DNA of 64,000 bases, taken from positions 124,001-188,000 of the forward strand of contig NZ_FOFA01000004.1 in the NCBI RefSeq assembly GCF_900110855.1, in the 5' to 3' direction. Below are positions 1-64,000 of this stretch, piece by piece. Under the pieces are notes generated by a model. The model searched no databases. It was not told where the DNA came from and saw nothing but the letters and a program-made list of their open reading frames with translations. This DNA comes from Microlunatus flavus (GTDB lineage: Bacteria; Actinomycetota; Actinomycetes; Propionibacteriales; Propionibacteriaceae). How positions within the stretch are numbered: the first letter of the stretch is position 1; each line of letters opens with the position of its first letter. A program made the position numbers and the translations under genes.

Positions 1-85
1 TCGTCCGCCCGGCCGGCGACGCGGTCGGCACCCACCGGGAGTGCGGTCGAGCGGACCTGGGCAGGCAGCCGGTGACCGTGAACGT

Positions 86-211
86 GGACCTCCGGACGAG
101 GTCGCTGGACGTGGATGGGCCTGACGGGAGCACGGGCGCGGCCGCTCACGAGCCCGAGCGTCGATCACGCGCCCGTGCGGATGGTTGTCCGGCGCCCTCG
201 TCCGGAGGTCC
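86..211. repeat. Long nested inverted repeat (snap-back element) downstream of uvrC
   Basis: Outer arms 86-101 and 196-211 are perfect 16-bp inverted copies (GGACCTCCGGACGAGG and its complement). Inside them, 103-110 pairs with 187-194 with one wobble, 130-140 pairs perfectly with 168-178 (GCACGGGCGCG), and 143-147 pairs with 156-160. The whole 126 nt can fold into one long imperfect hairpin. It lies 33 nt past the uvrC stop and could be a transcription terminator or a MITE-like element. I see no convincing gene in bases 1-243. Confidence 0.6.
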
Positions 212-243
212 GCCGGCAGCTGGTTCGAGGGGACAGACCTCGA

Positions 244-2247
244 CTAGCGGTCGACCAGCACCTCACCCGTGGCCATGTCGATCGCGTCGCCGGCCGGGCG
301 GGCCTCGAGCGCGGCGAGGACCGCTTGCGCGGTCTTGAGGCCGAACCCCGGCACCGCAGCGATCTCCTCGACGCTGGCGGCGCGGAGCTTCTTCAGCGAC
401 CCGAAGTGGTGCAGCAGCGCCTTGCGGCGCACCTCCCCCAGCCCGGGCACCTGGTCGAGCACGGACTCGACCATGCTCTTGCTGCGCCGCCCGCGGTGGT
501 GGGTGATGGCGAAGCGGTGCGCCTCGTCGCGGACGCGCTGGAGCAGGTAGAGGCCCTCGCTGGTCCGCGGCAGGATCACGGGGTCCTCGACGTCGGGGAG
601 CCAGACCTCCTCGAGACGCTTGGCCAGGCCGCACAGCGCCACGTCGTCGATGCCCAGCTCGTCCATGGCGGCGGCCGCCGCGGCGACCTGCGGCGGCCCG
701 CCGTCGACGACGACGAGCTGCGGGACGTACGCGAACCGGCGCGGGGCCCCGGTCTCGGGGTCGACGAGCAGCGGCCCCTCGCCGTTCGAGCCGTCGGAGG
801 CGCCCAGCGCGGCCTTGCGGTCGTCGATCATCCGGCGGAACCGTCGGGTGATGACCTCGTGCATGGACGCGACGTCGTTCTGGCCGTCGACGCCGCGGAT
901 GACGAAGCGGCGGTACTCGCTCTTGCGCGGCAGGCCGTCCTCGAAGACGACCATCGAGGCCACGACCTCGGTGCCCTGCAGGTTGGAGATGTCGAAGCAC
1001 TCGATGCGCAGCGGCGCGCCGGGCAGCTCGAGCGCCTCCTGGATCTCCTCGAGCGCGCGGTTGCGGGTCGACAGGTCGCTGGCGCGGGTCGTCTTGTGCC
1101 GGACGAGGGCCTCGTTGGCGTTCTTGGCCACCGTCTCCATCAGCGTCCGCTTGTCGCCGCGCTGCGGGACGCGGATGTCGACGTGCGAGCCGCGGCGCTC
1201 GGTGAGCAGCTGGGTGAGCGACTCCAGCGACGTCGGCAGCGCCGGGACGAGGATCTCGCGCGGCACGGCGTCGCGGGGGTCGGGCTCGTCGTCGCTCTCC
1301 GCGTAGAGCTGCAGGAGGAACTGCTCGACGAGCTCGGGCGTGCCCTCCTCGTCGAACCGGTCGGCCACCCAGCCGCGCTCGCCGCGGATGCGGCCGCCCC
1401 GGACGTGGAAGATCTGCACGGCGACCTCGAGCGGGTCCTCGGCCACGGCGATGACGTCGGCGTCGGTCCCGTCGGCGAACACGACCGCGTTGCGCTCGAG
1501 CGCGCGCTGCATGGCCTGCAGGTCGTCGCGCAGCCGGGCCGCCCGCTCGAAGTCGAGCTCGGCGCTGGCGGCCTTCATCTGCCGCTCGATCTGGCGGATC
1601 ATCGGCGTCGCCTGGCCCGCCATGAACTGGCAGAAGTCGTCGACGATGTCGCGGTGCTCCTCCGGGGTCACCTTGCCGACGCAGGGCGCGGAGCACTTGT
1701 CGATGTAGCCGAGCAGGCAGGGCCGGCCGAGCAGCTGGTGGTTGCGGAACACGCCGGGCCGGCACGAGCGCATCGGGAACACCCGCAGGAGCAGGTCGAC
1801 GGTCTCGCGGATCGCCCAGGCGTGGCTGTACGGGCCGAAGTAGCGGTTGCCCTTGCGCTTGGCCCCGCGCCCGACCATCACCCGCGGGAACTCCTCGGAC
1901 AGCGTCACCGCCATCCACGGGTACGACTTGTCGTCGCGGTACTTCACGTTGAAGCGCGGGTCGTACTCCTTGATCCAGGAGTACTCCAGCTGCAGCGACT
2001 CGACCTCGGTCTGGACGACCGTCCACTCGACCTTGGCGGCCGTCGTCACCATCTGCCGGGTGCGCTCGTGCAGGTTGCGCGGGTCGGCGAAGTAGGAGTT
2101 CAGCCGCTGGCGCAGGCTCTTGGCCTTGCCGACGTAGATGACGCGGCCGTTCTCGTCGGAGAAGCGGTAGACGCCGGGCTGCTCGGGGATCGATCCAGGT
2201 GCCGGTCGGTAGGACAGCGGCGCGCGCCGCGTACGGGTTCCAGGCAC
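244..2247 (-). CDS. uvrC: UvrABC excinuclease subunit C
   Basis: Nucleotide excision repair nuclease that makes the 3' and 5' incisions around UvrB-bound lesions in the cytoplasm. The 667-residue protein has the family order: an N-terminal GIY-YIG nuclease (residues about 20-100, with [20 protein letters not shown]), a UVR motif near 205-240 ([14 protein letters not shown]) that contacts UvrB, the RNase H-like UvrC nuclease domain (about 370-540), and a C-terminal helix-hairpin-helix pair ([17 protein letters not shown], then [13 protein letters not shown]). The GTG start at 2247 lies 7 nt after a TAACCT -10 box, so the mRNA is probably leaderless, and the promoter is of the DNA-damage type also seen at uvrA and uvrB. 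Length is normal and no defects are seen. Confidence 0.97.
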
Positions 2248-2254
2248 GCGCCCC

Positions 2255-2280
2255 AGGTTAGGTCGCGGCCCCGACAGTTC
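2255..2280 (-). promoter_or_regulatory. RecA-NDp/PafBC-type promoter of uvrC
   Basis: Minus strand reads GAACTGTCGGGG (2280-2269), exactly 8 nt, then TAACCT (2260-2255), then 7 nt to the GTG. This matches the mycobacterial RecA-NDp pattern TTGTCRGTG-N8-TANNNT at the TGTCRG core and at the spacing. The same arrangement precedes uvrA and uvrB in this window. Confidence 0.75.
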
Positions 2281-2292
2281 CGGCCACGTGCG

Positions 2293-2580
2293 TCAGGCGG
2301 ACGGGGGGCCGGCGTCGCGGCGGTCGTCTTCGCCCTCCCCCGGCCCGGCCGACCGCTGGAGCTCGGCCGCGCGGTCGTTGAAGCGACGCACCTGCCGCCG
2401 CCAGGCCAGGAAGCACAGCACCGCGAGGGCGGACCACAGGACCGCCAGCACCCAGCGGAACGTCGACGGGCCCTGCTGGGCGATCCCGGCGAAGTTCACG
2501 ACCGCGCTCACCACCGCGAGGGCGGCCAGGACGCCGAGCAGGACCGGAGGACGGCGGGGCCAGGGCTGCGGGACGGACAT
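2293..2580 (-). CDS. Small two-TM membrane protein, unknown function
   Basis: A 95-residue protein with two hydrophobic segments (residues about 13-31 and 41-60, the second ending in LAVLCFLAWRR), then an amphipathic charged C-terminal tail rich in E, D, R and A. I do not recognise a named family; such small membrane proteins are common in actinobacteria. The start is ATG at 2578-2580, 7 nt behind a TAGCGT -10 box (2588-2593), which suggests a leaderless transcript of its own. It lies 47 nt downstream of the Rieske gene on the same strand and could also be read from that promoter. Confidence 0.6.
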   Translation of the reverse strand: MSVPQPWPRRPPVLLGVLAALAVVSAVVNFAGIAQQGPSTFRWVLAVLWSALAVLCFLAWRRQVRRFNDRAAELQRSAGPGEGEDDRRDAGPPSA

Positions 2581-2587
2581 GGCGTCG

Positions 2588-2593
2588 ACGCTA
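2588..2593 (-). promoter_or_regulatory. -10 box (TAGCGT) for leaderless small membrane protein
   Basis: Minus strand TAGCGT followed by 7 nt and the ATG at 2580. The same TANNNT-to-start geometry recurs at several genes in this window (2247, 7962, 8162, 11780, 12630, 59596, 62917). Confidence 0.5.
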
Positions 2594-2627
2594 GCCCGGG
2601 CGCGGCGGGCCCTCGACCACCGCACGC

Positions 2628-3206
2628 TCAGCCGGTGACGAAGACCTTCGAGCCGACGACGGTGGTCGCCGACTCGGCCAGCGGCTTGCGAGCGGGCGGC
2701 TGCTTGACCGAGCCGTCCTCGATCGAGAACTCGCTGCCGTGGCAGGGGCACTTGATGACCCCGCCCTCGACCGACCCGACCGGGCAGCCCTGGTGGGTGC
2801 AGATCTTGCTGAACGCCTTGTAGGTGCCCTTGCTGGGCTGGGTGACGACGAAGTCCGCGTCCTTCAGGATCACCCCGCCGCCGACCGGGACGTCCGCGGT
2901 CGCCACGCTCGGGCCGCTGGGCGCGGCCTGGCTCGACGGCGCCGCGGACGACGCCGAGGCGCTCGGGCTGCTCGCCGCGCTCGACGAGGCGGCGCTGCTC
3001 GGGGCGGCCGAGGTCGGGACGGGCGCGCCCGCCTGACCCTCGGCCCCGCACGCGGCGAGCGTGAGGACCGCACCGCCCGACACGGCGACGATGCCGGCCG
3101 TCCGCAGGACGTCGCGGCGCGACGGCGCGAACGCGGGCCGTGCGGCAGGACGGGCGGCAGGACGGGCGGCAAGACGGGTGTCGCTGAGCAGGTCGGACCG
3201 GTCCAT
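2628..3206 (-). CDS. Rieske (2Fe-2S) lipoprotein, Tat-exported
   Basis: A 192-residue exported iron-sulfur protein, probably an electron carrier at the outer face of the membrane; its redox partner is unknown. The N-terminus has an Arg-Pro-Ala run (RLAARPAARPAARPA), then a twin-arginine signal (SRRDVLRTAGIVAVSGGAV) ending in a lipobox (LAAC), so it is likely folded before Tat export and lipid-anchored. A Ser/Ala-rich linker (about residues 60-95) precedes the Rieske fold. The ligands are visible as CTHQGC (about 134-139) and CPCHG (about 151-155). The ATG at 3206 is preceded by GGAGG. The small membrane protein gene lies 47 nt downstream. This arrangement next to uvrC/uvrA is commonly seen in actinobacteria. 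Confidence 0.9.
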   Translation of the reverse strand: MDRSDLLSDTRLAARPAARPAARPAFAPSRRDVLRTAGIVAVSGGAVLTLAACGAEGQAGAPVPTSAAPSSAASSSAASSPSASASSAAPSSQAAPSGPSVATADVPVGGGVILKDADFVVTQPSKGTYKAFSKICTHQGCPVGSVEGGVIKCPCHGSEFSIEDGSVKQPPARKPLAESATTVVGSKVFVTG

Positions 3207-3320
3207 CGGAACCTCCGGGGGCAGGCAGGGCTGCGGTCAGCCACTGGTTGACCAGGCAACGACCCGGTTGCGCCCCGAGGTTCCCGCCGCTCCGCTGCGG
3301 TCGAGGCCTGAGACGCTGCG

Positions 3321-3878
3321 GTGGTGCGTCCGACCCCGCTGCCCTGGCCGGCCGTGCCGCCGGCCTCGGGCACGGTGGTCCTGCGTCGCTTCACCTCGGC
3401 CGACGTCGGCATGCTGCGCGACCTGGCCACGGACCCGTACGTCCCTCTGATCGGGAGCCTCCCCCACCGGGCCGACGAGGTGCAGGCGCTGGCGTACGTC
3501 GAGCGTCAGCTCAGCCGTCCGGAGCAGGGCGTCGGCTGGTCGTTCTGCGTCGCGGACGGCGTCAGCGACGAGGCTCTGGGCGGTGCCGGCCTCTGGCTGG
3601 TGCCGGACGACCCTCGGGTGCTGACGGCGGGCTACTCCGTCGCGCCGCGGGCGCGGGGTCGGGGGGTGGCGACGCAGGCCCTGCGGGCGCTGGTCGGGTT
3701 CGCGTGGACGCGGCCGCACGTCGAGCGGGTCGAGCTGCGCGTCGAGCCCGACAACGCCGCGTCGCTGCGCGTCGCCGCGGCCGCGGGCTTCGAGCGGGAC
3801 GGGCTGGAGCGCGGCCGGGAGTTCCGGGGCCGCGCGGTCGACCTGGTGCGGTTCGTCCTCCGGCGGCCGGCGGGCTGA
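3321..3878 (+). CDS. GNAT-family N-acetyltransferase (RimJ/RimL type)
   Basis: A 185-residue acetyltransferase with the GNAT fold and the acetyl-CoA loop RARGRGVATQAL (about residues 112-123). The layout (VLRRFTSADVGMLRDLATDP near the start, VELRVEPDNAASLRVAAAAGFERDG near the end) is that of the RimJ/RimL-like Acetyltransf_3 group, which acetylates protein N-termini or small amines. The actual substrate cannot be read from sequence. GTG at 3321 is taken as the start because it precedes the first conserved strand by about 20 residues; no strong Shine-Dalgarno is visible, so the exact start is uncertain. Confidence 0.85.
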   Translation: MVRPTPLPWPAVPPASGTVVLRRFTSADVGMLRDLATDPYVPLIGSLPHRADEVQALAYVERQLSRPEQGVGWSFCVADGVSDEALGGAGLWLVPDDPRVLTAGYSVAPRARGRGVATQALRALVGFAWTRPHVERVELRVEPDNAASLRVAAAAGFERDGLERGREFRGRAVDLVRFVLRRPAG

Positions 3879-3924
3879 CCCGTGCGGTCCGACGAGCGCT
3901 CGGGCTGGCCGGCGCTCGAGCCGG

Positions 3925-4743
3925 TCAGCGCTCGGCGCGGGCTCCGCGGACCCGGGCGAGGACGTCGTCCAGGGCCGTCGCGACCACCGCGTGGGTGCCG
4001 GCGGCGCGGACGTCCTCGCGGACCTGCTGGTTGAGCCCGCCCGGGGTGGCGTGGTCGTCGGCCAGGGCCGCGAGCTCGCGGTCCGGCTCCTCGGCCAGCG
4101 CGTCGCTGAGCCCGCGCAGCAGCACCCCGACGTACGCCCGCGCCTCAGGAGCGGGGACGCCCTGGCCCGCGAGCCAGGCCTCCACCGTGGCGAGCAGGTC
4201 GAGCTGGGTCGCCGCGAAGGCGGACGCCGCGCTGAAGGCGTCGAAGGCCGTCTCGTCGTCGAGGGCGGCCACGTCACCCAGCCGCCCGAACAGCTCGAGG
4301 GCGTCGGGCTCGGGCGGCACGACGGGGACGAGGCCCTGCCGGGCCGCGACCGAGGGCAGCGGGATGGCGCGGGCGACGCGGGTGGCCGGCGCGACCGCCG
4401 ACCGCAGGTGCGCGAGCGGGAGGGCGGCGACCACGCTCACCACCACGTGCTCGGGCGTGAACCGCAGACCCTCCACGACGGCCGGGGCGTCCACCGGGCG
4501 CGGCGCGAGGACCACGCACCGGACCGCGTCGACGACGGCCTGGTTGTCGGCGGCGACGCGCACGTTCGCGAACCGTCGGGCGAGGGCCGCGCTCACGGCG
4601 GCCCCGCGCGGCGAGACGACGATCGCGGGCGGGTCGTCGACCGTGCTCAGGCCCTCGACCATGGCGCGCGTGATCGACCCGGTGCCGACGAACCCGTATG
4701 CCGCGGTCCCGACCGGGGAGTCGACCCCGTCCGTGGAGCTCAC
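3925..4743 (-). CDS. Pyrroline-5-carboxylate reductase-like NAD(P)-binding protein
   Basis: A 272-residue protein with a dinucleotide-binding Rossmann start (YGFVGTGSITRAMVEGL) and the ProC-like dimerisation domain (AAFDAFSAASAFAATQLDLL near 175). P5C reductases convert pyrroline-5-carboxylate to proline. This copy lacks several of the strongest ProC signatures: the usual MPN-like segment is replaced by RAIPLPSVAARQG, and the end of the dimer domain is divergent. It may therefore be a ProC paralogue acting on another imine or ketimine. GTG start at 4743, with GGAGAGG about 9 nt upstream. Dispersed TTCGAC-type repeats lie between its start and the uvrA stop. Confidence 0.7.
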   Translation of the reverse strand: MSSTDGVDSPVGTAAYGFVGTGSITRAMVEGLSTVDDPPAIVVSPRGAAVSAALARRFANVRVAADNQAVVDAVRCVVLAPRPVDAPAVVEGLRFTPEHVVVSVVAALPLAHLRSAVAPATRVARAIPLPSVAARQGLVPVVPPEPDALELFGRLGDVAALDDETAFDAFSAASAFAATQLDLLATVEAWLAGQGVPAPEARAYVGVLLRGLSDALAEEPDRELAALADDHATPGGLNQQVREDVRAAGTHAVVATALDDVLARVRGARAER

Positions 4744-4762
4744 GGGACGTCGACCTCTCCGA

Positions 4763-4867
4763 GGCCCCCTTCGACAGGCTCAGGACGCCGCTTCGACGAG
4801 CTCAGGGAACGTCCCCCGCGCTTCGACGCGCTCAGGGAGCGCTCCTCCGCTGCCGACGCGCTCACCG
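4763..4867. repeat. Cluster of dispersed TTCGACNNGCTCAGG repeats
   Basis: Three close copies of CTTCGACRNGCTCAGG (near 4768, 4791 and 4818) and a degenerate fourth occupy the gap between the ProC-like gene and uvrA. The reverse complement of this core, CCTGAGCCTGTCGAAGG, is the first third of every unit in the tandem array at 56.5-57.3 kb, so the two loci carry the same repeat family. Similar short repeats are abundant in many high-GC genomes; their function is unknown. Confidence 0.75.
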
Positions 4868-4872
4868 GCGCT

Positions 4873-7962
<3,090 letters not shown>

Positions 7963-7969
7963 GGACGAC

Positions 7970-7995
7970 AGAGTAGATGTGGACACCGACAGTTC
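7970..7995 (-). promoter_or_regulatory. RecA-NDp/PafBC-type promoter of uvrA
   Basis: Minus strand GAACTGTCGGTG (7995-7984), 8 nt, TACTCT (7975-7970), then 7 nt to GTG 7962. TGTCGGTG-N8-TACTCT is an essentially exact fit to the RecA-NDp consensus. Confidence 0.8.
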
Positions 7996-8148
7996 CGAAC
8001 CGCGCGGAGCGGGCCGCTATTCCGCCCGGCGACGCGTCCGCCCGCGGCTCCCGGGCGAACGCGCGGACCCGTGAGGCGACCGTCCGGCGACCGTCCGGCG
8101 TCGCCCGGGACAGGCGTGGCGCGAGGGGCAGGAGACGATCCCGAGCAC

Positions 8149-8154
8149 TAGCGT
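8149..8154 (+). promoter_or_regulatory. -10 box TAGCGT for leaderless gene at 8162
   Basis: TAGCGT ends 7 nt before the GTG at 8162. This decides between the two in-frame GTG codons at 8153 and 8162, since the first overlaps the -10 box itself. Confidence 0.5.
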
Positions 8155-8161
8155 GAGGGCC

Positions 8162-8905
8162 GTGGACCAGCCCTCAGCGCCCGCCGCCGACGAGCAGCTC
8201 GCCGACGTCCGCCGGCTCGTGACCGGCGCCACGCAGCGGCTCCTCGGCGCGACCATCGCGGTGACCGACGAGCAGTGGGCGGCGCCGAGCCGGCTCCCCC
8301 GCTGGAGCCGGGCCCACGTGGCCACCCACCTCGCCCGCCAGGCCGACGGCCTCACCCGCCTCGTCGAGGGCGCGGCGGTCGGCGAGCACCGCACCATGTA
8401 CTCCTCCCGCGAGGCGCGCGACGCCGAGATCGAGGCGGGCGCGCGGCGTACGGGCCTCGAGCTGCAGTCCGACCTCGACACCACCGCCGGTCGCCTGACC
8501 GAGGCCTTCGAGCGCCTCGACCACGTCGGGCCGAGCGCCACCACGGGGTGGACGGCGTCGGTCGAGATGCGGAACCTGGTCGCCCCCGCGCGGCTGCTGC
8601 CGCTGGCCCGGCTCTTCGAGGTCGAGCTGCACCTCGTCGACCTCGACGTCGGCCACGAGGTGAGCGACGTCGACGCGGCGTCCGCGGAGTGGCTGCTCGA
8701 GTGGTTCGCGTTCCGCGCGACGGCCCGCGACGAGTTCCCGCGGGTGGAGCTGCGCGCCTCCTCCGGCTTCACCACCACCGTCGGCTCGGTCGGCGGTCCC
8801 GTGGTGGTGCGCGGCAGCGCACCCGCCCTGCTCGGCTGGCTCACCGGCCGGACGGACCCGGACGCCGTCGAGGGTGCCGGCGGGCTGCGCATGCCCAGCC
8901 TCTGA
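8162..8905 (+). CDS. Maleylpyruvate isomerase family mycothiol-dependent enzyme
   Basis: A 247-residue protein of the DinB/mycothiol-dependent maleylpyruvate isomerase fold. The N-terminal MDMPI segment is visible as LVTGATQRLLGATIAVTDEQ, then WSRAHVATHLARQADGLTRL, the helix that supplies the metal-binding His. The domain continues through an MDMPI C-terminal segment (EFPRVELRASSG to the end). Members use mycothiol as a thiol cofactor; only a few have known substrates, so maleylpyruvate itself is not implied. The gene is next to the MBL hydrolase in the same direction and divergent from uvrA, a neighbourhood frequently seen in actinobacteria. Confidence 0.85.
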   Translation: MDQPSAPAADEQLADVRRLVTGATQRLLGATIAVTDEQWAAPSRLPRWSRAHVATHLARQADGLTRLVEGAAVGEHRTMYSSREARDAEIEAGARRTGLELQSDLDTTAGRLTEAFERLDHVGPSATTGWTASVEMRNLVAPARLLPLARLFEVELHLVDLDVGHEVSDVDAASAEWLLEWFAFRATARDEFPRVELRASSGFTTTVGSVGGPVVVRGSAPALLGWLTGRTDPDAVEGAGGLRMPSL

Positions 8906-8936
8906 GCGAGGCCTCCTGCTCCCGCCTCCTCCCGGC

Positions 8937-8992
8937 AAGTGGTCACTCCCCGCCCGCGACACGCCGTGAACAGCACCCGGGGTCGACCACTT
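8937..8992. repeat. Inverted repeat AAGTGGTC/GACCACTT
   Basis: Perfect 8-bp arms at 8937-8944 and 8985-8992, extended inward by CCCCG/CGGGG, lie between the mycothiol-enzyme gene and the MBL gene. This may be a weak terminator or a protein-binding site; no U-tract follows. Confidence 0.4.
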
Positions 8993-9048
8993 TCCGCCAA
9001 AGGAGACCCACGAGAAAGCGCGGGAGAGACGGGCCCGAGACTGGGCGC

Positions 9049-9708
9049 ATGGCCGGACTGAACCACGTGACCCGCGGCGGCGACCCGCTGACGTTCCCCC
9101 TCTCCCCCACCGTCACCCTCACCAAGGTCTCGGTGGGACCGATGGACAACAACGCGTACGTGCTCGAGGGCGCGGGCGGCGTGGTCCTCGTCGACGCGGC
9201 GGACGACGCGACGACGCTCGTCGGGGTCCTCGGCGACCGCAGCCTCGACACCGTCGTCACGACGCACCGGCACCGCGACCACTGGCAGGCGCTCGGCGTG
9301 CTCGACCGCACCGGCGCCCGCCTGGTCGCCGGGACGCCGGACGCGGACGCGATCGCCACCGAGGCCGGCGTGCACCACCCCGACGGCGTGTGGGACGGCG
9401 ACACCGTGCCCCTGGGCTCCGAGCACCTCGACGTGATCGGGCTCGTCGGCCACACGCCCGGCTCGGTCGTCCTCGCCTACCGCGGGACCGAGGGGCCGAC
9501 GCACCTCTTCACCGGCGACAGCCTCTTCCCCGGCGGCCCGGGCAAGACCGGGAGCCCGGAGGACTTCACGTCCCTGATGGACGACCTGGAGGCCAAGGTC
9601 TTCGCGGTCTTCGACGACGACACCGTCGTGCACCCCGGCCACGGCGACGACACGACCCTCGGCGCGGAGCGGCCACACCTGGCGGAGTGGCGCGAGCGCG
9701 GCTGGTGA
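9049..9708 (+). CDS. MBL-fold metallo-hydrolase (glyoxalase II-like)
   Basis: A 219-residue metallo-beta-lactamase-fold hydrolase. The metal motif THRHRDHWQAL gives HxHxDH, and further ligands are the His in VGHTPGSVVL, the Asp in FTGDSLFPGG and the late His in VVHPGHGDDT. The layout matches small glyoxalase II-like thioester hydrolases, which cleave S-acyl thiols such as S-lactoyl conjugates. Next to a mycothiol-fold protein, a mycothiol thioester substrate is an attractive guess but is inference. ATG 9049 is used; the sequence upstream in frame is non-homologous. It converges on the MocR gene with a 9-nt gap. Confidence 0.9.
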   Translation: MAGLNHVTRGGDPLTFPLSPTVTLTKVSVGPMDNNAYVLEGAGGVVLVDAADDATTLVGVLGDRSLDTVVTTHRHRDHWQALGVLDRTGARLVAGTPDADAIATEAGVHHPDGVWDGDTVPLGSEHLDVIGLVGHTPGSVVLAYRGTEGPTHLFTGDSLFPGGPGKTGSPEDFTSLMDDLEAKVFAVFDDDTVVHPGHGDDTTLGAERPHLAEWRERGW

Positions 9709-9717
9709 GCCGCGGCG

Positions 9718-11043
9718 TCAGGCGGTGACGGGGCCGCCGGACGCGCCCTCGACGGCTTGGCGCAGCGCAGCGGCCAGGTCTTCGGCCGATCCCGGGTCGA
9801 GGTCGCCGACGGTGACGCGCACAGCCGGCCCGGCCTGCTGCCGGAAGCGCTGACCCGGAGCGACGGCCCAGCCGGCGGCGAGCAGCCCGGCCACGGCACG
9901 GGCCTCGTCGGGGACGGGTACCCAGACGTTCAGGCCGGTCGCGCCCGAGCCCGGCAGGCCGGCGGCCTCCAGCGCGTGGAGCAGCGCCGTGCGGCGCTCG
10001 TCGTACGTGTCCGCAGCGGTGGCGACGACCCGCGCGACGTCCGGGTCCGACCACAGCGCGACGGCGACGTGCTGCAGCAGCGTGCTGACCCAGCCCGAGC
10101 CGACCCGGAGCTGCCCCTCGACCCGGGCCACGGTCGCCTCGTCGCCCGCTACCAGCGCGAGGCGCAGGTCGGGCCCGTACGGCTTGGACAGCGAGCGCAC
10201 GGACGCCCAGGCCGCGGTGACGCCGGCCAGGCTCGCGAGCGGCACCCGGGCCAGCTCGGCCGCGTGGTCGTCCTCGACGAGCAGCACGTCCGGGTGCGCG
10301 GCGAGGACCGTCCGGAGCCGGGCGGCGCGCTCCGGCGTCACGCGGGCGCCGGTCGGGTTCTGGGCGCGTGCCGTCACGACCACCGCCCGCGCCCCTTCGG
10401 CCAGGGCGCCGGCCAGGGCGCGCGGGTCCGGACCGGCGTCGTCGACCCGGACGGGCAGCGCGCGCAGCCCGGAGGCGGCGAGGAGGTCGAGCAGGTTCGG
10501 CCAGCCGGGGTCCTCCACCGCGACCGCGTCCCCGGGCGCCAGCCGCGCGAGCAGCACCCGGCGGATCGCGTCCAGGCCGCCGCCCGCGACCGTGAGGTGC
10601 GTGGCGTCGACGCCGTCGGCCACCAGCCGGGCGCGACCGAGCTCGGCGAGGGCGGGCAGCACCAGGTCGCCGGGCGCCGCCGCGGGCCCGCCCGGCACCG
10701 CCACCGCCTCGAGCCGGGGCAGCAGCGCGGCCGACGGCTGGCCCGAGGCGAGGTCGACGACGCCCTCCGGCACCGCCGGGCCGGTGCTGCGCGTCGCGAG
10801 GGCCGGGCGGGCGCGCACCCGGGTTCCCAGGCGCCCCCGGGTCTCCAGCAGACCCCGGGCCACGGCCGTCTTGTACGCGCTGGCCACCGTGCCGGGCGCC
10901 ACGCCCAGCTCCGTGGCCAGCGCCCGGACGGTCGGCACCAGGTCACCGGCGACGAGCCCGCCGTCGCGGACCGCGGCCTCCAGGGACGCGAGGATCTCGG
11001 TTGCCGAGCGCCCAGCCAGGCGATAACGTTCTGTCACAATCAC
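9718..11043 (-). CDS. MocR-type regulator (GntR winged helix fused to aminotransferase domain)
   Basis: A 441-residue PLP-binding transcription factor. Residues 1-75 form a GntR winged helix (LVPTVRALATELGVAPGTVASAYKTA); residues about 90-435 are a class I aminotransferase fold with the PLP lysine in SLSKPYGPDLRL and the NPTG loop (ARAQNPTGARVT). MocR proteins use PLP as a ligand and typically control the divergent gene. Here that gene encodes a pyridoxamine-phosphate-oxidase-like protein, the classic pairing for PdxR-like regulators, although PLP-synthesis genes are absent. GTG at 11043 has a TACAAT -10 box immediately upstream, so it is probably leaderless, and an inverted repeat covers the start. 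Confidence 0.88.
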   Translation of the reverse strand: MIVTERYRLAGRSATEILASLEAAVRDGGLVAGDLVPTVRALATELGVAPGTVASAYKTAVARGLLETRGRLGTRVRARPALATRSTGPAVPEGVVDLASGQPSAALLPRLEAVAVPGGPAAAPGDLVLPALAELGRARLVADGVDATHLTVAGGGLDAIRRVLLARLAPGDAVAVEDPGWPNLLDLLAASGLRALPVRVDDAGPDPRALAGALAEGARAVVVTARAQNPTGARVTPERAARLRTVLAAHPDVLLVEDDHAAELARVPLASLAGVTAAWASVRSLSKPYGPDLRLALVAGDEATVARVEGQLRVGSGWVSTLLQHVAVALWSDPDVARVVATAADTYDERRTALLHALEAAGLPGSGATGLNVWVPVPDEARAVAGLLAAGWAVAPGQRFRQQAGPAVRVTVGDLDPGSAEDLAAALRQAVEGASGGPVTA

Positions 11044-11051
11044 CAGATTGT
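11036..11051. promoter_or_regulatory. Operator-like inverted repeat in the MocR/PNPOx divergent region
   Basis: ACAATC-acca-GATTGT is a perfect 6-bp inverted repeat. It covers the GTG start of the MocR gene and its minus-strand -10 (TACAAT, 11052-11047). It lies 30 nt before the divergent PNPOx-like gene, so one site could control both directions. Confidence 0.5.
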
Positions 11052-11081
11052 ACTAGAACATAAGGACGAGGGCCACCTGCG

Positions 11082-11756
11082 ATGACCGCCGAGACGACCG
11101 GCACCTACACGCCGACCGACCGCACCACGCCCACCCGGTTGCGGGAGCGGGTCTCGTACGACCGCGAGGCGGTCCACGCGGTGCTGGACGAGGCGGTGCT
11201 GTGCCACGTCGCCTTCGTCGCCGACGGCCTGCCGGTGGTGCTCCCCCAGCTGCACGTGCGGGTGGGCGAGTCGCTCTACCTCCACGGTTCCACGGGGGCG
11301 CGGGCCATGCGCGGGTCGCGGGACGACGGCCTGGACGTCTGTGTGACGGTCACCCTCCTCGACGGGCTGGTGCTCGCCCGCTCGGCGTTCCACCACTCCG
11401 CGAACTACCGCTGCGTGGTCGCGCACGGGCGGGCGCACCTCGTCACCGACCCGGCGGAGAAGGACGAGGCGCTGCGGCACCTCGTCGACGCGATCGTGCC
11501 CGGCCGTTCCGACCACGTCCGCGGGCCGGACCGGCGCGAGCTCGCCGCGACCGCCCTGCTGCGGCTCGACCTCGAGGAGGTGTCGTACAAGCACCGCGCC
11601 GGCCCGCCGGGCGACGACGCAGAGGACCTCGACCTGCCGTGGTGGGCGGGCGTGCTGCCAGTGCGCGGTGCGGTCCCCGACGCGCCGGTGCCCGCGCCCG
11701 ACCTGGCGCCAGGGATCGCCGTCCCCGACCACGTGCGCGGCTGGCGTCGCGGCTGA
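11082..11756 (+). CDS. Pyridoxamine 5'-phosphate oxidase-like (FMN-binding split barrel) protein
   Basis: A 224-residue protein of the Pyridox_ox_2/split-barrel flavin fold. Recognisable segments are LDEAVLCHVAFVADGLPVVLPQ, LYLHGSTGARAMR (phosphate/FMN loop) and DGLVLARSAFHHSANYRCVVAHGRA. Relatives bind FMN, F420 or haem, and most have no assigned reaction; there is no reason to call it the true PdxH. It is divergent from the MocR regulator, and the 38-nt gap contains the operator-like repeat. An AAGGA ribosome site lies about 15 nt upstream of ATG 11082, so spacing is slightly long. Confidence 0.85.
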   Translation: MTAETTGTYTPTDRTTPTRLRERVSYDREAVHAVLDEAVLCHVAFVADGLPVVLPQLHVRVGESLYLHGSTGARAMRGSRDDGLDVCVTVTLLDGLVLARSAFHHSANYRCVVAHGRAHLVTDPAEKDEALRHLVDAIVPGRSDHVRGPDRRELAATALLRLDLEEVSYKHRAGPPGDDAEDLDLPWWAGVLPVRGAVPDAPVPAPDLAPGIAVPDHVRGWRRG

Positions 11757-11767
11757 GCCGACCTGGC

Positions 11768-11773
11768 TACCGT
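11768..11773 (+). promoter_or_regulatory. -10 box TACCGT for leaderless gene at 11780
   Basis: TACCGT is followed by 6 nt and GTG 11780, the geometry of a leaderless actinobacterial transcript. It lies just past the stop of the PNPOx-like gene. Confidence 0.4.
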
Positions 11774-11779
11774 GTCCGC

Positions 11780-12277
11780 GTGCACGCCCTCGTGGAGTGG
11801 TCCGGCTTCGTCGGCGCCTGGCTGCTGGTGGCCGGCCCGCTCTTCCAGGCCGCGGTCGAGCTCGACGAGCAGGGCGACCACCGTCGCGGCCTCACCCGGG
11901 CCTCGGACGCGGTCGGCCCGCCGCCGCGGCTGTCCCCGTGGTGGTGGCTGCTGCCGCCGGTCGCGTACGTCAAGCAGCGCCGGCGGCAGGCCGCCTACCG
12001 CGAGCGGATCATGGACGCGCTGACGACCGGCGAGCTCGAGGCCTTCATCGACCTCAGCAGCACCGCCACGGGCTGGGCGCTGGTCGCGTCGGGCGCCTTC
12101 TTCATCGCGGTCAAGGAGACCTGGGAGCTGCTCGAGACGTACGAGGCGCCGGCGTGGCTGCTGCCCGTGGTCCTCGTCCTCCTGCTGGCCCTCTGCGCCG
12201 CGTACACCGTCGTCCGGGTCCGGTGGGCCCACGGCGTGGTCGACGCGAAGCGGCGGGCCGCCGCGGGGGCCGCATGA
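11780..12277 (+). CDS. Membrane protein with two TM segments, unknown function
   Basis: A 165-residue protein with an N-terminal hydrophobic stretch (VEWSGFVGAWLLVAGPLFQAAV), a Pro/Trp-rich middle (LSPWWWLLPPVAYVKQRRRQ), a second hydrophobic stretch (TGWALVASGAFFIAVKETWELL), and a third near the C-terminus (LLPVVLVLLLALCAAYTVV). I count two or three membrane spans. I do not recognise a characterised family. The GTG at 11780 is chosen because of the -10 box 6 nt upstream. Its stop overlaps the start of the next gene (ATGA), so the two are translationally coupled. Confidence 0.65.
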   Translation: MHALVEWSGFVGAWLLVAGPLFQAAVELDEQGDHRRGLTRASDAVGPPPRLSPWWWLLPPVAYVKQRRRQAAYRERIMDALTTGELEAFIDLSSTATGWALVASGAFFIAVKETWELLETYEAPAWLLPVVLVLLLALCAAYTVVRVRWAHGVVDAKRRAAAGAA

Positions 12278-12618
12278 CGGACCCTGTCGCACCAGAGCCC
12301 GCTCCCGGCGCCGGTGATGAGGCCGACGCCGACGCCGTCGGCGCCGACGACCTCGCCCGGCTCGTCGACCGGGTGCCGCCGGGCTGGACCGAGGTCGCGT
12401 ACGGCGGGCGCACCTGGGGGCTGAGCCGGACCGACCGGGCCGAGGGCCGCACGACGACGCTGTGGGCCGAGGAGCTCGGCGGGTTGGGGTTCGTCAGCGC
12501 GAACGTCTGGCGCACGAGCGGGGGCGAGGTGCTGCGCCCCTGCGAGATGCCGGCCGAGACCGTGCTCGACCTCCTGCGCGGCTGGACGCCGCACGAGGAC
12601 GGGCAGGGCGACCACTAG
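12274..12618 (+). CDS. Small conserved actinobacterial protein, unknown function
   Basis: A 114-residue soluble protein with an acidic Ala/Asp-rich N-terminal tail, then a compact domain that includes VPPGWTEVAYGGRTWGLSR, TTLWAEELGGLGFVSANVW and MPAETVLDLLRGW. Proteins with this pattern occur widely in actinobacteria without assigned function; I do not name one. Its ATG overlaps the preceding stop by 4 nt, so it is co-translated with the membrane protein and may work with it. Its stop codon TAG is also the first half of the -10 box of the next gene. Confidence 0.65.
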   Translation: MTDPVAPEPAPGAGDEADADAVGADDLARLVDRVPPGWTEVAYGGRTWGLSRTDRAEGRTTTLWAEELGGLGFVSANVWRTSGGEVLRPCEMPAETVLDLLRGWTPHEDGQGDH

Positions 12619-12621
12619 CGT
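12616..12621 (+). promoter_or_regulatory. -10 box TAGCGT for leaderless MFS gene
   Basis: TAGCGT, whose TAG is the stop of the upstream gene, then 8 nt and GTG 12630. Confidence 0.45.
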
Positions 12622-12629
12622 GCGCTGAC

Positions 12630-13838
12630 GTGCCGCGCCCCCCGCAGGTCGTCGACGCCACGGGGTCCTCCTGGCGCCGGGTGGCACCGGCGATGTTCAT
12701 GGTCGCGTGGGGCGGCAACCACTTCTCGCCGCTGCTGCTGCTCTACCGCGAGGTCGAGCGCTACTCGGCGGTGCAGGTCGACCTCTTCTTCGCCTTCTAC
12801 GTCCTCGGGCTCGTGCCGGGCTTCCTGCTCACCGGGCCCGTCTCCGACCGGCTCGGGCGGCGCCCGCTCGTGGTCGCCGCCCTGGTCCTCGGCGTCGTCG
12901 GCAGCGTGGTCCTCGCGCTCGGCAGCGCGAGCCCGGTCGCCCTGTGCGCGGGCCGCTTCGTCAGCGGCGTGAGCGTGGCCACGGCGATGGTCGCCGGCAC
13001 CACCTGGGTCAAGGAGCTCTCCGCTGCGGCCCCGCCCGGCCTCCGCGCCCGGCGGGCCGCGCTCACCCTCACCGTCGGCTTCGGCCTCGGCGCGGCGGTC
13101 GGTGCGGCCCTGGCCCAGTGGGGCCCCGCGCCGACGCTGCTCCCGTACGCCGTGCAGGTCGCGCTCTCCCTCGTCGCGGCGGTCCCGCTGCTCGGCAGCA
13201 GCGAGACGCGGCCGCGCGGTGCGCTGCCCGCCCGACCGCTGCGCGAGGAGCTGCACCTGCCCGCCGCCAGCCGGACACGGTTCCTGCGCGTCGTGGTCCC
13301 GATGGCGCCGTGGGTGTTCGGCGCACCCGCCCTGGCCTTCGTGGTCGGGCCCGCGCTGGTCGCCGGCCGCACCGCCGGGCAGACGGTCGCCTTCGCGGGC
13401 CTGGCCGCGGTCGTCACGCTGACCGCCGGGGCGGTGGTGCAGCCCCTCGTGCCGCGGCTCGCCCGCCTGGTCGCGGGGCGGCAGGCGGTCGTCGGCCTCG
13501 TCCTCGTCGCGGTGGCGACCGCCCTGCTCGCCGTCGACGTGAGCCTGCGCTCGGTCGCGCTCGCGCTCGTCGCCGCGGCGCTGCTCGGCGCCGCGTACGG
13601 GATCTGCATCCTCACCGGGCTGGTGGAGACGCAGGCGCTCGCCGACCCCGAACGGGTCGCCGGGCTGACCGGTGTCTACTACTCCCTCATCTACGTCGGC
13701 TTCGTGCTGCCCGTGGTGCTCTCCGAGCTCGTGGCCGTGGCCCCGGAACCCTTCCTGCTCGTCGCCGTCGCCGTCGTCTGCCTCGGCTGCGCAGCGGCCG
13801 TCGAGCGCGGGCTGCGGAGCACGCGCACACCCGCCTGA
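12630..13838 (+). CDS. Major facilitator superfamily transporter
   Basis: A 402-residue, roughly 12-TM carrier. The MFS signature loop after TM2 is GPVSDRLGRRPLVV (about residues 65-78), and TM4/5 carry the GRFVSGVSVATAMVAG segment. Proton-driven efflux of drugs or metabolites is the usual role; the substrate is not predictable. The start is GTG 12630 (-10 box 8 nt upstream). An alternative in-frame ATG at MFMVAWGGN would remove about 20 residues before the first span. It converges on the alcohol dehydrogenase gene with a 22-nt gap. Confidence 0.88.
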   Translation: MPRPPQVVDATGSSWRRVAPAMFMVAWGGNHFSPLLLLYREVERYSAVQVDLFFAFYVLGLVPGFLLTGPVSDRLGRRPLVVAALVLGVVGSVVLALGSASPVALCAGRFVSGVSVATAMVAGTTWVKELSAAAPPGLRARRAALTLTVGFGLGAAVGAALAQWGPAPTLLPYAVQVALSLVAAVPLLGSSETRPRGALPARPLREELHLPAASRTRFLRVVVPMAPWVFGAPALAFVVGPALVAGRTAGQTVAFAGLAAVVTLTAGAVVQPLVPRLARLVAGRQAVVGLVLVAVATALLAVDVSLRSVALALVAAALLGAAYGICILTGLVETQALADPERVAGLTGVYYSLIYVGFVLPVVLSELVAVAPEPFLLVAVAVVCLGCAAAVERGLRSTRTPA

Positions 13839-13860
13839 GGTCGCGCGCCCACGCCGGCCC

Positions 13861-14958
13861 TCAGGGGATCAGCAGCTGGCGCAGCGCGGTGCCGGCGGCG
13901 AGCTCGTCCAGGCTCGCGGCCGCCTCCTCCAGCGGGCGGCGCCGGCTGACGAGCTCGTCGAGCAGCAGGTCGCCGGCCAGGTAGGCGTCGACCAGCTGCG
14001 GGATGTCCCGGGCGGGGTCGATGCCGCCGTAGTTCGAGCCGAGGATGCGCTGCTCCTTCGCCACCAGCGTGCCCGCGTCGAAGGACGGCCGGACGCCGGC
14101 GGGCGGGATGCCGACCACGACGGCCGTGCCGCCCATGCCCAGCACGGCGACGCACTGCTCGGTCAGCACGCGGCCGCCGATCGCGTCGAAGGCGTAGTCG
14201 ACGCCGTCCGGGAAGAGCTCGCGCACGACCTCCACCGTGTCGCTGGCGGAGGCGTCGACGACGTCGGTCGCGCCCAGCGTCCGGGCGAGCGCCGTCTTCT
14301 CGGCGCGCAGGTCGACGGCCACGATCCGCTCCGCCCCGGCCAGCCGGGCGCCCTGCACCACCGACAGCCCGACGCCGCCGCAGCCCAGGACGACCACGGT
14401 CGAGCCGGCCTCGACCTTGGCGGTGTTGCGGACCGCCCCGACGCCCGTCGCCACGCCGCAGCCGACGAGGGACACGACCTCGAGCGGCGCCGCCGGGTCG
14501 ATCCTGATCGCGCCGGACGCCGGCACCACGGCCTCCTCCGCGAAGGCCGAGACGCCCATGTAGTGGTGGACGGTCCGCCCGCCCGCCGACAGGCGGCTGG
14601 TGCCGTCCTCGAGCACGCCGCCCCGCGAGACGACGCCGGAGGCGACCAGGCACTGGGCGGGGTGCCCGCGGCGGCAGGGCACGCACCGGCGGCACGGGGC
14701 GACCCAGGAGAGCACGACGTGGTCGCCGACCGACAGGGCGTCGACGCCCGGCCCCGTCTCGACCACCGTGCCGCTGCCCTCGTGGCCGAGGACGAGGGGC
14801 AGCGGCAGGGCCCAGTCGCCGTCGCGCACGTGCAGGTCGGAGTGGCAGACGCCGGCGGCGGCCAGGCGGACGCGCACCTCGCCCGCCCGCGGCGCCGCGA
14901 GGTCGACCTCCTCGACCGTGACCGGGGTGCCAGGAGCATGGAGGACTGCTGCGCGCAC
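13861..14958 (-). CDS. Zinc-dependent alcohol dehydrogenase (class III-like)
   Basis: A 365-residue medium-chain dehydrogenase that oxidises an alcohol to an aldehyde with NAD(P). The catalytic-zinc ligands are Cys in AAGVCHSDLHVRDG and His in LGHEGSGTV; the structural-zinc loop has four Cys (CRRCVPCRRGHPAQC). The coenzyme fold carries VLGCGGVGLSVVQGARLAGA, and VDLRAEK suggests NAD. Gene context, divergent from an aldehyde dehydrogenase with a shared 83-nt control region, implies a two-step alcohol to acid pathway. The identity of the alcohol cannot be read from sequence. Confidence 0.92.
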   Translation of the reverse strand: MRAAVLHAPGTPVTVEEVDLAAPRAGEVRVRLAAAGVCHSDLHVRDGDWALPLPLVLGHEGSGTVVETGPGVDALSVGDHVVLSWVAPCRRCVPCRRGHPAQCLVASGVVSRGGVLEDGTSRLSAGGRTVHHYMGVSAFAEEAVVPASGAIRIDPAAPLEVVSLVGCGVATGVGAVRNTAKVEAGSTVVVLGCGGVGLSVVQGARLAGAERIVAVDLRAEKTALARTLGATDVVDASASDTVEVVRELFPDGVDYAFDAIGGRVLTEQCVAVLGMGGTAVVVGIPPAGVRPSFDAGTLVAKEQRILGSNYGGIDPARDIPQLVDAYLAGDLLLDELVSRRRPLEEAAASLDELAAGTALRQLLIP

Positions 14959-14990
14959 GGGAACCTCTCGAAGTGTCGGCGACGGACTGC

Positions 14991-15025
14991 TAACGTCCGC
15001 GCCGGAGCCTAGAGCATACGTATGC
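14991..15025 (+). promoter_or_regulatory. Aldehyde dehydrogenase promoter and palindromic operator
   Basis: A TAACGT -10 (14991-14996) is followed by the perfect 12-bp palindrome GCATACGTATGC (15014-15025). The palindrome lies just downstream of the expected start of transcription and 16 nt before the ATG at 15042. A TetR- or MarR-type repressor bound here would block the aldehyde dehydrogenase gene and could affect the divergent dehydrogenase. No regulator gene is adjacent. Confidence 0.5.
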
Positions 15026-15041
15026 CGTAAGGAGCAGCCCG

Positions 15042-16472
15042 ATGCGCGAGTACCTGCAGTTCTACGTGGACGGCCGATGGGTCGAGCCGTCGTCGACGGC
15101 CGTCCGCGACGTCGAGGACCCGGCGACCGAGGAGGTCGTCGGCCGCGTGGCCCTCGGCGACGCCCAGGACGTGGACGCCGCCGCGCGTGCCGCCCGTTCC
15201 GCGGCGCCCGGCTGGGCGGCCAGCACCCGCGAGGAGCGGCTGGAGGCGCTCGAGAGGGTCCAGGTCGAGTACGGCCGCCGCGCCGGCGACCTGGCCGCCG
15301 CGATCACCGCCGAGATGGGCGCGCCGGCGACGCTCGCCCGCGACGTCCACGTGCCGTCGGGCACCCAGCACCTGGCCATCGCCCTCGACGTGCTGCGGAC
15401 CTACCCGTTCTCCGAGCAGCGCGGCGAGACCCTGCTCGTCCGCGAGCCCATCGGCGTGACCGGCCTCATCACACCCTGGAACTGGCCGCTGAACCAGATC
15501 ATGTGCAAGGTCGCCCCCGCCCTGGCGACCGGCTGCACGGTGGTGCTCAAGCCGTCCGAGGCCGCGCCGTTCTCGGCCCACCTCTTCGCCGAGGCGCTCG
15601 ACGCCGCCGGGCTGCCGCCCGGGGTGTTCAACCTCGTGCACGGCGACGGGCCGGGTGCCGGCAGCGCGCTCAGCCGTCACCCGGAGGTCGACATGGTGTC
15701 GTTCACCGGGTCGACGCGGGCCGGCGTCGAGGTGGCCCGGAACGCGGCGGACACGGTCAAGCGCGTCCACCAGGAGCTGGGCGGCAAGAGCCCGCTCGTC
15801 GTGCTCGACGACGACCTGCTGGCCGAGGGCGTGGCCCGTGGGGTGCGCGCCACGATGGTCAACTCGGGCCAGACCTGCAGCGCGCCCACCCGTCTGCTGG
15901 TGCCGCGCCACCGCCTCGACGAGGCCCTGGCGGTCGCCGCGGAGGTGGCCGACGGCCTGGTGGTCGGCGACCCGAACGGTCCCGTCGACCTCGGGCCCGT
16001 GGTCTCCGGAGCGCAGTGGCACAAGGTGCAGGGGCTGGTCGAGAGCGGTCTCGCGGAGGGCGCCCGGCTCGTGGCCGGCGGGCCTGGCCGCCCCGACGGG
16101 CTGACCCGCGGCCACTTCGTCCGCCCGACGGTCCTGGCTGGCGTCACCCCCACCATGAGGGTCGCCCGGGAGGAGGTCTTCGGCCCGGTGCTCGTCGTCC
16201 TCGCCTACGACGACCTCGACGAGGCGGTCCGCCTCGCCAACGACACCGACTACGGGCTCGCGGCGTACGTCTCCGGCGGCGACCTGGACCTCGCGCGACG
16301 GCTCGCCGGCCGGCTCGTGGCTGGCCAGGTCTCCATCAACGGCGCCTACGACCTCGCCGCGCCCTTCGGGGGCTACCGCCGCAGCGGCAACGGCCGCGAG
16401 TGCGGGGAGCTCGCCTTCGCGGAGTTCCTCGAGACCAAGGCCGTCATGGGCTACGGGTCCGCGGCCGCCTGA
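15042..16472 (+). CDS. Aldehyde dehydrogenase family protein
   Basis: A 476-residue NAD(P)-dependent enzyme that converts an aldehyde to an acid. Visible motifs: ITPWNWPLNQ (oxyanion Asn), SFTGSTRAG (coenzyme loop), the general-base Glu in HQELGGKSPLVVLDDD, and the catalytic Cys in MVNSGQTCSAPTRLLVP. Length is normal. A ribosome site AAGGAG sits 8 nt upstream of ATG 15042. It is divergent from the zinc alcohol dehydrogenase, which probably makes its substrate. Confidence 0.95.
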   Translation: MREYLQFYVDGRWVEPSSTAVRDVEDPATEEVVGRVALGDAQDVDAAARAARSAAPGWAASTREERLEALERVQVEYGRRAGDLAAAITAEMGAPATLARDVHVPSGTQHLAIALDVLRTYPFSEQRGETLLVREPIGVTGLITPWNWPLNQIMCKVAPALATGCTVVLKPSEAAPFSAHLFAEALDAAGLPPGVFNLVHGDGPGAGSALSRHPEVDMVSFTGSTRAGVEVARNAADTVKRVHQELGGKSPLVVLDDDLLAEGVARGVRATMVNSGQTCSAPTRLLVPRHRLDEALAVAAEVADGLVVGDPNGPVDLGPVVSGAQWHKVQGLVESGLAEGARLVAGGPGRPDGLTRGHFVRPTVLAGVTPTMRVAREEVFGPVLVVLAYDDLDEAVRLANDTDYGLAAYVSGGDLDLARRLAGRLVAGQVSINGAYDLAAPFGGYRRSGNGRECGELAFAEFLETKAVMGYGSAAA

Positions 16473-16589
16473 CGACCGCGTGGCCCGGTGGCGCGCGGTT
16501 CCTGCGCTGCCAGGCATGACACCGGTGCCGCCGATCGGTCGCCCACGACCCTTGAGATTGAGATCACAAGCAGCAGAATCTTCGACGAC

Positions 16590-16703
16590 TTGGACCATCG
16601 GCGCCCGCCTCCGGTACTGTACGGAGCGGCTGGGGGGGTCAAAACAGGCGACTCAGCCTTTCGGGGGCTGAGAGACCAGGTCCGGCACCGCACCCGCGGT
16701 GCC
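16590..16703 (+). promoter_or_regulatory. Promoter and structured leader of the first polysaccharide glycosyltransferase gene
   Basis: The 246 nt upstream of 16719 have no gene. A weak promoter (TTGGAC at 16590, TACTGT at 16615) would give a leader with two hairpins: CTCAGCC/GGCTGAG (16652-16672, 7 bp) and GGCACCGC/GCGGTGCC (16684-16703, 8 bp, 4-nt loop). The second ends just before the ribosome site. I tested it by eye against the c-di-GMP-I and c-di-AMP riboswitch cores and saw no match. Confidence 0.35.
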
Positions 16704-16718
16704 CCGACGGAAGGCTCT

Positions 16719-17756
16719 ATGAGCGCGTTGTCCGTGCCTCTGCGCCACGCCGAGGGCACATACGTCCCCCAGGCCCCCGGTGAGTCCGGGAGCCAGGTGG
16801 CTCCCGCGTGCATGCTCGACGAGATCCCCCGCGGCGCCAAGGTGCTGTGGGTGACCTCGACCGGCGGCCACCTCGCCGAGCTGAACCTGATCGCCGAGCG
16901 CGTGCAGCCCTCGGCCGGTTCGCGGTGGGTCACCTTCGAGACCGCTCAGAGCGTCGACGCGCTCCGGGACCGTCCGCACCTCTTCGTCGACTACGTGTCG
17001 CCCCGCGACGTGCGTGCCGCCGTCCGCGCCGCCCGCAAGGTCCTGCCGCTGCTGCGCCGCGAGCGCTTCGACGCGTGCGTGAGCACCGGCGCCGGCGTGG
17101 CCGCGACGATCCTGCCGCTGGCGGCCTGGAGCGGCATCCCCACCTACTACGTCGAGAGCCTGGCCCGTCCGCACGGCCCGTCGACCACCGGGCGGATCCT
17201 CGCTCACGTCCCGCGCGTCCGGACCGCCACCCAGTACACCTCCTGGACCGGGCACCGCTGGTCGTACGCCGGCAGCATCCTCCAGGACTGGACCGTGGAG
17301 CAGGGCCCCGTCGAGGACGGTCCGCTCAAGATCCTCGTCACGCTCGGCACCATCGCGCCGTACCGCTTCGACCGCGCGGTCGACGCCGTGCTGTCGATGC
17401 TCCGCCCGGGTGACGAGGTCGTCTGGCAGCTGGGCTCGACCACCCGGACCGACCTGCCGGGCGAGGTCCACGAGCAGGTCAGCGTCGAGCACCTCAACGC
17501 GCTCTCGAGCGCGGCCGACGTGGTCGTCGCGCACAGCGGCGTCGGCTCGGTGCTGCAGCAGTTCAGCCTGGGCAAGAGCCCGGTGCTGGCCGTGCGCCAG
17601 GCCGGTCACGACGAGCACGTCGACGACCACCAGGCCGGGCTCGCGGAGGCGCTGTCGGAGCGCGGGCTGGCCGGCGTCCTCGATCTCGCCCACCCGTCGC
17701 GCCAGACGCTGGTGCAGGCCGCCGCACGTCGCGTCGTCCCGCCGCAGACCTTCTAG
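16719..17756 (+). CDS. PssD/PssE-type glycosyltransferase (GT28-like, fused)
   Basis: A 345-residue enzyme that combines the two halves usually split as PssD/EpsE and PssE/EpsF. The N-terminal half has VLWVTSTGGHLAELNLIAER and the PssD-like ACVSTGAGVAATILPLA and YYVESLARP; the C-terminal half has KILVTLGTIAPYRFDRAVDAV and the nucleotide-sugar site VVAHSGVGSVLQQFSLGKSP with VRQAGHDEHVDDHQ. It adds a sugar to a lipid-linked acceptor during exopolysaccharide synthesis at the cytoplasmic face. ATG 16719 is chosen for the GGAAGG site upstream. It is the first gene of the polysaccharide region and converges on the phosphatase gene. Confidence 0.85.
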   Translation: MSALSVPLRHAEGTYVPQAPGESGSQVAPACMLDEIPRGAKVLWVTSTGGHLAELNLIAERVQPSAGSRWVTFETAQSVDALRDRPHLFVDYVSPRDVRAAVRAARKVLPLLRRERFDACVSTGAGVAATILPLAAWSGIPTYYVESLARPHGPSTTGRILAHVPRVRTATQYTSWTGHRWSYAGSILQDWTVEQGPVEDGPLKILVTLGTIAPYRFDRAVDAVLSMLRPGDEVVWQLGSTTRTDLPGEVHEQVSVEHLNALSSAADVVVAHSGVGSVLQQFSLGKSPVLAVRQAGHDEHVDDHQAGLAEALSERGLAGVLDLAHPSRQTLVQAAARRVVPPQTF

Positions 17757-17804
17757 CGCACCTGCTCGACCCCGGGCGGCACCGCCACCCACGCACCGCT
17801 CTCC

Positions 17805-17836
17805 GAGAGCCCGTCACCCAGAGGTGGCGGGCTCTC
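17805..17836. terminator. Bidirectional hairpin terminator
   Basis: GAGAGCCCGTCACC / GGTGGCGGGCTCTC, a 14-bp stem with one G-U pair and a 4-nt loop, between the convergent glycosyltransferase and LMW phosphatase genes. Confidence 0.7.
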
Positions 17837-17878
17837 GCCGTTCCGAGCCGCCGGACGGCCGGGTCAGGGTCGTCAGGG

Positions 17879-18463
17879 TCAGCGGGCGGGGACGAGCACC
17901 GCGGCGAGCCGGTCGACCGCGTCCGCGACCTCGCCGAACGCCCGCTCGTACGCCTGCTGGTCGCGCCCGTACGGGTCGGCGATGTCGTCCTGGCGCGGGT
18001 CGCGCACGAACGCGCGACGGGCGGTGGCGACGGGCAGCGCGGCCTCGAGCCGCTCCCCCACCCCGGCCTCGGGCAGCGCGTCCGCTCCGGCGCCGTCCAG
18101 CAGCCGCGCGAGCTCCCGGAGCGTGAAGACCCGCCGGACCACGGCGGGGACCAGCGCGGCGACCTTCGAGCGCTGGCGCGCCGTCATCGTCAGCACCACG
18201 TCGGCGTCGCGCACGTGGGCGGGCACCAGCTGACGTGCCCGGAAGTCACCGCTGCTCAGCCCGCGGGCGGCGAGCAGGGCCTCCATCGGCTCCGCGACCG
18301 GCGCCCCCACGACCGCGCGGGTGCCGGCGGAACCGACGTCCACGCCGGGGCCGAGCGCCCGCGCGAGCAGCACCTCGGCCGTGGGCGAGCGGCAGATGTT
18401 GCCCTCGCAGACGCAGAGCACGCGAAAGGGGCGGCCACCGGCCGCCCCTCCCGTCGTGCTCAT
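17879..18463 (-). CDS. Low-molecular-weight protein-tyrosine phosphatase
   Basis: A 194-residue cytoplasmic phosphatase. The P-loop CEGNICRSP (C-x5-R-S, residues about 18-26) and the late DPYGRDQQAYERAF (general-acid Asp) identify the LMW-PTP (Wzb-like) family. It most likely dephosphorylates the tyrosine tail of the autokinase encoded 39 nt upstream, so the two genes form a kinase-phosphatase operon that controls polysaccharide export and chain length. The middle (about 100-150) is longer than in Wzb, with extra helices rich in R and E. Confidence 0.93.
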   Translation of the reverse strand: MSTTGGAAGGRPFRVLCVCEGNICRSPTAEVLLARALGPGVDVGSAGTRAVVGAPVAEPMEALLAARGLSSGDFRARQLVPAHVRDADVVLTMTARQRSKVAALVPAVVRRVFTLRELARLLDGAGADALPEAGVGERLEAALPVATARRAFVRDPRQDDIADPYGRDQQAYERAFGEVADAVDRLAAVLVPAR

Positions 18464-18502
18464 GCCCTGCTCAAGCCCTGCTCGTCCGCGCCACGTCCAG
18501 CA

Positions 18503-19945
18503 TCACCCGCGGGCGTGCTCGACCTCCTTGTCGGCGTCGCTCGCCGCCCGGGCCTCGGCGCGACGGGCGGGGACGGACGCCCCGGTCTGCGCCCCGCGCT
18601 GGGAGTAGGTGTAGCCGTACTCGTACGGGCCGAAGTTGTGGGCCGCGACCTTGTTGAGCACGATCCCGGAAACGTGCACGCCGGCGGTCGAGAGCGACTC
18701 GAGGGCCGCACGCAGCTGCGTGCGGTGCAGGCGGTCGGCGCCGGCCACGAGGAGCGTGGTCCCGGCGAGCCGGCCGAGGATCGCCCCGTCGGTCACCGGC
18801 AGCAGCGGCGGGCTGTCGAGGACGACCATGTCGAACTGCGCCGTCAGGCGCTCCAGGAGCTCGGCCATCGCGCCCGAGCCGAGCAGCTCGCTCGGGTTCG
18901 GCGGAACCTGCCCGGCCGGCAGCACGCGCAGCGAGGTGTCGCCGTACGGCTGCAGCACGTCGTCGAGGTTGGCCTCGCCGATGAGCACGGTGGTGAGGCC
19001 CACCGAACCCTCGATGCCGGCGAAGCGGGCCAGGCTCGGACGACGCAGGTCGGCGTCGACGAGCGCGACGGACAGGCCGGCGTCGGCGAGCGACAGGGCG
19101 AGGTTCAGCGCCGCGGTCGTCTTGCCCTCGCCCGGGATGGAGGAGGTGACGACGACGGAGCGGGAGTGCTCGGCGGCCTCGACGAACTGCAGGTTGGTCC
19201 GCACCCGGCGCAGGGCCTCGGACCGCACGCTCAGCGGGTCGTCGCGGATGACGACCGGGTGGGCGTCGGCGTCGGAGTCGAAGGGCACGACACCGAGGAC
19301 CGGCACGTCGGTGACCTGCTCGAGGTCGGTCTCGTTGCGGACGCCGGTGTCGAGCAGGCGCCGGACGATGGCGACCGCGATGCCGAGCAGGAGGCCGAGG
19401 ATGAGGCCGGCCGCGATGTTGCGCAGGATGTTCGGCGAGGACTGGCCGGTCGGCAGCTGGGCCGGCGACAGGATCGTCGCCTTCACGGCCTGCGAGCCGT
19501 CCTGGCGGCGCGGCGACAGGTCGCTCGCGACCGAGGCGAGCTGCTCGCCGACCGCGTTGGCGATGTCGGCGGCGCGCTGCGGGTTCGTGTCGTTCACCGT
19601 CACCTGGATGATGACCGTGTCGGTCGGCGCGTACGCGGACACCTGCTGCGCGAGACCGTCCGGCGTCGTCTGCAGGCCCAGCTTGCTGATCACCGGCTGC
19701 AGCACGAGCGGCGAGGTCGCCACCTGCGCGTACGAGGTCAGCTGGTTCTCGGCGAAGGTCGAGCCCTGCGCGAGGTCGCTACCGGTCGTGGCGCCCTGCA
19801 CGCCGAAGAACAGCCGCGTCGACGCCGTGTACTGCGGCGTCAGTGCGAAGGTGACCCCGGCCGCGACCGCGACGGTCGCCAGGGTGATGACGAGGATGCT
19901 GATCCAGCGTCGCTGCAGGACTTTGAGGTAGCCGCGCAGGTCCAT
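18503..19945 (-). CDS. Wzz/BY-kinase: polysaccharide chain-length regulator and tyrosine autokinase
   Basis: A 480-residue protein with an N-terminal Wzz domain (TM1 about 15-35; TM2 about 175-200, GLILGLLLGIAVAIVRRLL) and a C-terminal bacterial tyrosine kinase. Kinase motifs: Walker A SSIPGEGKTTAALNLA (about 270), Walker A' VALVDADLRRPS, and Walker B MVVLDSPPLL. The C-terminus carries a tyrosine cluster (GPYEYGYTYSQRG) that serves as the autophosphorylation tail. It regulates polymerisation and export of exopolysaccharide together with the downstream phosphatase. The ATG at 19945 is the only sensible start, because the open frame continues upstream as non-coding antisense sequence. Confidence 0.93.
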   Translation of the reverse strand: MDLRGYLKVLQRRWISILVITLATVAVAAGVTFALTPQYTASTRLFFGVQGATTGSDLAQGSTFAENQLTSYAQVATSPLVLQPVISKLGLQTTPDGLAQQVSAYAPTDTVIIQVTVNDTNPQRAADIANAVGEQLASVASDLSPRRQDGSQAVKATILSPAQLPTGQSSPNILRNIAAGLILGLLLGIAVAIVRRLLDTGVRNETDLEQVTDVPVLGVVPFDSDADAHPVVIRDDPLSVRSEALRRVRTNLQFVEAAEHSRSVVVTSSIPGEGKTTAALNLALSLADAGLSVALVDADLRRPSLARFAGIEGSVGLTTVLIGEANLDDVLQPYGDTSLRVLPAGQVPPNPSELLGSGAMAELLERLTAQFDMVVLDSPPLLPVTDGAILGRLAGTTLLVAGADRLHRTQLRAALESLSTAGVHVSGIVLNKVAAHNFGPYEYGYTYSQRGAQTGASVPARRAEARAASDADKEVEHARG

Positions 19946-20296
19946 GTGGTGTGAGCCTTTCGAGTGCACCAGGGTGGTGTCCGGGGGAGAGTCTGTCACA
20001 GCTCGAGGACCTCGCCGTCCTGCTCGGCGCTGTTCGTGCCGTCTGCGTATACACCCAAGCACCTCGAGGGCGGGAGGTGGGCCCCCTCCGACGGCCCGCG
20101 TGACCGATGTCTCAGTTTTACCGCGATCCGCACGACGTGGTTGAATCTTGGCCGACGGCACGGCCGCGGGTGCGCCCGCAGGTTGGGTGCCGGCCTCGTC
20201 GAGGAGGCGCCACCGACGTCCCGCTCCCGGGACGACCACCGAGGGCCTCCGCGCCCGCGGCGCCCACTCGGCCGAGTGCCAACGAAAGGACCGTGC
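19946..20296. other. Divergent intergenic region between autokinase and GT4 genes
   Basis: This 351-bp spacer has no gene. It is locally richer in A/T at 20043-20055 (CTGCGTATACACC) and 20105-20160, which is where divergent promoters would be expected; no confident -35/-10 pair could be assigned. A GAAAGGA site 7 nt before GTG 20297 supports the next start. Confidence 0.4.
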
Positions 20297-21469
20297 GTGC
20301 CCGACCCCCAGGCACCCCCCGCCCGCGTCGACCGCCTGATCGTCCACCAGTTCGACCCCGCGCGCTCGTCGCCCGGCGGCATCGACACCTGCCTGCGCGG
20401 CATGACCCGCTACCTCCCCGAGGACGCCGAGGTCGCCGTCGTCGGCGTCGACACGGGCGTCGGGCACCCCGGTCGTGAGCTGGGCCGCTGGGAGCGTCAC
20501 GACCTCGGCGAGGGCCGCTCCTTCTGGTTCCTGCCGGTCGCCGCGCTCGACCCCGCCGAGGGCGCCCGCCGCGTCCCGCACGCCGCCCGCCTGATGGCCG
20601 GCCTGGCCCGCTACCGCAGCCGCGTGCCCCAGGCCCGCGTCGTCCAGGTGCACAGCCTCAACTCCGCCCTCGGGACGCGCGTCCTGCTCCGGCGGCCGCA
20701 GGCGTACTTCATCCACACCCAGGACCACGGCCTCACCGGCGCCACGTCCGACTCGTTCTGGCGCTTCGCCGCCGACGCCTACTCCGCCCTCGAGCGGCGC
20801 ACGGTCGGCGCCGCCCGCGACGTGGTCGTCTTCAACGAGGACTACGCCGGCACGGTGCGCGGCTGGAACCCGCGGGCGCGCTTCTCCCCCACGTGGTTCG
20901 ACCCGGCCCTCATCACGAACCTGCCGGACGCCGAGCGCGACCCGCACCACGTCGTGTGGGTCGGGCGCATGGAGGTCCCGAAGGACCCGGCGCTGGCCGT
21001 CTCCGCCTTCGCCGCGCTCGTCGAGGCCGACCCGGGATCGCCCTGGCGCCTCGACCTCCTCGGCCAGGGCTCGCTGCTCGAGCCGGTGCGCCAGCAGGTG
21101 GCCGCGCTGCCCGCCGCGACGGCGGAGCGCATCACCGTGGCCGGGCGCGTCGCGCCGCCGGAGGTCGCCCGCCGGATGGGCACGGCCGGCGTCTTCCTGA
21201 TGACCTCGCACCCCGGCTACGAGGGTTACCCCCGCGTGCTGGTCGAGGCCATGGCCTCGGGCCTGCCCGCGGTCGTGACGGACGGCTCCGACACCGGCGG
21301 CCTCGTGGTCGACGGCAAGACCGGCTACGTCACCGACCGCGACCCGGCGACGATCGCCGCCCGCGTGCGGGAGGCGGCGGGCCTCGAGCGCTCGGTCGTC
21401 CGCGACGCGGTGGCCGACCTCAGCGCACCGGTGCTCATCGAGCGCATCTACTCGATCCCCGCCGCCTGA
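20297..21469 (+). CDS. GT4-family glycosyltransferase
   Basis: A 390-residue retaining glycosyltransferase with GT-B fold. The nucleotide-sugar domain is visible as VVWVGRMEVPKDPALAVSAFAAL and the E-x7-E site TSHPGYEGYPRVLVEAMASGLPAVV. The N-terminal half starts VDRLIVHQFDPARSSPGGIDTCL (glycine-rich acceptor loop). It adds a sugar from a nucleotide donor to the growing repeat unit. GTG 20297 with AAAGGA upstream is chosen because the long open frame further 5' has non-protein-like composition. A 99-nt gap separates it from the epimerase gene. Confidence 0.88.
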   Translation: MPDPQAPPARVDRLIVHQFDPARSSPGGIDTCLRGMTRYLPEDAEVAVVGVDTGVGHPGRELGRWERHDLGEGRSFWFLPVAALDPAEGARRVPHAARLMAGLARYRSRVPQARVVQVHSLNSALGTRVLLRRPQAYFIHTQDHGLTGATSDSFWRFAADAYSALERRTVGAARDVVVFNEDYAGTVRGWNPRARFSPTWFDPALITNLPDAERDPHHVVWVGRMEVPKDPALAVSAFAALVEADPGSPWRLDLLGQGSLLEPVRQQVAALPAATAERITVAGRVAPPEVARRMGTAGVFLMTSHPGYEGYPRVLVEAMASGLPAVVTDGSDTGGLVVDGKTGYVTDRDPATIAARVREAAGLERSVVRDAVADLSAPVLIERIYSIPAA

Positions 21470-21568
21470 GCCGGTCGCGCCGTCTCCCACCCCTTCACGA
21501 CCCCTCTGATTCCCGACCCTCTGACGTGACCCAGACGTGACGTCACCCACCGAAGCGAGGAACCCCCG

Positions 21569-22525
21569 ATGAGAGCACTCGTGACCGGCGTCGCCGGTTT
21601 CGTGGGCAGCAACCTGGCCAGTCAGCTGCTGAAGCAGGGTCACGAGGTCGTCGGCATCGACGTGCTGACCGACTACTACGAGGTCTCGATCAAGCGCGAC
21701 AACCTCGCCTCGATCCCCCAGGACGGCTTCACCTTCCACGAGGCCGACCTGAACACCGCCGACCTCAGTGCCCTCCTGGCCGACGTCGACTGGGTCTTCC
21801 ACGAGGCCGGCCAGCCCGGCGTGCGGATGTCGTGGGGCAAGGACTTCGCGGTCTACGTCCGCCAGAACATCGAGGCGACGCAGCGGCTGCTCGAGGCGGC
21901 GAAGGACGCGCCGAACCTCAAGCGCCTCGTGTACGCGTCGTCGTCGTCGGTCTACGGCAACGCGGAGCGCTACCCCACCTCCGAGGACGACCGGCCGCAG
22001 CCGGTCAGCCCGTACGGGGTGAGCAAGCTGGCCGCCGAGCACCTCTGCTCGCTCTACGCCGCCAACTTCGGCGTCCCGACCGTCTCGCTGCGCTACTTCA
22101 CGGTCTACGGCCCCGGGCAGCGCACGGACATGGCGTTCACGCGCTTCGTGCGCGCGGCCGTGCTCGACGAGACCATCACGATCTACGGCACCGGCGAGCA
22201 GATCCGCGACTTCACCTTCGTCGACGACGTGGTGGCGGCGAACATCGCGGCCGCCAGCCGCGACGACGTGGCGCCGGGCACCGTGCTCAACGTGGCCGGC
22301 GGCTCGAACGTCTCCGTCAACGAGACGCTCGCCATCATCGAGAACCTCAACGGGCGGCCGCTGAAGGTCGAGCACGCCGAGGTGGTCAAGGGCGACGTGT
22401 TCCGCACCGGTGGCGACACGACCAAGATCAGCCAGGTCCTCGGCTGGAAGCCCGAGGTCACCATCGAGCAGGGCCTCGCCCGCCACCTCGCCTGGGCCCA
22501 GCAGACGTTCGGCGCGCAGGCGTGA
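21569..22525 (+). CDS. NAD-dependent epimerase, UDP-glucuronate 4-epimerase-like
   Basis: A 318-residue extended short-chain dehydrogenase. The NAD site is VTGVAGFVGSNLASQL; SSSSVYG and PYGVSKLAAEHL hold the catalytic Ser/Thr and the YxxxK pair; YFTVYGPGQRTDMAF contacts the nucleotide-sugar. The segment VLTDYYEVSIKRDNL after the first strands resembles UDP-glucuronate 4-epimerases more than UDP-galactose 4-epimerases, so UDP-galacturonate supply for the polymer is the best guess. ATG 21569 follows GAGGAACCCCCG. It is translationally coupled to the next glycosyltransferase (GTGA overlap). Confidence 0.88.
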   Translation: MRALVTGVAGFVGSNLASQLLKQGHEVVGIDVLTDYYEVSIKRDNLASIPQDGFTFHEADLNTADLSALLADVDWVFHEAGQPGVRMSWGKDFAVYVRQNIEATQRLLEAAKDAPNLKRLVYASSSSVYGNAERYPTSEDDRPQPVSPYGVSKLAAEHLCSLYAANFGVPTVSLRYFTVYGPGQRTDMAFTRFVRAAVLDETITIYGTGEQIRDFTFVDDVVAANIAAASRDDVAPGTVLNVAGGSNVSVNETLAIIENLNGRPLKVEHAEVVKGDVFRTGGDTTKISQVLGWKPEVTIEQGLARHLAWAQQTFGAQA

Positions 22526-23664
22526 CCGACGCGGTCGCCCCCGCGCCGGCCGGCACCGCGTCCGGGCTGAAGGTCGGGCTGCTGCTGCCGAGCCTGTCCG
22601 GCGGCGGCGCGGAGTTCGTCGCGGTCCAGTGGGCCGAGCACCTGGCCCGCCAGGGGCACCGGCCGACCCTGCTCACCACGCACCAGCCGGACGCCACCCA
22701 CCCGGACGTCCCGGTCGTCGCGCTGCGTGCGTCGTCGTTCCCGGCGCGCGTGCGGGCCCTGCGGAGCCACGTCGCCGAGGCGCGCTACGACGTCCTCATG
22801 GGGCTCATGCCCCACTGGAACCTGCTCGTCCTGCTCGCGACCCGGGGGCTCTCCGGCGCCCCGGCCACCGTGATCAGCGGCCGGAACGTCGAGGCGCCGC
22901 TGCGCCGCATCCACGGCCTGTCGTACAAGGTCGAGCTCGGGCTCGCGCACCGGCTCTACCGCTCCGCCGACGCCTACGTGGCCATCTCGCACCCCGTCGC
23001 CGCCGAGGCCGCGGGCGTGTACTCGCTCGACCCGGACCGCGTCTGGGTCGTGCCCAACCCGGCGACCGGCAAGGATCCGGCCCGTGCCGCCGCGGCCCGG
23101 GCCGAGGCGCGTGCGCAGGTGGGCACCGGTGACGGCCGCAGCGTGACGCTGACGATCCCCGCCCGGCTCGTCCCGCAGAAGCGCCCCGTGCTCGCCGTCG
23201 AGACGGCCGCGCTGCTGCGCGAGCGCGACGGGCTCGACGCCAGGGTCGACTTCTTCGGCAAGGGCCCGCTCGAGGCCGAGGTGCGGGCCGCGGCCGAGCG
23301 CCTGGGCGTGCCGGTCACGTTCCGCGGATGGGTCACCAGCTGGTTCGACGAGGCCGAGCCCGACGCCGTCGTCCTGCTCACGTCGGCCGCGGAGGGCTTC
23401 GCGAACGTCCTCGTGGAGGCCGCCGCCGCCGGGATCCCGAGCGTCGCGTCCTCGCGCGCGCTCGGCAGCGCCGACGCGATCGTCCCGCACGTGACCGGTG
23501 AGTTCGCGATCGGCGCGGAGCCGGCGGACTACGCCGACGCCGTGCTCGCCGCGCGCGGCCTCGCCCCGGTGTCCCAGCCTGCGTGGCTCGAGCGCTTCTC
23601 CCCCGCCGAGAGCGGCCGCGCGCTGGAGCACGTGTTCCGCAGCATCACCGCCGCACGCGCCTAG
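22522..23664 (+). CDS. GT4-family glycosyltransferase
   Basis: A 380-residue GT-B glycosyltransferase. The start is KVGLLLPSLSGGGAEFVAVQWAEHLARQG, with the glycine-rich acceptor loop; the C-terminal donor domain has IPARLVPQKRPVLAVETAAL, DFFGKGPLEAEV and the site LLTSAAEGFANVLVEAAAAGIPSV. It resembles enzymes that add N-acetylgalactosamine or glucose in capsule synthesis, but sugar specificity is not predictable. GTG 22522 overlaps the epimerase stop, which argues that the two products act together. A strong hairpin follows. Confidence 0.88.
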   Translation: MTDAVAPAPAGTASGLKVGLLLPSLSGGGAEFVAVQWAEHLARQGHRPTLLTTHQPDATHPDVPVVALRASSFPARVRALRSHVAEARYDVLMGLMPHWNLLVLLATRGLSGAPATVISGRNVEAPLRRIHGLSYKVELGLAHRLYRSADAYVAISHPVAAEAAGVYSLDPDRVWVVPNPATGKDPARAAAARAEARAQVGTGDGRSVTLTIPARLVPQKRPVLAVETAALLRERDGLDARVDFFGKGPLEAEVRAAAERLGVPVTFRGWVTSWFDEAEPDAVVLLTSAAEGFANVLVEAAAAGIPSVASSRALGSADAIVPHVTGEFAIGAEPADYADAVLAARGLAPVSQPAWLERFSPAESGRALEHVFRSITAARA

Positions 23665-23698
23665 CACCCGTACGCCGCACAGCCCCCCGCCGCACGAC

Positions 23699-23733
23699 CC
23701 GTCGCACACGCCCGTCGCACACGCCCGTCGCAC
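23699..23733. repeat. Short tandem repeat CCCGTCGCACACG
   Basis: Three near-identical 13-nt units (CCCGTCGCACACG) in tandem lie after the glycosyltransferase stop and run directly into the terminator stem. Probably slippage products with no coding role. Confidence 0.6.
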
Positions 23734-23762
23734 AGCCCCGCCGGTCGCCGACCGGCGGGGCT
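23734..23762. terminator. Bidirectional hairpin terminator
   Basis: Perfect 13-bp stem AGCCCCGCCGGTC/GACCGGCGGGGCT with a 3-nt loop, between convergent glycosyltransferase genes. Confidence 0.8.
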
Positions 23763-23788
23763 GCGTCGTCCCGGGTGCGCTCGGCGCG

Positions 23789-24817
23789 TCAGGCGCGCTC
23801 GAGGAGACCCCGCGCGATGCCGTACAGGCGCTCGCCGTAGGCGGCCGCGGAGAACCGCTCGGCCACGTCGGCCTGGGCGGCCTCGCCGAGGCGGCGACGC
23901 AGGTCGGCGTCGGTCACCGCGGCGTTGACCGCCTCGGCGAGCGCGCCGGCGTCGTCGGCGGGCGGGACCAGGCCGGTCACGTCCGGCCGGACGTGGTCCA
24001 GGACGCCGGGAGCCTCGGGCACGACGACGGTCTGGCCGAGGCCCATGGCGCCGAGGTACGTCTTCTGCCCGCCGCTGCGCTGGGCGTCGGCGACGAGCGG
24101 CACCACGGCGACCTGGGCCTGGACGGCCAGCCGGAGGAACTCGTCCTGCCCCACGGGACCGGCGACGACGTTCGACGGCAGGCTCGAGGGCACCGGCAGC
24201 CGGGTGGCGATCCGGACGGTGCCCTGCACGGCCTCGGCCGCCTCGAGCAGGGGCCGGTAGTCGCGCAGCGAGTCCCCACCGGCGAAGACGGCCGGGGGTT
24301 CGGCGCCGGCCGGCGCCGGTGCGGCGTCGCGGGCGTCGCGCAGGGCCCCGAGGTTGCTCGCCCAGTAGGGCGTGACGTGCACGTTCGCCTCCTCGATGCC
24401 CCAGAAGGGCGGGAACCGTCGCCCCTCCTCGCTGGACAGGACGCAGCAGTGGATGTTCGGGGCCCGCAGCCGGCCGATCGCGAGCCGGGTCACCCGCCGG
24501 CCGTGGCGGGCGGGACGGTCCACGCCCACCGGGCGCTCGGTCCGGAAGACCCGGTCGAGGGCGCGGCTGCCGGGCTCCCAGGTGCAGTCGGCGAGCACGA
24601 CGGGGCGGCGGGGGTAGCGGGAGGCGAAGACCCGTGCCGCGACGAGCTGGTCGTAGCGGGTACCGAGCGAGACCGACCCGCTCAGGACGACGGCGTCGGC
24701 GTCGGCGGCCTTCTCGAGCCACGCGGAGAGCCGGCTGCGCAGCGAGCGGCCACCGGAGGCCATCCGGTGGTGGACGACGTCCTCGCCCGGGACGATCGAG
24801 GTGCTGAGGATCTGCAT
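23789..24817 (-). CDS. Glycosyltransferase (GT4-like, divergent N-terminal half)
   Basis: A 342-residue protein. The C-terminal half is a clear GT4 donor domain (PPAVFAGGDSLRDYRPLLEAA, VAVVPLVADAQRSGGQKTYLGAMGLGQTVVV, then DDAGALAEAVNAAVTDADLRRRLGEAA). The N-terminal half (ADAVVLSGSVSLGTRYDQLVAARVF) is less typical. It has Gln-Lys (GGQKTYLGAM) where most GT4s have E-x7-E, so the donor-binding acid may be replaced. Alone on the minus strand among the polysaccharide genes, it may make a side-chain or strain-specific sugar. ATG at 24815-24817 is taken as the start. Confidence 0.75.
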   Translation of the reverse strand: MQILSTSIVPGEDVVHHRMASGGRSLRSRLSAWLEKAADADAVVLSGSVSLGTRYDQLVAARVFASRYPRRPVVLADCTWEPGSRALDRVFRTERPVGVDRPARHGRRVTRLAIGRLRAPNIHCCVLSSEEGRRFPPFWGIEEANVHVTPYWASNLGALRDARDAAPAPAGAEPPAVFAGGDSLRDYRPLLEAAEAVQGTVRIATRLPVPSSLPSNVVAGPVGQDEFLRLAVQAQVAVVPLVADAQRSGGQKTYLGAMGLGQTVVVPEAPGVLDHVRPDVTGLVPPADDAGALAEAVNAAVTDADLRRRLGEAAQADVAERFSAAAYGERLYGIARGLLERA

Positions 24818-25328
24818 GGGGGTCCGTCCGTCGGGGGAGGCCGGCCCCGGGCGGCAGCCCGGACCCGCGCCGGCCCTGGCGCGCCAGAACCCTACCGGGC
24901 CGCCGTCCTCGGGGCCATTCGGCGAGGCGCTCGGAACCGCCCTCCCCTGGCCGTCGGCCGCCTGAAAATCCTGCCGTCGTTCTGAAACCTGCTGGGACCC
25001 GCCGATGGTCCGGACCCTGAGAACAAGGCGCAGCAGGGCCTGAGAAAGGCCCGGAGAAGAACGGGTTCCAGGGATCGTTACAGGGGCGGGATCACAAGAT
25101 GCCAAGCGACGTTGAGCCTCGTCTCAGACATGAAAAGCCCTTTGAACCTGAGGCCCCGCCTCATCTCTGAATCTTCAACCAATCGCCGAAACCGGCCGAT
25201 CCGGCTTGCCTACGATCTGCCTGCTGGCAAGGAGAAAGCCCGGTCCACGGACCCTCTCCGAGCCCTCGGGGGATTGTCATCAGGTCGAGAGCCGGTCGTC
25301 CGGCTCGGTCGTTCGAAAGGCCCCACCC
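24818..25328. other. Long intergenic region upstream of the giant secreted protein
   Basis: No gene was found in 511 bp. It is relatively A/T-rich around 25130-25200. A small hairpin TGAGGC-ccc-GCCTCA lies at 25149-25163. A possible -10 TACGAT is at 25211-25216, and a 7-bp hairpin GAGCCGG-tcgt-CCGGCTC (25289-25306) ends 22 nt before the ATG, with GAAAGG between. That gives a leader of about 105 nt for the 5.9-kb gene. Confidence 0.45.
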
Positions 25329-28300
25329 ATGCGCTCAGCTTCTGTTGGCATGCCCGGAATCCCTGCTCCGGCACGGATCGCTGCCACCAGCGCGCTCGTC
25401 GTCCTCGCCCTCGCGGGCAGCCTGCTGGTGCCGGTCGAGGCCCACGCGGCCGACGCGGGGGTGCTGCCCGGCCGCTACGAGAACACGGCCGCGGCGATCA
25501 CGTACACGGGGGCCTGGACCACGGCGACCTCGTCCACGGACTCCGGCGGCTCGTACGCGACCCTGAACGCGGACGGCAACGCGCAGGTCACCTTCACCGG
25601 CACCGGCGTCACCTGGGGCACCCGCGTCAACAACTACTCCGGGACCGCGGACGTCTACCTCGACGGCGTGAAGAAGACCACCGTCGACCTGTACTCCGCG
25701 ACCAGCAAGACCAAGCAGTCCGTCTGGTCGGCCTCGGGCCTGGCCGACGGCAACCACACGCTCAAGATCGTCCGCACCGGTGCCAAGAACGACAGCTCCA
25801 TCGGGCGCAACGTCACCGTCGACTACATCGACGTCGTCGACGCCAGCGCGCCCTCCACCCCGACCGGCCTCAGCGCGTCGGCGTCGGGCACCTCGGCCAC
25901 CCTCGGCTGGACGGCGAGCCCCGAGGCCGACGTCGCCGGCTACAACGTCTACCGCGCCACCGGCACGGGCACCGCCAGCAAGATCACCTCCGACCCGGTG
26001 ACCGCCACGACGCTCGTCGACGACGGCCTGGCCGCCGGCTCGACCTACGGCTACCAGGTCAGCGCCGTCGACCGCGCGGGCAACGAGTCGCCGCGCACCT
26101 CCGCCGCGACCGTGACCGTCGCCGCCCCCACGCCGACCCCGACCCCGACCCCCACCCCGACGCCGACCCCCACGCCCATGCCCACGCCCACACCGACGCA
26201 GGCACCGGCGCCCACCGGCCCGGTGGTCGGCCAGGGGACGTACGAGAACGACGACCCGGCGATCACGTTCAACGGCACCTGGACCAAGGTCGCCTCCAAC
26301 CAGGACTCGGGCGGCTCGAGCGGCAGCCTCGGCACGGCGGGCTACGCGGAGCTCTCCTTCAACACCTCCGGCATCCGCTGGATCGCCCGCAAGAACACCT
26401 ACTCCGGCATCGCGGACGTCTACCTCGACGGGACCAAGGTCACCTCGGTCGACCTCTACTCCGCCACGACCAAGGTCCAGCAGGTCGTCTACGAGGTCAC
26501 CGGCCTGCCGGAGACGACCCACACGATCCGCATCGTCCGGACCGGCACCAAGAACGCGTCCTCGACGAGCCCGAACATCATGCTCGACGCCTTCGTGGCC
26601 CCTGACGTCCACGAGCCGGGCGCCCCGACCGGCGTCACCACCTCGTTCGCGGGCACCGCGGCCACCGTCAGCTGGCCGGCCAACCCCGAGCCCGACGTCG
26701 CCGGCTACAACGTGTTCCGCCAGACCGGGAGCGGCTCGTTCACCAAGGTCAACGCCAGCCTGCTCAAGACCACCAGCCTCGTCGACGACGGCCTCGCCCC
26801 CGGCACGCCGTACGCCTACCAGGTCAGCGCCGTCGACACGAGCAACCTCGAGTCCGCCCGCAGCGCCTCGGCCTTCCTCACCACGCCCATCAACGCGGTC
26901 GGCCAGGGCACCTACGAGAACGACGACCCGGCCGTCACCCTCAACGGGACCTGGACCAGGACCGCGTCGGCCTCCGACTCCGGCGGCTCGACCAGCACCC
27001 TCAGCGGCGCCGGCTACGCCGAGATCTCGTTCAAGTCCTCCGGCATCCGCTTCATCACCCGCACCAACACCTACTCCGGCATCGCCGACGTCTACGTCGA
27101 CGGCGTCAAGCAGACCTCCGTCGACCTCTACTCCTCGACCACGAAGACGCAGCAGGTCGTCTACGAGGTCAGCGGCCTGCCGCTGATGAACCACACCCTC
27201 CGCGTCGTGCGGACCGGTACCAAGAACGCCAGCTCCACGAGCACGGGCATCATGATCGACGCCTTCGCCGTCACCGACACCGAGGCGCCGACCGCCCCCA
27301 CCGGCGTCACGACCTCCTTCGCCGGCACCGCCGCGACGGTCACCTGGCCCGCCAACCCCGAGGGCGACGTCGCCGGCTACAACGTCTTCCGCGCCACGGG
27401 CGACGGGGCCTTCGGCAAGGTCTCGACCGGCCTGGTCAAGGCGACGAGCTTCGTCGACGACGGCCTCGCCCCCGGCACGGCGTACGCCTACCAGGTCAGC
27501 GCCGTCGACACGACCGGCAACGAGTCCGACCGCAGCGCGGCCGCGACGCTCACCACCCCGATCAACGCGGTCGGCCAGGGCACCTACGAGAACGACAACC
27601 CGGCCGTCACGCTGAACGGCGCGTGGAGCATCGTCTCGTCCAGCCTGGACTCCGGCGGCTCGACCAGCAGCCTGACCGGCGCCGGCTACGCCGAGATCTC
27701 CTTCACGACCTCCGGCATCCGCTGGGTCAGCCGTACCAACACCTACTCCGGCATCGCCGACGTCTACCTCGACGGCGTCAAGCAGACCTCCGTCGACCTG
27801 TACTCCTCGGCCACCAAGGTCCAGCAGGTCGTCTACGAGGCCACCGGCCTGCCCGAGACGAACCACACCCTCCGCGTCGTGCGGACCGGCACCAAGAACG
27901 CCAGCTCCACCGGTTCCGCGATCATGCTCGACTCCTTCGTCGCCCCCGACATCCACGAGCCGACGGCCCCGACCGGGGTGAGCGCGTCCTTCGCGGGCAC
28001 CGCCGCCACCGTCACCTGGCCGGCCAACCCCGAGCCCGACGTCGCCGGCTACAACCTGTTCCGCCAGACCGGTGCCGGCGACTTCACCAAGATCTCGAGC
28101 GGCCTGCTCAAGACGACGAGCTTCGTCGACGACGGCCTCGCCCCCGGCACGGCGTACGCCTACAAGGTCAGCGCCGTCGACACGAGCGCCAACGAGTCCG
28201 ACCGCAGCGCGGCCGCGACGCTCACCACCCCGATCAACGCGGTCGGCCAGGGCACCTACGAGAACGACAACCCGGCCGTCACGCTGAACGGCAGCTGGAG

Positions 28301-31202
28301 CGTCGTGCCCTCCAACCAGGACTCCGGCGGCTCGACCAGCACCCTGACCGGCGCCGGCTACGCCGAGATCTCCTTCACCACCTCCGGCATCCGCTGGATC
28401 ACCCGGTTCAACAGCTACTCCGGCATCGCCGACGTCTACCTCGACGGCGTCAAGCAGACCTCGGTCGACCTCTACTCCTCCACCACCAAGGTCCAGCAGG
28501 TGGCGTACGAGGCCACCGGGCTGAGCGAGACGCCGCACACCCTCCGCATCGTGCGGACCGGCACCAAGAACGCCAGCTCCAGCAGCACCGGGATCATGAC
28601 CGACGCCTTCGTCGCCCCGGACATCCACGCGCCGGGCGCCCCGAGCGGGCTCCAGGCGAACCTCAACGGCATCGACGCGGTCCTGACGTGGGCGGCCAAC
28701 CCCGAGCCGGACGTCGCGGGCTACCGGATCTTCAAGACCGGCGGCACCACGACGGACCGCACCCAGATCGGCACCACCACCGCCGACGTGCTCACCTTCA
28801 CCGACCCGGCCCGCCGTCCCGGGGTCGTCTACACCTACGACGTCGTCGCGGTCGACACCTCGTCCAACGCCTCCGACCCCTCCGACACCGCGTCGGTGAT
28901 GGTGCCGATGGCCGCCCAGCCCGCCGGCGTCTACGAGAACGACGACCCGGCCCTGGTCCTCAACGGTTCCTGGTCGGTCGTCACCTCGACGATGGACTCG
29001 GGCGGCTCGTACGCGGCGCTCAACACCGCCGGCTTCGCCCAGATCTCCTTCAGCACCTCCGGGATCCGCTGGGTCTCGCGGACCAACAGCTACTCCGGCA
29101 TCGCCGACGTCTACCTCGACGGCGTGAAGCAGGCCCCGGTCGACCTCTACTCCCCCACGACGAAGTACCAGCAGGTCGTGTACGAGGCCACCGGGCTGAG
29201 CGAGACGCCGCACACCCTGCGGATCGTGCGGACCGGCACCAAGAACGCCGCTTCCAGCAGCCCGGCGATCATGCTCGACTCCTTCGTGGCGCCGGACATC
29301 TACCCGCCGTCGGCCCCGACCGACGTGGTCGCGGCCCCCGGCCGGGGCAGCGCCTCCCTCGGCTGGACCGCGAGCCCGGAGAGCGACGTCGTCGGCTACC
29401 GCGTCTACCGCGGGGCGACCGACGGCAGCGACCTCACCGCGGTGAGCACCGCCCCGGTCACCCAGACGAGCTTCGTCGACGACGGGCTGCAGCCGGGCGC
29501 GACCTACCGCTACGCGGTGACCGCGCTGGACACGATGGGCAACGAGTCGCCCCGCTCGGCGACCACCGACGTGACCGTCACCTTCTCGCCGATGCCCGCG
29601 GGCGTCTACGAGGACGACGACACCGCCGACATCCTGCTCAAGGGCGGCTGGACCAGGACGGCCTCGACCGGGGCCGGCACGGACAGCGGCAGCTCGTTCT
29701 CCACGCTGAACGCCGACGGCTACGCCGAGATGTCCTTCTCCACCAGCGGCATCCGCTGGCTCGCCCGGACGAACAGCTCCTCGGGCCTCGCCGACGTCTA
29801 CATCGACGGCGTGAAGAAGGCGACGGTTGACCTGTACTCCTCGACCACCCGCTACGCCCAGAACGTCTGGGAGATCACCGGCCTCCCCGAGACCGGCCAC
29901 ACGATCCGCATCGTCCGCACGGGCAACAAGAACGCCGACTCGGTCGGTCGCAACATCACCCTGGACGCGCTCGTGGCGCCCGACATCTACGCCCCCGCGG
30001 CGCCGACGTCGGTCAGGGCGAGCGGCATCCGGGCCGGAGCGAAGATCAGCTGGACGGCGAGCCCGGACACCGACGTGGCCTCCTACCGGGTCTTCCGCCG
30101 GGCGGCCGGGACGAGCACGGACGTCCTCGTCGGCACCACCACCGCCGACACCACGGCCTTCGCCAACGTGGGCCTGGCCGACGGCGGCAGCTACAGCTGG
30201 AGCGTCGTGGCCCGCGACTCGTGGGGCAACGACTCGGCGGCCTCGCTGCCCGCGTCGTTCACCAACGGCGGCGACCCGTACGCCTCCTTCCCGCAGCGCT
30301 ACAGCACCTGCCCGACCGCGACGGTCACCGTCTCGACGCGCAGCCAGCTGCTCAACGCCATCGCCTCGGCCACGTCGGGCACCGTGATCCGGCTGAACCC
30401 GGGCACCTACGGCGCCAACTTCGACGTCTCGACCACGGCCACCCCGGACAAGCCGGTGTGGATCTGCGGGCCGCGCACGGCGATCGTCGACAACGGCGAC
30501 ATCACCAAGGGCTACGGCTTCCGGGTCAACGGCGCCTCCAACCTCGTCATCGCCGGCATGACCGTCCGCAACGTCCAGAAGGGGGTCGCGGTCCTCTACA
30601 GCAAGGGGGTCACGGTCGCCGACCTGCGGGTGGAGAAGATCGGTGACGAGGCCATCCACCTCAAGAACCAGACGACCGACAGCACGGTGATCGGGAACTC
30701 CGTGAACACCACCGGGCTGAACTCGCCGAACTACGGCGAGGGCGTCTACATCGGCACGGCGCAGGGCAACTGGTGCCTCTACAACAGCTGCAACCCCGAC
30801 ACCTCCGACCGCAACCTGGTGGCCTTCAACGACATCAGCGGCACGACCGCCGAGCCGATCGAGGCCAAGGCGGGCACCAGCGACGGCACGATGTGGAAGA
30901 ACACCCTCGACGGCGCCGGCGTCACGTCCTCCGACAGCGACTCGCTGATCCAGGTCATGGGCAACCGCTGGGTCGTCGCCGGCAACATCGGCGGCCACAG
31001 CCCGAACAACGCCATCCAGGTCTGGAACACCAGCGACGACTACGGCTTCGGCAACATCGTCTACGGCAACAACATCGCCGACGCCATCCCCGGCTACGCG
31101 GTGCGGATGCCCTACAACGACGCCGCGGGCAACGTCGTCGGCTGCAGCAACAACGGTCCGGGCGCCGCGCTCGGCATGACGAACAAGACCTGCCAGAACT
31201 GA
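25329..31202 (+). CDS. Giant secreted modular protein: seven CBM-like/FnIII repeats plus C-terminal beta-helix
   Basis: A 1957-residue exported protein. Residues 1-38 are a signal peptide ([20 protein letters not shown]). Seven modules follow, each a ~125-residue beta-sandwich carbohydrate-binding-like domain beginning YENDDPA and containing [20 protein letters not shown] and [11 protein letters not shown], then a ~95-residue fibronectin III domain ([26 protein letters not shown]). Module starts are near residues 50, 305, 529, 753, 977, 1202 and 1427. A Pro-Thr linker (268-297) separates the first. The last ~300 residues, from [18 protein letters not shown], form a right-handed beta-helix of the pectate-lyase/PbH1 type ([35 protein letters not shown]). 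Inference: a polysaccharide lyase or hydrolase held on the polymer by tandem binding modules. Catalytic residues are not assignable by eye. Confidence 0.85.
26235..29600 (+). repeat. Near-identical internal DNA repeats, period 672-675 nt
   Basis: The codon pair for Tyr-Glu at each module start falls at 26241, 26913, 27585, 28257, 28932 and 29607: four exact periods of 672, 672, 672 and 675 and then 675 nt. Modules 3-5 share long DNA-identical stretches (for example around 27540-27610 and 28200-28280), including synonymous positions. Recent duplication or gene conversion is implied, and copy number may vary between strains. Confidence 0.85.
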
Positions 31203-31252
31203 CGGGCGGCTCCTGTCGGGGGAGATCGCCCCGTCCGTACGGGGGCTCCAGG

Positions 31253-31289
31253 CGACGGCACCGGGCGGCGACGCTGCCCGGTGCCGTCG
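31253..31289 (+). terminator. Hairpin terminator after the giant gene
   Basis: Perfect 14-bp stem CGACGGCACCGGGC/GCCCGGTGCCGTCG with a 9-nt loop, 50 nt past the stop at 31202. Confidence 0.75.
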
Positions 31290-31390
31290 TCGTCCCCGCC
31301 GGCCTGCGCCGCACCCGGCCCGGGCGGCGGGTCCGGTCGGCACGACCACCCGAGGTCTCCGTGACGGCGGACGGGACGGCCCGGCGGCAC

Positions 31391-31396
31391 TACAGT
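31391..31396 (+). promoter_or_regulatory. Candidate -10 box for the acyltransferase gene
   Basis: TACAGT lies about 78 nt before GTG 31474. No good -35 was found at 17 nt, so this is a weak call. Confidence 0.3.
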
Positions 31397-31473
31397 GGCG
31401 CGCACGCCGCCGTCGCCGCCCGGGTCCTGCCCGGTCCCCGCCCTGTCCTGCCCCGTCCCCCCGAGGAGCACCT

Positions 31474-31989
31474 GTGCCGAGTCTCGTCCGACGGTTGCCG
31501 CGCTGGTGGCGGTGGCGGGCCCTGAGCGTCGTCAAGGGCAACGAGCAGGCCGCCCGTGAGCTCGGGGTGACCGTCGGCGAGGGCTGCCGCATCTACTCCC
31601 TGCAGATCAGCTCGGAGTGGGAGCTGCTGACCATCGGCGACCGGGTGACGGTCTCGAGCGACGTCCTCTTCATCACCCACGACGGCACGGGCTGGTTGTT
31701 CCGCGACGAGCAGGGCCGGCGCCACTACTCCCTCGCCCGCATCGAGATCGGCGACGACGTGTTCGTCGGGGCCCGGGCCACGATCATGCCCGGCGTCCGG
31801 ATCGGCAACCGCTGCGTCGTCGCGGCCGGTTCCGTGGTCACCCGCTCGGTGCCCGACGGCCACGTCGTCGGGGGCAACCCGGCCAGGATCATCGGCACGT
31901 ACGAGGCGCTCGGGGCGAAGGTCGCGCAGTGGCCGACGACCCGCGAGGTGGCCCCCGGCTTCAAGCCGGAGCTCGAACCCCGCCGGTGA
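31474..31989 (+). CDS. Hexapeptide-repeat acyltransferase (WcaF/MaoA-like)
   Basis: A 171-residue left-handed beta-helix acyltransferase, probably O-acetylating a sugar of the polymer with acetyl-CoA. The hexapeptide pattern runs through [34 protein letters not shown] (catalytic His region) and [33 protein letters not shown], ending [18 protein letters not shown]. This is the Gly-Asn-Pro-Ala motif of maltose/galactoside acetyltransferases. GTG 31474 has GAGGAG 6 nt upstream. Confidence 0.88.
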
Positions 31990-32028
31990 CATTGCCCACA
32001 GCCGCTCCGCGCCCGGCCGCCCTCACCC

Positions 32029-32068
32029 GGCCGGTCGTGCGGACCAGGTTGACACGTCCGGACCGGCC
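32029..32068. other. Inverted repeat and -35-like TTGACA upstream of the polymerase operon
   Basis: GGCCGGTC (32029-32036) pairs with GACCGGCC (32061-32068), and TTGACA (32049-32054) sits in the loop. This is either the terminator of the acyltransferase gene or part of the promoter for the next operon. No good -10 lies 17 nt downstream, so the promoter reading is weak. Confidence 0.35.
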
Positions 32069-32186
32069 AGCGACGCTTGTCGCGCAGCGCGGAGCCGCCG
32101 ACGTCCCCGACCGGGCTCGCGGCACCTCGTCGGCCGCGGGGGCGGCCGTCTCGAGAGCGCACCTCATCACGACCGAAGGCTGACCC

Positions 32187-33617
32187 ATGTCGAACGTCCG
32201 CCCGGCGGCCACGAGCCCCGGAGCCGTCCTGGTGCCGGCCGCCCTCGTCGTCGTCGCCGTCCTCGCCCTGGGGGCGATCGCGGCGGCCTCGCCGACCACC
32301 ACGCTGGTCGTCGTCGGCCTCGCGGTCCTCGTCGTCGCCGCCTCGCTGCCCACCTGGGTGCTGCCGAGCGTCAGCCTCTGGCTCTTCGCGCTCATCCCCG
32401 TGGGCTACCTGATCGGCGTGCCCAACGTCGTCGGCCGCTTCTACAGCCCCGCCGTCGTCGTCCTGATGATCTTCCTCGTCCGCGTCGTCGCGCGTCGGGG
32501 ACGCCAGGCCTTCGTGCACTCGCTGCGCTGGCTCGTCCCCGTGTACGCCGTCCTGCTGGTGCTGTCGTACACCGGGCTCAGCCCGTCGCGCAGCGTCAAC
32601 TGGCTCCTCGTCGTCGCCATCTGCATCGCGCTGCCCGCCGCGCTCGTCCCCTCGCTGGACGACAAGACCTCCGGCACGCTGCTGCGCTCGTGGTTCGTGC
32701 TCGGCATCGGCCTGGCGATCCTCGCGGTCATCGAGTCGCTGCTGCAGACCAACCCGCTCTCGGACTACTACAGCTTCGACCAGCACTGGGCGCTCTACCG
32801 GGTCAGCACCACCCTCGGCCACCCGCTGATGGCCGGCACCTTCTTCGCGGTGACCGCCGCCCTCGCGGCCTTCTCCATGACCCGCCAGGGCGCGCCCCGC
32901 CAGCTCGCCTTCGGCTGCTTCGTCCTGTGCGCCCTCGCCGCCGGCCTCACCGGCTCGCGCAGCGGCGTCTACGCCCTGGTCAGCGGCCTGGGCGTCGGGC
33001 TGGCGGTCACGCTGGTCTCCGGCCGCACGAGCCTGGCGAACAAGTTCCTCGGCGTCCTGCTCGGCACCGTGGCCCTGGTCGTGCTCCCGGCGCTGCCGAC
33101 GATCGCCGGCCGGGCCAACAGCGCCGAGGGCACCGCCTCGAGCCTCTACCGCGACTACGTCGTCCGCCTGGCCGGGCGGCTGTTCCTCGAGCGCCCGGTC
33201 GTCGGCTACGGCCCCGGCAACTCCGCCACCGCGGCCATCCAGTCGGGCGCCAAGCTGCCGCTGGAGAACTCCGTGCTCGGCACGCTGGTCAGCGGCGGCG
33301 TCATCGGCACCGCGGCCCTGCTCGTGCTCGTCGTCGTGGTCCTCGTCCGCGTCGGCCGCAGCGGCCGGGCCGACGGGGTCGCGGCCATCGCCGCGTACGT
33401 CGTCGCCGGCGCCGCGTTCCCGCTGTGGGAGAGCAACCCGGCGGGCCTGGCGCTCGTCGGCCTCGTCGTCATCGCCACCCGTACGGCCGACGCCGCGCCC
33501 GGCACCGACCCGGTGGCCGAGGCCGACGCCGCGAAGGCGGTCGGCGGCCGTCGGACGACCCCGCAGCGGCCCGTGCTGGTCCGCAGCCGGCCCCAGCCGG
33601 TGGGCGTGCGTCGGTGA
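32187..33617 (+). CDS. O-antigen ligase/polymerase family protein (Wzy-like)
   Basis: A 476-residue integral membrane protein with about 11-12 spans and the large external loop typical of Wzy/WaaL proteins. The loop region includes YYSFDQHWALYRVSTTLGHPLMAGTFFAV and later RLFLERPVVGYGPGNSATAAIQ with LPLENSVLGTLVSGGVIG, which resemble the Wzy_C signature (polar and arginine residues near a GP-GN motif). It is proposed to join lipid-linked repeat units into polymer outside the membrane. The cytosolic tail is Arg/Pro-rich. It is coupled by overlap with the next acyltransferase (GTGA). Confidence 0.85.
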   Translation: MSNVRPAATSPGAVLVPAALVVVAVLALGAIAAASPTTTLVVVGLAVLVVAASLPTWVLPSVSLWLFALIPVGYLIGVPNVVGRFYSPAVVVLMIFLVRVVARRGRQAFVHSLRWLVPVYAVLLVLSYTGLSPSRSVNWLLVVAICIALPAALVPSLDDKTSGTLLRSWFVLGIGLAILAVIESLLQTNPLSDYYSFDQHWALYRVSTTLGHPLMAGTFFAVTAALAAFSMTRQGAPRQLAFGCFVLCALAAGLTGSRSGVYALVSGLGVGLAVTLVSGRTSLANKFLGVLLGTVALVVLPALPTIAGRANSAEGTASSLYRDYVVRLAGRLFLERPVVGYGPGNSATAAIQSGAKLPLENSVLGTLVSGGVIGTAALLVLVVVVLVRVGRSGRADGVAAIAAYVVAGAAFPLWESNPAGLALVGLVVIATRTADAAPGTDPVAEADAAKAVGGRRTTPQRPVLVRSRPQPVGVRR

Positions 33618-34195
33618 TCAAGACCCGCGCCGACTACGAGCGCTACCTGCGCGACGACCTCACCGCGAACGGCCTGGCCCGCTGGAGCTTCCAGCAACGG
33701 TTCCGCAAGCCCGAGGTGCACTTCCTGCGCACACTGCGCCTCGTCGAGCACCTGCTCGCCCAGCCCGGCGCCGTCGCCCGGGCCCGGCGGTCCGTGGCCC
33801 GCTTCCGCCTGATGCGGCTCTCCGCCCGCCTGGGTCTGAGCATCCCCCCGAACGTCTTCGGCCCGGGCCTGGGCATCGCCCACTACGGCAGCATCGTCGT
33901 CAACTCCAAGGCCCGCGTCGGGGCCTGGTGCCGCATCAACTCCGCCACCAACATCGGCCTCGGCCCGAGCGGCGTCCCCACCATCGGCGACTACTGCTAC
34001 ATCGCGCCGGGCGCGGTCGTCTACGGCGGCATCACGGTGGGTGACCGGGTCGTCGTGGGCGCCAACGCGGTCGTCGGCCGCGACGTCCCCGACGGCGTCA
34101 CCGTCGCCGGCGTGCCCGGCCGCGTGGTCTCGCAGTCCGACTCGTCGTCGATCATGCCGGACTTCGTGCCCGTCCCGCGGCCCACCGAGTCGTGA
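33614..34195 (+). CDS. Serine acetyltransferase-like hexapeptide acyltransferase
   Basis: A 193-residue enzyme with an N-terminal helical segment (ADYERYLRDDLTANGLARWSFQQRF), as in CysE-like sugar acyltransferases, followed by a left-handed beta-helix: LGIAHYGSIVVNSKARVGAWCRINSATNIG, then PTIGDYCYIAPGAVVYGGITVGDRVVVGANAVV, ending VPDGVTVAGVPGRVV. The neighbours (polymerase and flippase) argue for acylation of the polysaccharide instead of cysteine synthesis. GTG 33614 overlaps the upstream stop, and its own stop overlaps the next start, so the three genes form a tightly coupled unit. Confidence 0.85.
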   Translation: MIKTRADYERYLRDDLTANGLARWSFQQRFRKPEVHFLRTLRLVEHLLAQPGAVARARRSVARFRLMRLSARLGLSIPPNVFGPGLGIAHYGSIVVNSKARVGAWCRINSATNIGLGPSGVPTIGDYCYIAPGAVVYGGITVGDRVVVGANAVVGRDVPDGVTVAGVPGRVVSQSDSSSIMPDFVPVPRPTES

Positions 34196-35535
34196 GCGCG
34201 ACCGCGCCCGCACCGCGCGTCCGCTCCCGTTCCGACGTCCTCACCACCGGAGTCGCGGCGCTCGTCCTCTTCCCCGGCTTCGCCTTCTCCTTCGTCCTGT
34301 CCTGGCTCGTCGGCACCGCCCGCAGCGACGAGCTGCTGCTGGCCGCCTCGGTGTCGCTGACCCTGACGAACGTCGTCGGCAACGCGATCGAGGCCAACAG
34401 CGTCGCCGAGATGGGCCGCCTCATCGGCCGCGGAACGCCCCCGGGCCGCACCGTCCTGCGCTCGTACGCGCGCCGGATCCTGCTCTTCGCCCTCGCCTGC
34501 TGCGTGGCCGTGGGCGCGCCCCTGACCGTCGTGTACGCCTTCCGCCGGACCGACCCGCTGACGTTCGCGGCGCTGGCCGGGGTCATGCTCCTGATGGCGC
34601 TCGTCGGCGGCGTCTCGAGCGCGTTCTCCGGGCTCAACATCGCCCACGGCAAGGTCGCGCTGCCGATCAGCCTGCAGTCGCTGCGCACCCTGGTCCCGAT
34701 CGTGCTGGTGCTGGCCTGGCCGACCGCTCCCCTGTTCGTGTACGCCGCGGGCTTCGTGCTCGGCGAGCTGGCGCGCCTGGCGATCCTCTACCGTTCCGCG
34801 CGGCGCCTGCCGACGAGCACCGAGGCCGACCCGCTGCCCACGCGCGGGCTGGTCTGGCAGTCCGCGTCCGCGCTGACGGCCCAGTCCGGACCGGTCACCG
34901 ACCGCATCTTCCTGGCCCGTAGCCCCGTCGGGTCGCTGTCGGCGTACGAGATGGCCGACAAGCTGTTCTTCGCCGCGTCGCAGGTCGTCAACCTCGGCCT
35001 GGTCGTGCGCCGCCTCTCGCGCTGGGCACGCCTCCCGAGCTACGAGCCGGCCGCCGGGCGCGCGATGATCCGCAAGGACTTCGCGATCCTCTTCGCCGTC
35101 AACGTCGCCGTCGGGCTCGTCGGCTCCGGCGTCTGCCTGCTGGCCAGCACGTTCGACTTCCTGCCGCGCCCCTGGCTCCAGGGCCTGCGGTGGGGCGCGA
35201 TCCTGTTCCTGTCGCTGCCGCTCAGCCTCTGCATCTCCTGCGGCGGGCGGATGCTCATCATCGCCCGGCGCCAGCGCCTGCTGGTCTGGTTCGCGGCGAC
35301 GTTCGCCGTGCTCAACGCCCTGGCCGACTGGCTGTTCTTCGTGATGCTCGGCCCCATCGGCATCCCGGTGGCGACCGCGCTCGTCCGCCTGGTGTCCGCC
35401 GTCCTCTACCTGGTCGTCGTCACCCGCCTGCTGCCCTCGGTCATCGGCTCCGACCTGCCGCCGCCCGACCCCGACGAGTCCGCCGCCGCCGAGGCGTACG
35501 TCGAGGCCGAGTCCACCAGCGGCGACCGGGCCTGA
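34192..35535 (+). CDS. Polysaccharide flippase (Wzx/MATE-like)
   Basis: A 447-residue membrane protein with about 12-14 hydrophobic spans of the MVF/polysaccharide-synthase exporter superfamily. It would flip undecaprenyl-linked repeat units to the outer face. Segments include LFPGFAFSFVLSWLVGTARSDELLLAASV, EANSVAEMGRLIGRG and FLARSPVGSLSAYEMADKLF. The C-terminal tail is acidic. Its GTG start overlaps the upstream stop (GTGA). Together with the polymerase and the initiating transferase, it completes a Wzx/Wzy pathway. Confidence 0.82.
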   Translation: MSATAPAPRVRSRSDVLTTGVAALVLFPGFAFSFVLSWLVGTARSDELLLAASVSLTLTNVVGNAIEANSVAEMGRLIGRGTPPGRTVLRSYARRILLFALACCVAVGAPLTVVYAFRRTDPLTFAALAGVMLLMALVGGVSSAFSGLNIAHGKVALPISLQSLRTLVPIVLVLAWPTAPLFVYAAGFVLGELARLAILYRSARRLPTSTEADPLPTRGLVWQSASALTAQSGPVTDRIFLARSPVGSLSAYEMADKLFFAASQVVNLGLVVRRLSRWARLPSYEPAAGRAMIRKDFAILFAVNVAVGLVGSGVCLLASTFDFLPRPWLQGLRWGAILFLSLPLSLCISCGGRMLIIARRQRLLVWFAATFAVLNALADWLFFVMLGPIGIPVATALVRLVSAVLYLVVVTRLLPSVIGSDLPPPDPDESAAAEAYVEAESTSGDRA

Positions 35536-35589
35536 CCGAAGGTTCCGCGGGGTCGCAGGGCCGCGCTCTCCCGCACCGCACCGAGGCTC

Positions 35590-35745
35590 CGAGCGGTACC
35601 TCCGTACGCCGAGCGGTACCTGTTCCCGCTCAGGACGCCTCCAAGACCGGGAAGGCCTACCGCTCGAGCGGTCGCTCCTCCTCACGAGCGGTACCTGGTC
35701 CCGCCTCGGACGGCCGCTCGACCGGGAAGACCTACCGCTCGGCGT
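35590..35745. repeat. Repeat cluster GAGCGGTACC / GGGAAGRCCTACCGCTCG
   Basis: GAGCGGTACC occurs at 35591, 35611 and 35686. Two copies of a 22-nt unit, ACCGGGAAGRCCTACCGCTC, lie near 35646 and 35721; the last 8-9 nt of that unit are the reverse complement of the first motif. ACCGCTCGAGCGGT (35659-35672) is a perfect 14-bp palindrome. The cluster sits in the gap after the flippase gene and contains no gene; it could be a set of protein-binding or REP-like sites. Confidence 0.65.
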
Positions 35746-35790
35746 ACGCGGCCGGCCCACCCTCACTCCTGACGCCTCCGCAGGAACGTC

Positions 35791-35827
35791 GACGGCCCCG
35801 CACGACGCGAGGTCGTGGGGGGCCGTC
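35791..35827. terminator. Bidirectional hairpin terminator
   Basis: 16-bp stem GACGGCCCCGCACGAC / GTCGTGGGGGGCCGTC with one mismatch and a 5-nt loop, between the convergent flippase and sugar-transferase genes. Confidence 0.75.
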
Positions 35828-35851
35828 GGGCACCGCGTACGGGGGTGAGGG

Positions 35852-37384
35852 TCAGTAGGCGCCGCTGGAGCCGAGGACGGCGCGGACGGTCTTCCAGATG
35901 ATGACGATGTCCTGGAAGAGCGACCAGTTCTCGACGTAGTAGAGGTCGAGGCGGACCGACTCCTCCCACGACAGGTCGGAACGTCCGCTGACCTGCCACA
36001 GGCCGGTGATGCCAGGCTTGACCAGCAGCCGGCGGTGGACCATGTCGGTGTAGGTCATGACCTCGTCGCGCAGCGGCGGCCGCGGGCCGACGATGCTCAT
36101 CTGGCCCGAGAGCACGTTGAACAGCTGGGGCAGCTCGTCGAGGCTGAACCGGCGCAGGAACCGCCCGACCGTCGTCACGCGCGGGTCGTTGCGCATCTTG
36201 AACAGCGGCCCGGCGCCCTCGTTCATCTGCAGCAGGTCGGTACGGACCTTGTCCGCGTCCTGGCGCATCGAGCGGAACTTGAGCATGCCGAACGGCTCGC
36301 CGTTCAGGCCGATGCGCTCGGAGCGGTAGAAGACCGAGCCGGGGCTCGTGAGCTTGACCAGCAGCGCGATGACCAGCATGACCGGCGACAGCACGAGGAC
36401 CGCGAAGCCGGCGCCGAAGAGGTCGAGGGCGTGCTTGCCGAGCTTGCCGGCGCCCTCGTACTGCGGCTTGTCCACGTGCAGGAGCGGCAGCCCGGCGACG
36501 GGGCGGACCTGCAGGCGGGGGCCGGCGACGTCGACCACGCCGGGGGCGACGACCAGGTCGGTCCCGGTGGCCTCGAGCTGCCAGGCCAGGGCCCGCATGC
36601 CCTCGTTGCCGAAGAACTCGGTGTTGCTCACCGCGACCATGTCGGCCTGCGTCGCCTCGACCGAGTCGATGACCGTGGACTCGTCACCCAGCACCGGGAC
36701 GGAGTGGCCCTCGATGTCGAGGACCTCGCCGGTGTGGCCGCGGCCGGGCTCGCAGACGCCGACGACGCGGTAGCCCGCGGCGGGGTCACGCTCGAACACG
36801 GTGGCCATGGCCATGGCCGCGCGGTGCGATCCGACGACGAGCACGTCGGAGAGGTAGCGGCCCTCGCTGCGCTGGCGCCGCAGCCAGACCCGCCAGAGCT
36901 GACGCTGCACGAGCAGCAGCACCAGCCCGACGGGCAGCGCGACGGCCAGGTAACCGCGGGCGAGGTCGAGCTTGAGCAGGTAGGCCAGGATCGCGATCGT
37001 CCCGAACAGCGCGAACGAGGCGCGCACGACCCGGCGGAACTCCTCCGGCCCGGAACCGACGACGCGGCCCTCGCGGCTGTGGAACCCCGACAGGGCGAGC
37101 GCCCACAGCACGACCAGGACGGCGGAGATCAGCGAGTAGCTGATGGAGGCCCGCAGCAGCACGTCGTCCGACGAGACGCCGAACCGCACCAGCTGGGCGA
37201 TGACCACGGCGACCACGACGACGATGAGGTCGCTGACGGCCAGCCGGGCCCGGTAGGCCTCGAGCCAGCGCGAGACCGGCGGTGAGGTGCTGAAGCCCGT
37301 ACGGGCCAGGATGTGGTGAGGCGCCAGAGGCCTCTGGTCGATCTGCGTCACGGTCTCAGCACTTCTCCCCGAGGTGGTGCCCAC
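35852..37384 (-). CDS. Exopolysaccharide initiating sugar-phosphate transferase (WbaP/WcaJ type)
   Basis: A 510-residue polyisoprenyl-phosphate hexose-1-phosphate transferase that starts repeat-unit synthesis on undecaprenyl phosphate. The N-terminal half has four or five membrane spans and a CoA-binding-like domain (SDVLVVGSHRAAMAMATVFER). The C-terminal catalytic domain has the family signatures KRAxDL-like KHALDLFGAGFAVLVLSPVM, SERIGLNGEPFGMLKFRSM, the PR motif FSLDELPQLFNVLSGQMSIVGPRPP and KPGITGLWQVSGRSDLSWEE. Length is typical. The start GTG lies inside a perfect hairpin with its Shine-Dalgarno (37382-37403), suggesting controlled initiation. A minus-strand promoter is visible about 110 nt upstream. 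Confidence 0.95.
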   Translation of the reverse strand: MGTTSGRSAETVTQIDQRPLAPHHILARTGFSTSPPVSRWLEAYRARLAVSDLIVVVVAVVIAQLVRFGVSSDDVLLRASISYSLISAVLVVLWALALSGFHSREGRVVGSGPEEFRRVVRASFALFGTIAILAYLLKLDLARGYLAVALPVGLVLLLVQRQLWRVWLRRQRSEGRYLSDVLVVGSHRAAMAMATVFERDPAAGYRVVGVCEPGRGHTGEVLDIEGHSVPVLGDESTVIDSVEATQADMVAVSNTEFFGNEGMRALAWQLEATGTDLVVAPGVVDVAGPRLQVRPVAGLPLLHVDKPQYEGAGKLGKHALDLFGAGFAVLVLSPVMLVIALLVKLTSPGSVFYRSERIGLNGEPFGMLKFRSMRQDADKVRTDLLQMNEGAGPLFKMRNDPRVTTVGRFLRRFSLDELPQLFNVLSGQMSIVGPRPPLRDEVMTYTDMVHRRLLVKPGITGLWQVSGRSDLSWEESVRLDLYYVENWSLFQDIVIIWKTVRAVLGSSGAY

Positions 37385-37403
37385 GAGTCTCCCCAGACTC
37401 GTG
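37382..37403 (-). promoter_or_regulatory. Start-codon hairpin of the initiating sugar transferase
   Basis: On the minus strand CACGAGTCT-GGGG-AGACTCGTG forms a perfect 9-bp stem. The GGGG(AG) loop is the only good Shine-Dalgarno and the last three stem bases (GTG) are the start codon. Folding would hide the start while leaving the loop open, a plausible translational switch. Confidence 0.55.
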
Positions 37404-37492
37404 CTGACTCCTCGGACGCACGCGCGCGGTGACTTTCGGGCTCCGGGGTCGGCCCGCGTCGGCGGCGGTCACCCGTCTCCGACAACGAGATC

Positions 37493-37522
37493 ACCTTAAC
37501 GGGGACGAAGAGCGACCGCCAA
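37493..37522 (-). promoter_or_regulatory. Promoter of the initiating sugar-transferase gene
   Basis: Minus strand TTGGCG (37522-37517), 18 nt, TAAGGT (37498-37493). This would give a leader of about 105 nt ending in the start-codon hairpin. Confidence 0.45.
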
Positions 37523-37580
37523 CCGTTGAGCGGTGACGGCCGTCATACCCGGAACACCGGCTCCTCACACCGACGACGGC

Positions 37581-37586
37581 TAGCCT
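37581..37586 (+). promoter_or_regulatory. -10 box TAGCCT for the SGNH lipoprotein gene
   Basis: TAGCCT would start transcription near 37593, about 40 nt before the short leader peptide ATG. No clear -35 was found. Confidence 0.4.
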
Positions 37587-37632
37587 TCCGCCCGGTACGA
37601 AACGCCCGACCCGACCCCCGAGGACGACCCCG

Positions 37633-37683
37633 ATGATCCCCGACGCGCCCGCGCCGCAGCGCCGCGCAGCCCGACCGGCGTGA
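37633..37683 (+). CDS. Possible 16-residue leader peptide
   Basis: ATG at 37633 with GAGGA 8 nt upstream opens a 16-codon frame (M-I-P-D-A-P-A-P-Q-R-R-A-A-R-P-A) that ends in TGA at 37681-37683, overlapping the GTG start of the lipoprotein gene (GTGA). The lipoprotein GTG has no other ribosome site, so its translation probably depends on termination of this peptide. The peptide itself has no recognisable function. Confidence 0.45.
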   Translation: MIPDAPAPQRRAARPA

Positions 37684-38417
37684 GGCACCTAGCCCGCGCC
37701 CTGGTCGTCGTGCTCGGGGCCGTGTCCACCCTCGGCTTGGCCGCCGGCTGCAGCCCCGAAGCGAAGCCGCCCGCCGAGCCCACCTGCGCGATGCCCGACC
37801 CGGCCCCCACACTGGCGCCGGGCAGCCTGACGCTGCCGGCGAAGCCGTCGGTGCTGATCCTCGGCGACTCCTACACGGAGGGCTACGGCGCCGAGCCGGA
37901 GACGAAGGGCTGGGCCTACCTCGTCGGCAAGCCGCTCGGCTGGCGGGTCACGGTCAACGGCGTCGGCGGCACCGGCTACGTCAACCCGGGCCCGCGCAGC
38001 GAGGGCACCTACCTCCAGCGGCTCCCCTCGCTCCAGGGCCGCTCCTTCGACCTGGTCGTGGTGCAGGGCGGGTCGAACGACCGGGACACGCCCTACCCCG
38101 CCCTGCAGGACGCGGTCACTCGCACGATCGACGCCGTGCGGAGCGACTTCCCGACGGCCAAGGTCGTGATCATGGGACCGGCCACCCCGTACGGGAAGCC
38201 CGACCCGACCCGCGTGCTCTCGCAGTGCGTGCTCGCCGGCTTCGCGCAGAGCCAGCAGCTGCCGTTCGTCGACCCGCTGGGTGAGCGGTGGTTCGTCGAC
38301 GGGGACGGCGACCGCTACGCGAACCCGCAGAACGGCCACCCGAGCAACGCCGGCTACTCCCACATCGCGGAACGCTTCGAGGCCGACGTCCGGGTCCTGC
38401 TCGGCACCGGCGCCTGA
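37680..38417 (+). CDS. SGNH/GDSL-family lipoprotein hydrolase
   Basis: A 245-residue exported esterase. The signal ends in a lipobox (VSTLGLAAGC), so it is membrane-anchored. SGNH blocks: LILGDSYTEGYGAEP (Ser nucleophile), the Gly block NGVGGTGYVNPG, VVVQGGSNDRDT (Asn block) and NGHPSNAGYSHIAERF (His block with Asp/His spacing). Relatives remove O-acyl groups from sugars; here it may deacetylate the exported polymer, opposing the acyltransferases encoded upstream. GTG 37680 is the start because it overlaps the leader-peptide stop. Confidence 0.88.
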   Translation: MRHLARALVVVLGAVSTLGLAAGCSPEAKPPAEPTCAMPDPAPTLAPGSLTLPAKPSVLILGDSYTEGYGAEPETKGWAYLVGKPLGWRVTVNGVGGTGYVNPGPRSEGTYLQRLPSLQGRSFDLVVVQGGSNDRDTPYPALQDAVTRTIDAVRSDFPTAKVVIMGPATPYGKPDPTRVLSQCVLAGFAQSQQLPFVDPLGERWFVDGDGDRYANPQNGHPSNAGYSHIAERFEADVRVLLGTGA

Positions 38418-38453
38418 GCGGTCCCGCCGAGCGCACGACGCCGCCCCCGCGCG

Positions 38454-40568
38454 CTACCCCGGACGGCCGTCCAGCCCGACGTGCAGCAGCCACTCGTCGC
38501 TGTTGCCGGAGACCGAGTCCTTGTCGCCCTTCGTCGAGGTCGTGACCCACAGGCCGTGGCCCGACCGGTCCGGCTCCACCGTCCGCAGGCGCCCGTAGGT
38601 GCCGGCGAGGTACGCCGTCGGCGTGCCCAGCGACGAGCCCTCGACCGGGATCCGGTAGAGGCGCTGCCCGCGCAGGCAGCCCACGTAGAGCACCTCGCGG
38701 ACGGCGGCGATGCCCGAGCACGACCCGAGATGGGTGGCGTAGGTCTTCTTCGGCGCGACGAGCCACGACTCCGAGCAGCGCCCGACGGTCCCCTCGCAGC
38801 GCGGCCAGCCGTAGTTGCCGCCCTTGACGACCAGGTTCGTCTCGTCCATCGCGCTGTTGCCGAACTCCTGCTCCCACAGCCGCCCCTGGGCGTCGAAGGC
38901 CAGGCCCTGCGGGTTGCGGTGCCCGAAGCTCCACACGTAGTTGCCGAACGGGTTGTCGGAGGGCACCGTGCCGTCGGGCTCCATCCGCAGGATCTTGCCG
39001 CCGAGGACCGACAGGTCCTGCGCCGACGACTGGTCCTGCCCGTCGCCGACCGCGACGTACAGGCGACCGTCGGGCCCGAAGCGCAGCCGGCCGCCGTCGT
39101 GGAACTTGTTGCGCGGCAGCCCGGCGAGCAGGACCTGCTCGCTCGCCGCGTCCAGCGTGCTGCCGACCAGGCGCACGCGGACGACGCGGTTGTCGGTGGC
39201 GGTGCTGTGCATGGCGTAGACCCAGTGGTCGGTGGCGAAGGTCGGCGCCACCGCGAGGCCCATCAGCCCGCCCTCGCCGTCGGTGCCCTGGACCCCGGGC
39301 AGGGTGCCGACCACGCTCTGCCGCCCGGTGGCGGGATCGGTGCGCACCAGCTGGGCCGCGTCGCGCCGGGCGTGCAGCACGGTGCCGTCCGGCAGCGCCA
39401 CGAGGCCCCAGGGCAGGTCGTCGTCGTGGGCCACCTTGCGCACGGAGCAGACGAGGCAGCCCGTGCCCACGGTCACCGTGACGGCCGCGCTCGCCGGGGA
39501 GGTGTTCAGCTGCGGATCGCGCGCCAGCACCCGGTAGGTGTGCGTGGACCCGGCCGCGACGCCCGAGTCGAGGAACGTGGTCTCGGTCGGGCCGTCCTCC
39601 ACGCCGGTCAGCCGCCCGACGGTGACGCCGTCGCGCTGCACCAGGTAGTAGCGCACGCCGCTCGCGTCGAAGGAGGGCTGCCAGCGCAGCCGGACCGCGG
39701 TGCCGCCGACCACGGCGGCGGTCAGGCTCGTCGGCGCGTTCGGCGGCGTCGTGTCTGGGGCGCACGCGGGCGGGGTGATCGCTAGCGTGGCGCTGGCCTG
39801 CGAGACGAGCCCGGCCTCGTCCCGGTCGTTGACGTAGAGCCCCCACGGCACGCCCGGCCGGACGTCGAACCGCAGCGACTGCCGCTCCGGGCTGCCCGCG
39901 ACGGAGGTGATGAGCTGGCCGTCGTGGTAGACGTCGGCCCAGCGCGCCGTCCGCCCGTCGCTCTGCAAGCCGTCGCGCCAGTGGAGGGTCACGCGGCGGC
40001 AGGTGAGCTCGCTGACGGTGAGGTCGTCCGGCGCTCCGGGCGGTTCGGTGACCTGCGGGAAGGCCGACGAGCGCCAGAGCCGGTCGAGGGTCCCGGTGCA
40101 GGGCTGCAGCTCGACCGGCGTGCCGGCCGCCGGAGCGCTGCCCCGCAGCGTCGCGCACCGGGAGGTGCCGCCGACGGCGAGGGCACCGGTCACGGGCTGG
40201 ACCCGTACGGCCTGCGACGCGGCGCCCGTGCAGGGCTCGACGACCAGGCGCAGCCCCGCCTGCAGGGTCCGACCGTCCAGGCAGCGCGTCCCGCCGAAGC
40301 CGGTCAGGACGCCGACCCCGTCGCCGTCGGGGTCCGCGTACGCCCACCGCTGCCCGGCCCGGCCGTCGCAGTTCTCGACGACCAGCGGCGTCGTCGGCGC
40401 GTCGGAGCCCTGGGCGGGCGTCAGGCACCGCCCGGAGCCGCGGCTCACGACCGGGGCCCCGACCTCGGCGGCCGCAGCGGGCCCCGGGGCGGCGAGGGTG
40501 GTCAGCAGGACCAGTGCGGCCAGCAACCACGCGGCGGTCGGGGCCGGGGAGCGACGGGGCAGGTGCAC
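38454..40568 (-). CDS. Secreted PQQ-type sugar dehydrogenase with ricin-B lectin and FnIII domains
   Basis: A 704-residue exported protein. A signal peptide (PTAAWLLAALVLLTTLAAPGPAAA) is followed by a ricin-type beta-trefoil lectin (SGRCLTPAQGSD, GTRCLDGRTLQAGLRL, TSRCATLRG), two fibronectin III domains (about 160-340), then a six-bladed GSDH/sorbosone-dehydrogenase propeller with the active-site segments VAHDDDLPWGLVALPDG, GLMGLAVAPTF, RNKFHDGGRLRFGPDGRLYVAVGD and WSFGHRNPQGLAFD. It would oxidise an aldose using PQQ at the cell surface; cofactor source is not in the window. Start GTG 40568 is preferred (GAGAGG upstream); the frame's 5' limit at 40637 overlaps the TAGCGT -10. Confidence 0.85.
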   Translation of the reverse strand: MHLPRRSPAPTAAWLLAALVLLTTLAAPGPAAAAEVGAPVVSRGSGRCLTPAQGSDAPTTPLVVENCDGRAGQRWAYADPDGDGVGVLTGFGGTRCLDGRTLQAGLRLVVEPCTGAASQAVRVQPVTGALAVGGTSRCATLRGSAPAAGTPVELQPCTGTLDRLWRSSAFPQVTEPPGAPDDLTVSELTCRRVTLHWRDGLQSDGRTARWADVYHDGQLITSVAGSPERQSLRFDVRPGVPWGLYVNDRDEAGLVSQASATLAITPPACAPDTTPPNAPTSLTAAVVGGTAVRLRWQPSFDASGVRYYLVQRDGVTVGRLTGVEDGPTETTFLDSGVAAGSTHTYRVLARDPQLNTSPASAAVTVTVGTGCLVCSVRKVAHDDDLPWGLVALPDGTVLHARRDAAQLVRTDPATGRQSVVGTLPGVQGTDGEGGLMGLAVAPTFATDHWVYAMHSTATDNRVVRVRLVGSTLDAASEQVLLAGLPRNKFHDGGRLRFGPDGRLYVAVGDGQDQSSAQDLSVLGGKILRMEPDGTVPSDNPFGNYVWSFGHRNPQGLAFDAQGRLWEQEFGNSAMDETNLVVKGGNYGWPRCEGTVGRCSESWLVAPKKTYATHLGSCSGIAAVREVLYVGCLRGQRLYRIPVEGSSLGTPTAYLAGTYGRLRTVEPDRSGHGLWVTTSTKGDKDSVSGNSDEWLLHVGLDGRPG

Positions 40569-40635
40569 GGGCGTGCCTCTCGACGGCGCGGCGCCGGGCC
40601 CCCGCCACGGCTGCCCGGTCGGCCCGGGCGGCGCC

Positions 40636-40641
40636 ACGCTA
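40636..40641 (-). promoter_or_regulatory. -10 box TAGCGT for the PQQ-type dehydrogenase gene
   Basis: Minus strand TAGCGT would start transcription near 40629, giving a 60-nt leader to GTG 40568 and excluding the longer N-terminal extension. Confidence 0.4.
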
Positions 40642-40685
40642 GACCCGCGGAGGACCCGGGCGCCAGGGCCGAAGGAGCGGTCGCG

Positions 40686-42080
40686 TCAGCCGCGGCGCAG
40701 GACCCGGCGGCGTACCGGCTGCCCGATCAGCTCGGCGACCAGCACGGCCGCGGCGATCGCGAGGCCCCGCGCGACCGCGTCGACGAGGCTGACGATGCCG
40801 TCGACGGCCTGGCCGGTCGAGAGCTCGAGCATCCCGCGGTACAGCGTGAGCCCGGGCAGCAGCGACAGGATGCCCGGCACGAAGACCATGAGCGGCAGGG
40901 CCCGTTGGGCGTTGGCCAGCGCGTAGCCGCTGAGGCCCACCACGAACGCCGCGCAGGCGTAGGCCGCCACCCCGGTCAGGCCGAGCGACTGGACCACGGA
41001 CAGGACGAGCATGCCCAGCGCCCCCGACAGCGCCGCGGCGGGCAGCAGGCGGTAGGGCGTGTAGTAGGTGATGGCCGCCGCGGTCGCCGCGACCCCCGCG
41101 GAGGCGACCCGGACGGGCAGCGCGTCGAGCCCGAGGACGTCGGGGTCGACCGACATGTCGACGCCGAGGGCCCGGGTCAGCCCGAGCCCGAGGGCGACGC
41201 CGCCGACCAGGCCCCCGACGACCAGCAGGACCTCCGAGACGCGCGCCGTCCCGGTGACGAGGTAGCCCGCGAGGGCGTCGCGCACGCCGTTGACGAGCGT
41301 GCCCCCGGGCAGCAGCGCGACGATGCTGCCCGCGACGACCAGGGCCGGCGTTCCCTGCGCCCCGAGCGCGGTCGTGGTGGCGGCGGCGAGGGTCGCGACG
41401 ACCCCGCCGACGACGTTCAGGTAGAAGGTCGGGACCCGGTGGCGGGCCAGCCCCCGGCCGAGCACGTCGATGAGCGCCGCGGTGGTGAGCACGACCAGGG
41501 CCGCCGCCCAGGAGCCGCCGAGCTGCGCCACGATCGCGGCGGCGAGCACGCCGCGGGCGGCGGTGACGAGGTTGTCGCCGTACGGGTGCGGCCGCTGCTC
41601 GATCTCGGCCAGCCGCTCGAACGCGGCGTCCCGGTCGAGGTGGCCGTTGGCGAGCGCGATCAGCAGCTGGTGGGTGTCGGCGAGGCGGGAGTGGTCGTCG
41701 CCGCGCTGCCGGACCACGCTGACCGAGGTCAGCGGCGGCCGCTCGGGGTCGGGGCGGACGGAGACGAAGATCGAGGTGAAGGTGACGTCGACCTCCGGGT
41801 GCGGCAGGCCCATCGCGAGCGCGGCCGCCCGGATCGAGGCCTCGACGTCGTCGATCGACGCGCCCCGGGCGAGCATGACCGCCCCGACCCGGTGCGCGAA
41901 GTCGAAGGACCGCTGCTGCTCCGCGTCGACCGGCGCGGGCAGCGGCCGCTGGACGTCCCACAGATCGAGCGGCGGGACGGCGTTGATGAGCGTCGGCGGG
42001 TCGTCGTCGGCCCAGACCCGGTTGACCTGGCGGCGCAGCCGGCGCCAGCGCTCCTGCCCCGGCTGGTCCTCCCAGGACAT
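40686..42080 (-). CDS. Threonine/serine exporter family protein (ThrE type)
   Basis: A 464-residue membrane protein fusing the ThrE domain and the ThrE_2 domain. The N-terminal cytosolic part ends at the conserved helix FDFAHRVGAVMLARGASIDDVEASIRAAALAMG, followed by ~10 spans, including GIVALLPGGTLVNGVRDALAGYLV-like SIVALLPGGTLVNGVRDA and FVPGILSLLPGLTLYRGMLEL. Corynebacterial ThrE exports Thr and Ser by proton motive force; substrate here is unproven. ATG at 42078-42080 with GGAGGG upstream is chosen over the longer frame that begins at 42236. Confidence 0.85.
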   Translation of the reverse strand: MSWEDQPGQERWRRLRRQVNRVWADDDPPTLINAVPPLDLWDVQRPLPAPVDAEQQRSFDFAHRVGAVMLARGASIDDVEASIRAAALAMGLPHPEVDVTFTSIFVSVRPDPERPPLTSVSVVRQRGDDHSRLADTHQLLIALANGHLDRDAAFERLAEIEQRPHPYGDNLVTAARGVLAAAIVAQLGGSWAAALVVLTTAALIDVLGRGLARHRVPTFYLNVVGGVVATLAAATTTALGAQGTPALVVAGSIVALLPGGTLVNGVRDALAGYLVTGTARVSEVLLVVGGLVGGVALGLGLTRALGVDMSVDPDVLGLDALPVRVASAGVAATAAAITYYTPYRLLPAAALSGALGMLVLSVVQSLGLTGVAAYACAAFVVGLSGYALANAQRALPLMVFVPGILSLLPGLTLYRGMLELSTGQAVDGIVSLVDAVARGLAIAAAVLVAELIGQPVRRRVLRRG

Positions 42081-42230
42081 GGCCACCCTCCGCTCGACGG
42101 GCCCCGTGCGCCGTCGACCCGGGCGGGACACCCGATGCTCAGCCGCGCCCGTCGGCCTTGTCAACTGCGCCCGGAGCACTGGAAGCCGACCCCGGCGCGC
42201 ACGCACGCGACGACCCCCAGGCAGGCGTTC

Positions 42231-42311
42231 GGTCACAGATCGGGAACGGTTCCTGTGACCTTGCTTGACCCTCCCTGTGAGCCGCCTTAGTTTGTCGAGT
42301 CAACAGACAAA
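42231..42311 (+). promoter_or_regulatory. Promoter and operators of the ROK/sugar-ABC operon
   Basis: TTGACC (42265-42270), 17 nt, TAGTTT (42288-42293) form a good promoter. TTTGTC-N9-GACAAA (42291-42311) is a perfect 6-bp inverted repeat over the -10 and start site, a likely operator for the ROK regulator. Upstream, GGTCACAG (42231-42238) and CTGTGACC (42253-42260) form a second, 8-bp inverted repeat, perhaps an activator site. Confidence 0.6.
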
Positions 42312-42321
42312 GGAGCCTGTG

Positions 42322-43614
42322 GTGTCGTACGGGGGACGGCTCACGGCTGACGCGGGAGCGTCGGCCGGGCTGGTCGAGGTGCGCCGCCACAACCTCGCGC
42401 TCGTCCTCGCGCACCTGCGCTCCAGCGGCGCCCGCTCCCGCGCCACCATCGCCGCCGAGACCGGGCTCACCCGGTCCACGGTCTCCAGCCTGGTCGCCGA
42501 GCTCGCCGAACGCGGGCTGGTCGCCGAGGGCGCCACGGCGCGTGGCGGCGTCGGGCGGCCGTCGCAGCCGGTCGACCTCGACGGCGCGCACTTCTTCACC
42601 GTCGGCGCCGAGGTCGACCTCGACCACCTCGCCGTGACCGCCCTCGACGTCCGGGCCGAGGTCGTGGCCGAGCGGTGGGTGCCGCTCGACGCGGGCGCGC
42701 TGCGGGCCACGGCCGTCCTCGGCCGCCTCGCCGGCCTCGTCGGAGAGGTCACCGCGCAGCTGCGGCGCTCGGGCCGGGAGCTCGTCGGCATCACGCTCGC
42801 CGTCCCCGGGCTGGTCGAGCAGCCCACCGGCCGGGTGCTCAGCGCCCCCAACCTGGGGTGGGCCGACATCGACGTCGTCGACGTCGTACGCGGGCTGCTC
42901 GACGAGCCCGCCTGCCCGCTGCTGATCGACAACGAGGCGAACCTGGCCGCGCGGGCGGAGGTCTCCACCGGCGACCGGGTCGGCGTGCGCGACCTCGTCC
43001 TGCTGACCGGCGGGATCGGCGTGGGCGCCGGGGTCGTCGCCGGCGGGCACCTGCTGCGCGGCGTCCACGGCTTCGCCGGCGAGGTCGGCCACATGCAGCT
43101 CGACCCGGGCGGCCAGCCCTGCGGCTGCGGCCGGCGCGGGTGCTGGGAGACGCAGGTCGGGTTGAACGCGCTGCTCGCCGCGGCCGCCGACGAGGGCGAC
43201 GCCGTGCGCGACCCCGCGCTCGACGTACGGCGCCGCCTGGAGACGCTGGCGGCACGCGCGGAGGACGGGGACGCCCGCACCCTCGAGGCGCTGGAGCGGA
43301 CGGCCGGGTGGCTGGGTGCAGGCGCCGGCGTCCTGGTCAACCTCTTCAACCCCGAGCTGCTCGTCCTCGGCGGCTACTTCGCCGTGCTCGGCCGCTGGCT
43401 CGCCGACCCCGTCGCCGCGGCGCTGCCGGCCCGCGTCTTCGCCCCCCGCTCCGGCGGCTGCCGCGTGGAACCGTCGACGCTCGGCTACTCCGCCGCCGCC
43501 CGGGGCGGCGCGCTGGAGGCCCTGTCGCGCATCTTCGCCGACCCGACCGCCGTGGCCGTGCGGTCGTCCCCGCCCACCCGTCCGGCACCCGTCCCCTCAG
43601 GAGCACCCGCATGA
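42322..43614 (+). CDS. ROK-family transcriptional regulator
   Basis: A 430-residue repressor. The N-terminal winged helix reads LVLAHLRSSGARSRATIAAETGLTRSTVSSLVAELAERGL; the C-terminal ROK sugar-kinase-like domain has the DNEANLAARAE segment, LLTGGIGVGAGVVAGG, and the zinc-site motif CGCGRRGCWETQVG with the upstream His in GHMQLDPGG. It senses a sugar or sugar phosphate and controls the transport operon that follows. Two adjacent GTG codons (42319, 42322) are possible; the second has the better spacing from AAAGGAG. Its stop overlaps the ABC ATPase start (ATGA), so it is autoregulated with the operon. Confidence 0.9.
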   Translation: MSYGGRLTADAGASAGLVEVRRHNLALVLAHLRSSGARSRATIAAETGLTRSTVSSLVAELAERGLVAEGATARGGVGRPSQPVDLDGAHFFTVGAEVDLDHLAVTALDVRAEVVAERWVPLDAGALRATAVLGRLAGLVGEVTAQLRRSGRELVGITLAVPGLVEQPTGRVLSAPNLGWADIDVVDVVRGLLDEPACPLLIDNEANLAARAEVSTGDRVGVRDLVLLTGGIGVGAGVVAGGHLLRGVHGFAGEVGHMQLDPGGQPCGCGRRGCWETQVGLNALLAAAADEGDAVRDPALDVRRRLETLAARAEDGDARTLEALERTAGWLGAGAGVLVNLFNPELLVLGGYFAVLGRWLADPVAAALPARVFAPRSGGCRVEPSTLGYSAAARGGALEALSRIFADPTAVAVRSSPPTRPAPVPSGAPA

Positions 43615-45191
43615 GCGACCCCGCCGCCCCCGGAGCCGAGCCCGCCGCCGGTCGGAGCGTCGAGCCCGGGTCCGGCCGCACCGACACCCTGCCGCTGCTG
43701 CAGATGAGCGGCATCGTCAAGCGCTTCCCCGGCGTCGTCGCCCTCGGCGGCGTGGACCTCGTCGTCCGCGCGGCCGAGGTGCACTGCCTGCTCGGCCAGA
43801 ACGGGGCCGGCAAGTCGACGCTGATCAAGGTGCTGTCGGGGTCCTACCAGCCCGACGAGGGCGAGATCAGCTGGGAGGGCCGACCGGTGTCGTTCCCGAC
43901 GCCGATCGCCGCGATCAAGGTCGGCATCTCCACGATCTACCAGGAGCTCGACCTCGTGCCGGACCTCACGGTCACCGAGAACATCTTCCTGGGCCACGAG
44001 CTGTCGACGGCCGGCTTCACCCAGCGGGGCAAGGCCGCCGCCCGGGCGCGCGAGCTGCTGGCGCGGATGGGCCACACCGGCATCTCCGTGAACGCTGCCG
44101 TCGGCAGCCTCTCCCCCGCCGCGCAGCAGATCGTCAGCATGGCCCGCGCCCTGTCGCACGACACCCGCCTGCTGATCCTCGACGAACCGTCCGCCGTGCT
44201 CGACGCGGGCGAGGTCGAGAACCTGTTCCGCGTCGTGCGCCAGCTGGTCGCCCAGGGCGTCGCCGTCGTCTACATCTCCCACCGCCTCGAGGAGATCCGC
44301 CGGATCGGCGACCGCATCACCGTCCTCAAGGACGGCACGAGCGTCGCCACCGACCTCCCGGTCAGCGAGACGCCCACCCGCGAGCTGATCCGCCTGATGA
44401 CGGGACGCTCGATCGAGTACGTCTTCCCGCCGCGCACCGAGGCCCCGGCCCTCACCGCCGAGCCGGTGCTCGAGGTCACCGACCTCGAGGTGCGCGGGCT
44501 CTTCTCCCCCGTCAGCCTCGCCGTGCGGCCCGGGGAGATCGTCGGCCTCGCCGGGCTCGTCGGCGCCGGTCGCTCCGAGGTCGTCGAGACCCTGTACGGG
44601 GCCCGGCGCGCGACCGGCGGAACCGTGCGGGTCGGCGGCCGGACGATGCCGAACGGGTCGGTCTCCGCCCGCGTCGCCGCCGGCGTCGGGCTGTGCCCCG
44701 AGGAGCGCAAGAGCCAGGGGCTGCTGCTCGACCAGTCGGTCTTCAGCAACATCACCATCTCGACGCTGCGGCGCTTCTCGCGCGCGGGGTTCCTCGACGA
44801 CCACGCCGAGCGGGTGGCCGCCCGCCGCCTGACCGAGTCCCTCGACGTCCGGCCCACCGGCGTCGACCGGGCCGTCCGCACCCTGTCGGGCGGCAACCAG
44901 CAGAAGGTCCTGCTCGCGCGCTGGCTGCTGCGCGACTGCAAGGTCCTGCTGCTCGACGAACCCACCCGGGGCGTCGACATCGGCGCCCGCACCGAGATCT
45001 ACACCCTCGTCCGCCGCCTCGCCGACTCCGGCGTCGCGGTGGTGGTCGTCTCCAGCGAGGTCGAGGAGGTGCTGGGCCTGGCCGACCGCGTCCTCGTGAT
45101 GCGCGAGGGGTCGGTCGTCCACGAGGCACCCGCCGCCGACCTCGACGAAGCCAAGGTCCTGGACCTGGTCATGGAAGGAGCTCCCGCATGA
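43611..45191 (+). CDS. Sugar ABC transporter ATPase (RbsA/MglA type, two domains)
   Basis: A 526-residue tandem-domain ATPase. The first domain has Walker A GQNGAGKST and a degenerate signature (LSPAAQQIVSMARAL), Walker B LLILDEPSAVLD; the second has a non-canonical P-loop (GLVGAGRSEVVETLYG) and a good signature LSGGNQQKVLLARWLL with LLLDEPTRGVDIG. These asymmetries are normal for carbohydrate-uptake ABC proteins of the CUT2 class. It powers import by the permease and lipoprotein encoded next. The start overlaps the ROK stop, and its own stop overlaps the permease start. Confidence 0.95.
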   Translation: MSDPAAPGAEPAAGRSVEPGSGRTDTLPLLQMSGIVKRFPGVVALGGVDLVVRAAEVHCLLGQNGAGKSTLIKVLSGSYQPDEGEISWEGRPVSFPTPIAAIKVGISTIYQELDLVPDLTVTENIFLGHELSTAGFTQRGKAAARARELLARMGHTGISVNAAVGSLSPAAQQIVSMARALSHDTRLLILDEPSAVLDAGEVENLFRVVRQLVAQGVAVVYISHRLEEIRRIGDRITVLKDGTSVATDLPVSETPTRELIRLMTGRSIEYVFPPRTEAPALTAEPVLEVTDLEVRGLFSPVSLAVRPGEIVGLAGLVGAGRSEVVETLYGARRATGGTVRVGGRTMPNGSVSARVAAGVGLCPEERKSQGLLLDQSVFSNITISTLRRFSRAGFLDDHAERVAARRLTESLDVRPTGVDRAVRTLSGGNQQKVLLARWLLRDCKVLLLDEPTRGVDIGARTEIYTLVRRLADSGVAVVVVSSEVEEVLGLADRVLVMREGSVVHEAPAADLDEAKVLDLVMEGAPA

Positions 45192-46264
45192 GCGAACCGG
45201 AACTCACCACCGTCGTCGGCCGCGCGACGGCCTCGCCGGGCGCGCGCGAGGACACCGGTCCCTCGCCGAGCCGGTCGGACGGGCCGCGGCGCGAGGGCGG
45301 CGTCGCGCACGTGCTGCGCACGGGGGCCGGCCGGAACCTCGGCCTGGTCATCGCGCTGCTGGTGCTGTGCATCGCCGGCGTGGCGACCGCGGGCGACCGC
45401 TTCGCCGACGTCAACAACGTCCTCACCATCCTGCGGCTGGCCGCGGTCATCGGCGTCGTCAGCGTCGGGCTCACCTTCGTCATCACGGGCGGCGGCATCG
45501 ACCTCTCCGTCGGCGCGATCGTCGCGCTCAGCTCGGTCTGGTGCACGACGCTCGCGACCCAGTCGATGGCCAACTCGAGCACCTGGCTGGTGATGGCCTT
45601 CGCCGCGCTGGTGGTCGGGGCCGGCTGCGGCCTGGTGAACGGGGTGCTGGTCGCGTACGGCAAGGTCGTGCCCTTCATCGCCACGCTGGCCATGCTCGCG
45701 GCGGCGCGTGGCCTGGCCGAGATCATCTCCAACCGCCGCACGCAGATCGTCAACGTGCCGGCCTTCGTCGACGTCCTCGACGCCGACGTGCTCGGCATCC
45801 CGGTGCTGGTCATCCTCTTCGCCGTCGTGGCCGCGCTCGGCTGGGTCGTGCTCAACCGCACGACCTTCGGCCGGCGCACCATCGCCGTGGGCGGCAACCC
45901 GGAGGCCGCCCGGCTCGCGGGCATCCGCGTGCAGCGCCACACCATGTACCTCTACGTGCTGCTCGGCCTGTGCTGCGGCGTCGCGGCGCTCATGCTGGTC
46001 GCCCGGACGACGACCGGCAGCTCGACCCACGGCACCCTCTACGAGCTCGACGCGATCGCCGCGGTCGTCATCGGCGGCACCCTGCTCAGCGGCGGGCGCG
46101 GCACCATCGTCGGCACCGTCATCGGGGTGCTGATCTTCACGACGCTGTCGAACGTCTTCACGCTCAACAACCTCTCGGTCTCGGCCCAGTCCGTCGTCAA
46201 GGGCCTGATCATCGTCGCCGCCGTGCTGCTCCAGCAGCGCCTGGCGACCCGCACCCGGACCTGA
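45188..46264 (+). CDS. Sugar ABC transporter permease (RbsC type, CUT2)
   Basis: A 358-residue inner-membrane permease with about 8-10 spans. The N-terminal 40 residues are polar. CUT2 hallmarks include FVITGGGIDLSVGAIVAL, the coupling-loop segment AVGGNPEAARLAGIRV and YELDAIAAVVIGGTLLSGGRGTIVGT. Two RbsC-like subunits would pair with the double ATPase. Start is ATG 45188, overlapping the ATPase stop (ATGA). Confidence 0.95.
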   Translation: MSEPELTTVVGRATASPGAREDTGPSPSRSDGPRREGGVAHVLRTGAGRNLGLVIALLVLCIAGVATAGDRFADVNNVLTILRLAAVIGVVSVGLTFVITGGGIDLSVGAIVALSSVWCTTLATQSMANSSTWLVMAFAALVVGAGCGLVNGVLVAYGKVVPFIATLAMLAAARGLAEIISNRRTQIVNVPAFVDVLDADVLGIPVLVILFAVVAALGWVVLNRTTFGRRTIAVGGNPEAARLAGIRVQRHTMYLYVLLGLCCGVAALMLVARTTTGSSTHGTLYELDAIAAVVIGGTLLSGGRGTIVGTVIGVLIFTTLSNVFTLNNLSVSAQSVVKGLIIVAAVLLQQRLATRTRT

Positions 46265-46326
46265 ACCCCCAGCACGCGCACACCTGCCCAGCACGCCCGC
46301 TTCACCGTCGAAAGGGAGTCCTCCAG

Positions 46327-47400
46327 ATGCCTGCCCACCACCACCCACGACCCGTACGCCGCCACCTCGTCGGTGCCGTCGTCCTCGGCTCCGCCGCGCT
46401 GCTCGCCGTGAGCGGCTGCACGAACAACACCCCGGCGCCCGCCCCCGCACCGGCACAGAGCTCCGGCGCCGGTGCCGGGTCCGGCTCGAGCAACGACGCC
46501 GCCGGCCAGAAGGTCACCATCGGCTTCTCGGCGCCGGCGGCCGACCACGGCTGGATCGCCTCGATCACCGACCAGGCCAAGGCGACCGCGACGGCCAACA
46601 GCGACATCGACCTCAAGGTCGCGGCCGGCACCAACGACGTCAACCAGCAGATCAGCCAGGTCGAAACCTTCATCAACGACAAGGTCGACGCCATCGTGAT
46701 CCTGCCCTTCGACGGGGCGGCGCTGACGACGGTGGCCAAGAAGGCCATGGACGCGGGCATCCCCGTGGTGAATGTCGACCGCGAGTTCAGCGACCCGAAC
46801 GCCGCCCGCGTCACCGTGCTCGGCGACAACTACGGCATGGGCGTCTCGGCCGGGCAGTACATCTGCGACCAGCTGCAGGGCAAGTCCGACGCCGTGGTCG
46901 CCGAGATCGCCGGCATCGACTCGCTGCCGCTGACCCAGGACCGCAGCAAAGGCTTCAAGGACGCGCTCGCCAAGTGCGGCCAGGACGTCGACAACCGGGT
47001 CGCCGCCGACTTCACCGTCGAGGGCGGGGAGAAGGCGACCTCGAACCTGCTCCAGGCCGCGCCCAAGATCGACGCGATCTGGAACCACGACGACGACCAG
47101 GGCGTCGGCGTCCTCGCCGCGATCAAGAACGCCAACCGCAGCGAGTTCTTCATGGTCGGCGGCGCCGGTTCGGCGAACGCCATGCGCGAGATCCAGAGCG
47201 GCAACGGCGTCCTGAAGGCGACCGTGATCTACCCGTCGACGCAGGGCGCCGACGGCGTCAAGCTCGCCCGCCTGCTCGTGCAGAAGAAGGGCCTGTCCGA
47301 CATCCAGGAGGTCGAGGTGCCGCGCAAGGTCCAGCTGTACGCGCCCGTCGTCACCAAGGACAACGTCGACCAGTACCTGGGGACGGCCTTCGAGTCCTGA
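46327..47400 (+). CDS. Sugar ABC transporter substrate-binding lipoprotein
   Basis: A 357-residue Peripla_BP_4-type lipoprotein. The signal (GAVVLGSAALLAVSGC) has a lipobox Cys near residue 31, then a Pro/Ala/Ser/Gly linker, then the binding domain beginning KVTIGFSAPAADHGWIASITDQA. Sugar-contact signatures include VDAIVILPFDGAALTTVAKKAMDAGIPVVNVDREF and AIWNHDDDQGVGVLAAI. The pattern resembles ribose/inositol/galactose binders, so the ligand could be an inositol or an aldose. ATG 46327 with AAGGGAG upstream. A hairpin follows and may reduce read-through to the isomerase gene. Confidence 0.93.
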   Translation: MPAHHHPRPVRRHLVGAVVLGSAALLAVSGCTNNTPAPAPAPAQSSGAGAGSGSSNDAAGQKVTIGFSAPAADHGWIASITDQAKATATANSDIDLKVAAGTNDVNQQISQVETFINDKVDAIVILPFDGAALTTVAKKAMDAGIPVVNVDREFSDPNAARVTVLGDNYGMGVSAGQYICDQLQGKSDAVVAEIAGIDSLPLTQDRSKGFKDALAKCGQDVDNRVAADFTVEGGEKATSNLLQAAPKIDAIWNHDDDQGVGVLAAIKNANRSEFFMVGGAGSANAMREIQSGNGVLKATVIYPSTQGADGVKLARLLVQKKGLSDIQEVEVPRKVQLYAPVVTKDNVDQYLGTAFES

Positions 47401-47408
47401 CCGACCCC

Positions 47409-47435
47409 GCGCCCGGCCGCCGAGCGGCCGGGCGC
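47409..47435 (+). terminator. Intra-operon hairpin after the binding-protein gene
   Basis: Perfect 11-bp stem GCGCCCGGCCG/CGGCCGGGCGC with a 5-nt loop, 8 nt past the stop at 47400. Such hairpins often set the higher abundance of the binding protein over downstream genes. Confidence 0.6.
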
Positions 47436-47526
47436 GAGGCTGGACCCCGTGCACGCACGCGGCACACCCGCACGCCCTCTCGTGAACCGCCCCCACACCC
47501 GCCCGCCGACCCCAGGAGGTCGCCGC

Positions 47527-48534
47527 ATGACCCGTCCGATCACCCTCTTCACCGGCCAGTGGGCCGACCTGCCCTTCGAGGAGGTCTGCCGCCTCGCCTC
47601 CGGCTGGGGCTACGACGGCCTCGAGATCGCCTGCTGGGGCGACCACTTCGACCCCTGGGCCGCGGTCGAGGACGACGCGTACGTCCCCGCCAAGCTCGAG
47701 ACGCTGAAGCGCCACGGGCTGCAGGTGTTCGCGATCAGCAACCACCTCAAGGGCCAGGCCGTCTGCGACGACCCGATCGACGCCCGGCACCGCGACATCC
47801 TCCCCGACCGCATCTGGGGTGACGGCGACGCCGAGGGCGTCCGGCAGCGCGCCGCCGAGGAGATGAAGATGACCGCCCGCGCCGCCCGCAAGCTGGGCGT
47901 GGACGTCGTCGTGGGCTTCACCGGCTCGTCGATCTGGAAGTACGTGGCGATGTTCCCGCCGGCCTCGCAGTCGCTGGTCGACGCGGGCTACGAGGACTTC
48001 GCCAACCGCTGGAACCCGATCCTCGACGTCTTCGACGCCGAGGGCGTCAAGTTCGGCCACGAGGTGCACCCGAGCGAGATCGCGTACGACTACTGGACGA
48101 CGACGCGCGCGCTCGAGGCCGTGGGCCACCGCGAGGCCTTCGGCCTGAACTGGGACCCGAGCCACTTCGTGTGGCAGGACCTCGACCCGGTCGGGTTCCT
48201 GTGGGACTTCAAGGACCGGATCGTCCACGTCGACTGCAAGGACGCCAAGCTCCAGGTCGGCAACGGCCGCAACGGCCGCATGGGCTCGCACCTGGCGTGG
48301 GCCGACCCGCGGCGCGGCTGGGACTTCGTCTCCACCGGCCACGGCGACGTGCCGTGGGAGCGCTGCTTCCGGATGCTCAACACGATCGGCTACGAGGGCC
48401 CGATCTCGGTGGAGTGGGAGGACGCGGGCATGGACCGCCTCGTCGGCGCGCCCGAGGCGCTCGAGTTCGTCCGCAAGCTCGCCTTCGACGCCCCCGAGGC
48501 CGCCTTCGACGCGGCCTTCAGCACCCAGGGCTGA
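47527..48534 (+). CDS. Sugar phosphate isomerase/epimerase family protein (TIM barrel)
   Basis: A 335-residue AP-endonuclease-2-superfamily TIM barrel. Metal-ligand regions: [15 protein letters not shown] (Glu), [13 protein letters not shown] (Asp/His), [13 protein letters not shown] (His/Asp) and [12 protein letters not shown] (Glu). The IolE/IolI and sugar-isomerase branches of this family convert cyclitols or keto sugars. Placement after a CUT2 uptake system suggests that it works on the imported sugar, but the reaction is not assigned. ATG 47527 has AGGAGGT 7 nt upstream. Confidence 0.88.
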
Positions 48535-48560
48535 CCCGTCCCCGAGCCGACCACCTCCGC

Positions 48561-48598
48561 CGACGACCCGGTCCCCGCCCACGGGGACCGGGTCGTCG
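48561..48598 (+). terminator. Hairpin terminator of the sugar operon
   Basis: A perfect 17-bp stem, CGACGACCCGGTCCCCG and its complement with the 4-nt loop CCCA, begins 27 nt past the isomerase stop. It also lies in the same frame that leads into the acVLRF1 gene. Confidence 0.8.
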
Positions 48599-48690
48599 CC
48601 GTCCCGCCCGAGCGCCTGGCCGGGTGGTGGGAGCGGTTCGAGGCGCGCCACGGGCCGACCACGGCTACAGCGACGTCGACGGAGGTCACG

Positions 48691-49209
48691 TTGACCGCGC
48701 CGGACGGTGCCGTCGCCGTCCTCGAGGTCCCCTTTCCGCCGCTGCCGCCAGGCGCCGGACCCGGAGCCGTCGTCGACCACGCGCTGCGCGACCGGACGAT
48801 CGGCGCGGTTCTCGTCCGGCGCGGCGGGTACGCGGTCGGCCGCTTCGACGGCCGGCGCCTGGTCGCCTCGAAGGTCGGCAGCGCCTACGTCCAGGGCCGC
48901 ACCAAGGCGGGTGGCTGGTCGCAGCAGCGCTACGCGCGCCGACGCGCCAACCAGGCCACGCAGGCGTACGGCGAGGCCGCCGACGTGGTCGTCACCCTCC
49001 TGCTGCCGCACGTGCGCGACCTCGAGGCCGTGGTCGGGGGTGGCGACGACGCGGGCGTGCAGGCGGTCCTCGCCGACCAGCGGCTGGCTCCACTGCGTCC
49101 CCTCCTGGCGCCGCGGGTGCTGCCCACGGCCGACCCGCGGCTGCGCGTGCTCGAGGCCTTCGGCGACCAGCTGCGCGAGGTCCGCGTCAGGCTGAACGCC
49201 CTCGCCTGA
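48691..49209 (+). CDS. acVLRF1-family peptidyl-tRNA hydrolase, start uncertain
   Basis: A 172-residue (as annotated) ribosome-rescue factor of the actinobacterial Vms1-like release factor 1 family, which releases stalled peptidyl-tRNA from large subunits. The diagnostic region is VASKVGSAYVQGRTKAGGWSQQRYARRRANQA, the GGxSQ-like catalytic loop with a basic helix. TTG 48691 is the first standard start and has GGAGGT 4 nt upstream. However, the frame is open back to 48535 and encodes VVAVPPERLAGWWERFEARHG at 48592-48654, which looks like the conserved N-terminus of the family. No ATG, GTG or TTG precedes that segment, so either a CTG (48616) or another codon is used, or the N-terminal part is lost. 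Confidence 0.75.
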   Translation: MTAPDGAVAVLEVPFPPLPPGAGPGAVVDHALRDRTIGAVLVRRGGYAVGRFDGRRLVASKVGSAYVQGRTKAGGWSQQRYARRRANQATQAYGEAADVVVTLLLPHVRDLEAVVGGGDDAGVQAVLADQRLAPLRPLLAPRVLPTADPRLRVLEAFGDQLREVRVRLNALA

Positions 49210-49319
49210 CCCGCCTCAGGCGCTGCCGCGCTGCCCCTGCGCTCCCCCTCCTCCACGGACGTCTGCAGTGGTGGCGCCGCGGCGCCCGAGCGCGTCGACG
49301 GCGCCGGAACCGCCGCGGC

Positions 49320-50726
49320 TCAGGGCGACGGGACCAGAAGGGATGCGACCGCCTCCCGGCTCGTGACGCCCGGGAGCTGGAGGGTGAACTCGGCGCCGCC
49401 CTCGGCCGAGCGGCCGGCGTGGACGCTGCCGCCGATCTCGTCCATCGTCTTGGCGACGATCGCCAGGCCGAGCCCGGTGCCCTTGGTCTTGCGACCCGAC
49501 TCGCCGCGGAAGAAACGGTCGAACACGTAGGGCAGGTCGGCGTCGGGGATCCCGGGGCCGGCGTCGGACACCCGCAGCCGGTTGCCCTCGAGGCGCACCC
49601 GGACGGTCGACCCGGGCGGGCTCCACTTCACCGCGTTGTCGAGGAGGTTGGTCACCGCCCGGCGCAGCGAGTCGGCGTTGGCGACGACGAAGAACGGCTG
49701 GAGCTCGACGTCGAAACTGACCCCCTGGGCCCGTCGTTGGACCCGTTCCAGCGCGCTGGTCACCACGTCGCGGACGTCGAGCGGGGCGAGGGCCAGGGCC
49801 GAGTCGTCGCGGGCGACGTGCACGAGGTCGCTGATCATCTCGCTGAGCTCACCGAGCTGGCCCTGCACGTCGCCCAGCACCGCCTCCTTCTGCTCGACGC
49901 CGAGCCGGTCCCGCCGGAGGTCGGTGGCGAGCAGGTCGACGTTGGTCCGCAGGCTGGTGAGCGGGGTCCGCAGCTCGTGCCCGGCGTCGGCGACCAGCCG
50001 GGACTGCCGCTCGCGGGCCTTGGTCAGCGAGGCGAGCATCAGGTTGAACGACGCGGCCATCGTCACCAGGTCGCCCTTCGCGTAGCGGACCGAGACGGGC
50101 TGGAAGTCCTGCGTCGCCGTCACGTGCTGCATGGCCTCGGTGAGCTGCCGCATCGGGCGCAGGCCGGAGGCTCCGACGATCACGCCGGCGACCGCCGCGG
50201 CGAGGATGCCCGCCAGGCAGATCCCACCGAGGACGAGGCGTTGCACCTCGAGGACCTGGAGCACGGGTTCGAGGGAGCGCCCGACCAGCAGCGCGTACCC
50301 GGTGCCCGCGAGCGGGACGGCCACCACGACGTACCGGTGGCCGTCGGAGATCCGGCCCGACCGGCGGAGCGTCGAGGCGTCGGGATTCGTGGCCGCGAGG
50401 TCCCTCGTCTCGACGACGAGCTGACGCGCCTCGCCGGGGATGCCCAGCACCCGGCCCTGCCCGTCGACCGCCTCGACCACCACCATCCCGGCCTGGCGCA
50501 GGTCGGCGGACAGCGTGCCGGTGGTCGCGATGCTGCGGGCGGCCGGTCCGGAGAGGTCCTGCGCGATCGAGGCGGCCACCTCCTGCGAGGCGTTGACGAG
50601 CGAGGCCCGCAGGGCGAAGTACCCCACGCCGCTGCAGAGGACGACGGTCAGCGCCACGGCCACGGTGGTCAGCAGCGACACCCGCCGTTGCAGGGGGTGG
50701 TCCCACAAGAAGCGCAGCGTCTTCAT
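49320..50726 (-). CDS. Sensor histidine kinase (MprB-like), no adjacent response regulator
   Basis: A 468-residue membrane kinase. TM1 (about residues 18-38) and TM2 (about 170-200, LVLGGICLAGILAAAVAGVIVG) bracket a ~135-residue extracellular sensor. After a HAMP linker, the H-box is DAGHELRTPLTSL, and the HATPase has N-box VTNLLDNAVKWSPPGSTVRV, G1 VSDAGPGIPDADLPYVFDRFFRG and G2 GTGLGLAIVAKTMDE. Organisation matches the actinobacterial MprB group. No response-regulator gene is in the neighbourhood, so it is an orphan here. ATG 50726 has GGGAGG about 8 nt upstream. Confidence 0.93.
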   Translation of the reverse strand: MKTLRFLWDHPLQRRVSLLTTVAVALTVVLCSGVGYFALRASLVNASQEVAASIAQDLSGPAARSIATTGTLSADLRQAGMVVVEAVDGQGRVLGIPGEARQLVVETRDLAATNPDASTLRRSGRISDGHRYVVVAVPLAGTGYALLVGRSLEPVLQVLEVQRLVLGGICLAGILAAAVAGVIVGASGLRPMRQLTEAMQHVTATQDFQPVSVRYAKGDLVTMAASFNLMLASLTKARERQSRLVADAGHELRTPLTSLRTNVDLLATDLRRDRLGVEQKEAVLGDVQGQLGELSEMISDLVHVARDDSALALAPLDVRDVVTSALERVQRRAQGVSFDVELQPFFVVANADSLRRAVTNLLDNAVKWSPPGSTVRVRLEGNRLRVSDAGPGIPDADLPYVFDRFFRGESGRKTKGTGLGLAIVAKTMDEIGGSVHAGRSAEGGAEFTLQLPGVTSREAVASLLVPSP

Positions 50727-50979
50727 CCGTCGACCTCCCGTAGGAACCCCGAGCGGGGCACCAGGGCGTCGCTCGAGCCAATAACTTCCGGCTCACCATA
50801 AGCGCCGGGGAAGCGCTCCGGTAGAGATCCTCAGGTTCCCACGCTCGACCGCGACAAGAGCGGCCGGGCTCCCCTCGCGGACCAGCGCCGCCGTCCTCGG
50901 GGGCCCACGCTCCTGGCCGAAGCCTTCCGGGCGGCGTTCGCCTGCAGAGGACGTCGGGAATGGATCGGGCCCGACCAAC

Positions 50980-51000
50980 CTTGAGTCGATGTCGCTCAAG
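50980..51000 (+). promoter_or_regulatory. HAIR operator (HspR-type) upstream of lon
   Basis: CTTGAGT-N7-GCTCAAG fits the HspR-associated inverted repeat consensus CTTGAGT-N7-ACTCAAG with a single mismatch in the right arm. It lies 33 nt before the lon ATG. Streptomyces lon is a known HspR target. Confidence 0.75.
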
Positions 51001-51033
51001 CAGACCGGGCGACCCGAACGGAGGCTTGACCCG

Positions 51034-53415
51034 ATGACGACCACCGAACTCCCCATCCTGTTCCTGAACGACCTCGTCGTCCTCCCCGGCATGGTCGTGC
51101 CGGTCGAGCTCGACCACGCCGCGCGTGCCGCGATCGACGCCGCCCGCGCGCACAGCGACGACACCCTGCTCGTCGCCCCCCGCCTGAACGACCGCTACGC
51201 CTCGTACGGCGTGGTCGCCTCGATCGTCCAGCTCGGCCGCCTGCAGAACGGCGACCCGGCCGCGGTCCTCAAGGCCGACCGCCGCGTGCGCATCGGCTCC
51301 GGCGTGTCCGGGCCCGGCACCGCGCTGTGGATCGAGGCGGAGGAGCTCGACCCGACCTTCGAGACCGACGAGATCCGTGAGCTCGCCGAGGAGTACCGCC
51401 ACCTGCTGGTGGCGACCCTGCAGCGCCGCGACGCCTGGCAGGTCATCGACACCGTCAACAAGGTGACCGACCCGAGCGGCCTCGCCGACCTCGCCGGCTA
51501 CGCCTCGTGGCTGTCCGACGAGCAGAAGCGTGAGCTCCTCGAGACCCCGTACGTCGCCGACCGGCTCCGCGTCCTCGTCGAGTGGGTGAAGAACCACCTC
51601 GCCGAGACCGAGGTGAACGACAAGATCGCCGACGACGTCCGCGAGGGCATGGAGAAGAGCCAGCGCGAGTTCCTGCTGCGCCAGCAGCTCAACGCCATCC
51701 GCAAGGAGCTCGGCGAGGACGAGCCCGAGGGGGCCGAGGACTACCGCGGTCGCGTCGAGGCCGCCGACCTGCCCGACGAGGTCCGCAAGGCCGCGCTGCG
51801 CGAGGTGGGCAAGCTCGAGCGCGCCAGCGACCAGAGCCCCGAGTCCGGCTGGATCCGCACCTGGCTCGACACGGTGCTCGACCTGCCGTGGTCGACCAAG
51901 ACCGACGACTCGACCGACATCGCCGGGGCCCGCGCGGTGCTGGACGCCGACCACCACGGCCTCGAGGACGTCAAGGACCGCATCGTCGAGTACCTCGCGG
52001 TGCGCGCCCGTCGCTCGCAGCGCGGGCTGGAGCTCGTGGGCGGACGCGGCTCGGGTGCCGTCATGGTGCTCGCCGGTCCTCCCGGGGTCGGCAAGACGTC
52101 CCTCGGCGAGTCCGTGGCGCGCGCGCTCGGACGCAAGTTCGTCCGCGTCGCCCTCGGCGGCGTGCGGGACGAGGCCGAGATCCGGGGCCACCGCCGCACG
52201 TACGTGGGCGCCCTGCCGGGCCGCATCGTCCGCGCGATCAGCGAGGCGGGCTCGATGAACCCTGTCGTGCTGCTCGACGAGATCGACAAGGTCGGCTCCG
52301 ACTACCGGGGCGACCCCTCCTCGGCGCTGCTCGAGGTGCTCGACCCGGCGCAGAACCACACGTTCCGCGACCACTACCTCGAGGTCGACCTCGACCTGTC
52401 CGACGTGCTCTTCCTCGCGACGGCCAACGTCGTGGAGAACATCCCCCAGCCGCTGCTGGACCGGATGGAGCTCGTCACCCTCGACGGCTACACCGAGACC
52501 GACAAGGTCGCCATCGCCCGCGAGTACCTGCTGCCCCGGCAGCTCGAGCGGGCGGCGCTGACGGCCGACGAGGTCCAGGTCGACGACGAGGCCCTGCGCG
52601 AGATCGCGGCCGACTACACGCACGAGCCCGGCGTCCGCCAGCTCGAGCGGCTGCTGGCCAAGGCGCTGCGCAAGGCGACCACCCGGCTCGCCCAGCAGGG
52701 TGAGCAGGAGGGCGACCAGGAGGGCGACGGGGGCAGCGCCCGTACGCCGCTGGTGATCACCAAGGCCAACCTGCGCGAGTTCCTCGGACGGCCGCGGTTC
52801 ACCCCGGAGGCGCACGAGCGGACCTCGGTGCCGGGCGTGGCCACCGGCCTCGCCGTCACCGGGATGGGCGGCGACACGCTGTTCATCGAGGCGAGCGTCC
52901 TGCCGGCGACCGAGGGGCACGGCGGCGGGCTGACCCTGACCGGTCAGCTGGGTGACGTGATGAAGGAGTCGGCGCACATCGCCCTCTCCTACGTCCGGGC
53001 CCACGCCGCGCAGCTCGGGATCACCGACCCGAGCGTGCTCGACCGGCCGATCCACGTGCACGTCCCGGCCGGCGCCGTCCCCAAAGACGGACCGTCGGCG
53101 GGCGTCACCATGGTGACCGCGCTGACCTCGATGGCCACCGGGCGACCGGTGCGCGGCGAGGTGGGCATGACCGGCGAGGTCACCCTCAACGGTCGGGTCC
53201 TGCCGATCGGCGGGCTCAAGCAGAAGCTGCTCGCCGCCCAGCGGGCCGGCCTCACGACCGTGTTCGTCCCGCAGCGCAACGCCCCGGACCTCGACGAGGT
53301 CCCGAGCGAGGTCACCGACGCCGTCGAGGTCGTCCTGACGACCGACGTGGCCACGCTGGTGACGGCGGCCCTCGAGCCGGTCGCCGCAGCCACGCAGGTC
53401 GCTGACGCGGCCTGA
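51034..53415 (+). CDS. lon: Lon protease (endopeptidase La)
   Basis: A 793-residue ATP-dependent cytosolic protease that removes unfolded and regulatory proteins. The N-terminal substrate-binding domain begins [22 protein letters not shown]; the AAA+ domain has Walker [14 protein letters not shown] (about 348) and Walker [10 protein letters not shown] (about 411); the C-terminal serine-protease domain has the catalytic Ser in [11 protein letters not shown] (about 689) and Lys in [14 protein letters not shown] (about 731). ATG 51034 with CGGAGG upstream is preferred over the in-frame ATG at 50989, which lies inside the HAIR operator. A strong terminator follows. Confidence 0.97.
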
Positions 53416-53425
53416 GCCAGAGCGT

Positions 53426-53464
53426 CACGGACCCGGTGCCCCTCCTCGGAGCACCGGGTCCGTG
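53426..53464 (+). terminator. Hairpin terminator of lon
   Basis: Perfect 14-bp stem CACGGACCCGGTGC/GCACCGGGTCCGTG with an 11-nt loop, 11 nt past the stop. Confidence 0.75.
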
Positions 53465-53530
53465 TGCTTGAGCACCGAACAGTTGATGATTTGTTTGTCG
53501 AGTGACTCGCCCGTTAAACGACCACGGTGC

Positions 53531-53579
53531 TAACGTCTTCCTCATCAGCAGGTAGTACGTCGGAGGAACTACCGCGCTT
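53531..53579 (+). promoter_or_regulatory. Promoter and conserved 33-nt leader of the first MarR gene
   Basis: A TAACGT -10 (53531-53536) is followed after 10 nt by the element AGCAGGTAGTACGTCGGA... (53547-53579), 32/33 identical to the leader of the second MarR gene at the same distance from its -10. GGTAGT and ACTACC in it can pair as a hairpin. It lies about 140 nt upstream of the coding start, so it is a 5'-UTR element. Confidence 0.6.
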
Positions 53580-53716
53580 TCGATCGTGGACGAGGTCCTG
53601 CGAGCTCCCGTTGGGGGAGAGCTCCAGGGCCCGTTCAGGTCAAGGCCGTCGTCCGACGGACGCCCCCACCGCGTCCCTGCCCTCTCGAGGAGATCCCCAT
53701 CGCCGACGACGTCGCC

Positions 53717-54175
53717 ATGGACGTGGCCGTGCGCAACCTCCGGTCGCTGATCCTCGCCGGGGAGCACTACCGCCAGGCGGTGTCGGTCGCCATCGGGCTG
53801 GGCACGACCGAGAGCCAGGCGCTCTCCTACCTCGCGGTCCACGGCGAGAGCGGCCAGTCGGTCCTCGCCCGCGACCTCGGCCTCACGAGCAGCGCGTCCA
53901 CCGCCCTGGTGGACCGGCTGGAGCGCCAGGGCGTGTGCGAGCGGGTGCGCCACCCGAGGGACCGCCGGCGGCTCATCGTCCGTCTGACCCCCCGGGGCCA
54001 GGCGGTCGTCGACGAGAGCCACCACTGGCTGGCGGCGACCCTGCAGCAGATCGACCCGAGCGAGCTCGAGCAGGTGTCGCACTGGATCGCGTTCCTGGCC
54101 GACGACCTGCGCACCCGGACCTCGGCCCGCGAGGCCGAGGGCTGGAGGGGCGCGACCCACGCGCTGCCCGCCTGA
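53717..54175 (+). CDS. MarR-family transcriptional regulator (copy 1)
   Basis: A 152-residue winged-helix regulator: ILAGEHYRQAVSVAIGLGTTESQALSYLAVHGES (dimer helix and H2), VLARDLGLTSSASTALVDRLERQG (recognition helix), ERVRHPRDRRRLIVRLTPRGQAVVDES (wing). MarR dimers repress efflux or catabolic genes and respond to small ligands; the target here is unknown. About 70% identical to the next gene, of the same length: a tandem duplication. The ATG at 53717 lacks a properly spaced ribosome site; GAGGAG at 53687-53692 instead points, with 6-nt spacing, to an in-frame ATC at 53699, which would add six residues. Confidence 0.9.
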   Translation: MDVAVRNLRSLILAGEHYRQAVSVAIGLGTTESQALSYLAVHGESGQSVLARDLGLTSSASTALVDRLERQGVCERVRHPRDRRRLIVRLTPRGQAVVDESHHWLAATLQQIDPSELEQVSHWIAFLADDLRTRTSAREAEGWRGATHALPA

Positions 54176-54273
54176 GCCTCCTGCGCGGCGCCCGTCGGAC
54201 GCCGAGCCCCGAGAACGCTCGATCGGACGATGATTCGGTCGCCGGGACGTCTTCCGGTCGAGCGGCTTCGTGC

Positions 54274-54322
54274 TAGCGTCACTCGTGAAAGCAGGTAGTA
54301 CGTCGGAGGAACTGCCGCGCTT
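54274..54322 (+). promoter_or_regulatory. Promoter and conserved 33-nt leader of the second MarR gene
   Basis: TAGCGT -10 (54274-54279), 10 nt, then AGCAGGTAGTACGTCGGA... at 54290-54322. The single difference from copy 1 changes ACTACC to ACTGCC, which still pairs with GGTAGT through a G-U pair. Confidence 0.6.
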
Positions 54323-54451
54323 CGACCGAGCACCGGTGGACCGGCTGCCCTCGCGGGGAGCAGGTGGGAGCCGTCTCGGCCGCCTCGCCCGACAGACGTC
54401 CCGACCCGACGTCCCTGCGTCCAGGAGCACGAGATCGATTCCACCCCTGTC

Positions 54452-54910
54452 ATGACGGACGCGGTGCGCAACCTCCGTCAGATGATCCTCGCGGGCGAGC
54501 ACTACCGGCAGGTGATGGCCAACGCCATCGGGCTCGGCACGACCGAGAGCCAGGCGCTGTCCTACCTCGCCGTCCACGGGGAGAGCGGGCAGACCACCCT
54601 GGCCCGCGACCTCGACCTGACCAGCAGCGCCTCGACCGCGTTGGTCGACCGCCTCGAGCGGCAAGGGGTGGCCGCGCGTGTCCGGCACCCCAAGGACCGC
54701 CGTCGCACGATCGTCCGCCTGACCGAGCGGGGCCTGGTCATGATCGGCGAAAGCCACCGGTGGCTGCAGGCGACCCTCGAGCAGCTCGACCCGGACACGC
54801 TCGAGGTGGTGTCGAGAGCCCTGGCCACCATCGCCGGCGACCTGCGCACGCGCACGTCCGCCGAGCACGCCGACGACTGGCACGACGTCACCCGCGCGCT
54901 ACCGGCCTGA
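54452..54910 (+). CDS. MarR-family transcriptional regulator (copy 2)
   Basis: A 152-residue paralogue of the gene at 53717 with the same domain layout: RQMILAGEHYRQVMANAIGLGTTESQALSYLAVHGES, LARDLDLTSSASTALVDRLERQG, RVRHPKDRRRTIVRLTERG. The recognition helix is identical, so both proteins may bind the same operators or form heterodimers. As in copy 1, AGGAG (54423-54427) is spaced 6 nt from an in-frame ATC at 54434, exactly 18 nt before the ATG 54452. Copies diverge most between the wing and the C-terminus. Confidence 0.9.
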   Translation: MTDAVRNLRQMILAGEHYRQVMANAIGLGTTESQALSYLAVHGESGQTTLARDLDLTSSASTALVDRLERQGVAARVRHPKDRRRTIVRLTERGLVMIGESHRWLQATLEQLDPDTLEVVSRALATIAGDLRTRTSAEHADDWHDVTRALPA

Positions 54911-54955
54911 GCCCGCTGTCAGGAACCGGCCACGTCAGGATCAGGACACCGGATT

Positions 54956-54972
54956 CTGAGGATCACCCTCAG
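54956..54972 (+). terminator. Short hairpin after the second MarR gene
   Basis: CTGAGG-atcac-CCTCAG, 6-bp stem, 45 nt past the stop and just before the 6C RNA promoter. Confidence 0.4.
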
Positions 54973-54981
54973 GACGTGCCG

Positions 54982-54987
54982 TAAAGT
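54982..54987 (+). promoter_or_regulatory. -10 box of the 6C RNA gene
   Basis: TAAAGT, about 7 nt before the first base of the predicted RNA near 54994. No clear -35. Confidence 0.45.
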
Positions 54988-54993
54988 AATTCA

Positions 54994-55093
54994 TGGCGGA
55001 CGGGGGTGATGAACCCCCGAGCATCATCCTCGTCCGCCGCACCGAGAAGCCCGTCGCCACCTGAACCCCCGAGCAGGTGGGACGGGCTTCTTG
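54994..55093 (+). ncRNA. 6C small RNA
   Basis: Two hairpins, each with a C-rich loop (AACCCCCGAG): GGCGGAC/GTCCGCC (54995-55001 with 55032-55038) and AAGCCCGTC-CCACCTG / CAGGTGG-GACGGGCTT (55047-55089), followed by CTTCTTG as a terminator tail. This is the hallmark of the actinobacterial 6C RNA, also called B11 in mycobacteria. Those RNAs use the C-rich loops to base-pair with G-rich ribosome sites of target mRNAs. Both loops are intact here. Confidence 0.85.
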
Positions 55094-55178
55094 TGCGTCC
55101 GGAGCCGGGTCGGCCCCGGACCGCGGATTCCGCGGCCGCGGGGTCCTCCCCCGGCGAGTCACGAACCCGGGCGGCCGC

Positions 55179-56183
55179 TCAGGCGGCCGAGCTCGTCCCG
55201 GTGGGTTCGGCGTGGTCCTCGTCCCACCGCGACTTCACCAGGCTCGCGACGGCCGTGACGGTGAGCGTCACGATGATGACGGCGAGCGACAGCCAGATCG
55301 GGATCTCGAGACTGAACGGGATGCCCAGACGCTCGTCGAGGTGGTACTCGTGCAGCGCGTGGAAGACCAGCTTGACGCCGATGAACGCGAGCACGACCGA
55401 GAGCCCCAGCGACAGGTACACCAGCTTGCGGAGCAGACCGCCGAGCAGGAAGTACAGCTGGCGCAGGCCCATCAGCGCGAAGACGTTGGCGGTGAAGACC
55501 AGGTACGGCTCCTGCGTGAGGCCGTAGATCGCCGGGATCGAGTCGAGCGCGAACAGCAGGTCCGTGCTGCCGAGGGCCACGATGACGATGAACATCGGCG
55601 TGATGAGCCGCTTGCCGTCCCGCCTGACCGTGAGGTGCGGGCCCTCGAAGTCGTCCGTCGAGGGCAGCCGACGCCGCACGAGGCGCAGCAGAGGGTTGTC
55701 CGGCGCGTCCTCCTCGTCGTCGTGCTTGCGGTACTCGACCACCAGGCGCACGGCGGTGTAGAGCAGGAACGCGCCGAAGATGAAGAAGACCCAGCTGAAG
55801 CGGTCGATGGCGGCGGCGCCGACCGCGATGAACACGCCGCGGAAGATCAGCGCCAGCACGATGCCGACGAGCAGCGCGAACTGCTGCAGCTCCCTCGGCA
55901 CCTTCAGCTTGGCCATGATGATGAGGAAGATGAAGAGGTTGTCGATCGAGAGGCTGTACTCGGTCAGCCAGCCGGCGAAGAACTCGCCCGCGTAGCGGGG
56001 GCCGGCGACGCCCCAGACCCCCAGCCCGAAGACCACCGCGAGACCGACGAAGACGCCGATCGCGATGCCGGCCTCCTTCATCGACGGTTCGTGGGGCCGC
56101 CGTCCGATGACGAAGATGTCGAAGCCGAGGATCGCCACCATGATCGCGATGGTGGCGGCCCAGGCGTAGCCGTGGACGTCCAA
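55179..56183 (-). CDS. TerC-family integral membrane protein (manganese exporter)
   Basis: A 334-residue protein with nine or so spans. TerC signatures: SLSIDNLFIFLIIMAKLKVP (DN motif) and VALGSTDLLFALDSIPAIYGLTQEPYLVFTANVFALMGLRQLYFLL (second acidic motif), which line a metal path in Mn2+ exporters of the TerC/Alx family. The start is TTG at 56181-56183, with GGAGG 8 nt upstream, giving MDVHGYAWAATIAIMVAILGFD, the expected family N-terminus. The frame remains open upstream, but that part coincides with a manganese riboswitch. Role: export of excess Mn, probably relieved when the riboswitch binds Mn2+. Confidence 0.93.
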   Translation of the reverse strand: MDVHGYAWAATIAIMVAILGFDIFVIGRRPHEPSMKEAGIAIGVFVGLAVVFGLGVWGVAGPRYAGEFFAGWLTEYSLSIDNLFIFLIIMAKLKVPRELQQFALLVGIVLALIFRGVFIAVGAAAIDRFSWVFFIFGAFLLYTAVRLVVEYRKHDDEEDAPDNPLLRLVRRRLPSTDDFEGPHLTVRRDGKRLITPMFIVIVALGSTDLLFALDSIPAIYGLTQEPYLVFTANVFALMGLRQLYFLLGGLLRKLVYLSLGLSVVLAFIGVKLVFHALHEYHLDERLGIPFSLEIPIWLSLAVIIVTLTVTAVASLVKSRWDEDHAEPTGTSSAA

Positions 56184-56228
56184 CTCAGGAGCCTCCGAGA
56201 CGTGGGTGTGGGCATGCAGGACCGTCTC

Positions 56229-56333
56229 GGAGGTCTCTTCCGCCGGCTCTCGCCGACCGGGGGCGCCGGGCAGCAGGACCGTGGTCCTGCCCGCCGTGCT
56301 GACGACGCCGCTGCGGGGGAATACTCCCCTCCA
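56229..56333 (-). promoter_or_regulatory. yybP-ykoY manganese riboswitch upstream of terC
   Basis: Minus strand starts GGAGGGGAGTATTCCCC (56332 downward) and ends GAGACCTCC (56237-56229). GGAGG (56332-56328) pairs with CCTCC (56233-56229) as P1. The GGGGAGTA and AGACC elements are the conserved 5' and 3' strands of this riboswitch class. The intervening loop CGTCAGCACGGCGG and the stem GGTCGGCGAGAGCCGG fit the actinobacterial form. Confidence 0.8.
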
Positions 56334-56340
56334 ACAGGGA

Positions 56341-56370
56341 AGTATGGCAGCCCGGACGCGTGCCGGACAA
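56341..56370 (-). promoter_or_regulatory. Promoter of the terC gene
   Basis: Minus strand TTGTCC (56370-56365), 18 nt, CATACT (56346-56341), with a start of transcription near 56334, the first base of the riboswitch P1. Confidence 0.5.
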
Positions 56371-56476
56371 AACGTCGACGACCCTCGGAGGGCGAGCCCG
56401 CTCTGAGCCTGTCGAACGACCAGCACGGGTTGGCGTCCTGGGGCCCTCGAGGGGCGGAGCTCACCCTATGGACGCG

Positions 56477-57345
56477 GACGCTCCTTGAGCCTGCCGAAGG
56501 GCCCCGAAGGGGTTGGCGTCCTCAGGTCCGCGCCCGCGCGCACGCTCCCTGAGCCTGTCGAAGGGCCCCGAAGGGGTTGGCGTTCTCAGGTCCGCGCCCG
56601 GCCAGACGCTCCCTGAGCCTGTCGAAGGGCCCGAAGGGGTTGGCGTCCTCAACCCTCGCCCGGGCAGACGCTCCCTGAGCCTGCCGAAGGGCCCCGAAGG
56701 GATTGGCGTCCTCAGGTCCGCGCCCGGCCAGACGCTCCCTGAGCCTGTCGAAGGGCCCGAAGGGGTTGGCGTCCTCAACCCTCGCCCGGGCAGACGCTCC
56801 CTGAGCCTGCCGAAGGGCCCCGAAGGGATTGGCGTCCTCAGGTCCGCGCCCGGCCAGACGCTCCCTGAACCTGTCGAAGGGCCCCGAAGGGGCTGGCGTC
56901 CTCAGGTCCGCGCCCGGCCAGACGCTCCCTGAACCTGTCGAAGGGCCCTGAAGGGGTTGGTGTCTCAACCCTCGCCCGGGCAGACGCTCCTTGAGCCTGT
57001 CGAAGGGCCCCGCAGGGGTTGGCGTCCTCAACCCTCGCCCGGGCAGACGCTCCCTGAGCCTGTCGAAGGGCCCCGAAGGGGTTGGCGTCCTCAACCTCGC
57101 CCGGGCGCATGCTCCCTGAGCCTGTCGACGGGCCCGAAGGGGTTGGCGTCCTCAACCCTCGCCCGGGCAGACGCTCCCTGAGCCTGTCGAAGGGCCCCGA
57201 AGGGGTTGGCGTCCTCAACCTCGCCCGGGCGCATGCTCCCTGAGCCTGTCGACGGGCCCGAAGGGGTTGGCGTCCTCAACCCTCGCCCGGGCAGACGCTC
57301 CCTGAGCCTGTCGAAGGGCCCCGAAGGGGTTGGCGTCCTCGCCCG
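56477..57345 (+). repeat. 14-copy tandem array, 62-64-bp unit
   Basis: Fourteen head-to-tail copies of a unit with the core CTCCCTGAGCCTGTCGAAGG followed by GCCCCGAAGGGGTTGGCGTC, plus a degenerate copy near 56404. Two spacer types alternate, ending CGCCCGGCCA or CGCCCGGGCA. Higher-order units of 126 nt (56604-56729 repeated at 56730-56855) and 124 nt (57045-57168 repeated at 57169-57292) are visible. All frames on the minus strand are open (RLRERLPGRGLRTPTPSGPF-like), which is a by-product of the repeat, not a gene. CCCC-GAA-GGGG in each unit can form a small hairpin. Confidence 0.9.
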
Positions 57346-57496
57346 TCGATCACGAGCAGGTGGTGCGTCGCAGCACAGGCGCGTCAGGCAGCACGCGCCC
57401 GAGCCCGCCCACCCCTCCGTGCCCTTCGCCGACCTCAGGGAGTGTGGCCCTGCGCCCCGTCGTCGGACCCCGCACACCGAGCCGGCGGGGTCGGCG

Positions 57497-59596
<2,100 letters not shown>

Positions 59597-59602
59597 GCGT
59601 CG

Positions 59603-59628
59603 AGCCTACTGACGGCCTCTGACAGTTC
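59603..59628 (-). promoter_or_regulatory. RecA-NDp/PafBC-type promoter of uvrB
   Basis: Minus strand GAACTGTCAGAG (59628-59617), 8 nt, TAGGCT (59608-59603), 6 nt to ATG 59596. Same architecture as at uvrC and uvrA. Confidence 0.8.
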
Positions 59629-59632
59629 TTGT

Positions 59633-59825
59633 CCTCCTCGCGCCCCGGGCGAGCGCCTGCGCGAGCGAGCTCCCTCCGAGCGTCGGCCAGGGCGGAGCCG
59701 GCTCCGGCCTGGACGACCGAGCGAGCACGGCCCCTGCCCGCTGACGGGGCTCCCCGCACGGACCAGGGCCGTGCGAGAGAGGGAGGAAGGCCGGAGCTGG
59801 AGGCGGAGCCCGGGCGCGAGGAGGG
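59633..59825. repeat. Long imperfect inverted repeat between uvrB and the next gene
   Basis: CCTCCTCGCGCCCCGGGC near 59633 pairs with GCCCGGGCGCGAGGAGG ending at 59825 (one bulged base). Further in, CTCCGGCCT near 59709 pairs with AGGCCGGAG near 59786, and GCACGGCCC near 59731 with GGGCCGTGC near 59767. It is downstream of the gene at 59826-60890 and could be a large terminator hairpin or a relic mobile element. Confidence 0.5.
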
Positions 59826-60890
59826 CTACCCGGCCTGGGTCTGCAGCATGCTGCTGGTCATCGAGCCGAAGTCCTTCGTCAGCGCCTTCTGGTCCGACGA
59901 CGAGGTGAACGCCACGGTGGCGACGACGGTCACGCCGTCGGACTCCCGCACCGACACGAGGGTCACGAGGAGCAGCTCGCTCGAGCCCTGGCCACCGCTG
60001 ACGGTCACCTGCGCTGTGCAGCTCGCCGCCTTGAGCTTGTCGCTGCCGACGTCGGCGGCCTTCGGCGTCGAGAACTTGCCGCCGCCCTCGCCCTCGGCGA
60101 GCTGGCGGTGCCAGGCCGTGCAGACCTGGCCCGGGTTGCTCCCGGCGTCGAGCTCGGCGGTCTGGCCGATGTAGACGTTGCGGCCGTCGCTCAGCTGGGC
60201 GAGGTTCGTCGTCTGCTTCTTGACGTCCCACCCGTCGGCGGGCACGAGCGTGACGTCGTGCCCCAGGTCGAGGCCCGCACCGCTCTGGCCACCGCCGTTG
60301 CCCGGCGACGCGGAGCTGCTGGGCTCGCTCGAGGGCGACGAGCTCGGGTCGGAGGACGGCTCGTCGGGCGGCGGCGTCTGCGGGCCCGGCGTGATCGTCG
60401 TCTCCGGCACGTCCCTGTCGTCGCCGGACGTGAGGCCGATGAAGATCGCGCCGACGGCGACGAGCGCGACCACGGCGGCGACGACGATGCCGATGAGGAC
60501 GAGCGGAGACTTCTTCTTCACCGCACCGCCGGTCGGGCCGTCCGGCCGGTAGCCCTGGGGCGGGTAACCCTGGCCCGGTCCCTGCTGGCCGTAGCCCTGC
60601 TGGGGGTAGCCGCCCTGCTGGGGGTAGCCGCCCTGCTGCGGGTAGCCGCCCTGCTGCGGGTAGCCACCCTGCTGCGGGTAGCCCTGTTGCGGGTAGCCCT
60701 GCTGCCCGGCGGGTCCGTACGACGGCTGGCCGTAGCCCGGCTGGCCCCCCTGCTGCGGGTAGCCGCCCTGCTGGCCGCCCTGCCCGTACGGTGTCTGGCC
60801 ACCCTGCTGAGCGGGACCTGGTCCGCCGGGCTGCCGACCTTCCGAGGCGGGCGGCTGGCCCTGACCGGGTCGGCCCTGCGACTCGCTCAT
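59826..60890 (-). CDS. Single-TM exported protein with Tyr-Pro-Gln-Gln-Gly-Gly repeats
   Basis: A 354-residue protein in three parts: residues 1-130, a low-complexity cytosolic tail with about ten PQQG(G)YPQQGGY repeats; residues about 138-165, one membrane span ([25 protein letters not shown]); then a Pro/Ser/Asp-rich linker and an external domain (~150 residues, [21 protein letters not shown] to the end) that resembles small extracellular domains often paired with Gln/Tyr-rich tails in actinobacteria. Two Cys residues (QVCTAW, ASCTAQ) could form a disulfide. Function unknown. The start ATG overlaps the stop of the PrsW-like gene, so they are made together. Confidence 0.75.
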
Positions 60891-62209
60891 GCCTGCTCCT
60901 CCCCGTCGTGGCCGGTTCGCCCGGTCTCCCGGATCGTGGTGGTGTCGTCGGTGGCCGAGGTCGGACCGTTCTCGCCGGCGACGGACGACCCGCGCCGCAC
61001 GGTCACGGTCTCCTCGGCGGGGGCGGAGGTGCCGCCGCCGACCTTCGCCGGCTGCTTGGGCCGCACCCGGACGCCGTTGGCCGTGGCGTTGACCGCCGTG
61101 CCGCAGGCGGCGCAGAACGCGGCACCCGGTTGCAGCGGCATCTCGCACTGGGAGCAGAACTCCAGCTCGCCGTCCGGACCGGCGCCGGCCGTGCGCGCGG
61201 CGTGCTCGAGCGCGGCCTCCATCAGGCCGGTGTGGAGCACCACGCGCAGCCGCAGGATGAGGATGGCGAGGATCAGCAGGCCCCACACGATGCTCAGCAG
61301 GACCCCGACCGTGGCGTTGCCGAGGAAGGAGAAGAGGTAGACGCCGGCGGAGTAGGCGACGTTCGCGACCACGGCCAGGATCACGGCGCGCAGGTAGCGC
61401 GGGGTGAAGCCGTCGAAGCCACGCCCCAGGCCGGAGAACTCCGCGCAGGCCAGCCCGGTGGCCGTGCCCATCAGCAGCGGCTTGACGAACCCCTCGAGGA
61501 AGACCAGCGACACCCACAGACCGGGGTCGGACTGCTGCACGCCGCCGGTGAGCAGCGCCCAGTGCCGCACGAGGGTGTCGAAGGTCGAGTAGGCGACGCC
61601 GCTGATGACGCCGAAGGTCAGCCCGTCCATCAGGTCGTCGAACTGCGGCCGGCTGGCCAGCAGGACCGGTCCGACCTGGCGGATGACCTCACCCACCACG
61701 GGGGCGAGCAGGGCCACGAGGAGGAACGTCCCCAGGGAGGGCGCACCGCTGCCGGACCCCTCGAAGCTCGGCGTCGCGAAGGAGACCGGACCGCGCAGCC
61801 ACGTCCAGAGGACGGTCCACAGGATCGCGAGGACCCCCGTGAGGCCGAAGGCGAGGCCGGTCACGGGGAGCGGCTCGTCCTCCCAGAGGTTCACGTCGTA
61901 CATGTAGACGACGTAGACGATCGGCACGGCGAAGGCCGCGACGAGGACGGCGATCGGCATCGCGCCGAAGATGGCCGCGACGAGGGCGACGACGAGGGCG
62001 ATGGTCAGGGCCACGCGGTAGGTCTGGGGCCGCTGGCCCGACCCCCTCGGCATGATCGACGAGACCAGGGCGAACGAGGCGACCGGCTCGTCGGGGCGCG
62101 CGGCGAACGAGCGTCGTCGTCCGGCGTCGTGACCGCGGCGGTCGTCACCGCACACCGGGCAGAAGTGGGCGGTCTCGGGGATCTGCGCGTGGCAGCGCGG
62201 ACACTCCAT
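60887..62209 (-). CDS. PrsW-like membrane protein with terminal zinc ribbons, protease motifs degenerate
   Basis: A 440-residue, ~9-span protein with PrsW-like topology. It begins with a zinc ribbon [21 protein letters not shown] and has a second ribbon near the C-terminus ([20 protein letters not shown], about 358-377). The expected PrsW active-site motifs are altered: [13 protein letters not shown] replaces the EE-x2-K type motif, and [14 protein letters not shown] replaces F-x3-E-N. I infer that it is not an active site-1-type metalloprotease; it may be a non-catalytic relative. ATG at 62207-62209 with GGAGG upstream is chosen (the frame remains open to 62278). Operon partner: the Gln/Tyr-rich protein. 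Confidence 0.7.
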
Positions 62210-62299
62210 CGGTCCTCCTCGGCCTGGCCGGCCCGGGGTCGTCACGGTGGCACCGGCCACACCTGACCGGCTCGGCACGGAGTATGGCAGCCCGCGGGA

Positions 62300-62917
62300 T
62301 CAGCGGGGGCGGATTCGCTCCCAGAGGTCGTCGACGTGTCGCGCGAGGTCGTCGGCGGTGCCGTTGTTGTCGACCACGACGTCGGCGACGGCCAGCCGGT
62401 CCGCGCGCGAGGCCTGGGCGGCGATCCGGGCGTCGGCCTGCTCGGGGTCGAGCCCGCCGCGGGCGAGCAGCCGGGTGCGCTGCACCGCCGGGTCCACGTC
62501 GACGACGACCACGAGGTCGAAGGACCCCGACCGGCCGGTCTCGACGAGCAGCGGGATGACGTGGACCACGACCTGGTCGAGCCCGGCCGAGGCCTCCAGC
62601 TCCGCCGCCCGCGCCCGTACGGCGGGGTGCACCACGGCTTCCAGGTCGCGTCGCGCGGACCGTGCCGCCTCGTCGGCCCCGAACACCAGCCGGCCGAGCG
62701 CGGGCCGGTCGAGGTGCCCGTCGGCGGTGAGGACGCCGGGGCCGAACCGCTCGACCAGGGCGGCGAGCCCCGGCGTGCCGGGCTCGACCACCTCGCGGGC
62801 CAGGACGTCGGAGTCGATCAGCAGCGCGCCGCGCTCGGCCAGGAGGTCGGCCACCGTGGTCTTGCCCGACGCGATGCCGCCGGTCAGGCCGACGCGTCGT
62901 ACGCCCGGGGTCGCCAC
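62300..62917 (-). CDS. coaE: Dephospho-CoA kinase
   Basis: A 205-residue cytosolic kinase for the last step of coenzyme A synthesis (3'-phosphorylation of dephospho-CoA with ATP). P-loop GLTGGIASGKTTVADLLAERGA, substrate segment LIDSDVLAREVVEPGTPGLAALVERFG, LGRLVFGADEAARRDLEAVVHP-like LGRLVFGADEAARSARRDLE and VHVIPLLVETG are conserved. It is the short single-domain form. GTG 62917 lies 6 nt after TAGGCT (62924-62929), so it is probably leaderless. Confidence 0.95.
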   Translation of the reverse strand: MATPGVRRVGLTGGIASGKTTVADLLAERGALLIDSDVLAREVVEPGTPGLAALVERFGPGVLTADGHLDRPALGRLVFGADEAARSARRDLEAVVHPAVRARAAELEASAGLDQVVVHVIPLLVETGRSGSFDLVVVVDVDPAVQRTRLLARGGLDPEQADARIAAQASRADRLAVADVVVDNNGTADDLARHVDDLWERIRPR

Positions 62918-62923
62918 GGCCGG

Positions 62924-62929
62924 AGCCTA
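62924..62929 (-). promoter_or_regulatory. -10 box TAGGCT of leaderless coaE
   Basis: Minus strand TAGGCT, the actinobacterial consensus -10, followed by 6 nt and GTG 62917. No damage-type -35 at 8 nt. Confidence 0.55.
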
Positions 62930-62965
62930 GCGCCGCCGGCTGCCGACACCCTCGGGCGCAGACGC

Positions 62966-63004
62966 GCACGGGCCCTCCCGCCAGGTCGGCGGGAGGGCCC
63001 GTGC
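62966..63004. terminator. Hairpin terminator upstream of coaE
   Basis: Perfect 17-bp stem GCACGGGCCCTCCCGCC / GGCGGGAGGGCCCGTGC with a 5-nt loop, just past the stop of the gene at 63021-64000 on the minus strand. Confidence 0.85.
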
Positions 63005-63020
63005 ACCCGGGGGGCGGGTG

Positions 63021-64000
63021 TCAGGCGGCGACGCGCGACTTGGCCGCGGCGACCTGGAGGACGGTCCCGGCCGCGAGGCCCGGCTGGTCGGAGCCGAGCC
63101 GGAGCTCCAGCCCGATCACGTCGAGTCCGGTGGCCTGCTTGACCGTCTTGCGCACGGTGAGCGTGCCCACGCCGGCGACGTCGACGGTCGCGTTGTCCTT
63201 CGTGGACAGGGTGACGCTCTTGCCCAGCACCTTGAGGCCGGTCACGACCGTGCCGTCGTCGGTGCTCGACAGGCCCGCCGCCGAGCGGGTGGTGGACGCC
63301 TTGACCGTGATCGCGTCAGCGGTGACCGCGCCGTTCAGGAGGTTCACTCCGGCGACGCTGCTGCTGAACGTCGCGGTCGTGCTCCCCGCGCCCTCGACGC
63401 TCTGGCCGGTGCTGGCGACGGTGCCGACCGTCGCGACGCCGGGCAGCGTGAGCCCGACGACCTTGTTCCTGCTCACGGCGCCGGCCGTGCCGCCGCACGG
63501 CATGCCCACGTACGCCGTCGGGCCGGAGGTGACCAGGCTGCCGACGTTCAGGGTGGTGCCGTACGCCTGCCCGCCCGCGGCGAAGGCCGTGGGCGCGGAC
63601 GCCCCGGTCGTCGACGAGCCGAGGACGATGGAGCCGGTCGGGAGCCCCAGCTTGTTGTCCTTGAGCAGGTCGACCCGGAGGGCGTCGACGGTGAGCTGCT
63701 TCGAGGCGAAGGTCGTGCTCCGGGTCTGGGCGTTGAAGGTGAGCGTGGCGACGCCCGGGACGACGATCGTGCTGCCGCTGCCGGCGGGGACCGTCCGAGG
63801 CAGGCCGGCGATGGTCAGCCCGGTGATCACCGTCGAGCCGGACGAGCTGACCTGGGAACCGGCGAGGGACGACGTCGAGGTCGAGGCGATCGCCTTGGCC
63901 TTGACGAGGCCGCCGAGCAGGCTGGTCTCCCCCGTCGTGCTGGTGGCGACCACGGAGCTGCCGCTGCGGGTCCCCGTGGTGACGACGGCGCCGACCTTGC
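63021..64000 (-). CDS. Secreted repeat-type protein resembling choice-of-anchor P family, 5' end missing
   Basis: The frame is open to the window edge, so the start is outside; at least 326 residues are present. The sequence is rich in Gly/Ser/Thr/Val with internal repeats of about 75-100 residues (TGLTIAGLPRTVPAGSGSTIVVPGVATLTFNAQ; VGLTLPGVATVGTVASTGQSVEGAGSTTATFSSS). MPCGGTAGAVSRNKVVG and VNLLNGAVTADAITVKASTT resemble the choice-of-anchor P type of exported actinobacterial proteins. Expected to be secreted or surface-linked; no enzymatic residue is seen. Terminator at 62966-63004. Confidence 0.6.
   Translation of the reverse strand, partial: KVGAVVTTGTRSGSSVVATSTTGETSLLGGLVKAKAIASTSTSSLAGSQVSSSGSTVITGLTIAGLPRTVPAGSGSTIVVPGVATLTFNAQTRSTTFASKQLTVDALRVDLLKDNKLGLPTGSIVLGSSTTGASAPTAFAAGGQAYGTTLNVGSLVTSGPTAYVGMPCGGTAGAVSRNKVVGLTLPGVATVGTVASTGQSVEGAGSTTATFSSSVAGVNLLNGAVTADAITVKASTTRSAAGLSSTDDGTVVTGLKVLGKSVTLSTKDNATVDVAGVGTLTVRKTVKQATGLDVIGLELRLGSDQPGLAAGTVLQVAAAKSRVAA

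Follow-up and report, generated by a model that had tools for sequence, protein, structure and literature searches.

A candidate PafBC (RecA-NDp) promoter at uvrA, uvrB and uvrC of Microlunatus flavus, and a probable regulon on mostly leaderless mRNAs

The genes uvrA, uvrB and uvrC, which lie within a single 64-kb stretch of the Microlunatus flavus genome (analysed whole and called the window here), are each preceded by a sequence that, judged from motif and position, is very likely a PafBC-dependent promoter of the RecA-NDp type. The best reading of the genome as a whole is that it has a PafBC (RecA-NDp) regulon carried on mostly leaderless mRNAs, in which case nucleotide-excision repair in this little-studied family is probably driven by a LexA-independent PafBC route. 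The uvr promoters belong to a known promoter kind, and UvrABC has already been reported as a PafBC target: the M. smegmatis PafBC regulon is described as including the UvrABC complex, with uvrA and uvrC in the SOS regulon too (PMC8223512).

Table 1. Predicted promoter elements and genes at the three uvr loci of the window
Feature	Position	Strand	Context
uvrC promoter box TGTCGGGG, PafB-type	2269..2276	(-)	preceding GAAC at 2277-2280
uvrC -10 element TAACCT	2255..2260	(-)	8 nt after box; predicted transcript start 2247
uvrC gene	244..2247	(-)	GTG at 2247, 7 nt past -10 element; from ORF list and NCBIfam
uvrA promoter box TGTCGGTG, PafB-type	7984..7991	(-)	preceding GAAC at 7992-7995
uvrA -10 element TACTCT	7970..7975	(-)	8 nt after box; predicted transcript start 7962
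uvrA gene	4873..7962	(-)	GTG at 7962, 7 nt past -10 element; from NCBIfam and relatives' alignment
uvrB promoter box TGTCAGAG, PafB-type	59617..59624	(-)	preceding GAAC at 59625-59628
uvrB -10 element TAGGCT	59603..59608	(-)	8 nt after box; predicted transcript start 59596
uvrB gene	57497..59596	(-)	ATG at 59596, 6 nt past -10 element; from ORF list, NCBIfam and uvrB loci

Ahead of each gene the minus strand reads GAACTGTCRGNG, with TANNNT following after exactly 8 nt and the start codon 6-7 nt further on, just as the first-pass annotation of this DNA had claimed. The strict pattern, TGTCRGNG-N8-TANNNT, matches only three times in both strands of the 64 kb, and all three matches lie before uvrC, uvrA and uvrB, whose products are identified as such by NCBIfam equivalog models. 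A chance origin of the three sites, which the annotation had already considered unlikely, was tried and rejected. Shuffled versions of the window contain a mean of 0.05 matches, and 0 of 100 shuffles had three. Moreover, in the genome assembly containing the window (4.79 Mb, 26 contigs) the strict pattern has 42 copies and the reversed pattern none, which bears out the prediction that further genes would carry the motif. When the spacer was varied from 4 to 14 nt, 42 matches were found at 8 nt against 5 at the ten other spacings together, so that about 0.5 false sites are to be expected per spacing. One of these five off-spacing matches, TGTCGGCG-N9-TAACGT, falls in the window at 14974-14996 on the plus strand and is probably due to chance. 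On the same strand, the ORFs preceding uvrC and uvrA have their stops at 2293 and 8017, respectively, and, provided that both are genes, the uvrC and uvrA promoters occupy gaps of about 45-55 nt. For uvrA, a mechanical ORF list puts the start at 7986, within the motif. This start was rejected, since the promoter would then fall inside the gene and the relatives' alignments give it no support; they begin at about codon 5-10 of the ORF that starts at 7962, and GTG 7962 is therefore favoured.

The genome-wide set is rich in genes of DNA metabolism. Downstream genes were typed with Pfam and NCBIfam at 41 of the 42 sites, one DUF222-like ORF (L006) that is truncated by a contig end being left out of the family scan. 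Replication and repair account for 18 of the 42: uvrA, uvrB, uvrC, recA, ligA, xseA, DNA polymerase III alpha, a priA-like gene, radA, a uvrD-like helicase, a recC-like gene, polA, a Y-family polymerase, dnaB, an AlkZ-like glycosylase, two SNF2 helicases, and one exonuclease/helicase. An AP_endonuc_2 protein is a possible nineteenth, though ambiguous. The others include pup, the proteasome activator Bpa, an ECF sigma factor with a SnoaL-like domain, three DinB/mycothiol-transferase-like proteins, DUF222 proteins, a CBASS effector, two ABC ATPases, DapD, and small families. Two long ORFs at sites (L249 and L253) have no family match in Pfam or NCBIfam, and sites L001 and L027 have no convincing downstream gene. 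One strict site (L256:1415-1760, contig C15) is flanked by two tRNA genes and by what looks like a broken HNH endonuclease gene. As for the motif itself, Gamulin 2004 is said to be the source of RecA-NDp. The base preceding TGTC is C at 34 of the 42 genomic sites, and the full GAAC prefix seen at all three uvr boxes occurs at 13; on that count GAAC was rejected as part of the core motif and is taken as a preference outside it.

That prefix bears on the question of LexA. The genome encodes LexA, and with GAAC preceding all three boxes the uvr sites could be read as members of a LexA SOS regulon, the GAAC of GAACTGTC serving as a LexA half-box. We regard this as very unlikely. The 64-kb window contains no strict GAACN4GTTC box, and even with up to 2 mismatches allowed CGAACN4GTTCG is missing near the three uvr promoters. 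Clear boxes did turn up in that search at lexA, at the Y-family polymerase gene, and at uvrA of four relatives. A LexA box at the three uvr genes was thus tried and discarded, and these results argue for the LexA-independence that the annotation had proposed for uvrA, uvrB and uvrC. At lexA, two tandem GAACN4GTTC boxes lie about 0.5 kb upstream of the match to its DNA-binding domain (L136). At the Y-family polymerase gene (L025, C13:275534) a strict PafBC-type site is joined by a LexA box directly past the -10 element, and the gene is likely under dual control.

Genes for PafB and PafC can be recognized in this genome. Two tandem WYL genes on C17 match the PafB and PafC chains of 7p5x, the M. 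smegmatis PafB/PafC structure solved with RNA polymerase, at 4e-59 and 5e-52, and one of the pair has an HTH_PafC domain. A hit to the HTH_PafC family is by itself weak, since the family also matches in 5 of 14 control genomes, in 3 of them over the cut-off. The pair lies about 4.5 kb from pafA on the same contig, and dop and pup are on C9. In M. smegmatis, binding of single-stranded DNA (ssDNA) is reported to need four arginines, R211 and R214 of PafB and R201 and R204 of PafC; by positions counted by hand on the alignment, these correspond here to Lys, Arg, Arg and Arg, with Lys in place of PafB R211. Because the genome has eight WYL-domain matches, one might suppose that a different WYL regulator, and not PafBC, reads the box. 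This is highly improbable, given that PafB and PafC are identified as the C17 tandem pair, that the comparison with PafBC covered that pair, and that RecA-NDp is the published PafBC motif (PMC6789036). With the sharp optimum at 8 nt, the 42 copies in the genome, the repair-rich gene set and the genes for PafB and PafC all pointing the same way, the annotation's assignment of the sites to the RecA-NDp/PafBC pattern is upheld. Extrapolating from M. smegmatis, damage would yield ssDNA, which would be bound by the WYL domains of a heterodimer of PafB and PafC; PafB would then read TGTCRGNG at about -26 while PafC would hold region 4 of sigma-A, and the housekeeping polymerase could thereby use a promoter whose -10 element is TANNNT and which lacks a -35 element. 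With the start codon taken as an assumed +1, the box would extend from -28/-29 to -21/-22, which would agree with the -26 motif that PafB is reported to contact in the published complex (PMC11804915).

At uvrC, uvrA and uvrB the -10 element ends 6-7 nt before the ATG or GTG, which leaves no room for a Shine-Dalgarno sequence, and it is this distance that makes the start codon the predicted transcript start. The first base of each start codon is thus probably where transcription begins, which would make the uvrA, uvrB and uvrC mRNAs leaderless. Genome-wide, 28 of the 42 sites have an ORF start (14 ATG, 14 GTG) 6-7 nt past TANNNT, and two more have one at 9 nt. The yardstick came from another 464-kb sample of this genome's DNA, where codon usage gave 401 genes; of the 225 that lead a unit, 44 show an ATG or GTG in frame 6-7 nt after a TANNNT. 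The contrast with the 28 of 42 has a Fisher p of 4e-9, in a comparison that is not fully even because the regulon set was chosen to contain TANNNT and the background was not. The background would be about 26% if some three quarters of promoters have TANNNT, the reported shares being 73% in M. tuberculosis (PMC3898074) and 79% in P. acnes (PMC3848588). Across 147 genomes of the order there are 4843 strict sites against 295 for the reversed pattern, and RTG follows at 6-7 nt after 2964 (61%) of the strict sites, against 19 of the reversed; among the four families the share runs from 57 to 66%. On these positions, the annotation's proposal of leaderless uvr transcripts is strongly favoured. Longer predicted leaders occur at recA (74 nt), at pup (27 nt to ATG), and at the CBASS operon (40 nt), where AGGAAGGAG stands ahead of the ATG.

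Leaderless mRNAs are reported to occur in P. acnes (PMC3848588), and in M. tuberculosis 26% of genes with a primary start are said to be leaderless, with TANNNT centred 7-12 nt before the start (PMC3898074). A TANNNT close upstream of the start is thus common to the leaderless mRNAs of actinobacteria and the uvr sites. The leaderless set of P. acnes is reported to have no functional enrichment (PMC3848588), whereas here one putative damage regulon is strongly enriched: the PafBC-type regulon is tied to leaderless starts both in this genome and through the order, in the proportions given above. The P. acnes transcript study posed the question of whether leaderless translation is correlated with the stress response (PMC3848588), and the regulon offers a ready test set for it. 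Within the open-licence literature, we found no paper that by its title treats leaderless mRNAs, DNA damage and PafBC together.

Both promoter and placement recur among relatives, and the two can part. The closest uvrB relatives are Propionibacteriaceae, the top one 86% identical. Across the class, 66 of 80 uvrB loci have the strict motif upstream, 64 of them at 6-7 nt from the start and the other two at 8 and 105 nt. TANNNT at 6-7 nt is retained by 10 of the 14 loci that lack the motif. For uvrC (best 30 of 38 matching genomes), the strict motif is present in 18 of 30 loci, always at 6-7 nt, and all 12 loci that lack it retain TANNNT-6/7-RTG. The tight placement of TANNNT and the TGTC motif are therefore separable. 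That placement is kept without the TGTC box in some relatives, and that TANNNT 6-7 nt before a start is common in the M. flavus genome (the 44 of 225 unit-leading genes above), would fit ordinary, constitutive sigma-A promoters in which the TGTC box is a weak -35 substitute and damage control plays no part. We consider such a reading unlikely, because the distance from box to TANNNT is fixed at 8 nt genome-wide (the 42 against 5 noted above), because the box marks a repair-rich gene set, and because the vegetative promoters of P. acnes are reported to carry a different element, GnTTnG at about -36 (PMC3848588).

At uvrA, PafBC-type promoters recur with a different geometry. Among the best 30 of 38 matching genomes, 24 of 30 uvrA loci have the motif. 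It is near the start in M. flavus and two congeners (7, 8 and 7 nt to GTG) and lies 49-197 nt before the matched residues in the other 21. The tight placement that the annotation noted at the uvrA start is confined, among the loci examined, to the organism's own genus and is not general. Of the six uvrA loci without the strict motif in that sample, two have near-matches and four (L171, L172, L182 and L187) have a LexA box and no PafBC-type motif; no LexA box was found in the stretches searched at the 24 motif-bearing loci (Fisher p = 5e-4). From these sequences, control of uvrA seems to alternate between PafBC and LexA from one relative to another, and since the four LexA-box loci all belong to one genus (f2, g184), this may represent one single switch. 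A PafBC-type promoter on pup is not conserved, being present in only 2 of 30 loci (best 30 of 45 matching genomes). All 12 Propionibacteriaceae sampled from other genera have PafC and no pup match. In M. flavus, pup (L011/L219, C9:327785) lies after dop and has its own strict site, which is common to one congener.

On a wider scale, a sample of the phylum includes 25 genomes that belong to the class, and these contain 949 strict sites against 67 reversed (hand count). Outside the class, in the same sample and without totals, most genomes look like their own controls, with some exceptions (family f16). All 147 genomes of the order have PafC over the cut-off, and so loss of PafC and loss of the motif cannot be compared there. 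One of them, G315, has PafC (1.2e-38) and 0 strict motifs in the whole genome, and several g171 genomes have motif counts near those of the reversed-pattern controls.

The closest known counterpart is the mycobacterial RecA-NDp/PafBC regulon, which as described (PMC8223512) agrees with the present one in motif, spacing, -10 element and the presence of PafB and PafC, and whose targets include recA and UvrABC, genes that carry the motif here too. It differs in that Microlunatus belongs to another family of the class and in that pafB-pafC here lie about 4.5 kb away from pafA. Placement also differs in the one mapped case of Rv1955 in M. tuberculosis, whose start codon is reported to lie about 50 nt past the transcript start (PMC2897130); here two thirds of sites have theirs 6-7 nt past TANNNT. 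RecA-NDp is reported to extend to other Actinobacteria (PMC8223512). In Streptomyces it has been described at recA and at SCO6735, the latter UV-inducible (PMC5087735), and those promoters are of the same type as the uvr sites. In a 2022 study, an initial search is reported to have found the M. smegmatis PafBC motif not conserved in S. venezuelae (PMC9380542). In contrast, strict motifs at 6-7 nt from uvrB in 5 of 5 named Streptomyces loci (L073, L076, L094, L106 and L107) suggest that the promoter type is present in that genus.

The same promoter form is abundant in certain viral sequences. When viral contigs were scanned for the promoter in a stringent form followed by ATG, at least 120 stretches matched, against 24 for the reversed form. 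The 120 loci analysed contain 334 strict sites, 206 of them beyond the 128 of the scan itself, and 12 reversed; 24 control viral loci contain 0 strict sites. Because loci selected by pattern are biased, a second set of 80 viral loci (1.32 Mb) was chosen by homology to a GP88-family protein (Pfam GP88). It holds 209 strict sites against 2 reversed, with at least one site in 67 of the 80 loci and 194 of the 209 sites on one strand relative to the GP88 gene; removal of six loci that contain the scan pattern leaves 152 strict sites in 74 loci. Between these phage sites and the first ATG ORF the most frequent distances are 6 nt (33 sites) and 22-33 nt, and 28 sites have no ATG ORF within 60 nt. Spacings of 13 and 14 nt are also raised in the phage loci (40 and 53 matches), which we guess to be a product of A+T-rich sequence past the -10 element. 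The loci are on low-GC viral contigs (L267-L386 and L411-L490), the densest array having 15 strict sites in 13 kb (L289). The array-bearing contigs are taken to be actinophages because the 371 records of the GP88 protein in cultured phages are nearly all from Mycobacterium (270) or Streptomyces (99) phages. Such arrays are not common to actinophages in general, since four cultured relatives have no strict site in the stretches read, which were 14.3 kb from mycobacteriophage Trixie and, for three Streptomyces phages, the first 20 kb each. Neither PafB nor PafC was found at E 0.01 in 200 partial phage loci.

The CBASS effector among the downstream genes leads to a related question. The M. flavus CBASS pair (L258:2430-4974, contig C12) comprises an HNH-SAVED effector and an oligonucleotide cyclase, and the strict site precedes the SAVED gene, the first of the two. 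Six further actinobacterial plasmid CBASS loci were compared, plasmids that by length and identity seemed to be copies (two from Curtobacterium, one from R. qingshengii) being left out. A Curtobacterium plasmid has a strict site between divergent genes, and the R. fascians (leaderless), Arthrobacter and R. qingshengii plasmid loci have one-mismatch sites in the right place and on the right strand. Strict or one-mismatch promoters are thus present at L258, L260, L261, L263 and L264, and no such promoter was found at the Streptomyces and R. pyridinivorans loci (2 of the 7). The loosened pattern occurs in these loci at 7.6e-5 per strand-base, hits included, and since it was loosened after the data had been seen, the CBASS promoters are to be taken as a lead only. 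According to a 2023 paper, no WYL factor regulating phage defence in Actinobacteria had yet been described (PMC10693628). We tentatively raise the possibility, which we would not yet call probable, that actinobacteria and their phages, as adversaries, share PafBC as a point of control, with phage genes and CBASS defence alike answering to it. Phages of low-GC actinobacteria would carry PafBC-type arrays through which host PafBC, activated by ssDNA during infection, would fire phage genes, and some actinobacterial CBASS operons, using the same promoter, would be armed by the same ssDNA signal. If phage arrays and CBASS promoters are both driven by PafBC, one DNA-damage activator would serve phage and anti-phage genes. 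At L264, the integrase adjoining CBASS also has a strict PafBC-type promoter in leaderless position.
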